Shown here piece by piece: positions 1 to 45,106 of a stretch of DNA of 45,106 nt (its first letter is position 1; every line of letters begins with the position of its first letter). The translations under genes were made by a program, and so were the position numbers. The DNA comes from Planktothricoides sp. SR001 (GTDB lineage: Bacteria > Cyanobacteriota > Cyanobacteriia > Cyanobacteriales > Laspinemataceae), in contig NZ_LIUQ01000024.1 in the NCBI RefSeq assembly GCF_001276715.1, forward strand, positions 24,458 to 69,563. Reading direction: 5' to 3'. The notes under the pieces are model-generated. The model ran no database searches, was not told the DNA's origin, and saw nothing but the letters and a program-made list of their open reading frames with translations.

Positions 1-72
1 GGCGGCCCCAACCAACAACCAAAGAATCCCTACCCAACAACTAACAACCAACAACTAACAACCAACAAATAC
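1..72. repeat. AACAACC-type minisatellite with AAAGAATCCCTACCCA core
   Basis: The window opens in a run of AACAACC/AACTAAC units around the core AAAGAATCCCTACCCA (about 20-35). The same core inside the same type of run recurs at about 25461-25476 and, on the other strand, at about 45065-45080. The run reaches to within a few bases of the start codon of the next gene, so it occupies that gene's 5' leader. Confidence 0.8.
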
Positions 73-1317
73 ATGAAATTGCATCGGCAAATTTTGGCTC
101 ATTTGCCCAAACTTAACCAAAAAATTTGGATTCTAATTTTTGGCAGATTTTTATCGGGAATTGGGACGGGATTTACTTTATTTTATGCCCCAATATTTTT
201 TGCTAGTGATGAATTGGGATTAACTAACACTGAGGTGGGATTTGCCCTGGGGAGTATTTCCGTTTCTGGAGTGATTGGCCGTTTTTTGAGTGGCTCAATG
301 AGCGATTCTCCTCGGTGGGGCAGAAGACGCACTTTACTTTTGTCTACTTTAGTTTCCAGTTTGGCTTCTTTTATTTTAGCCAATACTCAAGATTTTTATA
401 CGTTATTGGCCGGAAATTTAATGATGGGTTTAGGCATCGGTTTATATTGGCCTGCCACTGAAGCAGTGGTGGCTGATTTAAGCACTGGAGAACAGCGCCA
501 TGAAGCTTATGCCATTACTCGATTAGGAGATAGTTGTGGGTTAGGTTTGGGAATTATCCTGGGCGGAATTTTTGTCTCTTTAATGGGGTCTTATCGGCTT
601 TTATTTGTGGTGGATGCGATTTCTTTTTTGGTATTTTCCGGGGTTATTTATCAAGCCATTCCTGAAACTTATCAGTTCGATCGCCATCAAAAGCAGAAAT
701 TAGAAAAAAATGGCTGGTTGGTTGCTATGGGCGATCGCGCCTTATGGATTTATTGTGTCGTAAATATTCTGTTTACTACCTATATCTCCCAAGTTCACAC
801 CGCAATGCCAATTTATTTTAGTCAGTTTGTTGGCTCAGGTTTGCCCACGATCTTAATTAGTGCTTTATTTACTTGGCACCTCGTCCTTTCGATTGTTTTA
901 CAATTACCAACCGCCCGGTTTCTCCGCCGCTTTAGTCATACAAAAGCATTGATTTTTTCTAGCCTATTATGGGGTACTGGTTTTATTTTCACTGGCATTA
1001 CGGGAATCATCAATTCTGGTCAAATTGTGGTCGCTTTATTGGCTTCCGGCATTCTGGCGATCGCCACCGTTGCTTATTTACCTTCTGCCTCTGCTTTGGT
1101 GGCAGACTTAGCACCCCCCTCCGGTCGCGGGGTCTATCTTTCAATTAACTCTCAATGTTGGGCTGTGGGTTATTTTATTGGCCCAGTCTTAGCTGGTTGG
1201 ACATTCGATCGACCCCGTCCTTGGGCAGATTTATTATGGCCAGGCTGGGCGGTTACAGTGCTAGGTGCGATCGCGATTTTGCAACTCTTAGATCGAACCT
1301 TAAAAAGTAATCATTAA
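73..1317 (+). CDS. MFS transporter, 12 membrane segments
   Basis: This is a 414-residue integral membrane protein of the major facilitator superfamily. After the first two helices it has the family's cytoplasmic loop 2-3 signature (GRFLSGSMSDSPRWGRRR, about residues 70-87), with the basic cluster that gates the transporter. Twelve hydrophobic segments can be followed, split into two halves by a charged loop around residues 198-212 (RHQKQKLEK). Length is typical for a drug/metabolite exporter. Substrate cannot be inferred. It begins at an ATG directly after the AACAACC repeat tract and has no co-directional neighbour within 1 kb, so it appears monocistronic. Confidence 0.88.
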   Translation: MKLHRQILAHLPKLNQKIWILIFGRFLSGIGTGFTLFYAPIFFASDELGLTNTEVGFALGSISVSGVIGRFLSGSMSDSPRWGRRRTLLLSTLVSSLASFILANTQDFYTLLAGNLMMGLGIGLYWPATEAVVADLSTGEQRHEAYAITRLGDSCGLGLGIILGGIFVSLMGSYRLLFVVDAISFLVFSGVIYQAIPETYQFDRHQKQKLEKNGWLVAMGDRALWIYCVVNILFTTYISQVHTAMPIYFSQFVGSGLPTILISALFTWHLVLSIVLQLPTARFLRRFSHTKALIFSSLLWGTGFIFTGITGIINSGQIVVALLASGILAIATVAYLPSASALVADLAPPSGRGVYLSINSQCWAVGYFIGPVLAGWTFDRPRPWADLLWPGWAVTVLGAIAILQLLDRTLKSNH

Positions 1318-1854
1318 TAGACTTAAAGGTGCGTCTAGCTGCATTCTAAAAAACCCCAACCCCCCCCTTTTTAGCCCTAATCTTGTAGGGGTTTATAAAC
1401 CACGAAAAATCCTTCAACAGAAGATCGTTATTTCGTGTAGGGGCGAAGCATTCCCGTACAAAACTTACGCCTTCAGAAACCGGGTTTCTTGTAGGCTCCT
1501 AAGTGGTCGTCCCGGTATGAAACCAGAAACCCGGTTTCTCTTACGGGAATGCTTCGCCCCTAAAAGCCCCGATAGAACCGACCAATATTTATGGCCTATT
1601 CACTTGAAAACCGCCGTAAAATAACGATTTTTCCCATCCGGGCTTTCAACCCTCACAATATTAGCCCTTAGCCCCCTTTTTAAGGGTGGTTGGGGGGTTC
1701 TATCCGGTTTCGGGAAAGCAATCTGGTCTAATATTTTGTCTAATATTCTAATATATTATATAATAATTTATATAATATATTTTCGATATTTACCCAGAGT
1801 AAATCCCGCGTAAATTCCGCCTAACACACCCTACCTAATTCTGACTAATTCCTC
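1318..1854. other. Intergenic region with inverted-repeat element and AT-rich tract
   Basis: No gene is seen here. The stretch holds the 125-bp inverted-repeat element at 1438-1562, C/T-rich remnants such as CCCCAACCCCCCC near 1354, and a very AT-rich tract (TATTATATAATAATTTATATA-like) at about 1735-1790. It lies between the convergent ends of the MFS gene and dut, so termination is the likeliest function. Confidence 0.6.
1438..1562. repeat. MITE-like inverted-repeat element, copy 1 (GGGGCGAAGCAT family)
   Basis: The ends form a perfect 21-bp inverted repeat (1438-1458 with 1542-1562) whose outer part reads TAGGGGCGAAGCATTCCCG. Inside is a second nested inverted pair, AGAAACCGGGTTTCT (1475-1489) with AGAAACCCGGTTTCT (1525-1539). 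There is no coding capacity. Three further elements with the same GGCGAAGCAT / ATGCTTCGCC ends occur at 2957-3050, 10448-10510 and 10799-10866. Confidence 0.75.
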
Positions 1855-2280
1855 CTAAATTCCCGTCGAACCAAATCCCTTAGCGCCTCTGGTAGTGGCG
1901 CTGATTTCTCCGCGACAAACCTCCACCTTTGGGCGGAAAACAGGGGCAATCACCATTTGAGCAATTCTCATCCCTTTTTCTACCTGAAAATCCTGCGGGG
2001 AATGATTGATTAAAATCACTTTAATTTCTCCCCGATAGCCTTCATCAATCGTGCCTGGAGTATTCAACACCGTAATGCCATGCTTGGCAGCTAAACCACT
2101 GCGAGGGCGAACTTGCGCCTCGGTTAAATGGGGTAATTCTATGGCAATTCCCGTCCCCACTAACCGCCATTCACCGGCAGGGATTAAAATGTCTTCATAC
2201 GCTAACAAATCCATGCCTGAATCGGTGTCATGGGCATAGGTGGGAACTTGGGCATCAGCATATAACAGATGAATCTTCAT
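1855..2280 (-). CDS. dut: dUTP diphosphatase (dUTPase)
   Basis: The product hydrolyses dUTP to dUMP and PPi, which keeps uracil out of DNA and supplies dUMP for thymidylate synthesis. The trimeric dUTPase motifs are in order: DSGMDL (motif I), RPRSGLA (II), [10 protein letters not shown] (III, with the catalytic Asp), RIAQMV (IV) and the C-terminal GAKGFGSTG (V, P-loop-like arm). From the ATG at 2280 (MKIHLLYAD) it is about 141 residues, normal for the family. An upstream in-frame ATG at 2295 would add five residues and fits homologues less well. It is transcribed divergently from the dCMP/cytidine deaminase gene, 89 bp away, which feeds the same dUMP pool. Confidence 0.95.
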
Positions 2281-2369
2281 GTTGATTTTGACCATAATTG
2301 CGCTTGTCTATATATAAATCCTGGTAGGATTTTTTTAGCCTTTTGTAGCGAAACATAAAAATTTTGATT

Positions 2370-2933
2370 ATGATGGAAAATAAACCCCAAGTATCCCAAC
2401 TCGACCTTAGACCTACCTGGGATGAATATTTTCTCATGTTGGCGAAATTGGCGGCTACACGGTCGAGTTGCCTAGCGTTTCCCGTGGGGGCGGTGATTGT
2501 CAAAAATAAGCAGGTGTTAGCGACGGGCTACAATGGCGCCCCGGCTGGTTCCCCCCACTGTACCACCCAAGGATATTGCTATCCGGGATTAAGTAGTTGT
2601 GATGCTTCCACAACTTTGCCCTCTCGCGCTGTCCATGCGGAGGCAAATGCGATCGCCCAAGCCGCCAAACACGGCATTTCCACGGAAGGGGCTTGTATTT
2701 ACGTCACCTTAGAACCTTGTCTCTCCTGCTTAAAACTGGTGATTTCCGCTGGAATTCACGAAATTTACTATGAAACCTCTTTTAATAGTGGGGAAAAAGC
2801 CTTAGTTAGAGACTCTTTTATTGCTGAGGGATTAGTCACCCTTAAACAAATTCACTTATCAGAAACCATTGCCCAAAAAGCGGCGTCATTTCTATTAAAT
2901 CCCACGTCAATTCCTGGAAATAAAAATTTTTGA
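2370..2933 (+). CDS. dCMP deaminase family protein (ComEB-like)
   Basis: This zinc-dependent deaminase is predicted to convert dCMP to dUMP. The zinc and catalytic motifs are clear: HAEANAIA (His ligand plus catalytic Glu, about residues 90-97) and EPCLSC (the two Cys ligands, about 115-120). GAVIVKNKQVLATGYNGAP, near the N terminus, is typical of the dCMP/ComEB branch. A Cys/His-rich insert (SPHCTTQGYCYP) between these motifs is also normal there. The start is ATG 2370 or 2373. An in-frame TTG at 2364 is less likely. The gene is divergent from dut; together they form a dCMP to dUMP / dUTP to dUMP module. Confidence 0.88.
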   Translation: MMENKPQVSQLDLRPTWDEYFLMLAKLAATRSSCLAFPVGAVIVKNKQVLATGYNGAPAGSPHCTTQGYCYPGLSSCDASTTLPSRAVHAEANAIAQAAKHGISTEGACIYVTLEPCLSCLKLVISAGIHEIYYETSFNSGEKALVRDSFIAEGLVTLKQIHLSETIAQKAASFLLNPTSIPGNKNF

Positions 2934-2956
2934 TTGGGAGCATTTCATCTTTGTCA

Positions 2957-3050
2957 GGGCGAAGCATAAAGCCTGACGGCATAGCTTCGCTTACCGGGCA
3001 GTTAATTCTCGGTTTTCACAGTTAAGATAACTGTCCGAATGCTTCGCCCC
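2957..3050. repeat. MITE-like inverted-repeat element, copy 2
   Basis: The left end is GGGCGAAGCAT (2957-2967) and the right end ATGCTTCGCCCC (3039-3050), the same termini as the element at 1438-1562 but with a different interior. It sits between the deaminase gene and the VWA lipoprotein gene, just upstream of the latter's promoter region. Confidence 0.65.
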
Positions 3051-3142
3051 TACTATCCTGTTTGCAAATATCGAATGCTCCCTTTTGATTTACCTTGGCA
3101 AATCATGTTAGATCATTTTCCTATTTTATTTCTAATAATACC

Positions 3143-4900
3143 ATGAATAAACCAATTTTTTGCTTTAAAACCTTGACTGTCACCCTGTTAGCTGGGTTAA
3201 TTCCCGTGCTATTTTTGGCAGCTTGCGCCCCCAATTCCCAACAAACAAGTAAACCCGCTTCAAGGGATAAAACACTGGGCAGTGACGCGACAATAACACC
3301 AGGAGCAAGCACACCAGCACCAGCAACAACCACACCGGGTACTCCAGCCCCCGCAACTCCCCAGGAACAAGTAGCAAATGCACCGCAAATGATGGCGGAA
3401 ACCAAAGCGGAATCCTTAAAAATGTCGGAGAATATTGCTAAACCCGAAGAAGGGGAAATTGAAGACTTTAATACAGAACAATATAATCTGATCGTAGAGA
3501 ATCCATTTCAACCAGTCACGGTTAGCCCACTGTCTACATTTTCCATTGATGTAGATACGGCTTCTTATAGCAATTTACGGCGGTTTATTAGTCAGAAAAC
3601 TTTGCCCCCTGTGGATGCGGTGAGAATTGAAGAGTTGATTAATTATTTCCCTTACGACTATCCCCAACCGGAAGGAGATAAACCTTTTTCCGTTACCACA
3701 GAAATTGCTCAAACTCCCTGGAATTCTAAACATCAGTTAGTCAGTATTGGCTTACAAGGAAAAAGTATCGTAGCGGAAGAACTGCCACCGAGTAATCTGG
3801 TATTTTTGCTCGATGTTTCTGGGTCAATGGAAGACCCGAATAAGTTGCCTTTGTTGAAGTCTTCTTTTCAGTTACTTGTGAATGAGTTAGGGGAAAAAGA
3901 CCGGGTATCTATTGTGGTTTATGCCGGGGCAGCAGGTATGGTTTTGCCTCCCACACCGGGAAATCAAAAAGATAAAATTTTAAGCGCTATTAATGAGTTA
4001 AACGCCGGTGGTTCTACGGCTGGTGGAGAAGGAATTAAGCTGGCTTATGAAGTGGCAAAACAAAATTTTATTCCATCAGGAAATAACCGAGTTATTTTAG
4101 CCACTGATGGGGATTTTAATGTGGGAGTTTCCAGTGATGGGGAACTGGTGCGGCTAATTGAAGATTATCGAGAACGGGGGGTTTTTCTGACGGTGCTTGG
4201 CTTTGGTATGGGCAATTTAAAAGATGCCAAAATGGAGCAACTGGCGAATAAAGGTAATGGCAATTATGCTTATATTGATAGCTTGCTAGAAGCGAAAAAG
4301 GTGTTAGTTAGTGAAATGGGGGCGACCCTGTTAACTATTGCCAAAGATGTGAAAATTCAAGTGGAGTTTAATCCGGCAAAAGTGCAAGCTTATCGGTTGA
4401 TTGGTTATGAAAATCGCCGCCTGCGAGATCAAGATTTTAATGATGATACCAAAGATGCGGGGGAATTAGGGGCAGGTCATTCGGTGACGGCACTTTATGA
4501 GATTATTCCTACTGGGGTAGAAAGTGATGTGAATTTACCCACTGTCGATCCGTTAAAGTATCAACAGAATGCGGTGGATGCGACGGCTTATAATAGCAAT
4601 GAGTTGATGATGGTGAAGTTGCGTTATAAGGCACCGAATGAGAATGAGTCGAAGTTAATTCAACAGCCAGTGGTTGAGAACCAAGTGAGTTTTGCTGATG
4701 CTTCTAATAATTTGAAATTTGCGGCGGCAGTGGCAGAGTTTGGGATGATTTTACGAGATTCTCCCTATAAGGGTTCGGCTACTTTTGCTGAGGTGTTAAA
4801 GTTAGCGCAAGAGTCCCAAGGAGTTGATTTAGAAGGCTATCGGGCTGAGTTTATTCGGTTGGTAGAAAAAAGTCAGGCGATCGCCCCTAGAAAATCTTAG
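3143..4900 (+). CDS. VWA-domain lipoprotein (YfbK-like)
   Basis: This is an envelope lipoprotein of about 585 residues. From ATG 3143 it begins MNKPIF, followed by a hydrophobic segment and the lipobox LAAC at about residues 24-27, so a lipidated Cys is predicted. An upstream in-frame start at 3095 would bury the signal peptide and is rejected. A Thr/Pro/Ala-rich linker (residues ~35-80) precedes a conserved N-terminal domain (STFSIDVDTASYSNLRRF). The von Willebrand factor A domain carries the metal-site motif DVSGSM (about residues 225-230). The C-terminal region (KFAAAVAEFGMILR) matches the domain found in YfbK-type proteins. The metal-dependent adhesion site suggests protein-protein contact. 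Function is otherwise unknown and the gene stands alone. Confidence 0.87.
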   Translation: MNKPIFCFKTLTVTLLAGLIPVLFLAACAPNSQQTSKPASRDKTLGSDATITPGASTPAPATTTPGTPAPATPQEQVANAPQMMAETKAESLKMSENIAKPEEGEIEDFNTEQYNLIVENPFQPVTVSPLSTFSIDVDTASYSNLRRFISQKTLPPVDAVRIEELINYFPYDYPQPEGDKPFSVTTEIAQTPWNSKHQLVSIGLQGKSIVAEELPPSNLVFLLDVSGSMEDPNKLPLLKSSFQLLVNELGEKDRVSIVVYAGAAGMVLPPTPGNQKDKILSAINELNAGGSTAGGEGIKLAYEVAKQNFIPSGNNRVILATDGDFNVGVSSDGELVRLIEDYRERGVFLTVLGFGMGNLKDAKMEQLANKGNGNYAYIDSLLEAKKVLVSEMGATLLTIAKDVKIQVEFNPAKVQAYRLIGYENRRLRDQDFNDDTKDAGELGAGHSVTALYEIIPTGVESDVNLPTVDPLKYQQNAVDATAYNSNELMMVKLRYKAPNENESKLIQQPVVENQVSFADASNNLKFAAAVAEFGMILRDSPYKGSATFAEVLKLAQESQGVDLEGYRAEFIRLVEKSQAIAPRKS

Positions 4901-5059
4901 TAGTATTCGTAGGTTGGGTTGAGGCACGAAACCCAACTAATACCGTTTTTAATTAGGACTTACGCAAGTAATCTACATATAGCGTATTGGTGCGTTACGC
5001 TTTGCGCTAACACACCCTACGGATAGCTAGAAAATCTTAGTTGGGTTCAAAAGTAATTA

Positions 5060-5094
5060 AAAACCGGGTTTTTATCCAAGAAACCCGGTTTTTA
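5060..5094. terminator. AAACCGGGTTT hairpin between convergent genes
   Basis: AAAACCGGGTTT (5060-5071) pairs with AAACCCGGTTTTT (5081-5093) over a short loop and is followed by T residues. It lies between the convergent ends of the VWA gene and the CobO-like gene, so it can act as a terminator in both directions. Variants of the same palindrome occur at 1475-1539, 14042-14072 and about 18823-18837. Confidence 0.6.
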
Positions 5095-5107
5095 TAATTG
5101 CTCCTAA

Positions 5108-5644
5108 TTAAGGTCGGTGACTGCGGCGAATTTGGGTAATTTGGTCAGCTTGATCTAATAAAGCATTCGGCATATTTGGCCCAGTTAAAATGATATCAAC
5201 GTGACTGGGACGATTATCCAGTAGTTCGATCACTTCCTCTTCTGGAATTAAGCCAAAATGAATAGCCAAACTTAATTCGTCAAGCACGACTAAATCGTAT
5301 TTTCCGGCCGTCACCGCTTGTTGGGTATGTTCCCACAATTCGCGTAAGGCAGCTACTTCGATTTCTTCCAGTTCAGGGGTGTCAATGCAGCGGGGCAGAT
5401 TACATCTAATCCATTCTAAATTTTGCCCTAGGCGAACGGGATTTTCTTTCCCACCACCGATTCCGCCTTTGAGAAACTGTACCACTAACACTGGGGTTCC
5501 CTGACCGGCAATTCTCAAGGCTTGCGCCATGACGTTGGTAAAAAAGCAGCGGTGGGTGCTAGTGAACACCTGAACCAGTCCCGAAATCGCATAAGCGGGA
5601 CGAATTGGAGTTTCGACAATCGGAGTTTCAAGCTGTGCAATCAT
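5108..5644 (-). CDS. CobO/BtuR-like P-loop NTPase-family protein with degenerate P-loop
   Basis: At 178 residues this matches the CobO/BtuR corrinoid adenosyltransferase fold in length and order: a first strand, PVLVVQFLKG, an acidic helix, YDLVVLDEL (Walker-B-like, about residues 117-125), EEEVIELL, and ILTGPNMP near the end. In true adenosyltransferases the first strand leads into a glycine/lysine-rich P-loop that binds ATP. Here that position reads FTSTHRCFFT (about residues 27-36), with no GxGKG, so canonical ATP binding is doubtful. The rest is well preserved and the reading frame intact, so it is probably a maintained paralogue rather than a decaying gene. A catalytic cobalamin role should not be assumed. 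Confidence 0.7.
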   Translation of the reverse strand: MIAQLETPIVETPIRPAYAISGLVQVFTSTHRCFFTNVMAQALRIAGQGTPVLVVQFLKGGIGGGKENPVRLGQNLEWIRCNLPRCIDTPELEEIEVAALRELWEHTQQAVTAGKYDLVVLDELSLAIHFGLIPEEEVIELLDNRPSHVDIILTGPNMPNALLDQADQITQIRRSHRP

Positions 5645-6029
5645 ACGGGCAGTTTTCCCTGTTAGAAGGTCTAATAGAAGGTCTAAATAGTAGATCTACG
5701 GAGACAAAAGCTGTGGAGCATGACCATGATAACAGACAATATGTAGCGTATTTTTGATAATTTAGGCAAAAATGAACACTAGATGTATGAAACTGAAGTG
5801 GCCTAGATCACCATCGCTTTTGATGATACTTGCTTTGGGATAAATTCTGTAAATTTATTTAAAATCCAAAATTTCTTTTTTTGTCATTCTTCCTTGGTCT
5901 TTTAACAAATAACATATAACAAATAGCAATAAACAAGTAACAAATAAAGAATGAAAAATAACTTTTTTAATGATGAAAGGTAAAATTTGTAGTAAAGTCT
6001 ACTGTGGGTACGAGTAGGAGAGTAGTTTC
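5645..6029. other. Intergenic region upstream of cobO-like gene and adk
   Basis: This divergent intergenic region has no gene. Near the cobO-like start there is a short tandem, AGAAGGTCTAA twice (about 5665-5687). The right half is AT-rich with AACAAATA-type units (about 5903-5947). A purine-rich site (TAGGAGA, about 6015-6021) lies just before the adk start. No RNA gene is seen. Confidence 0.5.
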
Positions 6030-6596
6030 GTGAGATTGGTAATTCTGGGCGGGCCGGGTGCTGGCAAAGGAACACAAGCAAATAAGTTGTGTAATTATTT
6101 TCAAATTCCTTTGGTTTCTATTGGCGATATTCTTCGAGAGGCGATCGCGGCAGAAACGAAGTTGGGAAAAAAAGCCCAACCTTATGTGGCAAAAGGCGAA
6201 CTGGTGCCAGATATGACGATGATTAAATTTGTGCGCGATCGCCTGCTGCAACCAGATACGAAAAATGGCTGGTTATTGGATGGTTATCCCCGCACCGCTT
6301 TCCAAGCGGAAGAGTTAGATTTTTTACTGGATCATTTGCAGCAAAAGTTAGATTGGGCGATTTTTTTAAATGTGCCAGAGGATGTATTAATCCAGCGCTG
6401 CAAAAATCGAGAATATAGGCGGACTGATGACGAACCGGAAATCGTCAAACGGCGGATTGATTTGTTTAATCAGCGCACGATTCCCTTGTTGGAATATTAT
6501 GAATATTACCAGCGACAACGCCTGATTTCCGTTCACGGAGAACAAACTCCCGAAGCAATATTTCAGGAAGTTTTGACCCAGATTAAGACTCAATAA
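6030..6596 (+). CDS. adk: Adenylate kinase (short-LID form)
   Basis: The enzyme interconverts ATP + AMP and 2 ADP in the cytosol. The P-loop GGPGAGKGTQ is at residues 7-16. The AMP-binding stretch and LLDGYPRT follow, then the LID-side arginines (YRRTDDEPEIVKRRIDLF). At 188 residues this is the short form without the ~25-residue extended LID. Translation appears to start at GTG (6030), preceded by TAGGAGA at suitable distance; an internal ATG would remove the P-loop. rph begins 58 bp downstream on the same strand, so the two are probably co-transcribed. Confidence 0.95.
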   Translation: MRLVILGGPGAGKGTQANKLCNYFQIPLVSIGDILREAIAAETKLGKKAQPYVAKGELVPDMTMIKFVRDRLLQPDTKNGWLLDGYPRTAFQAEELDFLLDHLQQKLDWAIFLNVPEDVLIQRCKNREYRRTDDEPEIVKRRIDLFNQRTIPLLEYYEYYQRQRLISVHGEQTPEAIFQEVLTQIKTQ

Positions 6597-6654
6597 TGTC
6601 ACAGGGTGAGAGGCGATCGCCCATATAATTTTTAAGAATTAATTGAATTTTTTT

Positions 6655-7380
6655 ATGACTTGGCAACGTCCTGATGGCAGAAAAGCGGATCAATTACGTC
6701 CGATTTCTTTTGAGAAAGATTTTACTCGATTTGCGGCGGCTTCGGTGTTAACTCGATGTGGTGATACCCAGGTACTTTGTAATGTTAGTATTGAGCCTGG
6801 AGTGCCGAAATTTTTATTCGGTCAAGGGAAAGGTTGGCTGACTGCGGAATATCGAATGCTTCCCGGTGCTACGTTACAACGGCAACGCCGGGAGTTTATG
6901 CAGCTATCCGGTCGCACCCAAGAAATTCAACGGTTAATTGGCCGAAGTTTGCGGTCTTGTTTGGATTTTCAAGTGTTAGGAGAAAGGACGATTACGGTGG
7001 ATGCAGATGTGTTGCAAGCGGATGCCGGAACGCGGACAACGGCCATTACGGGCGGGTTTGTGGCGCTGTCTTTGGCGATGCAAAAGCTAGTAGAAAAAGG
7101 GGAATTGGCGCGATCGCCGATTATTAATCAGGTGGCAGCAGTGTCCGTGGGACTGCTCGACGGTGAGGCATTTCTGGATTTAAATTACCCGGAAGATGTG
7201 GCAGCAGATATTGATTGTAATGTGGTAATGACCGGGGATTTAAACTTAATTGAAATCCAAGGTACGGCGGAAGCGGGTAGCTTTAGCCGAGGTCAATTAA
7301 ATCAGATTTTAGATGTGGCGGAAAAAGGCATGAAAGAATTATTCGCCGCCCAGGGTAAGGTAATTAGTAATTCTGTCTGA
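6655..7380 (+). CDS. rph: Ribonuclease PH
   Basis: This is a phosphorolytic 3'-5' exoribonuclease that trims tRNA 3' ends, releasing nucleoside diphosphates. Family signatures are present: [12 protein letters not shown] at the N terminus, [14 protein letters not shown] near residue 125, and [20 protein letters not shown] and EIQGTAE in the C-terminal half. From ATG 6655 it is 241 residues, as expected; an in-frame TTG at 6643 would add four. It lies downstream of adk and 36 bp upstream of a small membrane-protein gene. Confidence 0.95.
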
Positions 7381-7416
7381 ATCATTTAATGATTAGAATT
7401 GCTTAAGGAGTAAACC

Positions 7417-7833
7417 ATGTTACGCTACTTTCTGACTCTGATTTCTACAATGGCGTTCACAGGGGCGATCGCCATTTTTCCTAAATATTGGGGGGCGTTA
7501 CAAGATAAACGTCTGAGTGGTCCTGTTCTCAGTGGTTTGCTATTCACTGCCTTGGCGATCTGGGTAATTTTTAGGCTGCTAAAAGAAGATTTTCCCCTAG
7601 GTGCGGCACCCGTAAAAATCTTTAAGCAATATGTGTTTTATGGTATTCAGTTTGGCAGTTTAATTGGATTTTTTTGCTTATCTGGTTGGTTATTATCTTT
7701 GGGTACGGATTGGCTATTTTCTAGATTTTTATCAGCAACCATTGTTAATGGATTATCTTTTCTTTGCTTTAGTTTATTTGCGATCGGGGTGATTCGCCTA
7801 ATTACCTGGATGATCGATCAGAAAATTTTTTGA
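7417..7833 (+). CDS. Conserved hypothetical membrane protein
   Basis: This 138-residue protein has about four hydrophobic segments (near residues 4-22, 38-55, 76-96 and 108-130). It follows rph by 36 bp with a good ribosome site (TTAAGGAG) before its ATG. No catalytic motif or known domain is recognised. Position suggests co-transcription with adk-rph but not a function. Confidence 0.65.
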   Translation: MLRYFLTLISTMAFTGAIAIFPKYWGALQDKRLSGPVLSGLLFTALAIWVIFRLLKEDFPLGAAPVKIFKQYVFYGIQFGSLIGFFCLSGWLLSLGTDWLFSRFLSATIVNGLSFLCFSLFAIGVIRLITWMIDQKIF

Positions 7834-7874
7834 TAGTTTCCGATCAGTATCTACTCAGAATTGAGTGAATTTTG

Positions 7875-8996
7875 CTAAGTCTGATTTGGGCGAGATGGAT
7901 ATAAGCGATCGCGTAACTTAATCACCGGATGTTCAATTAATTGAGCCATAAAAATTCCCAAGAGAATACTGCCGAATAGATAAAGCCAAAATTCAACAAC
8001 AAAATGAATTTTATGCGGAGAAATTTCTTTAATCCATTCCACTACCCATTTCGCAACAGGCATATGCCAAAGATAAATTGAGTATGAATTTAAACCAATA
8101 AAAGCGATCGCATCAGTTGTCGCCTCAATGATTTTATGGATTGGATTTCCTTTAGGCAAATGAGGTTGCCAGTACAGTAGAAAACAGATCAGACCCCCAA
8201 ACCCAAGATCCACGAAAGTGACACCAATTTCGTGCATAAAAACACTTTTTTCCAAGTCTAAAACTAGACAAGGTGAGAGGAAAAAAATGCTGACTATCAG
8301 GATACTATTCATGCGTCGCTGAATAAACTGAGAAAATTTAGCCTGGTGAAAATTGTGCAAGTAAGCGAGTAAAACGCCAAAGCTGAGTGAATCTAACCGT
8401 AAATGAGTATGATGAAGATAGTGATTTGTATAGGGAATATACCACTCTGTGACGATCCGAACGAGTAGCATCAAAATAGCGATCGCTACAACCAGAGGAA
8501 CGATCGCCTTAAATGGATCTGCTTTATCTTTAGAAAAGTGGCATAAACTGATTAAACAAATCGGTAAAACAATCACATAGAAATGCTGGTCTACAGCTAA
8601 ATACCAAGTATGATTCCACAGACCTAAAAAATAATTTTGCACAAAGAATAGTTCAGCCCCTACCGACGCCAGCTTAAAAGGTTGTTGGCAAATCAGATTA
8701 TATAAAATTGTTACGGCAATTAATAGATAAAATGGTAAATAAATTCTAATTCCGCGACGACTTAAAAAATCATAAAAATTGATTTTGCCAGTTTTTTTGT
8801 ATTCTCTGAATAAAATTCCCCCCACGAGAAAGCCACTCAATAAAAAAAATAAGTCAACCCCTGTCCAGCCAGCGATATACCAAACCTCACTAATAAATTT
8901 ATGTCTGCCTAGGACTAATAAAACCGCGATCGCTCTGAGAATATCGAGGGATTTAAATCGGTTATGATTCGGTTCATTTTTCTGATAATTTGTCAT
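7875..8996 (-). CDS. Acyltransferase family 3 membrane protein (OafA/YrhL-like)
   Basis: This 373-residue, ~10-helix membrane protein begins with the acyltransferase-3 signature: LDILRAIAVLLVLGRH near residue 18, containing the conserved His, then FFLLSGFLVGGI. The family transfers acyl (often O-acetyl) groups to sugars of surface polysaccharides or other envelope molecules. No C-terminal SGNH hydrolase domain is fused, so it is the single-domain form. The acceptor is unknown. The gene stands alone, convergent with the small membrane protein to its left. Confidence 0.88.
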   Translation of the reverse strand: MTNYQKNEPNHNRFKSLDILRAIAVLLVLGRHKFISEVWYIAGWTGVDLFFLLSGFLVGGILFREYKKTGKINFYDFLSRRGIRIYLPFYLLIAVTILYNLICQQPFKLASVGAELFFVQNYFLGLWNHTWYLAVDQHFYVIVLPICLISLCHFSKDKADPFKAIVPLVVAIAILMLLVRIVTEWYIPYTNHYLHHTHLRLDSLSFGVLLAYLHNFHQAKFSQFIQRRMNSILIVSIFFLSPCLVLDLEKSVFMHEIGVTFVDLGFGGLICFLLYWQPHLPKGNPIHKIIEATTDAIAFIGLNSYSIYLWHMPVAKWVVEWIKEISPHKIHFVVEFWLYLFGSILLGIFMAQLIEHPVIKLRDRLYPSRPNQT

Positions 8997-9388
8997 TTGA
9001 TGAATCTATATTATATTATTGTTTAATTCCGTGCCTTGATCTAGACAATTCTGGCTTTGATAACGGATCGATACCCCCACCCCCCGATAAGCACGCCAAT
9101 CGGATAAGCGAGAATTTGGCCACAAGTCTAGTATAGCAAATTCATAAAATCGTTTTCTGTTTATCGATCTATGCCAATCTATGCCAAATTTAAATTTGAG
9201 GTTAAGCCATATAAAAATCTATAAAAAATATTAAAATTTGCCCATATTTATCATATATATGTTAATATTGCAGATATCTTGGTTAATTAGCTAAAAGTTA
9301 ATAGATGATTTAATAAATTCCTTTGATTAAAAAAAACACCCAAAAAATATCCTGTTTTTAGTAATTATTTTTCATTCTAAAAAATTGT
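8997..9388. other. AT-rich intergenic region with a partial inverted-repeat element
   Basis: No gene is found. At about 9043-9087 the sequence AGACAATTCTGGCTTTGATA and the following GGATCGATACCCCCACC match the left end of the element at 31004-31097, but the right inverted end is missing. This looks like a decayed or partial copy. The remainder (9180-9388) is strongly AT-rich. Confidence 0.5.
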
Positions 9389-10411
9389 ATGTCTAATCAT
9401 CGGTTTGTTACTTATAATATCCTCTCTAGCCATTTAGCTGAACCGGAACATTTTGTTAAGTGCGATCGGGCTGACTTAGACCCAGAAACTCGCCTCAACC
9501 GGATCGTGGCCAAATTATTACCGGAAATTGCCCAAAACTCGATTATTTGTCTCCAAGAAGTTTCGACATTGTGGGCTGGTGAGTTGCATCGGTTTTTCGC
9601 TAACCATAATTATTATTTAGTCACGGGTTTATATGGCCATCAGAAAAATGGTTATATGGGAGTAGCCATTGCTTTTCCTCTGGGAAAGTACCAAATGTTA
9701 GAGGCCAAAATAGAACGGTTAAGTGATAGCCGGGATTGGCCAAAGTTATCCCCTTTAGCCGTGGCTGCAAGAAATTTCCTCCAAGGATTTGTGCGTCTGT
9801 GGGACAAAAAAAAGGCCAAAAGTCTGGAACACGCGATCGCTCATGCCCAACGGCGGACGAATCAAGTGATTTTTCTGCGGTTAGACGATAAAGCACAAGG
9901 CGATCGATTCGGGGTGGCGACTTATCATATGCCCTGTGTTTATTATGCCCCGAAAGTGATGACTATTCATACATCAATGTTGGTGCAACGTATCCAAGAA
10001 TTAGCCCAAAATGATCCCTTTGTTTTAACGGGAGATTTTAATATTCGCCCCGCCGAATCTCAATATCAGTTAATTACTACGGGGTCAATGGCTAGTAATC
10101 ATCCAGCTTATCCACCAATCCTCAAAGGCGATCGCTGGCGACCTGAATTAGCCACACCATTGCGGAGTGCTTATCGGGAGGCATTTGGTCAAGAACCGGA
10201 ATTTACCAACTATGCTCAAACCAGAAAAAAAGCTCCTTTTCAAGAAACCTTAGATTATATTTGGTTATCTCCTCAATGGCAGGTAGTTTCTGCTTTGCCC
10301 CTACCCACTCGCGACCAAGTAACCAGTTCTTTTCCTAATCCTGAACAGCCCTCGGATCATATTTTATTGGCTGTGGAAATGACATTAAAGAAATTGGGAT
10401 CATCTATATAG
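9389..10411 (+). CDS. Endonuclease/exonuclease/phosphatase-family hydrolase
   Basis: This 340-residue protein has the metal-dependent EEP (DNase I-like/CCR4-like) fold. The motifs appear in order: VTYNILSS near the N terminus, CLQEVS with the metal-ligand Glu (about residue 55), TGDFNIRP (Asp/Asn pair, about 214-221), TLDYIWLS, and the terminal SDHILL with the catalytic Asp-His. No signal peptide is visible, so it should be cytosolic. The family includes DNases, RNA deadenylases and phosphoesterases; the substrate cannot be chosen from sequence. The stop codon lies inside a 30-bp palindrome. Confidence 0.85.
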   Translation: MSNHRFVTYNILSSHLAEPEHFVKCDRADLDPETRLNRIVAKLLPEIAQNSIICLQEVSTLWAGELHRFFANHNYYLVTGLYGHQKNGYMGVAIAFPLGKYQMLEAKIERLSDSRDWPKLSPLAVAARNFLQGFVRLWDKKKAKSLEHAIAHAQRRTNQVIFLRLDDKAQGDRFGVATYHMPCVYYAPKVMTIHTSMLVQRIQELAQNDPFVLTGDFNIRPAESQYQLITTGSMASNHPAYPPILKGDRWRPELATPLRSAYREAFGQEPEFTNYAQTRKKAPFQETLDYIWLSPQWQVVSALPLPTRDQVTSSFPNPEQPSDHILLAVEMTLKKLGSSI

Positions 10412-10422
10412 ATGATCCCAAT
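10393..10422. terminator. Perfect 30-bp palindrome overlapping the EEP stop codon
   Basis: The sequence from ATTGGGATCATC to GATGATCCCAAT is fully self-complementary. It includes the last codons and TAG stop of the upstream gene. As RNA it would make a strong hairpin right at the stop codon. There is no following T-run, so transcript stabilisation or factor-assisted termination is as likely as intrinsic termination. Confidence 0.6.
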
Positions 10423-10447
10423 CCCTGTAAATATTGTGGATTGTAGA

Positions 10448-10510
10448 GGCGAAGCATGACCGCAGAGATTTATGGTTAAAAGCAGAGATTTAATCCGGTC
10501 ATGCTTCGCC
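10448..10510. repeat. MITE-like inverted-repeat element, copy 3
   Basis: GGCGAAGCATGACCG (10448-10462) and CGGTCATGCTTCGCC (10496-10510) are perfect inverted 15-bp ends. Between them GCAGAGATTTA occurs twice as a direct repeat. This is the shortest member of the family seen at 1438, 2957 and 10799. Confidence 0.7.
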
Positions 10511-10798
10511 CTTTCCGACAGGTATTTCTAGTTAAAAGCAAAAAATTTTTTTACGTTTATCCTCTCACCATTCCAAAAAAAAATCAGGTTATATTTATTG
10601 CCAAAAACCCAATATTTTGATTTTAATAGTCCTAAATAGGTGACAATCATGAAGATTTGGTCGCGATCAATTTATGGTGATTAAACAACCGCTAATTGGA
10701 CAAACCCTTGCCCAGGATTTCCAGCACTCAAATCCCCACTTGTCTATATATAACTAATACCGTTTCCAATTAAAAATGCAACAGTAGAATAGCGGGGC

Positions 10799-10866
10799 GG
10801 GGCGAAGCATGACCGTATATAGGTTAATATTTTGAGCGGATACGATCTGCCGGAATGCTTTGCCCC
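10799..10866. repeat. MITE-like inverted-repeat element, copy 4
   Basis: GGGGCGAAGCAT (10799-10810) pairs with ATGCTTTGCCCC (10855-10866), with one mismatch. The inner sequence GACCGTATATAGG is again similar to copy 3 just inside the left end (CATGACCG). It lies about 50 bp beyond the hppD stop codon. Confidence 0.65.
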
Positions 10867-10918
10867 TACTGTTGGATGATTTTTTGTAAATGGTATAATT
10901 TTCTAGGAATACCAGTCT

Positions 10919-11956
10919 TTAAGCGAAAACCCCTCGACGTTCTTGATCTAACTCAATTGACTCAAACAGCGCTTGGAAATTTCCTTCCCCAAAACCATGA
11001 TTACCCTTGCGCTGAATATACTCAAAAAAGATTGGGCCGATACTATTTTTCGTAAAAATTTGTAACAAAAACCCGCCCCCCTGAGCTTCCCCACCATCAA
11101 TCAGAATTTTATGTTTATGCAACTTTTCGACATTTTCAGTATGGCTGGGTAAGCGGCGATCGATTAATTCATAATAAGTATCTGGAGTATCTTGGAACTC
11201 AATGCCTTTATCGGATAAACCAGCAACAGTTTTGTATAGATTGGTACTAGCCAGGGCAATATGTTGAATTCCCTCCCCATTGTACTCACGAATAAACTCG
11301 GCGATTTGAGAGCGATCGTCTTTAGTTTCATTCAGGGGGATGATCACGTTCCGACAAGGACTGGCGACAACTTCACTATATAAACCTGTTTTTTTCCCAT
11401 GAATATGAAATGACCGAATCCTTTCAAAACCGAAGACTGTTTCGTAGAAACGGCACATCCTCTCTACACCACCTTGGTTCAAATTATGGGTAAGATGATC
11501 GATACGTTCCAAACAGGTTTCAGGATTAATCTCATAACTACGTTGGTAATTAAACAGAGAAAATAACTTTTTCTCCTGTTCATCATCTACCAAATAAATT
11601 AGCGAAGCACCCACACCTTTAATTGCCGGAATATCATAGTCCGTTTTTTCCGCCGGGACAGCCCCCAAGGAAATTGCTTGGTCAAAAGCTTTCTGGGAGT
11701 CTTCTACCTTAAAACCCATCGCACTCGCACCCCGGCCATGAATACTGCGAAATATCTCCGTATTCCCCCCAACACCAGGGTTAGAGATAAAGTGAATATC
11801 TCCTTGACAATGCAGGGTAGCGGGTGCTTGACCAAATTCTCCCACTTTTCGCATTCCCATTTTCTCGAACAGAGCTAAAAGCAAGTGAGGACGACTACCG
11901 GAAAACTCTAAGAAGGAAATCGATGATACTTTAACTTGATCGGTTGTTTGTGGCAT
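10919..11956 (-). CDS. hppD: 4-hydroxyphenylpyruvate dioxygenase
   Basis: The enzyme converts 4-hydroxyphenylpyruvate to homogentisate with Fe(II) and O2; in cyanobacteria this feeds tocopherol synthesis. The three iron ligands can be placed: His in RIDHLTHNL (~residue 152), His in GIQHIALAS (~233) and Glu in PIFFEYIQRKG (~312). The C-terminal GNHGFGEGNFQALFESIE is the family's signature helix. At 345 residues it is the compact bacterial form. It is divergent from chlB across a 553-bp spacer and forms no operon here. Confidence 0.95.
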   Translation of the reverse strand: MPQTTDQVKVSSISFLEFSGSRPHLLLALFEKMGMRKVGEFGQAPATLHCQGDIHFISNPGVGGNTEIFRSIHGRGASAMGFKVEDSQKAFDQAISLGAVPAEKTDYDIPAIKGVGASLIYLVDDEQEKKLFSLFNYQRSYEINPETCLERIDHLTHNLNQGGVERMCRFYETVFGFERIRSFHIHGKKTGLYSEVVASPCRNVIIPLNETKDDRSQIAEFIREYNGEGIQHIALASTNLYKTVAGLSDKGIEFQDTPDTYYELIDRRLPSHTENVEKLHKHKILIDGGEAQGGGFLLQIFTKNSIGPIFFEYIQRKGNHGFGEGNFQALFESIELDQERRGVFA

Positions 11957-12509
11957 ATTTGAAACCTATATAAATATAAAAAAGTCTGGCAGAAATATTG
12001 ATAGCAAGCCATTGGCCATCTTTTTGGTTCGCTCGGAGGATCATATAGTGGCTTAATTTGCTAAATTATACCCTGTTTATTTATTAATTTTTAATAAAAA
12101 TTTCAATATTAAGAATAATAATAAAATATTATTAGCTCGTTTTTATCGTATATAAATACTTACGATCGCCTCATACCATGACTTAACTGTTTATGCTTTT
12201 TGCTGGAGATATTTCCCTAAGGTAAACTCAATTTTGTCATTATACTTATTATTGGGGTGTAGGGTCTAGGGCCGCAATGCTTGCGCCCTAGGGTGTAAGG
12301 TGTAGGGGGGTTTTCCCGGATTGGACAGGAAAAAATGCTCCTTCTCCTGCCATTTTACCCTTCTCACATCTTAAAGAAATATGCCAAAACATTAAAAAAC
12401 GTTAAATAAAAAACAAAACCATTGTTTTAGTTTTAGGCTAGATCAGAGACAACCAAGAATCTGGGCGATCGCCTAGAAACCCAGAAACCTAAATTAGGAG
12501 AATATACTT
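11957..12509. promoter_or_regulatory. Divergent promoter region hppD / chlB
   Basis: This 553-bp region separates two genes transcribed away from each other, so both promoters must lie here. It has an AT-rich block (12060-12150) and an imperfect hairpin CTAGGGCCGCAATGC / TTGCGCCCTAG (about 12266-12293). Near chlB are a HIP1 site (about 12466) and a good ribosome site (AGGAG, 12497-12501). No small gene or RNA was recognised. Confidence 0.5.
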
Positions 12510-14036
12510 ATGAAATTGGCTTATTGGATGTATGCCGGCCCAGCACATATTGGCACCCTTCGCATTGCCAGTTCTTTTAAAAATGTCCATGCTATTATGC
12601 ACGCTCCTCTCGGCGATGACTATTTTAATGTGATGCGATCAATGCTGGAACGGGAACGGGATTTTACCCCAGTGACTGCCAGCGTAGTAGACCGCAATGT
12701 TTTAGCGCGGGGTTCTCAAGAAAAAGTGGTGGAAAATATTGTTCGCAAAGACCGGGAAGAAACCCCGGATTTGATTGTTCTCACCCCCACTTGTACCTCT
12801 AGCATTTTGCAAGAAGACCTGGAAAACTTTGTGCAACGGGCACAACTCGATGCCAAAGGGGATGTGATGCTGGCAGATGTGAATCACTACCGGGTGAATG
12901 AACTGCAAGCCGCCGATCGCACCCTGGATCAAATTGTTAAATTTTATATCAATAAAGCCCGGAAAAAAGGCGAACTGCCGGAAGGAAAAACCGACAAACC
13001 TTCCGTCAATATTATTGGAATGTCTACCCTAGGTTTCCACAACAATCACGACTGCACGGAATTGAAGCGCTTGATGGCTGATTTGGGCATTGAAGTCAAC
13101 GAAGTGATTCCCGAAGGTGCTTCGGTTCATAATCTGAAAAACCTGCCCCGCGCTTGGTTTAACTTAGTACCTTATCGGGAATTAGGCTTGATGGCGGCCA
13201 AATATTTGGAAAGCGAATTTGGGATGCCATTAGTTGATATTACCCCGATGGGAATTGTGGAAACAGCCCGCTGTATCCGCAAAATTCAGCAAGTGCTGAA
13301 TGCCCAAGGTGCGGATGTAAATTATGAAGAATTTATCGATCATCAAACGCGGTTTATTTCCCAAGCGGCTTGGTTTTCTCGTTCCATTGACTGCCAAAAT
13401 TTAACCGGCAAAAAAGCGGTGGTGTTTGGGGATAATACCCATGCTGCTGCTATGACAAAAATTTTGGCGCGGGAAATGGGAATTCATGTGGTTTTGGCGG
13501 GAACTTATTGTAAATATGATGCGGATTGGTTCCGGGAACAAGTCAGCGAATATTGCGATGAAGTGCTGATTAGTGACGATAATGCAGCGATTGGAGATGC
13601 GATCGCCCGCTTAGAACCGGCAGCTATTTTTGGCACCCAAATGGAACGTCATGTGGGCAAACGTTTAGACATTCCTTGTGGGGTGATTGCCTCACCGATT
13701 CACATTCAAAATTTCCCCGTGGGTTACACTCCTTTCCTGGGTTATGAAGGGGCGAATCAACTGGTGGATTTAATCTACAATTCCTTTACTTTGGGCATGG
13801 AAGACCACCTGCTAGAAATCTTTGGCGGTCACGATACCAAAGAAGTGATTACTAAAGGAATTTCGGCGGATTCTGACCTGACTTGGACAAAAGATGCCCA
13901 AGCAGAATTAAACAAAATCCCTGGTTTTGTCCGAGGCAAAATTAAGCGGAACACGGAAAAATTTGCTCGCGATCGCGGCTTTGACCAAATCACCGTTGAA
14001 GTGATGTATGCGGCAAAAGAATCTGTAGGGGCATGA
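12510..14036 (+). CDS. chlB: Light-independent protochlorophyllide reductase subunit B
   Basis: This is the B subunit of the nitrogenase-like dark-operative protochlorophyllide oxidoreductase. Together with ChlN it forms the NB component that reduces protochlorophyllide with electrons from ChlL. The expected 4Fe-4S ligands are present: Asp36 (APLGDD) and Cys95 (TPTCTSS). The 508 residues are full length, ending with the small C-terminal domain ([17 protein letters not shown]...). chlL and chlN are not adjacent. The last 66 bp recur 1.8 kb downstream at 15771-15836, with the methyltransferase gene between, suggesting a past recombination or integration event at the 3' end of this gene. Confidence 0.97.
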
Positions 14037-14041
14037 CATAG

Positions 14042-14072
14042 AAACCGGGTTTCTTTGAGAAACCCGGTTTTC
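14042..14072 (+). terminator. Hairpin downstream of chlB
   Basis: AAACCGGGTTTCT pairs with AGAAACCCGGTTT over a three- to four-base loop, then TT, starting 5 bp after the chlB stop. Placement and strength fit termination of the chlB transcript. Confidence 0.6.
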
Positions 14073-14079
14073 GACTGGG

Positions 14080-14187
14080 TAGGGTGGGCAACATTTTGCC
14101 CACCCTACAATTGCTAAAATGTCTGGCTTATCATAAATTTTTGAATCTAATAAGCTGGGTAGGGTGGGCAAAATTTTGCCCACCCTA
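14080..14187. repeat. Two TAGGGTGGGCAA palindromic repeats
   Basis: Positions 14080-14107 and 14160-14187 are near-identical palindromes with TAGGGTGGGCAA and TTGCCCACCCTA arms. Each is followed by CAATTGCTAAA. The second is perfectly self-complementary over 28 bp. A shortened copy with the same CAATTGCTAAA tail is at 15865-15884, and longer relatives are at 32526-32583 and 32606-32675. Confidence 0.75.
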
Positions 14188-14220
14188 CAATTGCTAAATT
14201 ATCCGCTAATTTATATATAG

Positions 14221-15693
14221 CTAAATTGCTTGTAATATATTTTCTGAAAAATTGGTAATTATACTAATCGTTTCTGCGGATAAACTTAACTCTTGGTAAA
14301 TGACTTGATTCACCGCAAATATATATTGCATTGCTGCTTGCGATGAGACTTTTTTTTCATAAGCTTCCTGAGCAAATATTTGAAGTTTTTCTTTTCCCTT
14401 AACGCTAATTTCCGGGATAGGAATCCGCCCTAAATAACCAGAAGTAATCATGTTAGACCGATTTAATATCCCCCGGACCATAAATGTCACCAAATGACTA
14501 TTTAAGTAAGCAATCAGCCACCAAGTATCCCGATCGCTCGTAATAATATTGGCATTGACTCCATAAGTTGAATTAGCTGGTAAATAGCAAGCAGAAAAAG
14601 GAATTCCCATCGAAGAACAAGTTATTCCCGGTCGATATAATAGGTCTTGGTTACGCACCATAAAATTAGGAACTTTTTGGGCAATTGATAAGAAATTATC
14701 GGCTAAGTAAGCATTAGGATGAGTAAAAAACCGAGATTTACCAGGATTTTTATAGAAGGGTATGTTAAATCCTGGTTTTTTCTGTTTAGATAAATATTCG
14801 CGATCGCATCCGGTAGAAATTCCGGTGACACAAGGAAATAAAGTTCCTAACCTGGGATAAGAAAATAGCCCCTGGATTTCATCGGTCATGGCGATCGCAA
14901 ATTCATAGCGATCTGATTTCCCTGACAGCAGAATTTGCTCTAAAGGTGCGGTGACAAATTTTTTCGCTTCTAATGTTGTGGCCAATTTTTGCATATTTAA
15001 CGGACGATTTGCTATTTTAACTTGTTTTTGATACTCGCGTCCTTTTTGCAGAATCATAATACAAGTCCGCACGTCAGCCCCTTGAGCCAAAAACAGGTCA
15101 TTGGGACAAAGAATCAGATAGTGAATTGCACAATTATTGATAATTTTTTGCCGCAATTCTGTATGCGCTTTAGCCGTCAGGAATGAATCCAGAGTAATCA
15201 TCCCGATCAAAGCGCCATTCTTGGCAAAATCAATTAACGCCGATATAAACATGGAATACATATTATGTACTCCTACGTCTGAGAAAAAACTCAATAGCTT
15301 AGATTTATTTTGTCTAATATAATCGACTTCATGGCAGTTATAAGGTGGATTAGCAATATAAAAATCGTAATTTAGTCCTATTTTTTGATTTAAAATACAG
15401 TGATTTTTTTGATTGATATAGTATTCTAAAAAATCTTGGGGGTGAAAATTTATGGTTTCTGGCAAATTGAAGGATAAAATATCCATCCCGTCTACGAATA
15501 CACCCCGCTTCATCAGCGGAATTGCCATTTCCCCGCGACCCACACAAGGATCTAAGGCATAACTGCCGGTGGGATTAAGGTTTGTAATTGCCCAAGCAAT
15601 GAACTCAGAAATAAAAGCCGGGGTCGAGTAGTAACCTGTTTCTCGCCGGTCTATACCTGTTTTTGTCTGAATTATTTTAGGATGGCGACCCAT
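14221..15693 (-). CDS. N6-adenine-specific DNA methyltransferase (orphan)
   Basis: This 490-residue protein is predicted to transfer methyl groups from S-adenosylmethionine to adenine in DNA. The SAM-binding motif I is DPCVGRGEM (about residues 48-56) and the catalytic motif IV is NPPY (about 114-117). Early motif order and the long C-terminal half place it in the gamma-type, TaqI/Eco57I-like group. That C-terminal half (IPFYKNPGK, NRSNMITSGYLGRIPIP) reads as the target-recognition domain. No restriction endonuclease gene or nuclease motif is adjacent, so it is an orphan or the rest is lost. The gene is flanked by two copies of the chlB 3' end, which marks it as likely imported. Confidence 0.85.
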   Translation of the reverse strand: MGRHPKIIQTKTGIDRRETGYYSTPAFISEFIAWAITNLNPTGSYALDPCVGRGEMAIPLMKRGVFVDGMDILSFNLPETINFHPQDFLEYYINQKNHCILNQKIGLNYDFYIANPPYNCHEVDYIRQNKSKLLSFFSDVGVHNMYSMFISALIDFAKNGALIGMITLDSFLTAKAHTELRQKIINNCAIHYLILCPNDLFLAQGADVRTCIMILQKGREYQKQVKIANRPLNMQKLATTLEAKKFVTAPLEQILLSGKSDRYEFAIAMTDEIQGLFSYPRLGTLFPCVTGISTGCDREYLSKQKKPGFNIPFYKNPGKSRFFTHPNAYLADNFLSIAQKVPNFMVRNQDLLYRPGITCSSMGIPFSACYLPANSTYGVNANIITSDRDTWWLIAYLNSHLVTFMVRGILNRSNMITSGYLGRIPIPEISVKGKEKLQIFAQEAYEKKVSSQAAMQYIFAVNQVIYQELSLSAETISIITNFSENILQAI

Positions 15694-15770
15694 TTTTAAT
15701 TATGTAACTTGCTTGCTATGACTATTGATTAATTTTAACTAATTTTTTGAAAAAAATCAAATTTAAAATA

Positions 15771-15838
15771 GCGATCGCGGCTTTGACCAAATCACCGCTG
15801 AAGTGATGTATGCCGCCAAAGAATCTGTAGGGGCATAG
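15771..15838 (+). pseudogene. Second copy of the chlB 3' end
   Basis: Positions 15771-15836 match the chlB tail at 13969-14034 at 63 of 66 bases. The three differences are GTT/GCT (Val to Ala), GCG/GCC and GCA/GCC (both silent). The frame stays open and ends in TAG at 15836-15838 instead of TGA. It has no start codon or upstream chlB sequence. A shortened TAGGGTGGGC repeat with the CAATTGCTAAA tail follows (15865-15895), as it does after the real chlB. The mostly silent differences suggest descent from another, functional chlB allele. Confidence 0.8.
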
Positions 15839-15959
15839 AGTTACCTTTGCTTGACCTAGCTGGGTAGGGTGGGCTTTTACCCTACAATTGCTAAAAAAGA
15901 GGATAAAATCGGCATTGAAAAGAAAGCACGATCAGCTATCACCGGCTGCGTAAAAATTT

Positions 15960-16546
15960 TCATTTTTTGTTAACGTCAAATAAAAAAAAATGCGAGAATA
16001 ATCGCTCGCCAGCATTAAATTTTTCTAGACAATATTCCTCATCGACTAGGGTACAAATAGTAATTGTTAGTTGTTTTGGTTTGCCTGTATATCGGGTGGC
16101 ACCCAGCGCCAGAAAATCGCCTAACCAATATTCGGCAATTTGCAATTCTTCATCATCGTCAAACTTGGTTAAATAATCATCGCGCCAATTGGTACTTACC
16201 ACCTCAATAACCAGGGCAATACTGTCACCTTGTGTACTGTCGATGCTTTTTTCCATAGCAACTCTTTCCCTAAAACATCTTGTTTGAGTACAATCACATC
16301 CGGGTTATAACCCGATCGCTCTCGAAAAGGTTTCACCACACAAGTTTTGGGAATCACATAAGGCAAACGACGCTGCCAAATTTCTACTTGCAGTTTCGTT
16401 GCCAAAAAACTACTAACTAATTCGTACGGGCCGGTTGGCAACATTTCAACTAAAATTCCATTGAGTAATTCATAACGTTGCCCATTTTCTGGATAGGCTT
16501 CTATAAATTCTTCAAAACTAATCAGGTCGGGGATAGATTGAATCAT
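15960..16546 (-). pseudogene. Uma2-family (PD-(D/E)XK-like) protein, frameshifted
   Basis: Two overlapping minus-strand frames together make one Uma2-family protein. The N-terminal part (from 16546) begins with the family opening ISFEEFIEAYPENGQRYELLNG and runs to LLWKKASTV. The C-terminal part continues in the next frame with QGDSIALVIEVVSTNWRDDY and IAEYWLGDFLALG. The expected join lies near 16225-16240, where inserting one base after the ASTV codons restores a continuous protein. The family has a nuclease-like fold and is abundant in cyanobacteria, with unknown role. The frameshift makes this copy probably inactive, unless it is a sequencing error. Confidence 0.72.
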
Positions 16547-16739
16547 AATTGCTGTTTCAAACCCTCAGTCCTAGTCTAACACTTGGGGCAGATGGCGATT
16601 TTGGATTTGCCATGAAAAGGGACTGCTCCCTCGTACTCAGGGAGTATCTGAGTAGTTCCCGGGTGTATGGCTTAGATCCTTTCTTTACCAATTCAGGCTA
16701 TACGCCCATATCGGTCGTCGCGGTCAGTATTTTTCCAGT

Positions 16740-16934
16740 ATGGGTTTAATCAAAAAAACAACCCGTAAAAAAGGTATAACTCACATATATGAGCTAACAC
16801 CGAGAGAGCAGTGGAAAAAGCCAGAATTTAATGACAAAGACGGATAAATAGAAGCCGAACGCCAAAAAGTCCAAGCGGCACTATCAAATGCCAGAAAAAT
16901 GACCAGTCAAGACGAATTTTCAGTAAAAAATTAA
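16740..16934 (+). pseudogene. Small basic ORF interrupted by an in-frame stop
   Basis: From ATG 16740 the frame encodes a basic 35-residue peptide (MGLIKKTTRKKG...PREQWKKPEF) and meets TAA at 16845-16847. The same frame then stays open for 28 more codons (IEAERQKVQAALSNARK...) to TAA at 16932-16934. A hairpin terminator (16968-16998) follows on the same strand. The pattern suggests a ~64-residue protein broken by one nonsense mutation. The family is not recognised. Confidence 0.4.
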
Positions 16935-16967
16935 TCGAGTGAGCAAAATTTTGCCCACCGGATCAAT

Positions 16968-16998
16968 AAAACCTGTCGCATATCAGCAACAGGTTTTT
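16968..16998 (+). terminator. Hairpin with T-run
   Basis: AAAACCTGT (16968-16976) pairs with ACAGGTTTT (16989-16997) across a 12-base loop and ends in a run of five T. It is oriented to end transcripts of the small plus-strand ORF at 16740-16934. Confidence 0.6.
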
Positions 16999-17193
16999 AA
17001 TTTTAATGATTAATAAATCTGAGCGATCGCCTACAATAGTCAATAGTCAGTGATTTTCGCAATCCTGATTTAAAGCCAACAGTAAATCAGTTGCCGCCAT
17101 TTTACCCAGGCAAAGATAATTTTTTTATAAAAAAATTATCTCAGGCTTACGAAGTCTATGGATTATGTTTTCGCCAACGAATTTCAGCCGATA
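16999..17193. other. Intergenic sequence without recognised features
   Basis: The stretch between the two terminators (16968-16998 and 17187-17248) has a HIP1 site near 17023 and an AT hairpin (TAATTTTTTTATAAAAAAATTA, about 17118-17139, in pieces). No ORF with a credible start or RNA gene is seen. Confidence 0.4.
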
Positions 17194-17248
17194 AAAAAAA
17201 GCAGCGACTTAGGATAAATTACATAAGTCGCTGCTTTTTTTCATCGGT
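17187..17248 (-). terminator. Strong intrinsic terminator of the rogue psbA gene
   Basis: AAAAAAAGCAGCGACTTA (17194-17211) pairs perfectly with TAAGTCGCTGCTTTTTTT (17224-17241), and pairing extends outward by six more bases with one mismatch. On the minus strand the hairpin ends in eight T, the form of an intrinsic terminator, 25-30 bases after the psbA stop. Confidence 0.88.
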
Positions 17249-17272
17249 TATTTAAGCGGAAAATAACTAGCA

Positions 17273-18367
17273 TTAGATCATCGCTGGAGCCGTTTTTAGG
17301 CTAACGGGAATGCCTTCACCGCCAGCAATCAAATTCGGGAAATGATGGGTATTCGGCGCGTGCATTGCCTGAATTCCCAGGGTAGCCCGATTGAGCAAAT
17401 CCGCATCGGTGGAAATGACTTTGCCGGAAGCATCGATAATCGAATGGTTGAAGTTAAAGCCATTCAAATTGAAGGCCATCACCCCAATTCCCAGGGTGGC
17501 AAACCAAATGCCAATGGTGGGTAAAGCACCCATGAGAAAATGGACAGAACGGCTGTTGCGGATGCCTAATCCGGGAATTAATAATCGGCCTAAAAAGCCC
17601 GAATGTCCGGCTAAAAGATTGTAAGTTCCTTCTTGTTGGCCAAATTTATATCCCACATTTGTGGATTCTAAATCGCTGGTTTCACGAATTAAACTGCTGG
17701 TGACTAATGACCCATGTAAGGCACTTAACAAAGCCCCGCCAAAAATTCCGGCAACGCCGATCATGTGTAGCGGGTGCATTAACACATTATGTTGTGCTTG
17801 GAGGGACATCATAAAATAGAAAGTCCCGGAAATTCCCAAGGGCATTCCTTCAGAAAAGCTGCCTTGTCCGATGGGATAAATTAGCAATACGGCGGTGGCT
17901 GCGGATGCGGGGGCGGAAAAGGCGACGGCAATCCAGGGACGCATTCCCAGGCGATAGCTTAATTCCCATAAGCGGCCCATATAAGACCAAATGGCGATCG
18001 CAAAATGCAGAATTATCAGTTGATAAGGGCCACCATTGTAAAGCCATTCTTCAATGGAACTGGCTGACCAAATGGGATAGAAATGTAAACCGATCGCCGC
18101 TGAGGTGGGCACTACGGCGGCAGTAATCATATTTTGATTACCTAAAATTGACCCGAAAATAGGTTCGCGGATGCCTTCCATATCCACCGCAGGGGCAGCG
18201 ATGAAGGCGATCGCAAATGTTGTCACTGCGACCAGGAATGTGGGAATCATCAAGACACCAAACCAACCAATATAAATGCGGTTTTCCGTGCTAACGATCC
18301 AGTCCACAAACATCGGCCACAAGTCACCGATATCGACTTCGCGTTTGGGTTGTAAAACGGTACTCAT
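17273..18367 (-). CDS. psbA: Non-canonical photosystem II D1 protein (rogue/sentinel D1)
   Basis: This 364-residue protein is a full-length D1 homologue with five membrane helices. In standard D1 numbering the P680 ligand His198, TyrZ Tyr161, His190, and the non-haem-iron ligands His215 and His272 are kept. Several Mn4CaO5-cluster residues are not: Asp170 is Glu (SFSEGMP), Glu189 is Gln (LQAQHN), Glu333 is Ala (MHAPN) and Asp342 is Leu (FPNLIA). His332 and Ala344 remain. Ser264 in the QB/herbicide pocket is Gly, with one extra residue nearby, and residue 130 is Leu. These changes fit the 'rogue' (sentinel) D1 class, thought to form PSII that cannot evolve oxygen. The chlorophyll f synthase class is disfavoured because residues 127-131 read MGRLW, without its QD pair, and no far-red gene cluster is present. 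A ribosome site AGGAG precedes the ATG. Confidence 0.88.
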
Positions 18368-18846
18368 AATGACAAATCTCCTAATACTAGGAAAAATAAA
18401 CTACTTCTTTGTTGAAGCTGTTGAAGCTGTTGTTGAAGCTGAATTGACCGCTGTTTCATTGCGGTCGATCGCGGGGTAATCCCATCACGCCTTCAACATG
18501 AGTGTTGCTCCTCCTACTTAATTCAAAACAATGAAAACAATGAGAACAACTTAATGCAAAACAACTTAATGCAAAACAACCCTTGGGTGATGGAGGCGAT
18601 TCGCTTCTGCGCGATAGCTTCGCTATCGCGCAGAAGCGACCAAAGCATTTTGCTAGTGGTATAAACAATGCCTAAGCAATGCCCAACTTCCGCCGGATGA
18701 ATTACCCACCCTGCTATACTAACTCATTATATACCGAAATGGTGATTAATATAAATTAAGTTTTATGTAGCTTGGGTTAACGATTGTGACGAAAGATGAA
18801 GTCAAGGAAACCCTTGAAACCCCAGAAACCAGGTTTCTAAGGTTAG
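18368..18846. promoter_or_regulatory. Upstream region of rogue psbA, with long hairpin
   Basis: This region lies between the divergent psbA and NACHT genes and should contain both promoters. It contains TTGAAGCTG direct repeats (about 18411-18440), two AACTTAATGCAAAAC direct repeats (about 18549-18578), a perfect 18-bp-stem hairpin (18601-18639) and an AGAAACCAGGTTTCT palindrome (about 18823-18837). No gene is credible here. Confidence 0.5.
18601..18639. repeat. Perfect hairpin, 18-bp stem and 3-base loop
   Basis: TCGCTTCTGCGCGATAGC (18601-18618) and its exact reverse complement (18622-18639) flank the loop TTC. It lies about 235 bp upstream of the psbA start, in the 5' region of that gene. 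It may be a dispersed palindromic repeat, a terminator for an upstream transcript, or a regulatory structure. Confidence 0.75.
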
Positions 18847-18909
18847 TTGACTTATGTCCTTTGGGTAAATACGCCACATCTTCAAGAGAGAGAATGTTTT
18901 CGATCACTG

Positions 18910-21000
18910 ATGAACGGAATCGCCGCAACACTGTACATTAATCATTGGAGCAATCCTCAAGACATCTTTGCCCCTTGTATCCTCATGCTTAACGTTAATC
19001 AGGCTTCCTTTTCTGTGTCTATCTTATTCGTGAAGGGTTTATTTTCGCTGCCGATCGCCCAATTGACCCTACATCCTGCTCATAGTGGCATAATTTTCTC
19101 GCTATTCACCTTAGTTTCAGGCTTATTATATTTCTTCCTAACTCCACGGTTCCGCAAATGGATCGCCAACTATCAGGGGATTTTTGTCCCGGAACCACTG
19201 GATCGGTTGCCGATCCGTCGCGGGTTCTCGATCGCCTTCACATCTTGCCTGGGAATAGTGATGATGGCCGCGATCGCCATGAATCATGGCGATCGCGGCC
19301 ATCATCTTGCCCTAACTGCGGCATATCTTGGTGTGATTTTATTCAGCCTAGGAACTGCATTTTTCCCTGGAGTAATGGAGCCAAAATTGCGGCAATTTTG
19401 GCAAAAAACCCCCCAGATTGGCCGGGATGAATTACTCAGCGCCATTCGTCAAGAAATTACCGAGCGATCGCAACAGTCGTTACACCGGGCTGTATTCAAT
19501 ACTTTAATGTTTGACCCACACCAGGAAACAGAAACCCCCCGTCTTTGGAATGTGGATATTAAAATTGGACAAAACCCTACTCGCACCCTCAGTCCCACTG
19601 AAAAAATTATCGATGCTTTCCCCAATCAGAACCACTTAGGTCGAGTGATTTTGTTAGGGATGTCCGGTTCAGGAAAAACCACCACATTATTAGAATTAGC
19701 CGCCGATTTTTGCGATCGCGCTCTTGAGAATCCCCAAGTGCCAATCCCCGTTTTATTAGATTTACCCACTTGGCCATCTAGTCAACCATTGACTACCTGG
19801 GTTTGTGAGCAACTTCAGACTAAATATGGTGTGAGCTTTAATTTAAGCGAACTTTGGTTAAAAAACGGTCAACTCTTTCTGCTGCTCGATGGATTGGATG
19901 AACTCAAACCCTCAGATCAAGAAACCTGTGTTGCTGCCCTGAATCAATTAACATTATCCAATGGGCGATCGCCATCTTTCCTGGTTTCTACTCGCCTGGA
20001 TTGCTACAAAAAAACTCGAAACAGACTAAAATTATCTGCCGCCATTGGCTTAAAAAACATCGATATAGCCCAAATTAAAAACTATTTATTAGCATCTCGA
20101 AGTCGAGAATTTTGGGAAAATATTAAAGACAATCATCATTTATTAGCCCTAGCTAAAAATCCTTTGTTTTTAAATTTAATGGTCTTAGCCAATGAAGAAA
20201 TTTTAATTCACTCTTGGAAACGCATCACCGCCAAATCCGATCGCATTGACTATTTATTTAATGCTTATATTCGCAGACAACTAAGCCGTCAAACTCCTAG
20301 CCAATCCTATCCCCCTGGGAAAGAACCTACTCCCGATCGTACCAAAACTTGGTTAAAAAGCTTAGTGATGCAGACTTCGCCAAAACAACAGATAGAATTT
20401 TCCTTGGACAGTCTGCCTAAACCCTTATTTCAGCCGAACATTGAACTAATTTATTTAACTATAAATTTAATACTGCCTATCGGCTTATGTGGGTTATATA
20501 TTTACTTTTATACTAAAAAAATTAGCCTAATTCCAGGAATAGTTATTCTGGGAACTACCTGGCTGTTCATGCTATTATTTTTATTATCAATAAAAAATAA
20601 AATTTTTCTTGGTAAAATTATTCCCCCAAGATATCATTTATTTTCCGCCATAAATACCATTATTTTATTTGGATTGGGACTGTTAAGTATTCGGCTAAAT
20701 TGGCTGATAATTGCTCAAGCAGAAGGTCAAATTGGTGGCTTATTGTATGGATTATATTTACTCATTTTTACCATCGCGATCGCCCCACTTTTAGGCTTAA
20801 TTCCTAGTATTTATGCTGCGTTTCCTTGCCTGAAACCCCTGTATATCCACTGGAATCTCGCTCGCAATGGTCGGATTCCCTGGAATTACGCCAGATTTCT
20901 GGATTTTTTAACCGAACGCTTATTTCTGCAAAAAATTCGCGGTCACTACCGCTTCATCCACCCGCTTTTTACTCAGCATTTGCAGAATCATTTTGATTAG
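18910..21000 (+). CDS. Membrane-anchored NACHT-domain NTPase
   Basis: This is a large protein with hydrophobic segments at both ends of an NTPase domain. Numbered from the in-frame TTG at 18847, about four N-terminal helices span residues 50-180. The NACHT-type domain has Walker A GMSGSGKTTT (~271-280) and Walker B LFLLLDGLDEL (~341-351, the small-residue DGLDE form typical of NACHT). About five more helices lie at residues 535-660. NACHT ATPases are signal-transducing STAND proteins; bacterial ones include anti-phage effectors, but no known effector domain is visible here. The start is uncertain: TTG 18847, ATG 18910 (used here) and ATG 18985 are all possible. A perfect 45-bp palindrome lies inside the gene (19261-19305). 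The neighbourhood (orphan methyltransferase, Uma2 remnant) is consistent with an accessory or defence region. Confidence 0.78.
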   Translation: MNGIAATLYINHWSNPQDIFAPCILMLNVNQASFSVSILFVKGLFSLPIAQLTLHPAHSGIIFSLFTLVSGLLYFFLTPRFRKWIANYQGIFVPEPLDRLPIRRGFSIAFTSCLGIVMMAAIAMNHGDRGHHLALTAAYLGVILFSLGTAFFPGVMEPKLRQFWQKTPQIGRDELLSAIRQEITERSQQSLHRAVFNTLMFDPHQETETPRLWNVDIKIGQNPTRTLSPTEKIIDAFPNQNHLGRVILLGMSGSGKTTTLLELAADFCDRALENPQVPIPVLLDLPTWPSSQPLTTWVCEQLQTKYGVSFNLSELWLKNGQLFLLLDGLDELKPSDQETCVAALNQLTLSNGRSPSFLVSTRLDCYKKTRNRLKLSAAIGLKNIDIAQIKNYLLASRSREFWENIKDNHHLLALAKNPLFLNLMVLANEEILIHSWKRITAKSDRIDYLFNAYIRRQLSRQTPSQSYPPGKEPTPDRTKTWLKSLVMQTSPKQQIEFSLDSLPKPLFQPNIELIYLTINLILPIGLCGLYIYFYTKKISLIPGIVILGTTWLFMLLFLLSIKNKIFLGKIIPPRYHLFSAINTIILFGLGLLSIRLNWLIIAQAEGQIGGLLYGLYLLIFTIAIAPLLGLIPSIYAAFPCLKPLYIHWNLARNGRIPWNYARFLDFLTERLFLQKIRGHYRFIHPLFTQHLQNHFD
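19261..19305. repeat. Perfect 45-bp palindrome within the NACHT gene
   Basis: A 22-base arm (19261-19282, beginning ATGATGGCCGCGATCGCC) and its exact reverse complement (19284-19305) flank a single A. Each arm contains one HIP1 octamer. The frame is kept and the palindrome encodes MMAAIAMNHGDRGHH, interrupting an otherwise hydrophobic stretch. Confidence 0.85.
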
Positions 21001-21291
21001 TTGTTGGTTATTAGTTGTTGATTCTTGGTTGTTGGTTATTAGTTCTTGATTAATCTTGTTTCTATGACCAACGCTCGAAGAGATGCCTAGAAAAGAGATG
21101 CCTAGAAAAGAGATGCCTAGAACAAGCATAACCATACTCTTTCCTCTCCACTATTTCCTCTCCACTATTTCCTCTCCACCCTCTCCTGACCAATAACCTT
21201 CCCCTGAATCCGACCGAGATGTTAAGATTCATTAAGTCAGGGCGAGTGCGATCGCAATTAACGCCCTTGACACCCCAAAAAATCTCGTGTG
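21001..21291. repeat. Intergenic simple repeats
   Basis: Directly after the NACHT stop is a TTGTTGGTTATTAG-type run (21001-21060). It is followed by three tandem copies of AAGAGATGCCTAGA (about 21077-21121) and three copies of a CTATTTCCTCTCCA-like unit (about 21140-21180). No gene is apparent. Confidence 0.65.
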
Positions 21292-21489
21292 ATGGCAAAT
21301 TCAACAAGGATGCAAACAATGGAAGCGGAAAAATTACAAGCAAAAATGACCGAAATTGAAGGGAAGCGCGAATATTTGCTCAAGTTATTGGAAAGACCCA
21401 ACCTAGGAACCTTAAGAATTGACGTAAATCAGGCGATCGAAGAATTAGACGATCTGATTATGGAGTTCAAGCGCACCTTTCCCGACTAA
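21292..21489 (+). CDS. Small hypothetical coiled-coil protein
   Basis: The 65-residue product is highly charged and helical: EAEKLQAKMTEIEGKREYLLKLLERP, then IDVNQAIEELDDLIMEFKR. The heptad-like pattern suggests a short coiled coil. A GTG at 21289 directly precedes the ATG chosen here. No domain is recognised. It is isolated, with 290 bp and 498 bp of non-coding DNA on either side. Confidence 0.6.
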   Translation: MANSTRMQTMEAEKLQAKMTEIEGKREYLLKLLERPNLGTLRIDVNQAIEELDDLIMEFKRTFPD

Positions 21490-21987
21490 AACTAGGTGAT
21501 CCAGAGGCCCTCCAGAGGGAGTCATACCCAACCCGATCTAACTTGTAGGGGTCAACATTGACTCCTACAACCACCGTTGACCCTTGCTCACCCAAGACCA
21601 GGAAAAATCAATCGATCGCCGTTTGGGATCATCTCTGAGAGAGCGATCGCCCAGTTCTCACCTCCTGTCCCCTGAAGCATCTAACAGACTACAAAATTAG
21701 AGAATTTCCCATTAGATCAACCATCGATCAAGAATACCGCCCTCCCGGATACGCCCCGGATAATTATTGGATTTGGATGCAGATTAACCGCTAAAAATCT
21801 TGGCTTAGACTGAGATTGACAACGGGTTATCCCAGGGCTATACTGAGTCACTAAATCATAAAAATAGGCAATTCGTCCGCGATCGCGTGACGGCGAACCT
21901 AAGTTTTTGGCAACTGGCTCAAGAGGTAAAAAATCTTAAAAAAGATATTTAACCAGATTTAATTTATATGATTAAACAAGATTAAAA
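21490..21987. other. Intergenic region upstream of the glycosyltransferase cluster
   Basis: No gene is found. TGTAGGGGTCAAC and an imperfect inverse TTGACTCCTACA (about 21543-21569) form a small inverted repeat related to the perfect palindrome at 33281-33314. Several GATCGC/HIP1 sites follow. The promoter of the three-gene glycosyltransferase cluster should lie in the right part. Confidence 0.5.
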
Positions 21988-23037
21988 ATGAAATACTCCG
22001 TTGTAATTCCAATTTTTAATGAACAAGAAACAATCTCTGAGCTTTGGAAACGTCTGCTGGGAGTGTTTCAGGCAATCAAGGATGATTGGGAAATTATTTT
22101 TGTCAATGATGGCAGCACCGATGCTTCTCGCTCAATGTTAACCCAACTCAGTCAACAGCACCAAAATGTAAAATTTTTAAGCTTATCTCGGAATTTTGGC
22201 CATCAGCCAGCCATTACCGCTGGAATTGATTATGCCCAAGGAGATGCGGTGATATTAATGGATGGTGATTTACAAGACGATCCAGACGCAATTCTCACTT
22301 TTATCGATCTGTGGAAACAGGGTTACGACGTAGTTTATGCCCTCCGCAAAAAACGCAAAGAACCCTGGCTAAAACGCCTTGCATTTAAGACGTTTTACTA
22401 TCTGCAAACTACCCTATCAGACATCAACTTGCCTCGTGATGCGGGGATTTTTTCCCTACTCGATCGCCGAGTAATTCAAGCCTTAAGACAAATGCCGGAA
22501 CGCAATAAATATTTGAGTGGTTTACGTGCTTATACCGGGTTTCACCAAATTGGGGTAGTAGTAGAACGGGGGCCACGGTATCATGGTCAACCACGAGTCT
22601 CCATTCGCAAGCTATTTAAATTAGCCTTTGATGGGATTTTTTCTTTTTCCACATTGCCTTTACGGTTTGTCACCTATTTGGGCATTCTGATTTCGCTCAC
22701 CGCTTTGGCGATCGCCATGATTGGTTTAGTCGTAAAATTTATTTTGGGACTACAATTTTTCGATTGGCCTTTTGGCTTGACCAGCATTTTTTTCCTGGGA
22801 GGAGTGCAACTTTTATCTCTAGGAATCATTGGGGAATATATCGGGCGCATCTATGAGGAAGTAAAACAACGTCCTTATTACATTGTAGCAGAAGCAATAG
22901 GATTTGAACTATATAAAACAGTGGAAGCAACCCCCCCCGATGACCAGAACGAAAAAAAATATCACTTGACTCAATCATCCACTGAGTTACCGTCATCTCC
23001 CCAGGGAAAAATACCCCATATCGATGAAATTTATTGA
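21988..23037 (+). CDS. GT2-family polyprenyl-phosphate glycosyltransferase (GtrB/DPM1-like)
   Basis: This 349-residue protein is predicted to transfer a sugar from an activated donor onto a polyprenyl phosphate at the inner face of the membrane. The GT2 fold is plain: VVIPIFNEQE at the N terminus, VNDGSTD (~residues 40-46), SLSRNFGHQPA, and the metal-binding DGDLQDDP (~92-99). The C-terminal half has two membrane helices (about 228-250 and 262-285) followed by GEYIGRIYEEVKQRPYYI, typical of the GtrB subgroup. A hydrophilic tail (~320-349) is variable. The small transporter follows after 63 bp, and a large membrane protein follows that. The gene order suggests donor synthesis, flipping and transfer. 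Confidence 0.9.
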   Translation: MKYSVVIPIFNEQETISELWKRLLGVFQAIKDDWEIIFVNDGSTDASRSMLTQLSQQHQNVKFLSLSRNFGHQPAITAGIDYAQGDAVILMDGDLQDDPDAILTFIDLWKQGYDVVYALRKKRKEPWLKRLAFKTFYYLQTTLSDINLPRDAGIFSLLDRRVIQALRQMPERNKYLSGLRAYTGFHQIGVVVERGPRYHGQPRVSIRKLFKLAFDGIFSFSTLPLRFVTYLGILISLTALAIAMIGLVVKFILGLQFFDWPFGLTSIFFLGGVQLLSLGIIGEYIGRIYEEVKQRPYYIVAEAIGFELYKTVEATPPDDQNEKKYHLTQSSTELPSSPQGKIPHIDEIY

Positions 23038-23100
23038 GTGAATTATGAGGAATCTCATGGGATATGTGCCATCATGTATTTTACATTTTAACTCAAAACA

Positions 23101-23457
23101 ATGAATCTACAATTCAGTGCTTGGTTTTATGTGTTTATTGCGGGAATTAATACTTGCATCGGCAATCTACTCTTAAAACAATCTCGGCGGGTTGCCCTGG
23201 CTGATTCGGGGATATTTTCTCTAATTTTTTCTCCTTGGTTTATCATGGGAGCATTATTTTTCGGCATCAATGTCATTTTGTTTACCAAAGCCTTAGAAAA
23301 ACTCCCCGTCTCCGCAGCTTATCCAGTGTTAGCTGGTTTAGGTTTTTGTTTACTCGCTATTTTTAGTAGCCTGATTTTTAATGAAAGACTCTCTTTAAGT
23401 CAATGGTCTGGAGTCGCCTTAATTTTAACCGGCATTATTATTGTTTCTCGCCAGTAA
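23101..23457 (+). CDS. Small SMR/EamA-type membrane protein, candidate lipid-sugar flippase
   Basis: This 118-residue protein has four hydrophobic segments, the size and topology of an SMR or ArnE/ArnF-type half transporter. The last helices (PVSAAYPVLAGLGF, LSQWSGVALILTGIIIV) match the EamA/SMR pattern. It lies between a polyprenyl-phosphate glycosyltransferase and a large GT-C-like protein, so flipping of the lipid-linked sugar is a reasonable inference. Drug export is the alternative. It probably works as a dimer. Confidence 0.75.
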   Translation: MNLQFSAWFYVFIAGINTCIGNLLLKQSRRVALADSGIFSLIFSPWFIMGALFFGINVILFTKALEKLPVSAAYPVLAGLGFCLLAIFSSLIFNERLSLSQWSGVALILTGIIIVSRQ

Positions 23458-23492
23458 ATTATTACCCAATACCCGAAATGAATGATTTCTGA

Positions 23493-25256
23493 ATGATGAA
23501 AAAAAATTTTTACAATTTTATTTTCTGGTGTCTTATATTAGCCCCGCTAATATTCATGGTGTGCATCTGTCTGAGTTATGGGTTAAACTTTCCCTATTGG
23601 GATCAGTGGGCAACTCCAGGATTATTATTTGCCAACAAAGTTTACGAAAATCAACCGATTACCTGGTCAGATTGGCTCTCGCAACATAATGAAAGTCGGA
23701 AGTTATTTCCTCGGCTGATTTTTGTGGGCATGGCCAGTTTAACGAACTGGAATATCAAGGTTGAATTAATGGTAAACTGTTTTTTAAATACAGTCAGTTT
23801 AACCACCTTATATTTCCTCGCCAAACAGACATTAAAAAACAGTCATATCCGGAATATTTGTTTGATTTTATCAAGCATATTGCTGTTTTCCCTGGTGCAA
23901 TATGAAAACTATCTTTGGGGAATTCAGATTTGTGTATTCTTGTCCCTAGCCGCTTTTGTGCTTTGCTTAGGTCTATTTCAACAAAAGTTACCGTTGGCGG
24001 TAAAAGTGATAGTCGGGGGAATTCTTTGTATTATTAGTACATTTTCTTTCGCCAATGGAATGCTCAGTTGGGTTGTAGTCATGCCCGCTTTAATCATTGA
24101 TGAAAAATTGACTATTGCTGATTTAAAAAAACGCCTGCCTTGGTTGCTATTCTGGCTGCTTTTGATGGGGACAAATTTATGGATTTATTTCCATGATTAT
24201 GTAAAACCTGGGGGACATCCCGCGTTTTCGGTAGCCGTAGAAAACCCCGCGACGGCAATTCTTTATTTTAGAATTTTCTTCGGCAGTATATTAGGAGGTT
24301 TTGACAAGGATCAAGCCATGATTGCCGGAGAAGTTATTTTAGTATTATGGTTGTTTTGTGTGGGGATGATTGGCTATCGAGCTTTACGAGATGACAAAAT
24401 ATTGCCCCAAACCAAAGGCTGGATTTTATTAGGAGGATATAGCATTGCCAGTGGGTTAATTACCACCTTCGGACGAGTCGGATTTGGGGCACAGCAGGCT
24501 TTCTCCTCTCGCTACACGACCTTTTCTGTATGGTTATATATTTCTCTAATTTTTCTGATCGGAATCCTGCTACAAGAATTTCGTCTCAGTCAGCGATATT
24601 CTCGCATAATTAAAGGAATGATTGGGGGCTTGATTGGTGTCGGGCTAATTTTGCATATTTCTACTAGCCAAAATGCCTTTACTCAACTCCAGTCCCACCG
24701 TTTTAGCAAGCTTCAGGGACAAGCTTGTGCGGTACTGAGTCCCGTGCTAGAAGATGCGGAATGTTTAACAACTTTCGTCTATCCTGACCTAGAATCTTTA
24801 CGCCATTTAATCGTCAACATTAATCGCTTGGGTTATCTTCATCCTCCTCCGTTAGAAACTGCTGAAGTTGAAAGCTTTGCGGAGGTGAATTCAACCCCAG
24901 AAACCATCGGCTACTTCGATGAACTTTCCCCGATTTCGGAGACGGTTTACCATATTCATGGTTGGGCTAGACTCCCTCAACGAAGAGAACCGGCTGATGC
25001 AATTTTACTGAGTTATCAAGGAGGGCAAACTCCCGCCCAAGTGTTTCATCGCGTCCAACGAGCGACCCCACGAGAGGATGTGACGGATTTGTTTCGCGAT
25101 CGCCCATCTTCTTGGCTTTGGGGTTGGGACGGCGACTTTCCCGTGTCAAAATTGCCCCCAGGACAATGGACTATCAAAGCTTGGGCTTTTGATACCATGA
25201 AAGCCAAAGCTTTTGAACTTTCGGGACAATTTTCTCTAACGGTAAAACCTTCCTGA
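23493..25256 (+). CDS. Large membrane protein, probable GT-C-type glycosyltransferase
   Basis: This protein of 587 residues has about ten to eleven membrane helices in its first 400 residues. The first periplasmic loop carries FPYWDQW (~residues 32-38), with an Asp where GT-C enzymes place their catalytic acid, then SQHNESRKLFPRL. The C-terminal ~100 residues (TVYHIHGWARLP... to the end) read as a soluble beta-rich domain, probably periplasmic. It follows the small flippase-like gene after 35 bp. The predicted role is transfer of a polyprenyl-linked sugar to an outer glycan. This rests on topology, motif and context. Start is ATG 23493 or 23496. Confidence 0.65.
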   Translation: MMKKNFYNFIFWCLILAPLIFMVCICLSYGLNFPYWDQWATPGLLFANKVYENQPITWSDWLSQHNESRKLFPRLIFVGMASLTNWNIKVELMVNCFLNTVSLTTLYFLAKQTLKNSHIRNICLILSSILLFSLVQYENYLWGIQICVFLSLAAFVLCLGLFQQKLPLAVKVIVGGILCIISTFSFANGMLSWVVVMPALIIDEKLTIADLKKRLPWLLFWLLLMGTNLWIYFHDYVKPGGHPAFSVAVENPATAILYFRIFFGSILGGFDKDQAMIAGEVILVLWLFCVGMIGYRALRDDKILPQTKGWILLGGYSIASGLITTFGRVGFGAQQAFSSRYTTFSVWLYISLIFLIGILLQEFRLSQRYSRIIKGMIGGLIGVGLILHISTSQNAFTQLQSHRFSKLQGQACAVLSPVLEDAECLTTFVYPDLESLRHLIVNINRLGYLHPPPLETAEVESFAEVNSTPETIGYFDELSPISETVYHIHGWARLPQRREPADAILLSYQGGQTPAQVFHRVQRATPREDVTDLFRDRPSSWLWGWDGDFPVSKLPPGQWTIKAWAFDTMKAKAFELSGQFSLTVKPS

Positions 25257-25261
25257 ATTCA

Positions 25262-25504
25262 GGGTATTAGTTATTAGTTGTTAGTTGTTTTTTGTTGGTT
25301 GTTAGTTGTTAGTGATTATTTATTATTTATTATTGGTTATTTGTTGTTAGTTGTTGTTGGTTGTTAGTTATTAGTGATTTATTGTTGGTTGTTTGCTTCA
25401 AACAACCAATAACAACCAACCAAGAACAAATAACTAACAACTAACAACTAACAACAAATAACCAAAGAATCCCTACCCAACAACCAACAACCAACCAACA
25501 ACTA
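25262..25504. repeat. Inverted TTGTTGG / AACAACC minisatellite between convergent genes
   Basis: The left half (25262-25395) is a run of TTGTTGG, TTAGTTG and TTATT units almost without C. The right half (25399-25504) is the reciprocal AACAACC/AACTAAC run almost without G. They meet at ATTGTTGGTTGTTTG - CTT - CAAACAACCAATAAC, so the whole tract can fold into a long imperfect hairpin. The core AAAGAATCCCTACCCA is at about 25461-25476. It lies between the stop codons of the GT-C-like gene and ppk, where a bidirectional terminator would be expected. Confidence 0.75.
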
Positions 25505-25506
25505 AT

Positions 25507-27687
25507 TTATTGAGCGGCCATTTCCATTAAAATATTCTGGCTGCTACATTCACCAAAAGTATCTTTCATGGGCGATCGCTGCACATAAGTGCCATCAGCT
25601 TGTAAATCCCAAGCTTGGCGATTATCTGACAGCATAATCCCCAAAATTTCTTGCAAATCTTTCATTAAATCTGGATCTTCTACAGGCGTAATTGCCTCGA
25701 CCCGACGGTTAAGATTTCGCGGCATCCAATCCGCCGATCCAATAAATAACTCTTCCTCACCGCGATTGTGGAAATAAAAAATGCGAGAATGTTCTAAATA
25801 ACGACCCACAATGCTCACCACTCGAATACTTTCACTCAGTCCGGGGACTCCAGGACGCAAACAGCAAATCCCTCGGATTAGCAAATCAATTTGCACTCCC
25901 GCTTGAGAAGCTTGATAAAGTTTGAGGATAATTTTTGGATCTACCAACGCATTCATCTTGACCACTATTCGGCTATGATAACCATTTTTCGCGTGTTCCG
26001 TTTCCCGGTCAATTAAAGCTTCCATGCGATCGCGGATATTCACCGGGGCTACCAATAATTTCCGATAAGACCGCTGCCGAGAATATCCCGTCAAAAAATT
26101 AAACAAATCGGTCAAATCTGCACCAAGTTCATCCCGACAAGATAGCAAACCCAAATCTGTATAAAGTCTGGCGGTCTTAGGATTATAATTCCCCGTACCA
26201 ATATGAACATAACGCCGAATGCGATCCTGTTCCCGTCGGACGACCATCGCAATTTTCGTGTGAGTTTTTAACCCCACCAAACCATAAACCACATGAACTC
26301 CGGCTTTTTCTAACTTTCGTGCCCACTGAATATTATTTTCTTCATCAAATCGGGCTTTCAGTTCCACCAATGCCGCCACCTGCTTGCCATTTTCTGCCGC
26401 CGTAATTAAAGCATTAATAATCGGCGAATCTCCCGAAGTCCGATACAGTGTCATCTTAATCGCCAACACTCCAGGGTCATGGGCCGCTTGAGTAATAAAA
26501 CGTTGCACCGAGGCGCTAAATGAATAATAAGGATGGTGCAGCAATATATCTTTTTGGCGAATTAAGGCAAATAAATCTTCCCCTTCCTCTACATCCAGGT
26601 CTACTTGGTCTACGGGTAAATCATGGAGACGACGCAAACGCGGGGGAACGACCGGGTTCCAGGGTCGATCTTTGAGTTCTGGTTTGGGCAATCCCATGAA
26701 ACTCATTAAGTCCCCTAAATTCAGTAATCCTTGCACTTCATAAACATCCGACTCTTCAACGTCGAGTTCGTGCATGAGCATTCCCCGAATGCTGGGCGGC
26801 AAGTCCACGGGTATTTCCAGGCGGACCACGGAACCCCCAAACCGTCGTTTCCGCAGTTCTTTTTCAATCGCTAATAACAAGTCATCGGCTTCGATCTCTT
26901 GCAGTTCTAAATCCGCATCCCGCGTAATTCGGAATAAATGATATTCCTGAATATTCATTCCGGGAAATAAAAACTCTAAGTTATGAGCGATGACTTGTTC
27001 CAGGGGGACAAATTGGTAGATGGTTGGCGGTGTTGCTGCGGTGACGGGGGTCTGAGAAGGTTTAATCGGGTCTGGAGGCAAGGAAATAAATCTGGGTAAG
27101 ACTTTGGGGACTTTGACGCGAGCAAAAAATTCCTCCTCGGTTTCTGGATCTTTAACCAGTACCGCTAAGTTTAAGCTGAGATTGGAAATATAGGGGAACG
27201 GATGACCCGGATCGACGGCTAAAGGAGTGAGCACGGGAAAGATTTGCTCTTCAAAGTAGCTCTGCATATAGAGCCTTTGTTCTTGGTTGAGATCGATGTA
27301 GTCGAGGATATGAATTTGGTTGGCGACTAATAGGGGTCGGATTTGCTGTTGAAAGTGACGATGCTGCTCGACTACCATTGGGTGCAGGCGATCGCTAATC
27401 GCATTCAGTTGTTCTTCCGGTGTCCGTCCATCAGGGGTTAACCGGGCAACCTTGGCTTCTACCTGTTGTTTTAAAGCGGCAACCCGAACCATAAAGAATT
27501 CATCCAGGTTGGTGCTGAAGATCGATAAAAACTTCAGTCGCTCCAGTAGGAGTGTCCGAGCATCCAAGGCTTCATGTAAAACCCGGTAGTTAAACTCTAA
27601 CCAGCTTAACTCGCGATTAATATAATACTGCGGATCTTTGAGGTTAATCTCGCTGGCCGTGGGATCTACTGTTTTGGTTTTGGCCAT
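25507..27687 (-). CDS. ppk1: Polyphosphate kinase
   Basis: This 726-residue enzyme reversibly polymerises the gamma-phosphate of ATP into inorganic polyphosphate. The N-terminal signature is YINRELSWLEFNYRVL. The catalytic C-terminal phospholipase-D-like domains contain VHIGTGNYN with the expected active-site His, KARFDEENN, and LIRGICCLRPG. YLEHSRIFYFHNRGEEELFIGSADWM follows in pieces across residues ~620-655. Length is normal. It is the last gene in a minus-strand series (ATP-grasp, alpha-E, ppk), but 287 bp and a strong hairpin separate it from alpha-E. Confidence 0.96.
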   Translation of the reverse strand: MAKTKTVDPTASEINLKDPQYYINRELSWLEFNYRVLHEALDARTLLLERLKFLSIFSTNLDEFFMVRVAALKQQVEAKVARLTPDGRTPEEQLNAISDRLHPMVVEQHRHFQQQIRPLLVANQIHILDYIDLNQEQRLYMQSYFEEQIFPVLTPLAVDPGHPFPYISNLSLNLAVLVKDPETEEEFFARVKVPKVLPRFISLPPDPIKPSQTPVTAATPPTIYQFVPLEQVIAHNLEFLFPGMNIQEYHLFRITRDADLELQEIEADDLLLAIEKELRKRRFGGSVVRLEIPVDLPPSIRGMLMHELDVEESDVYEVQGLLNLGDLMSFMGLPKPELKDRPWNPVVPPRLRRLHDLPVDQVDLDVEEGEDLFALIRQKDILLHHPYYSFSASVQRFITQAAHDPGVLAIKMTLYRTSGDSPIINALITAAENGKQVAALVELKARFDEENNIQWARKLEKAGVHVVYGLVGLKTHTKIAMVVRREQDRIRRYVHIGTGNYNPKTARLYTDLGLLSCRDELGADLTDLFNFLTGYSRQRSYRKLLVAPVNIRDRMEALIDRETEHAKNGYHSRIVVKMNALVDPKIILKLYQASQAGVQIDLLIRGICCLRPGVPGLSESIRVVSIVGRYLEHSRIFYFHNRGEEELFIGSADWMPRNLNRRVEAITPVEDPDLMKDLQEILGIMLSDNRQAWDLQADGTYVQRSPMKDTFGECSSQNILMEMAAQ

Positions 27688-27890
27688 AATATTTTTTGAT
27701 GGGTGTCTTATTCCGTTAATGTGCTTAGATTACCAAATTTGTTGCTCCTACAAATCCAAATTATTTGTGAATTTTTGTGACGTTCTAAACTGTTCAGGAA
27801 ACCCCCTTCTTGAGACTGGTCTGCCAAGTCATCCGCTGATTATTTATCGGTACTACATCCCATCTATCTGGGTTCTGATATGATCCCAGC

Positions 27891-27937
27891 CAAAATCATG
27901 GGGGAATTGTCCAGAAACATTTTCCCCCATGATTTTG
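27891..27937 (-). terminator. Hairpin downstream of the alpha-E gene
   Basis: CAAAATCATGGGGGAA (27891-27906) pairs perfectly with TTCCCCCATGATTTTG (27922-27937) across a 15-base loop. It lies about 38 bp beyond the alpha-E stop codon on the minus strand and likely separates that transcript from ppk1. Confidence 0.65.
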
Positions 27938-27974
27938 CCTAGATGCAAATTTGCCCCCGCCTGCCTATAGATGC

Positions 27975-28973
27975 CTACAGACTGGCAGCGATCGCACTTT
28001 GATTACTGGTCATGGATGTTTTTTCTATGGGTTTAATCGCAAAGAAATTATCAAAGATATTGTCGCCAATTTCATTCATTTTTTCTTGTAAATCATTGAG
28101 AAATTCATGCAGACCAATATGCATAATTTCATCAATGGTAATATACCCTAATTCAGACCGCAACCGGCCTAATGTCCTTTCCACGGGATTTTGCCAGGTG
28201 CCATGAGGGGTGCCGGTAATTTGATGCAGCGATCGCTCTGCTTGCAACAGACAAAACTGAATTGACCGAGGAAATTCGCGATCTAAAATTAAAAATTCCG
28301 CCACTCCATCCGGGGTAATCCGATGTTGACTCCGTTTCCGATACATTTCATAAGCACTTGCCGATCGCAACAAAGAAATCCACTGTAATTGATCCAAAAT
28401 TGTCCCGACGTGCTTCACCGAAGGCAACAAAATATAATACTTCACATCTAAAATTCGACTGGTTTTATCAGCCCGTTCTAATAACCGGCCAATTTGACCA
28501 AAATGCCAGCCTTCATTATGACTCATGGTGGCATCCATCACGCCCGCAAATAGATGAGAAGCGAGTTTTACCTCCGTGAAAAAATCTTGCAACCCAGAAA
28601 GGGATTGGTCCGGAGCCGCAGTCTTCACCATCCAATAAAAAGCATTAATTTGTTCCCACATTTCTGAAGAAATAATTTCCCGCACGGAACGAGCATTTTC
28701 TCGCGCTATTTGCAAACAAGATAAAATAGAATTGGGATAATTACTATCAAAAGTGAGAAACTGAATCACGTTTTGGGCATTTCCTTCCCCGTAGGCTTGC
28801 TCAAAAAGTTCTTGATCTCCCGTGGTATAAACTAAAGGTTTCCACTGTTGTTCAATTCCTCTGGGAGAATCCAACATTAAGTTTAAATTAGTTCCCACGA
28901 ACCGGGCAATATTTTCCGCCCGTTCTACATATCTGTTTAGCCAGTAGATTGAATCGGCAACGCGACTCAGCAT
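27975..28973 (-). CDS. Alpha-E domain protein
   Basis: The product begins MLSRVADSIYWLNRYVERAENIAR, the characteristic start of the all-helical alpha-E domain, and about 330 residues match the family's usual length. A GTG two codons upstream (28979) is the only alternative start. The biochemical function is not known. The domain is found next to circularly permuted ATP-grasp proteins and often peptidases or transglutaminases, and has been proposed to belong to a peptide- or amide-forming system. Here the ATP-grasp partner is just upstream on the same strand, separated by 374 bp of low-complexity DNA. Confidence 0.88.
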   Translation of the reverse strand: MLSRVADSIYWLNRYVERAENIARFVGTNLNLMLDSPRGIEQQWKPLVYTTGDQELFEQAYGEGNAQNVIQFLTFDSNYPNSILSCLQIARENARSVREIISSEMWEQINAFYWMVKTAAPDQSLSGLQDFFTEVKLASHLFAGVMDATMSHNEGWHFGQIGRLLERADKTSRILDVKYYILLPSVKHVGTILDQLQWISLLRSASAYEMYRKRSQHRITPDGVAEFLILDREFPRSIQFCLLQAERSLHQITGTPHGTWQNPVERTLGRLRSELGYITIDEIMHIGLHEFLNDLQEKMNEIGDNIFDNFFAIKPIEKTSMTSNQSAIAASL

Positions 28974-28979
28974 AAGCAC

Positions 28980-29353
28980 TATTCCTAATTTACTATTCAG
29001 TTATTCAGGTTAACCGTCAGAGGAGAAAGGAGAGAGGAGCAGAGGAGCAGAGGAGCAGAGGAGCAGAGGGGCGGAGGGGCGGAGGGGCAAAGGAGAAGTG
29101 AAAAGTTAAAAGTCGTGGGGGCGAATGGCCAAGAGAGAAAAGAGAGGAGAGAAAAGAGAGGAGAGAATATCTTTCCTCTTTCCTATGCATCCTCTTTCCT
29201 ATGCATCCTCTTTCCTATGCATCCTCCCTTTCACTATTCACTCTCCCCTCATCCCCCCTGCACCCCCGCACCCCTGCACCCCTGCTCGATGGCGGCTCCC
29301 CCGCTCGATGGCGGCTCCCCTCTCTTTTCTCTTCTGACTATTATTTACTCCGC
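28980..29353. repeat. Low-complexity purine and pyrimidine tracts with tandem repeats
   Basis: This spacer is made of stacked simple repeats: about seven AGAGGAGC-like 8-mers (about 29031-29092), an AGAGAGGAGA run (about 29130-29168), three exact copies of CCTCTTTCCTATGCAT (29175-29222), a C-rich block, and two copies of GCTCGATGGCGGCTCCCC (29284-29321). The strand shifts from purine-rich to pyrimidine-rich, so opposing arms can pair. Short ORFs here are translations of repeats, not genes. Confidence 0.75.
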
Positions 29354-30787
29354 CTATTCAAACAAAACCCAGGTATCTTTTGAACCACCTCCTTGAGATG
29401 AATTGACTACTAAAGAACCTTTTTTCAAAGCTACACGGGTTAAGCCCCCCGGATGTACGTAGATTTCTTTTCCATAGAGAATATAGGGACGTAAATCTAC
29501 ATGGCATCCGGCAAATTCGTCCTTGATTATGGTAGGAACTCTGGATAAACAGAGGGTGGGTTGGGCAATATAATTCCGGGGATTTTCTTGGATCCGCCCC
29601 GCAAAGTCTTCCCGTTGTTCTGGGGTGGCATGAGGGCCGACTAGCATCCCATATCCTCCCGCTTCATTCACCGCTTTGACTACCAATTTATCTAAGTTGC
29701 CTAACACATGGTTGCGATCTTTTTCTTCCCAACACCGATAGGTGGGCACGTTGGGGATTATTTGGTCTTCATCAAGATAATAGCGAATAATATCCGGTAC
29801 ATAAGTATAGATCCCTTTGTCATCAGCGACTCCAGTTCCTAACGCATTGGCGATCGCGACTCGGCGATTGCGGTAAACTTCCATCAGCCCCGGAACTCCC
29901 AGTAAACTATCGGGACGAAATGCCAAAGGATCGATAAAGTTATCATCAATTCGCCGATAAATTACATCGACTCTTTGTAGTCCTTTGGTGGTACGCATTC
30001 TTAAGTAGCCATCCACCACCACTAAATCTCTACCTTCGACCAGTTCTACCCCCATTTGTTGGGCTAAAAATGAGTGCTCAAAATAGGCCGAATTATAAAT
30101 TCCTGGGGTGAGAACCGCTACTCTAGGATTGGTTAAATGGGGTGGGGCTAAGTTTAGCAGAGTTTCTAGGAGATGACTGGGGTAATCATCTACGGGTTTA
30201 ATGCCCATTTTGCCAAATAATTCGGGAAAGCAAGATTTCATTACCCGGCGATTTTCGATTACATAAGAAACCCCCGACGGACAGCGAAGATTATCTTCTA
30301 AAACATACCAATGACCATGTTTATCTCGGACTAAATCTGTCCCCGTGATGTGACACCAAACATCTGCCGGTGGTTTTAATCCAATACAAGGTTTGAGAAA
30401 TCCTGTAGCAGAGGCGATCGCATATTCGGGAATTATCCCATCAGCAATAATTTTTTGTTCCCCATAAATATCACCAATAAATAAATTTAATGCCGCAATT
30501 CGTTGTTTGAGTCCTTTTTCTAGCCATTGCCACTCTAAAGCTGAGACAATGCGGGGAATAATATCAAACGGAAATATCCGTTCGGTTCCTTGGTTGTCGC
30601 TGTAGACATTAAAGGTTGCCCCTAGCTTCATCAGGGCATTTTGGGCTGCTTGTTGTCGCTGTTCCAGTTCTCCACTCGGTAAGGAGTTGATTTTGGCAAT
30701 CAATAACTGGGCTTCTGGGCGGGGTTTACCCTTTTCGATGAACAGTTCATCGTAAAAATCCCCTGGATCGTAAGTATTAAATTGCAC
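29354..30787 (-). CDS. Circularly permuted ATP-grasp protein
   Basis: This 477-residue protein starts with the family's [10 protein letters not shown]...KPRP motif. It carries the nucleotide-binding stretches [20 protein letters not shown] and [18 protein letters not shown] (about residues 145-185) and [17 protein letters not shown] (~365-381). ATP-grasp enzymes form amide or thioester bonds through acyl-phosphate intermediates; the substrates of this permuted group are unknown. It is paired with the alpha-E gene downstream. The usual third partners (transglutaminase-like or proteasome-like peptidases) are not in this window. Confidence 0.9.
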
Positions 30788-31271
30788 GGTTTAGCTACCC
30801 GATTTTTTAACGACTATTGGCTACTGTGTGGTTAATGCGGTGGCTGCTTCACTGAAATCACAGATTTCTGGGAATTGACACCCTTTTAGGCTTCTCGGTC
30901 AGTAGCCGACTCTAGACTCTGAATTGGGTATAGAGTTTTTTCCGTTTCTTTAACTGTAGCGGTGGATACAGCCGGTGAGAAAATTTATAATAATTTTTTT
31001 AACAATAGACAATTCTGGCTTCGATCGCGGATCGATTCCCCCAACCTCCCTTTTTTAAGGAGGGCTTTTTCGCCAGGGAAAGCCAGAATTGTCTATTCAG
31101 TATGTTGATTAACTGTGTTGATTAAGTATATTCTCCGATCGCTCTTATTTCTCAGCAATGGTGGCCTAAAAATGCTGTTTCTGAGTTAAGATTTTTCAGA
31201 ATCTTCCAAAATCTTTACACTTTGGCTCAGGTAGGGGTATGGTCCGATCGCCGATCGCTGAGGATTTTCGG
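30788..31271. other. Intergenic region with inverted-repeat element
   Basis: No gene is apparent between the start of the ATP-grasp gene and the end of the pcp-like gene. It contains the 94-bp inverted-repeat element at 31004-31097 and scattered GATCGC sites (about 31136-31260). The ATP-grasp promoter should be near its left end. Confidence 0.5.
31004..31097. repeat. Inverted-repeat element with 18-bp perfect ends
   Basis: AATAGACAATTCTGGCTT (31004-31021) and AAGCCAGAATTGTCTATT (31080-31097) are exact inverted repeats around a C/T-rich middle containing its own CCTCCCTTTTTTAAGGAGG stem. The left end reappears without its partner at about 9043-9087. It has no coding content, so it resembles a non-autonomous mobile or palindromic repeat. 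Confidence 0.7.
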
Positions 31272-31820
31272 TTATACCGGGGGTTTGGCGGCCAGCCTCT
31301 GGACGATCGCCCGAAAATCAGCAGCGATCGCTTCGATATTTTCTGGGTGCAATAAGGGTACATGAACAAAGATACAAGGAATGGGCGATTTTGCCTGGGT
31401 TTGCAGATAGTTTAAAACCGCATAGTACAGCGCTTCACAGACAAATTTACCCGCGTCATGGCTGATTTCTGTGTTAGGTAAACTGGCGATTAATTGGGGC
31501 AAATTTACTAAAGTTTTGCGGCAATTTTTTCCGGATAAAGCTTGAGATTCAACGGTTAATTTTTGCCGAGTTTCTGCCATACCCGCGCAAATCACTGCAT
31601 GGGGTTGGACTTGGTTGATTTTGGCGATCGCCTCTTTTGGGGCTGCTTCGGGGTCTACGGGTAATTTTCTTAACAGAATCAATGAATCCCCGAAAAAATC
31701 CCCTTGAGAAATTTTTACTAATAAGTCATCGGAGGCATTGGATTTTTGATGGGGCATCCAGGTATCAAAGGAAGTGAGTAAGATTTTGCTAGTGATATGA
31801 GTGATAATTTTGCCAGTCAT
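31272..31820 (-). CDS. pcp: Pyroglutamyl-peptidase I-like cysteine peptidase (family C15)
   Basis: This 182-residue cytosolic peptidase is predicted to remove N-terminal pyroglutamate. The fold opens with KILLTSFDTW (bacterial form: VTGFDPF). The catalytic triad can be assigned: Glu ~91 (in LTVESQA), Cys128 in SHDAGKFVCEALYY and His153 in IFVHVPLLH. It is shorter than typical Pcp (~200-215) and the substrate loop after SFD is changed, so specificity may differ. It is divergent from hisH, 61 bp away. Confidence 0.82.
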   Translation of the reverse strand: MTGKIITHITSKILLTSFDTWMPHQKSNASDDLLVKISQGDFFGDSLILLRKLPVDPEAAPKEAIAKINQVQPHAVICAGMAETRQKLTVESQALSGKNCRKTLVNLPQLIASLPNTEISHDAGKFVCEALYYAVLNYLQTQAKSPIPCIFVHVPLLHPENIEAIAADFRAIVQRLAAKPPV

Positions 31821-31881
31821 AGAAAATTTGGGCGATTAAGAATTACAATAGCGATCGCGGTATCGTAAGGAAAACAGGGCA

Positions 31882-32511
31882 ATGGCTGTGATTGCCATCG
31901 TAGACTATGATATGGGGAATTTGCACTCGGTGTGCAAAGGTTTGGAAAATGCGGGGGCAACCCCAATAATTACCGATTCACCCGCAGAAATTTTGGCTGC
32001 TGATGCGGTGTTGCTGCCCGGAGTGGGTTCTTTTGACCCGGCAATGCAACATTTGCGATCGCGGGATTTGGAGTTGCCGGTGAAAGATGCGATCGCTTCT
32101 GGGAAACCATTTCTCGGCATTTGTTTAGGGCTGCAAATTCTTTTTGATGGCAGTGAGGAGGGGAAAGAACCGGGTTTAGGGGTAATTCCGGGGATGGTAC
32201 GTCGGTTTAAAAGCGAACCGGGATTAACTATTCCTCACATGGGTTGGAATCAGTTAGAATTGGCTCAACCGGATCTGCCATTGTGGGGCAATTTACCCGC
32301 TAATCCTTGGGTTTATTTTGTTCACTCTTATTATGTCGATCCCATAGATGCATCGGTGAAAGCTGCTACAGTGACTCATGGGAGTCAAAATGTCACTGCT
32401 GCGATCGGGAAAAATAACCTCATGGCGGTACAATTTCACCCGGAAAAATCTTCTACTGCTGGGTTAAAAATGTTAGATAACTTTGTGGATTTTCTGCACC
32501 GCAAAAGTTAG
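31882..32511 (+). CDS. hisH: Imidazole glycerol phosphate synthase, glutaminase subunit
   Basis: HisH supplies ammonia from glutamine to HisF in histidine biosynthesis. The class I glutamine amidotransferase triad is visible: nucleophilic Cys in GICLGLQ (~residue 80) and His/Glu in QFHPEKS (~190-194). The N-terminal IVDYDMGNLHSV and LPGVGSFDPAM are characteristic. Length (209) is standard. HisF is not adjacent, as is common in cyanobacteria, where his genes are scattered. Confidence 0.96.
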   Translation: MAVIAIVDYDMGNLHSVCKGLENAGATPIITDSPAEILAADAVLLPGVGSFDPAMQHLRSRDLELPVKDAIASGKPFLGICLGLQILFDGSEEGKEPGLGVIPGMVRRFKSEPGLTIPHMGWNQLELAQPDLPLWGNLPANPWVYFVHSYYVDPIDASVKAATVTHGSQNVTAAIGKNNLMAVQFHPEKSSTAGLKMLDNFVDFLHRKS

Positions 32512-32525
32512 AGGTAATCTAATAG

Positions 32526-32675
32526 TAGGGTGGGCAAAAAATTTTACCTACTATACCATATACGATGGTGTATGCCCACCCTACAATATAAATAATTAAC
32601 ATTCGGATGGTGGGCAAAAAAGCAAAAAAATTTATCCACTATACCATATACGATGGTTTACTTTTGCCCACCCTA
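32526..32675. repeat. Two tandem TAGGGTGGGC inverted-repeat elements
   Basis: Two related elements lie in tandem (32526-32583 and 32606-32675). Each starts GGTGGGCAAAAAA, ends TGCCCACCCTA, and contains ACTATACCATATACGATGGT in the middle. They are longer relatives of the simple palindromes at 14080-14187 and 15865-15884, and show that the family can carry an insert. Confidence 0.7.
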
Positions 32676-32744
32676 CAATAGAAATACTACAATATAAATA
32701 CTGCGGGGCATGAATTAGGTCGTTTTCTGTCAGAAAACCAGATT

Positions 32745-32855
32745 TTGCTCAAGCATTTTGTGGTGGTCTGGCTGACTGCTTCAACTTGTCTTTATAAGTA
32801 TGATGATTGGGCAATAAAACAAAAACAACGTCGCCAAAAGTTTAAGCAAGGGTAA
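32745..32855 (+). CDS. Possible small or remnant ORF
   Basis: The open frame reads LLKHFVVVWLTASTCLYKYDDW and ends KQRRQKFKQG at TAA 32853-32855. It has no ATG; TTG 32745 or GTG 32760 are possible starts. The frame stays open for about a dozen further codons upstream (HELGRFLSENQ), which suggests the tail of a longer, lost protein. The basic end resembles coding sequence. Low certainty. Confidence 0.28.
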   Translation: MLKHFVVVWLTASTCLYKYDDWAIKQKQRRQKFKQG

Positions 32856-32858
32856 CAA

Positions 32859-33002
32859 GTGGCAAAGGTCAAATATACGCCCACTTCTGTTGATGTAATT
32901 AGTGTTGAGTTGAATCAAATGAAAGGGAGTATGGGAATTACTAAAATGGGTTCATTTAGGCAGAAATTTGCGGATAAACCTAAAAAAAAATTAGTCATTT
33001 AA
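32859..33002 (+). CDS. Small ORF, 47 residues, unknown
   Basis: It begins at GTG 32859, three bases after the previous stop, with AGCAAGGG as a possible ribosome site 8-15 bases upstream, and ends at TAA 33000-33002. The peptide (MAKVKYTPTSVDVISVELNQ..., ending KPKKKLVI) is basic and contains four Met. No family is recognised. The close spacing to the previous frame resembles a two-gene unit such as a toxin-antitoxin pair, but nothing else supports that. Confidence 0.35.
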   Translation: MAKVKYTPTSVDVISVELNQMKGSMGITKMGSFRQKFADKPKKKLVI

Positions 33003-33408
33003 TACCAATTTTACAACCTATTGCTACAATTCTAATGTTTATTTAGACGGTGATATGTAGCGCCAAAATTGCATAATGTTTTGTAAATACTATTACCAAT
33101 TTCCAAATAATCCAGAGTCGGTTTTAACCGACTTGCGCTATTAGCCGGAGGTTTTAACCTCTGGCGGTTTATGTACCCCCGCAATTAACCGACGATTGCG
33201 GGGATTAAAATTCGGCGATGATTAAAATTCGGCGATGATTAAAATCCGGCGGGGATTAAAATTCGGCGGGGATTAAAATCCCTGTAGGGGTCAACGGCCG
33301 TTGACCCCTACAGGCGGTTAAAACCGACTATTTGACCAATTTTAAAAAGCTACAATTTTAAGGTTTACTTGGGCGATCGGACGTAGCGCCCAAATAAGTG
33401 CGATCGTT
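33003..33408. repeat. Leader-distal flank of the CRISPR array: nested inverted repeats and 17-bp tandem repeat
   Basis: An outer inverted repeat AGTCGGTTTTAACCG (33116-33130) / CGGTTAAAACCGACT (33315-33329) encloses further structure. There are four tandem 17-bp units, ATTAAAATTCGGCGATG and variants (33204-33271) plus a partial fifth. A perfect 34-bp palindrome follows (33281-33314, arm CCTGTAGGGGTCAACGG). The array transcript, read leftward, runs into this structure after its last repeat, so termination or 3'-end protection is plausible. No gene is present. Confidence 0.7.
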
Positions 33409-36296
33409 GTTTCAATCCCTGATAGGGATTCTATATAGTTGCAACCAGAGTTTGACCGCTCGGACGCTGATCAAGAAATCATCGTTTCAATCCCTGATAG
33501 GGATTCTATATAGTTGCAACTTTCATTAATTTAAGGTGTAGTCTTCTTCAATCGCGGTTTCAATCCCTGATAGGGATTCTATATAGTTGCAACCTGGCCA
33601 AAGCTTTTGCTTGAGTCATTTTGTAATTGTTTCAATCCCTGATAGGGATTCTATATAGTTGCAACAATTCACCCCGTTTTTAAGTAAAGTCAAGGTTGGC
33701 GTTTCAATCCCTGATAGGGATTCTATATAGTTGCAACTCGTCAAACTGAAATTTAATCTGAGAAGAATTAAAGTTTCAATCCCTGATAGGGATTCTATAT
33801 AGTTGCAACATCCAAATTTGTTCCAAAGGAGGAGATGAATTTATGTTTCAATCCCTGATAGGGATTCTATATAGTTGCAACCAAGCCAGATGATTGCAGT
33901 AATTTAGTATTACCTGTTTCAATCCCTGATAGGGATTCTATATAGTTGCAACTCGTAATTTTTTACTCGGTGACTTTCGATTTGCTGAAGTTTCAATCCC
34001 TGATAGGGATTCTATATAGTTGCAACAGTTCGTGGGGGACATATCCTACACATATCTAGATAAGTTTCAATCCCTGATAGGGATTCTATATAGTTGCAAC
34101 ATTCACTCATAATTGATGCCAGAGAGTCGTCGAAAATCGTTTCAATCCCTGATAGGGATTCTATATAGTTGCAACAATTTATTGGCAAAAAGCAGCGGTA
34201 TCGGTGCGAATTGTTTTAATCCCTGATAGGGATTCTATATAGTTGCAACCAGTGCTTAAGCTAAAAGCATTGTGTAAATTTAAGGCTAAATTTGTTTCAA
34301 TCCCTGATAGGGATTCTATATAGTTGCAACAACCCCCCCTACCTTTAGATTTTTTCTTTGAAAAAGTTTCAATCCCTGATAGGGATTCTATATAGTTGCA
34401 ACGTCCGCATGGCTACACACCCGCTTTCAGCAAATTCGTTTCAATCCCTGATAGGGATTCTATATAGTTGCAACGGGTATTCTTGGCATAGCTTTCGCCG
34501 CACCTTTGCGTTTCAATCCCTGATAGGGATTCTATATAGTTGCAACAGCAGTTTTTCTCGGAGTTTCAGCCCTCGGAAAATGTTTCAATCCCTGATAGGG
34601 ATTCTATATAGTTGCAACTGTTATTGTCAGGATTGTTCGGGCTGTGTTTCAAAGTTTCAATCCCTGATAGGGATTCTATATAGTTGCAACACAGTAGAAA
34701 AGTAATGGCTTTTTCATTTCAGTGTGGTTTCAATCCCTGATAGGGATTCTATATAGTTGCAACAATTGATTTTCCCTAATATTCCCTGCTTAATGCTGTT
34801 TCAATCCCTGATAGGGATTCTATATAGTTGCAACTATCAAGTTAACGATGCTCTTGATACAGCGATTAAGTTTCAATCCCTGATAGGGATTCTATATAGT
34901 TGCAACCCCTTGCTTCCGTTCTTGAATCGAAAGAATTCGGTGTTTCAATCCCTGATAGGGATTCTATATAGTTGCAACCGGGAAAAATCAAGCAAATCAA
35001 ACCGGAAGACTCGTTTCAATCCCTGATAGGGATTCTATATAGTTGCAACTCTCCATCCGGTTAGCGCTAGGGACACTGCATCTGTTTCAATCCCTGATAG
35101 GGATTCTATATAGTTGCAACTTTTTCTGCTTTTGACCTATCTAAAAACGCCCAAGTAGTTTCAATCCCTGATAGGGATTCTATATAGTTGCAACTAACCG
35201 CCACGGACGAGCCGAAATCTGGGATGAGACTGTTTCAATCCCTGATAGGGATTCTATATAGTTGCAACCTGCCAAGCTATGTGAATACTTGTGGCAGGCG
35301 CTTTTGGTTTCAATCCCTGATAGGGATTCTATATAGTTGCAACTGTAATGGCTGGCTGGTTTTTTTTCAGATTTTAAAAGTTTCAATCCCTGATAGGGAT
35401 TCTATATAGTTGCAACTCGATCTAATCCAGCACAAACTATTTATGTTTCCGTTTCAATCCCTGATAGGGATTCTATATAGTTGCAACAGTTAGCCCACTA
35501 CGGCAAAAGAGCCGAGGCCATGTTTCAATCCCTGATAGGGATTCTATATAGTTGCAACCAAGTATTCAGAAACTTTTCCCAGGCTTACCAGCGATTCGTT
35601 TCAATCCCTGATAGGGATTCTATATAGTTGCAACCACTTTCTTCCGAGAACCAATCAAGAAACTCTTCGTGTTTCAATCCCTGATAGGGATTCTATATAG
35701 TTGCAACTCACGGACCCGTCACCCGATTCGTCACAAGTCAAAAAAGTTTCAATCCCTGATAGGGATTCTATATAGTTGCAACGGAAATTGATTTGGCCAC
35801 GGGAAAAATCAAACAGATTAGTTTCAATCCCTGATAGGGATTCTATATAGTTGCAACAGGGAGATGTGCCTTGCACCTGTACCGAGCTAGGGTTTCAATC
35901 CCTGATAGGGATTCTATATAGTTGCAACTTTTGTCGCCATTTGTAAATTTCCTGTGCGTATTTTTTGTTTCAATCCCTGATAGGGATTCTATATAGTTGC
36001 AACAATTTCCCCTATTTGGGAATGCGATCGCCCGGTTCCGTTTCAATCCCTGATAGGGATTCTATATAGTTGCAACAATGCGCTTACAAGCTTCCTTCCA
36101 GTAGGTGAAAATCGTTTCAATCCCTGATAGGGATTCTATATAGTTGCAACGTCAGAACGCACGGGCCGAATCGTCTTTTTCCCATGTTTCAATCCCTGAT
36201 AGGGATTCTATATAGTTGCAACCCAATAAAAGGTGTCGTCCCCTGCCCGATAACAAGCGGTTTCAATCCCTGATAGGGATTCTATATAGTTGCAAC
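33409..36296 (-). repeat. Array block A: 40 leader-distal repeats, type G13/T24
   Basis: All 40 repeats carry G at plus-strand position 13 (CCCTGATAGGG) and T at position 24 (GATTCTATATAG). The only deviation noticed is the repeat at 34213-34249, which has T for C at position 5 (GTTTTAATCC). This changes the predicted crRNA handle from ATTGAAAC to ATTAAAAC for the adjacent spacer. Confidence 0.95.
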
Positions 36297-36333
36297 TCAT
36301 TCTCCCTAAGTCCTAAAACTTTTGCTAGTGCTA

Positions 36334-39300
36334 GTTTCAATCCCTAATAGGGATTCAATATAGTTGCAACAGCATTAGCCGATGCCCTGGAAAAAATACC
36401 AGAATCGGTTTCAATCCCTAATAGGGATTCAATATAGTTGCAACTTTGTCAGTCAAATTGTCAATCTAGCATGGGCAATTTGTTTCAATCCCTAATAGGG
36501 ATTCAATATAGTTGCAACCAATAAGTTTGGCGTGGTCAGCCCAAAAGACGCCAGCGTTTCAATCCCTAATAGGGATTCAATATAGTTGCAACTAGGTAAT
36601 CGCAAAAATCCTGTTGTTCATTTGGTTGGTTTCAATCCCTAATAGGGATTCAATATAGTTGCAACTTTTTGTCAAGCAAACGCAACTAGGAAATGATTTT
36701 GAGTTTCAATCCCTAATAGGGATTCAATATAGTTGCAACCAACTCCCCGCATACTTGGCGTATTAGATGCCTTAAGTTTCAATCCCTAATAGGGATTCAA
36801 TATAGTTGCAACTATGCTGAGATTCCCGCTGAGATTCCCGCTGATTCTGTTTCAATCCCTAATAGGGATTCAATATAGTTGCAACTAAAAATTATTGAGC
36901 GCGGCTTTCTGTGCTGCATTGTTTCAATCCCTAATAGGGATTCAATATAGTTGCAACCCTTACATCCAATAGGGCCATAATCAATCCCATTGCTTCGTTT
37001 CAATCCCTAATAGGGATTCAATATAGTTGCAACTTTTGCCGTATCTGGGAATAATACCTTATTGTACTTGTTTCAATCCCTAATAGGGATTCAATATAGT
37101 TGCAACCCGGTTGAGTTTCCTGATGGGAAAATTGCAAAATACCTGTTTCAATCCCTAATAGGGATTCAATATAGTTGCAACCGCGCTTACCGCTGGTTTG
37201 GCTTTGCGATCGCTAGTAAAGGCGTCGTTTCAATCCCTAATAGGGATTCAATATAGTTGCAACATCGAGAATAAGGCGCTGGAAACAATGCGGCGAATTG
37301 TTTCAATCCCTAATAGGGATTCAATATAGTTGCAACCCCACTGGGGCGAGATCGATTCGATCCACGGGTAAGTTTCAATCCCTAATAGGGATTCAATATA
37401 GTTGCAACAAGCGATCGAAGGGTGGGGCAGCGGCGAAGCGTGGTTTCAATCCCTAATAGGGATTCAATATAGTTGCAACCTATGCAATTTGGTTGATACA
37501 TCTACGTTGCAAGGTTGTTTCAATCCCTAATAGGGATTCAATATAGTTGCAACTCTGGGGTCGTAATTGGCAAGCAGCCTAATTCATTTAGGTTTCAATC
37601 CCTAATAGGGATTCAATATAGTTGCAACCCGCTGGTTTAGCTTTGCGAAGCTTGGTGAAAGTCTCGTTTCAATCCCTAATAGGGATTCAATATAGTTGCA
37701 ACCCCCGGAATGCCAGGAGCCCGAACCCGAACCCGAACCCGGTTTCAATCCCTAATAGGGATTCAATATAGTTGCAACTGATTGAGCCGCCGTAGTCATC
37801 GTCGATTTGATAGAGTTTCAATCCCTAATAGGGATTCAATATAGTTGCAACTCATACTCATTGAGCGGAGAGTTTGCCCGTGCCCGTTTCAATCCCTAAT
37901 AGGGATTCAATATAGTTGCAACTCAAGGAATGCACCATTGTATATTCTATTGGCCTACCGTTTCAATCCCTAATAGGGATTCAATATAGTTGCAACAGCT
38001 AACTTTTGATTATCAACATCAGAAATCACTTCAGGGTTTCAATCCCTAATAGGGATTCAATATAGTTGCAACGCCAAAAGCATTAATAACTTTAGCTAGA
38101 TCCTCGTACTGGTTTCAATCCCTAATAGGGATTCAATATAGTTGCAACCACCTAATTTTTTATTTAGGCGTTCTTCTAATTCTGCGTTTCAATCCCTAAT
38201 AGGGATTCAATATAGTTGCAACCTGCGGGAGTTCCTGCGGCCAAACTTCCAAAAGATTGAGTTTCAATCCCTAATAGGGATTCAATATAGTTGCAACTTC
38301 CGAGCGGCGTCGGTTGCAAACGTGCAATAAAAGTGTTTCAATCCCTAATAGGGATTCAATATAGTTGCAACTTGTTTTTTAAACTGGTGAGGCCAATACA
38401 AAGCAGCAATAAAAGTGTTTCAATCCCTAATAGGGATTCAATATAGTTGCAACAAAATTGGAGCATTGATCCAACAAGATCCTGCATTTCAAGTTTCAAT
38501 CCCTAATAGGGATTCAATATAGTTGCAACTTTTCTCGCACTTTTTCCGAAAGCGATCGCACTGCCCCGTTTCAATCCCTAATAGGGATTCAATATAGTTG
38601 CAACGGCGCTTCCGGGTGGCGAGGCATGGTTTTTTTTGCTGGGGTTTCAATCCCTAATAGGGATTCAATATAGTTGCAACGAGCGCCGTCACCGTTCAAG
38701 GGGCAATTGAAGAACTGGTTTCAATCCCTAATAGGGATTCAATATAGTTGCAACAACTTAACGGTTGCAGTACCCTACAAGGTGAAACTTCGTTTCAATC
38801 CCTAATAGGGATTCAATATAGTTGCAACAGAGCAGTTAATTTCTCAATACACATTTAGTGAAGCTGTTTCAATCCCTAATAGGGATTCAATATAGTTGCA
38901 ACCGCGATCGTTGATAATTCACCCGCTCCTAACATTATGTTTCAATCCCTAATAGGGATTCAATATAGTTGCAACAAAGCTTGCTGATAAAAATGAGCCA
39001 ATAAATTTATTGTTTCAATCCCTAATAGGGATTCAATATAGTTGCAACAATTTCACGCAATTGTGCAAGTGACAGATGAGCGAAGTTTCAATCCCTAATA
39101 GGGATTCAATATAGTTGCAACAATGCAGATGGCGTCATTAAATATGAAGATAGTGTTTCAATCCCTAATAGGGATTCAATATAGTTGCAACGACCCAATC
39201 ACTCCTGAAACGCAATTACCTAGCGGTGAGTTTCAATCCCTAATAGGGATTCAATATAGTTGCAACGATCAAAGATTATGAACTGTTTCTAGAAAAAAGT

Positions 39301-42300
39301 TTCAATCCCTAATAGGGATTCAATATAGTTGCAACTATATCTCCCGGTTTATCAGCGTCGTCTAGCCACCAGGTTTCAATCCCTAATAGGGATTCAATAT
39401 AGTTGCAACAATATTCTCAAAAATATAGACGACTTTGACTTTCGGTTTCAATCCCTAATAGGGATTCAATATAGTTGCAACTTGCTCCTAGGTAGAGGTT
39501 CCCATCGTTGTCGCCAGGTTTCAATCCCTAATAGGGATTCAATATAGTTGCAACCGCTTTCCAGGTTCAGCAGGGTTGATTGGATTCACGTTTCAATCCC
39601 TAATAGGGATTCAATATAGTTGCAACAATGTATTTCAAATGTTTGGATTTAAGGATGAAAACGTTTCAATCCCTAATAGGGATTCAATATAGTTGCAACA
39701 CGGCGATATCGCCCTGGGTGTAGTAGCACCGAATCAGTTTCAATCCCTAATAGGGATTCAATATAGTTGCAACAAATCTGGGTATCTTTTCCCCAGCCCT
39801 TTCATCCCAGTTTCAATCCCTAATAGGGATTCAATATAGTTGCAACCCCAAATTGTTTGGTCGTGGTTGAGTTGCCAGATGTTTCAATCCCTAATAGGGA
39901 TTCAATATAGTTGCAACAGAATATGCAGCTATAGACCATTCTCATTCAGCGATCGGTTTCAATCCCTAATAGGGATTCAATATAGTTGCAACCCAATCCA
40001 GACAGCCCCGGCTGATGAGCCAACACAGAGTTTCAATCCCTAATAGGGATTCAATATAGTTGCAACCTGCATAAAGGCGATCGCAAGCGCTAAACACAGA
40101 TTTGTTTCAATCCCTAATAGGGATTCAATATAGTTGCAACGTTATACGGCAACTCAAGCACCACCAACCCCTTTGGTTTCAATCCCTAATAGGGATTCAA
40201 TATAGTTGCAACAGTAGGTGATGGGTGGGTACTTCCCGGAGCGATCGGTTTCAATCCCTAATAGGGATTCAATATAGTTGCAACAAGAATTTCCCAGCTT
40301 TTCTGATTTTGATTGGGATGTTTCAATCCCTAATAGGGATTCAATATAGTTGCAACAGATAAAATCGCCCGCTGCCAAAAAGAATCCAGGAAGTTTCAAT
40401 CCCTAATAGGGATTCAATATAGTTGCAACTTCGGTCGGCTCCAGCGAAAGACCCAGTACGGACCGCAGTTTCAATCCCTAATAGGGATTCAATATAGTTG
40501 CAACCTTCGTATTATGGTGATATTGTATTCCCACTCCATTTGTTTCAATCCCTAATAGGGATTCAATATAGTTGCAACGACCGGCTCTCTCCAGGGCCGC
40601 CCGAAACCAGCGATCGTTTCAATCCCTAATAGGGATTCAATATAGTTGCAACGTGATCCAACTGGTTCAACTCCAATAGAAAACTTGTTTCAATCCCTAA
40701 TAGGGATTCAATATAGTTGCAACCCCATTGCTACGAGAAATCTATCGAATTAGCTATTGAGTTTCAATCCCTAATAGGGATTCAATATAGTTGCAACAAA
40801 ATCAAAAGTTTGAATACTCTTGATAGCTCTTTTTGTTTCAATCCCTAATAGGGATTCAATATAGTTGCAACTATCATTTGTCCCGCCGACAACACTACCG
40901 ACAAAAGGGTTTCAATCCCTAATAGGGATTCAATATAGTTGCAACATTTCAGGAACCAGACTCAGAACTGGTGGCGATTTTTGTTTCAATCCCTAATAGG
41001 GATTCAATATAGTTGCAACGGGTATAGCTTGCACAGCTTCCGGCGGACTTGCCTGTTTCAATCCCTAATAGGGATTCAATATAGTTGCAACCGATGATTA
41101 TGCGTGGAAGTCGGCCGACAGACATCCAGGTTTCAATCCCTAATAGGGATTCAATATAGTTGCAACCTTATGGTGTTGGAGGTTCGGCTTGGGTAAATGG
41201 CGCGTTTCAATCCCTAATAGGGATTCAATATAGTTGCAACTTACAGCCTTCCATTGATAAATATTTTAAAAATCTTAGGTTTCAATCCCTAATAGGGATT
41301 CAATATAGTTGCAACCCGCCGCTGGCCTGCCGCTGCGAATCGATGATCGCAGTTTCAATCCCTAATAGGGATTCAATATAGTTGCAACTTCTTTGGTAGC
41401 ACGAAATCATCGGGAAAGGACTGAGTTTCAATCCCTAATAGGGATTCAATATAGTTGCAACCGCCGCTGGCCTGCCGCTGCGAATCGATGATCGCAGTTT
41501 CAATCCCTAATAGGGATTCAATATAGTTGCAACTTAAGTTTCTTTTTTTTCATAAACACCACAAAAACATCGTTTCAATCCCTAATAGGGATTCAATATA
41601 GTTGCAACTTTCAGGGCACCGATCGCTCGATTCATTGCAGACCTATCTCGTTTCAATCCCTAATAGGGATTCAATATAGTTGCAACCGTGCTTCCCAATG
41701 TTTGCAGTCTTCACAGAAAAGTTTCAATCCCTAATAGGGATTCAATATAGTTGCAACGGAGTTGCTAGATATTCTCTAGCAACTTCTGTAAGTTTCAATC
41801 CCTAATAGGGATTCAATATAGTTGCAACGCCCTTAAGCTTGCTGGCTTATTGGATTCTCATCAATTTGTTTCAATCCCTAATAGGGATTCAATATAGTTG
41901 CAACCTTCAGTTTAATGATGTTGCAAAACTCATCTTCTGTTTCAATCCCTAATAGGGATTCAATATAGTTGCAACTTGAAGAAAAACAAGTTTTAATTGA
42001 AAAAGTTTTGTTTCAATCCCTAATAGGGATTCAATATAGTTGCAACTCACATGAAATACCTCCCTGATGGGAGTTCGTTGTGTTTCAATCCCTAATAGGG
42101 ATTCAATATAGTTGCAACAATCCCGAAAAAGATTGATTTTAAGAGCGATCGCAGGCGTTTCAATCCCTAATAGGGATTCAATATAGTTGCAACTTTTCGT
42201 CGCCACCATTTGGTGTGAACGCTCCAGTTTCAATCCCTAATAGGGATTCAATATAGTTGCAACGAAAAAGGATTTAGTGTTGTATGCACCTCAAATCGTT

Positions 42301-44407
42301 TCAATCCCTAATAGGGATTCAATATAGTTGCAACTGCACCAACACTCAATTGCCATTGTTTCCTCTTTTAAATGTTTCAATCCCTAATAGGGATTCAATA
42401 TAGTTGCAACATTCTAATCCCACCAGCGGTGTTCTCGAATTTGTTGTTTCAATCCCTAATAGGGATTCAATATAGTTGCAACCATAGTGCGCCTCGTCAG
42501 CAATCAGAATATATTCTTGTTTCAATCCCTAATAGGGATTCAATATAGTTGCAACTTATATAGAAATCGGAATCGTAACCGATAATCTCGTTTCAATCCC
42601 TAATAGGGATTCAATATAGTTGCAACCGAGAAAGAGATTTTCTTTCACCAACAATAAACCTAGTTTCAATCCCTAATAGGGATTCAATATAGTTGCAACT
42701 ATCGACAATATTTATACATTATCAAGAGTAGATGTAGTTTCAATCCCTAATAGGGATTCAATATAGTTGCAACTGATGATTTTTTCGTTATTCCGGCAGC
42801 AGTATCTTGTCGTTTCAATCCCTAATAGGGATTCAATATAGTTGCAACTCTCTCTGTGGGTACAAAATTAAAGTCCCAGTAAAAGTTTCAATCCCTAATA
42901 GGGATTCAATATAGTTGCAACACTCGTCCCTGCGCTGCAAAAAGCACAGGCGATCGCTGTTTCAATCCCTAATAGGGATTCAATATAGTTGCAACACCCG
43001 TTATTGGGGTTTCCGCCAAACCAGCCCACAACGTTTCAATCCCTAATAGGGATTCAATATAGTTGCAACTATCTATTTTACGAAATGAGGTTGCCAAAAT
43101 TAAATGTTTCAATCCCTAATAGGGATTCAATATAGTTGCAACGCTTAATCATCTCTGAATTTGGGGAGGTGGCATAATGTTTCAATCCCTAATAGGGATT
43201 CAATATAGTTGCAACTTTAGATCCAGGAGTGCGATCGAGTTATCCGGTCGCGTTTCAATCCCTAATAGGGATTCAATATAGTTGCAACTATTTTTCACGA
43301 ACTAAGTCACTTTGAAGAATTCGTTTCAATCCCTAATAGGGATTCAATATAGTTGCAACAATCCGGTGAATCCGCAACTGGATTTTCCAGATTTGTTTCA
43401 ATCCCTAATAGGGATTCAATATAGTTGCAACTGGATACAAATGGAGTTGTATATTTTATACACCCGTTTCAATCCCTAATAGGGATTCAATATAGTTGCA
43501 ACTCCGGCATGATGGCGTCAGCAATAAATAAAGTTTCATAGTTTCAATCCCTAATAGGGATTCAATATAGTTGCAACAAACAAAATGCTGAATTCCTACG
43601 CTAACTACTTCACTGTTTCAATCCCTAATAGGGATTCAATATAGTTGCAACAGATGTTCACCGGAGTATCCCAAGGGCTATCAGGGGGTTTCAATCCCTA
43701 ATAGGGATTCAATATAGTTGCAACCTTTGTGGCAATGCCTAGAGATGAAAGATGGGCTGCGATCGCTCTCAGGGTTTCAATCCCTAATAGGGATTCAATA
43801 TAGTTGCAACTTTTACCGGAACCCGTGAACCGATGAACCTACCCTCTGGTTTCAATCCCTAATAGGGATTCAATATAGTTGCAACATATTATAAAGCGGA
43901 TATCATTACAATGTCATTAGTCAGTTTCAATCCCTAATAGGGATTCAATATAGTTGCAACATCGAGCTTCACTGCAACGACGTGAGAAGCCTTGCGAGTT
44001 TCAATCCCTAATAGGGATTCAATATAGTTGCAACCTAGCCTAATCTAGCCCTGTATAGGCGACACCAAAGAAGTTTCAATCCCTAATAGGGATTCAATAT
44101 AGTTGCAACTCGCACCCACCCCCCTAGAATCTGTCCTCTCAATGGGGTTTCAATCCCTAATAGGGATTCAATATAGTTGCAACCCAAGACCCAATCGAAA
44201 CCTCGATCAATTCTAGATAAGTTTCAATCCCTAATAGGGATTCAATATAGTTGCAACGTAGTCATTATGCCACCTCCCCACGTTAGAGATGATCAGTTTC
44301 AATCCCTAATAGGGATTCAATATAGTTGCAACTCTAAAGTCACCTTGACTAGCCCGCTACCACAATAGGTGTTTCAATCCCTAATAGGGATTCAATATAG
44401 TTGCAAC
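36334..44407 (-). repeat. Array block B: 110 leader-proximal repeats, type A13/A24
   Basis: All 110 repeats carry A at position 13 (CCCTAATAGGG) and A at position 24 (GATTCAATATAG). No repeat with only one of the two changes was seen. Position 13 is in the hairpin loop and position 24 lies outside the stem, so stem and handle are unaffected. New repeats are copied from the leader-proximal one, so a changed founder repeat would propagate to every later acquisition. Confidence 0.95.
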
Positions 44408-44738
44408 CGCCGGGGCTCGGAACCCTTAATCTATTTAGTTTTCCAGGTTCATTTGCGCGAATCGAGTTAATCATACCATAAAAACCCCAAAACTTGTCAA
44501 TATGCCTCAAACACGAATCAGGGGAAACCTAAGCGGGGAGAGAGTTTTAGCATTTGCGCGAATCGGTTCACCAATCCTAAAGCCCCAAACCTTCACCCTG
44601 TAAAGGCTTCAGAGGAAAAAATCCCCTGGGCTTATTTTACAGCCACCCCTCCGCGCAAAATACCGCTTCATCTCATCCTCAAACCGAAGCTTCCGGGAAA
44701 GCCGGTTAGCCAGCCACTCCAGGGCGCCGGTCATGGAA
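44408..44738 (-). promoter_or_regulatory. CRISPR leader region
   Basis: This lies between the first leader-proximal repeat and cas2. The part next to the array is AT-rich. The 15-mer CATTTGCGCGAATCG occurs twice as a direct repeat (44450-44464 and 44551-44565), 101 bp apart; the nearer copy ends 42 bp from the first repeat. Array promoter and adaptation signals are expected here. The 44609-44734 part may encode a short peptide. Confidence 0.7.
44609..44734 (-). CDS. Possible 41-residue ORF just after cas2
   Basis: ATG at 44734 opens four bases after the cas2 stop codon. The frame reads MTGALEWLANRLSRKLRFED, then EMKRYFARRGG, to TGA at 44609-44611. It is basic and helical in character. No strong ribosome site is visible, but the close spacing would allow translational coupling. 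It could also be the relic of a longer cas-related protein or chance. Not recognised. Confidence 0.3.
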   Translation of the reverse strand: MTGALEWLANRLSRKLRFEDEMKRYFARRGGCKISPGDFFL

Positions 44739-45011
44739 TCAGGCAAAAAACACCGTCGTATCCATTGGCTGTTCGCCCCCAATTCGTTCTATTTTACCCT
44801 GGCAGCAGCCACAAAGAAAATAAAACCGGATACTATCCTCCTCTGACTTAATCAACTTACTCAATCTTGCCCGTAACTTCGCATATTCAGTTTCACTCAG
44901 AGAACATTCAAACAAACTATACTGCATCCACTGTCCATAAGAACTGAGAACTTTATGGATTTTGGTGCGCCGTTTATCATCAGAAATATCATAGGAAACA
45001 ACTATATACAT
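44739..45011 (-). CDS. cas2: CRISPR-associated endoribonuclease/adaptation protein Cas2
   Basis: The 90-residue product has the Cas2 ferredoxin fold: N-terminal strand MYIVVSYDIS with the conserved Asp8, basic DDKRRTKIHKVLSSYG helix, QYSLFECSLS strand and IRFYFLCGCC strand. With Cas1 it forms the spacer-integration complex. It is read toward the array, with the leader directly downstream. The region before its start is TTGTTGG repeat DNA to the window edge, so cas1 and the interference genes lie outside. Confidence 0.95.
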   Translation of the reverse strand: MYIVVSYDISDDKRRTKIHKVLSSYGQWMQYSLFECSLSETEYAKLRARLSKLIKSEEDSIRFYFLCGCCQGKIERIGGEQPMDTTVFFA

Positions 45012-45106
45012 CGGTTGGTTGTTGGTTGTTGGTTGTTCGTTGTTGGTTGTTGTTCGTTGTTCGTGGGTAGGGATTCTTTTGTTCGTTGTTCGTTGTTGAA
45101 TCTGTA
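45012..45106. repeat. TTGTTGG minisatellite upstream of cas2
   Basis: The window ends in TTGGTTGTTGG/TTCGTTG units with TGGGTAGGGATTCTTT (about 45065-45080), the reverse complement of the core found at about 20-35 and 25461-25476. It separates cas2 from the next gene beyond the window. Confidence 0.75.

Follow-up and report, generated by a model that had tools for sequence, protein, structure and literature searches.

Blocks of different repeat types within a single CRISPR array have been described in Pyrobaculum as clustered 'DR mixing', in crispr5 of P. neutrophilum and crispr1 of P. oguniense; in its accessible text, that study suggests recombination, or that adaptation copied a leader-proximal repeat from a different array (PMC3396285). 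Repeat variants at the old end of an array and recombination between repeats appear in the accessible part of a review of terminal-repeat polymorphism (PMC8047081), and single-base repeat variants inside arrays appear in that of a study of Streptococcus agalactiae CRISPR1 (PMC4466440). Both resemble what we observed in Planktothricoides sp. SR001.

A switch of repeat type within one array

We analyzed a stretch of 45,106 nucleotides (hereafter, the window) from contig NZ_LIUQ01000024.1 of SR001. Repeats were located by scanning every 37-mer on the + strand of the window, with up to 12 mismatches allowed. The features are:

33409 to 44407, minus (transcribed) strand: CRISPR array of 150 repeats of 37 nt and 149 spacers, with its leader at the high-coordinate end
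33409 to 36296, minus strand: old, leader-distal block of 40 G13/T24 repeats, one of which (34213) has an extra C5T
33446 to 33989, minus strand: the 8 oldest spacers, which recur unchanged and in unaltered order in a genome of the same species (G001)
36297 to 36333, minus strand: boundary spacer of 37 nt, with a G13/T24 repeat on the old side and an A13/A24 repeat on the new side
36334 to 36370, minus strand: first A13/A24 repeat, the putative converted leader-adjacent repeat, as judged from G001 and the leader comparison
36334 to 44407, minus strand: young, leader-proximal block of 110 identical A13/A24 repeats
44408 to 44720, minus strand: leader of this locus (the first 313 nt, which were searched)
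44739 to 45011, minus strand: cas2 (type I-D)

The scan returned 39 exact G13/T24 repeats, the C5T variant and the 110 identical A13/A24 repeats, and Rfam CRISPR-DR5 independently marked 150 repeats, all on the minus strand. Together they confirm the claim of the sequence-only reading that the repeat type switches after 40 of 150 repeats with no intermediate: none of the 150 array repeats carries only one of the two changes. That reading was also right that all 40 leader-distal repeats share G13/T24, though the one at 34213 is not identical to the rest. The last G13/T24 repeat lies at 36260-36296, directly before the boundary spacer, and so clean a division (40/110, zero mixing) calls for no chance model. 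The boundary spacer has the commonest length in the array (38/149 spacers). Across the boundary, we observed no clear change in spacer length (KS p 0.06, Mann-Whitney p 0.05) or spacer G+C (p 0.27).

Both changes had been said to avoid the stem and the handle of the repeat. They do lie outside the 7-bp stem; however, A24 (U14 of the crRNA strand) is predicted to add two weak outer pairs to handle A34/A35, and the predicted fold energy goes from -7.9 to -9.1 kcal/mol.

The array belongs to a type I-D system. Beyond the window, cas2 is followed by cas1, cas4, cas6d, csc1, csc2, cas10d and cas3', so that cas10d (csc3), csc1, csc2 and cas3' all lie beside the array; curated cut-offs were exceeded for Csc3, Csc1, Csc2, cas3_cyano, cas1_CYANO, Cas2, Cas4 and Cas6, and the PADLOC verdict was likewise type I-D. 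Where the window ends, the scaffold runs into a gap of 146 N, and all cas genes but cas2 lie across it. In the single-contig G001 genome, Cas1 adjoins the same (orthologous) array. This operon suggests that one Cas6 would process both repeat types.

Sister genomes and a second array

It is established that acquisition copies the leader-adjacent repeat. The 8 low-end spacers are common to SR001 and G001 in order, marking the low-coordinate end as the old end; newer spacers are strain-specific, as expected under acquisition at the leader end. The orthologous array of G001 has 169 repeats, all G13/T24 (one with an extra G18T), and shows no switch. Its absence there supports the proposal that the boundary is a time mark, and the 8 leader-distal spacers in common suggest that SR001 probably switched after its split from G001, the one other genome available for comparison within the species. 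In a genome of the same genus (G002), the repeat at this locus is G13/A24 (two weak matches on its contig C28, with 7 mismatches each, were set aside). Given this G002 repeat, A24 in SR001 could represent reversion from T24 to an older state, in which case that change would be less unexpected. Such repeats (at most 2 mismatches) occurred in 3 of 14 family genomes, all of this genus, and a looser repeat pattern had no match among the 11 other family genomes.

A second array of the A13/A24 type had been raised as a possible partner in recombination, and such arrays were found in both strains. Array 2 of SR001, on contig C117, has 192 repeats, of which 190 are A13/A24 and the other 2 carry a single additional change; all 249 repeats found in array 2 of G001 are A13/A24. 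In SR001, array 2 is spread across contigs: the start of C117 falls within the array, and this contig contains one N gap as well as two unusually long spacers. Another contig, C57, holds G13/A24/G27 repeats. We considered C57 as a third array, since its flank is present in G001 and G002 without an array (G001:C1:903000-907000, G002:C34:1-12000 and G002:C27:1-3000 were covered), but rejected this because leaders of this kind number only two in SR001; C57 is thus probably the old end of array 2. The far flank of array 2 in G001 matches SR001 contigs C23 and C157, a match that leaves the C57 question unsettled. Array 2 has a gap between contigs, and a donor spacer could lie inside it. For the interiors of the SR001 arrays, the assembly relies on short reads from a culture that was not axenic.

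All 39 exact G13/T24 copies in the SR001 genome are inside the window array, and no variant of that type was found on C57 or C117, so we saw nothing moving from the window array to array 2. Matches on the strand opposite to the array, with 10-12 mismatches (2 on C57, + strand; 21 on C117, - strand), were set aside as chance matches to the palindromic core.

The leader of array 2 is related to that of this locus (202/259 identical). None of the four proteins tested beyond the array-2 leader on C117 gave a Cas match, and one shared Cas1-Cas2 probably extends both arrays. Over its first 260 nt, the locus leader is identical to that of the orthologous G001 locus at 254/260 positions. Among 54 ungapped diagnostic columns (55 less one gapped column), 51 were of the locus type, 2 of the array-2 type and 1 other; at both array-2-type columns the G002 orthologue has the SR001 base, making G001 the odd one there. 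Aligned flank blocks are 97.9-99.5% identical between SR001 and G001.

The 396 SR001 spacers (149+191+56) included no identical ones. The window array and array 2 of SR001 have one overlapping spacer pair with different ends, which occupies the 9th position from the leader in each array; the next best matches were shared 14-mers only. In G001, the spacer pairs comprise three with a 1-nt difference at one end and a similar one with 3 mismatches, at ranks 95/94, 18/33, 16/32 and 12/9. Judged from these pairs in the two strains, the donor array was probably present at the right time. A fifth G001 match, a shared 18-mer at ranks 187/17, misfits side-by-side growth.

We also considered a mobile-borne donor and rejected it on searches of viral, phage and plasmid collections, which may omit records very near the SR001 genome. 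The exact A13/A24, G13/T24, G13/A24 and A13/T24 repeats were absent from viral_contigs, and searches of phage and plasmid collections (shared 28-base word, E up to 1e-5) returned neither near matches of the array nor, at that sensitivity, spacer targets.

Origin of the switch

The sequence-only reading left three causes unranked: a founder repeat that took both changes, recombination with an A13/A24 array, and array fusion. Our analysis favours the second. Probably, a repeat of array 2 overwrote the leader-adjacent repeat of the window array in a single non-reciprocal short-tract transfer (gene conversion), and was then copied 109 times. The young type matches the repeat of the genome's second array exactly, the receiving leader was retained, and any transfer was one-way, with no receiver-type repeat found on C57 or C117. 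The donor type and the receiver are well supported, and for the mechanism we infer array 2 as the donor, a conversion tract and a starting break or nick at the leader-repeat junction.

In the proposed sequence of events, the window array would originally have been G13/T24 and array 2 A13/A24, both probably extended by the same Cas1-Cas2. At the switch, the window array would have held at least 40 spacers, 8 of them common to G001. The exchange would begin with a break or nick where leader and repeat meet, and in the SR001 lineage the repeat then adjoining the leader would be replaced by an array-2 repeat. The repeat has only two differing sites and its spacer side is unrelated; the tract would span repeat positions 13-24 as a minimum and, as a maximum, the whole repeat with about 20 nt of leader. 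Conversion would rest on these two sites, with no donor tract visible beyond the repeat. Each later acquisition would copy the new repeat, giving 110 A13/A24 repeats.

The evidence is against fusion of whole arrays, as the locus kept its own leader and flanks and no identical array-2 spacer was carried along. A smaller block of array-2 repeats and spacers might have replaced the leader end, with the other crossover falling in the last repeat or within about 20 nt of the start of the leader; such a replacement would leave an identical boundary, the two leaders are alike enough to pair, and array 2 has an assembly gap. However, the window array shares no identical spacer with array 2 of SR001 (one overlapping pair and 14-mers aside) and no 18-mer with array 2 of G001 on either strand, and no G13/T24 block moved out, making block transfer unlikely. 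The switched leader end might instead have been imported from a conspecific strain already A13/A24 at this locus, which would likewise keep a locus-type leader and flank; identity to G001 is slightly lower over the 698 bp of the leader-cas2 stretch (97.9%) than over the other aligned blocks (99.0-99.5%). Such allelic exchange merely shifts the inter-array event to another cell, and we saw no sharp identity break, though 356 bp beyond cas2 (including the 146 N) fail to align with G001; we regard it as very unlikely.

Mutation of the leader-adjacent repeat at both sites between two acquisitions is highly improbable. Leader-adjacent copying would spread any founder change, single-base variants do occur in the SR001 genome (C5T, C10A, G33C and C37T, as well as G1A, which was propagated as a block on C57), and A24 is also the G002 state. 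But both changes match the repeat of the other array exactly, which random two-site change would yield about once in 6,000, and they would have to fall in one interval among some 301 strain-specific spacers of both strains, at a locus with otherwise no propagated change. An assembly artefact joining two arrays is the least credible explanation, and extremely unlikely. The genome is a short-read binned draft from a non-axenic culture, with the irregularities on C117 and the scaffold gap at the window's end. Yet the longest exact run common to the two repeat types is 13 nt, so an assembler could hardly slide between types inside a repeat; the window contains no N, the boundary spacer has an ordinary length, and the leader that the A13/A24 repeat adjoins belongs to this locus rather than to array 2. 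The order of spacers among the A13/A24 repeats is less secure than the switch itself.

Short-tract transfer from array 2 thus remains our preferred reading. Tentatively, Cas1-Cas2 cuts at the leader-repeat junction may occasionally be repaired from a paralogous array, so that adaptation itself would drive the exchange and the leader-adjacent repeats of arrays sharing one adaptation module would stay alike by concerted evolution; the G13/T24 block and the far-end G13/A24/G27 repeats of C57 might then be fossils of earlier, separate repeats.

Significance and relation to known systems

In this probable inter-array repeat transfer, it is possible to name the type of the donor, the receiver, the direction and a relative date, which falls after 8 shared and 32 unshared spacers and ahead of the last 109. 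Were such transfers frequent, they would account for a repeat shared among separate arrays of one genome, and the repeat type would be a poor guide to array ancestry, yet usable as an order mark inside arrays.

The changes in S. agalactiae CRISPR1 are single and affect 25 of 1,837 repeats, and the accessible text of that study does not describe a matching second array (PMC4466440). The terminal-repeat review, in its accessible part, concerns one array and mostly the last repeat (PMC8047081), whereas in SR001 the differing block comprises 40 repeats and the young repeats have the type of another array. In Pyrobaculum, as here, arrays hold at least two repeat types in blocks, and P. neutrophilum also has non-mixed arrays of such types; in contrast to that DR mixing, the SR001 array has 40+110 repeats with no mixing. 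As far as the accessible text of the Pyrobaculum study extends, leader retention, a sister strain and the absence of carried spacers were not used there to choose a cause (PMC3396285); here, they were. Clustered repeat types are already in print for Pyrobaculum, and SR001 is a new, well-resolved case.

Repeat types along the window array

We typed every repeat of the window array by the bases at numbered positions of the 37-nt repeat and obtained the following arrangement, from the old to the young end.

33409-44407, - strand (transcribed strand, Rfam): CRISPR array of 150 repeats
Low-end block: 40 G13/T24 repeats, 39 exact and one with C5T at 34213
Between the repeats at 36260 and 36334: switch point, with no intermediates
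36297-36333: boundary spacer, 37 nt, an ordinary length
Remainder of the array: 110 A13/A24 repeats, all identical
High end: leader, then cas2

The typing bore out the 40/110 split, the boundary and the lack of intermediates that the sequence-only reading had described; as it stated, G13/T24 is common to all 40 distal repeats, one of which also has C5T. The two repeat types have at most 13 consecutive identical bases in common, and the repeats that touch the boundary spacer and the leader are of the types given above; judged from the assembled sequence, the switch itself therefore does not resemble an assembly error. Spacer order within the A13/A24 block is less secure, because A13/A24 repeats are also present in a second array of this genome (array 2). 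The SR001 draft (7,066,705 bases, 165 contigs) is described in an excerpt of PMC5460452 as a bin from a non-axenic culture, assembled from short reads.

The same locus in related genomes

The same-species genome G001, a single contig, lacks the switch: all 169 repeats of its orthologous array are G13/T24, one of them with an added G18T. The flanks align closely (trailer, 99.0-99.3% identity in two blocks; leader-cas2 stretch, 97.9%; cas flank, 99.4-99.5%), with 356 bp, including the N gap at the window end, left unaligned. The first 8 spacers are the same in sequence and order; past spacer 8 the arrays differ except for one pair of similar spacers whose positions (97 and 13) do not correspond. 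The SR001 array thus reads as 8 shared spacers, 32 unshared ones through 36297-36333, and finally the A13/A24 block, which holds 109 spacers. Given the uniform G001 array and the 8 common spacers, G13/T24 is the native repeat of the locus, and the switch most simply took place in SR001 after its split from G001, about 109 acquisitions ago. Some of the 32 unshared spacers could predate the split and have since disappeared from G001.

In G002, of the same genus, 63 repeats at this locus are G13/A24 and a further one is decayed. The G002 array-2 orthologue (L056, contig C56) has 139 repeats with G13, G27 and C29; C23 and T23 alternate there in five blocks, and spacers 51-59 and 60-68 have common 18-mers in order, an apparent 9-spacer tandem duplication.

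A second array and the origin of the new repeat

A genome-wide search, allowing at most three mismatches beside the two free positions, found 398 repeats of this family: 150 in the window, 192 on contig C117 and the rest on C57, where one of the 57 repeats is degenerate and exceeds the limit. C117 begins inside array 2, and its own leader starts at 14290; 190 of its repeats are A13/A24 and 2 have one additional change. Since the genome yielded just two such leaders, C57 probably represents the old end of that array. The C57 repeats run from 11 G13/A24/G27 (the outermost degenerate) through A13/A24 and 14 with G1A back to A13/A24, with two other single-base variants. The G001 array 2 has 249 repeats, all A13/A24; two of its spacer gaps are long (111 and 105 nt) and could conceal a decayed repeat.

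C57 and C117 have further features. On C57 (L031), 3349-3460 holds a second abrupt two-site switch, G13/G27 to A13/A27, A27 being the state at the window locus; at 1812-2797, the 14 consecutive G1A repeats return to G1, a pattern that simple copying of the repeat next to the leader does not readily produce. On C117 (L032), two long 'spacers' (1105-1210 and 5975-6087) each contain a spacer tail twice, flanking GTTTCAATT and filler, and reflect either assembly error or odd integration; a 120-N gap lies within 2566-2738.

The sequence-only reading had offered three causes: a founder repeat mutated at both sites, recombination with an A13/A24 array, or array fusion. The new repeat matches the array-2 repeat exactly, which favours recombination; a random two-site change would yield it roughly once in 6,000, ignoring mutation bias and subject to the qualification that A24 may be the older state. 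This disfavours founder mutation, and the 301 unshared spacers of SR001 and G001 include no other spread repeat change at the locus. As to how much was exchanged, we compared leaders at 54 ungapped columns that distinguish the G001 locus leader from both array-2 leaders. SR001 has the locus base at 51, the array-2 base at 2 and another base at 1, so its leader was not replaced; at both array-2-type columns the G002 orthologue agrees with SR001, which makes G001 the odd one. Genome searches, including C57 and C117, found no G13/T24 repeats outside the window array; the two SR001 arrays have no identical spacers, and the window array has no 18-mer in common with G001 array 2 on either strand. 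Together these favour a short one-way tract over a block swap: array-2 repeat sequence would have been copied onto the leader-end repeat with the leader retained, the first clear locus-type leader column lying 21 nt from the repeat.

The ranks of paired spacers, counted from the leader, suggest that the two arrays grew roughly in step. One SR001 pair, at rank 9 in both arrays, coincides over 37 nt but ends at different points, consistent with two independent captures from a single target. In G001, three pairs (spacers 153/74, 230/135 and 232/136, array 2/window locus; ranks 95/94, 18/33 and 16/32) differ only in a single terminal nt, as though both arrays had captured the same targets in parallel; another pair (3 mismatches) has ranks 12/9, and a fifth, partial 18-mer match (187/17) misfits side-by-side growth. 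Array 2 was therefore probably already A13/A24 when the switch occurred.

Cas genes, processing and known cases

The type I-D genes cas1, cas4, cas6d, csc1, csc2, cas10d and cas3' lie past the window end, where a 146-N scaffold gap begins exactly and separates cas2 from cas1; in G001 a Cas1 gene (C1:2934031-2934888) is likewise just past the orthologous array. HepT-like and Uma2-like genes sit within the operon, between cas10d and cas3' (L033, 10296-11680). SR001 has three Cas1 genes, one of them in this operon. Past the C117 leader, four proteins compared with Cas families, from 10 listed ORFs of at least 100 aa, gave no match. Since the leaders are related, we infer that both arrays use the type I-D Cas1. 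The changes had been said to avoid stem and handle: the 7-bp stem is unaltered in both types, but A24 permits two extra weak pairs with handle bases in the predicted fold. A single Cas6 would be expected to process both types.

Our search of the open literature found no sister-strain-resolved case of blocked repeat types. An excerpt of a 2012 Pyrobaculum study (PMC3396285) describes repeat types in blocks within a single array and proposes recombination or copying from another array. The window array similarly has blocked repeat types, one of them that of another array, and we file it as a new, well-resolved case of such Pyrobaculum-style blocks.
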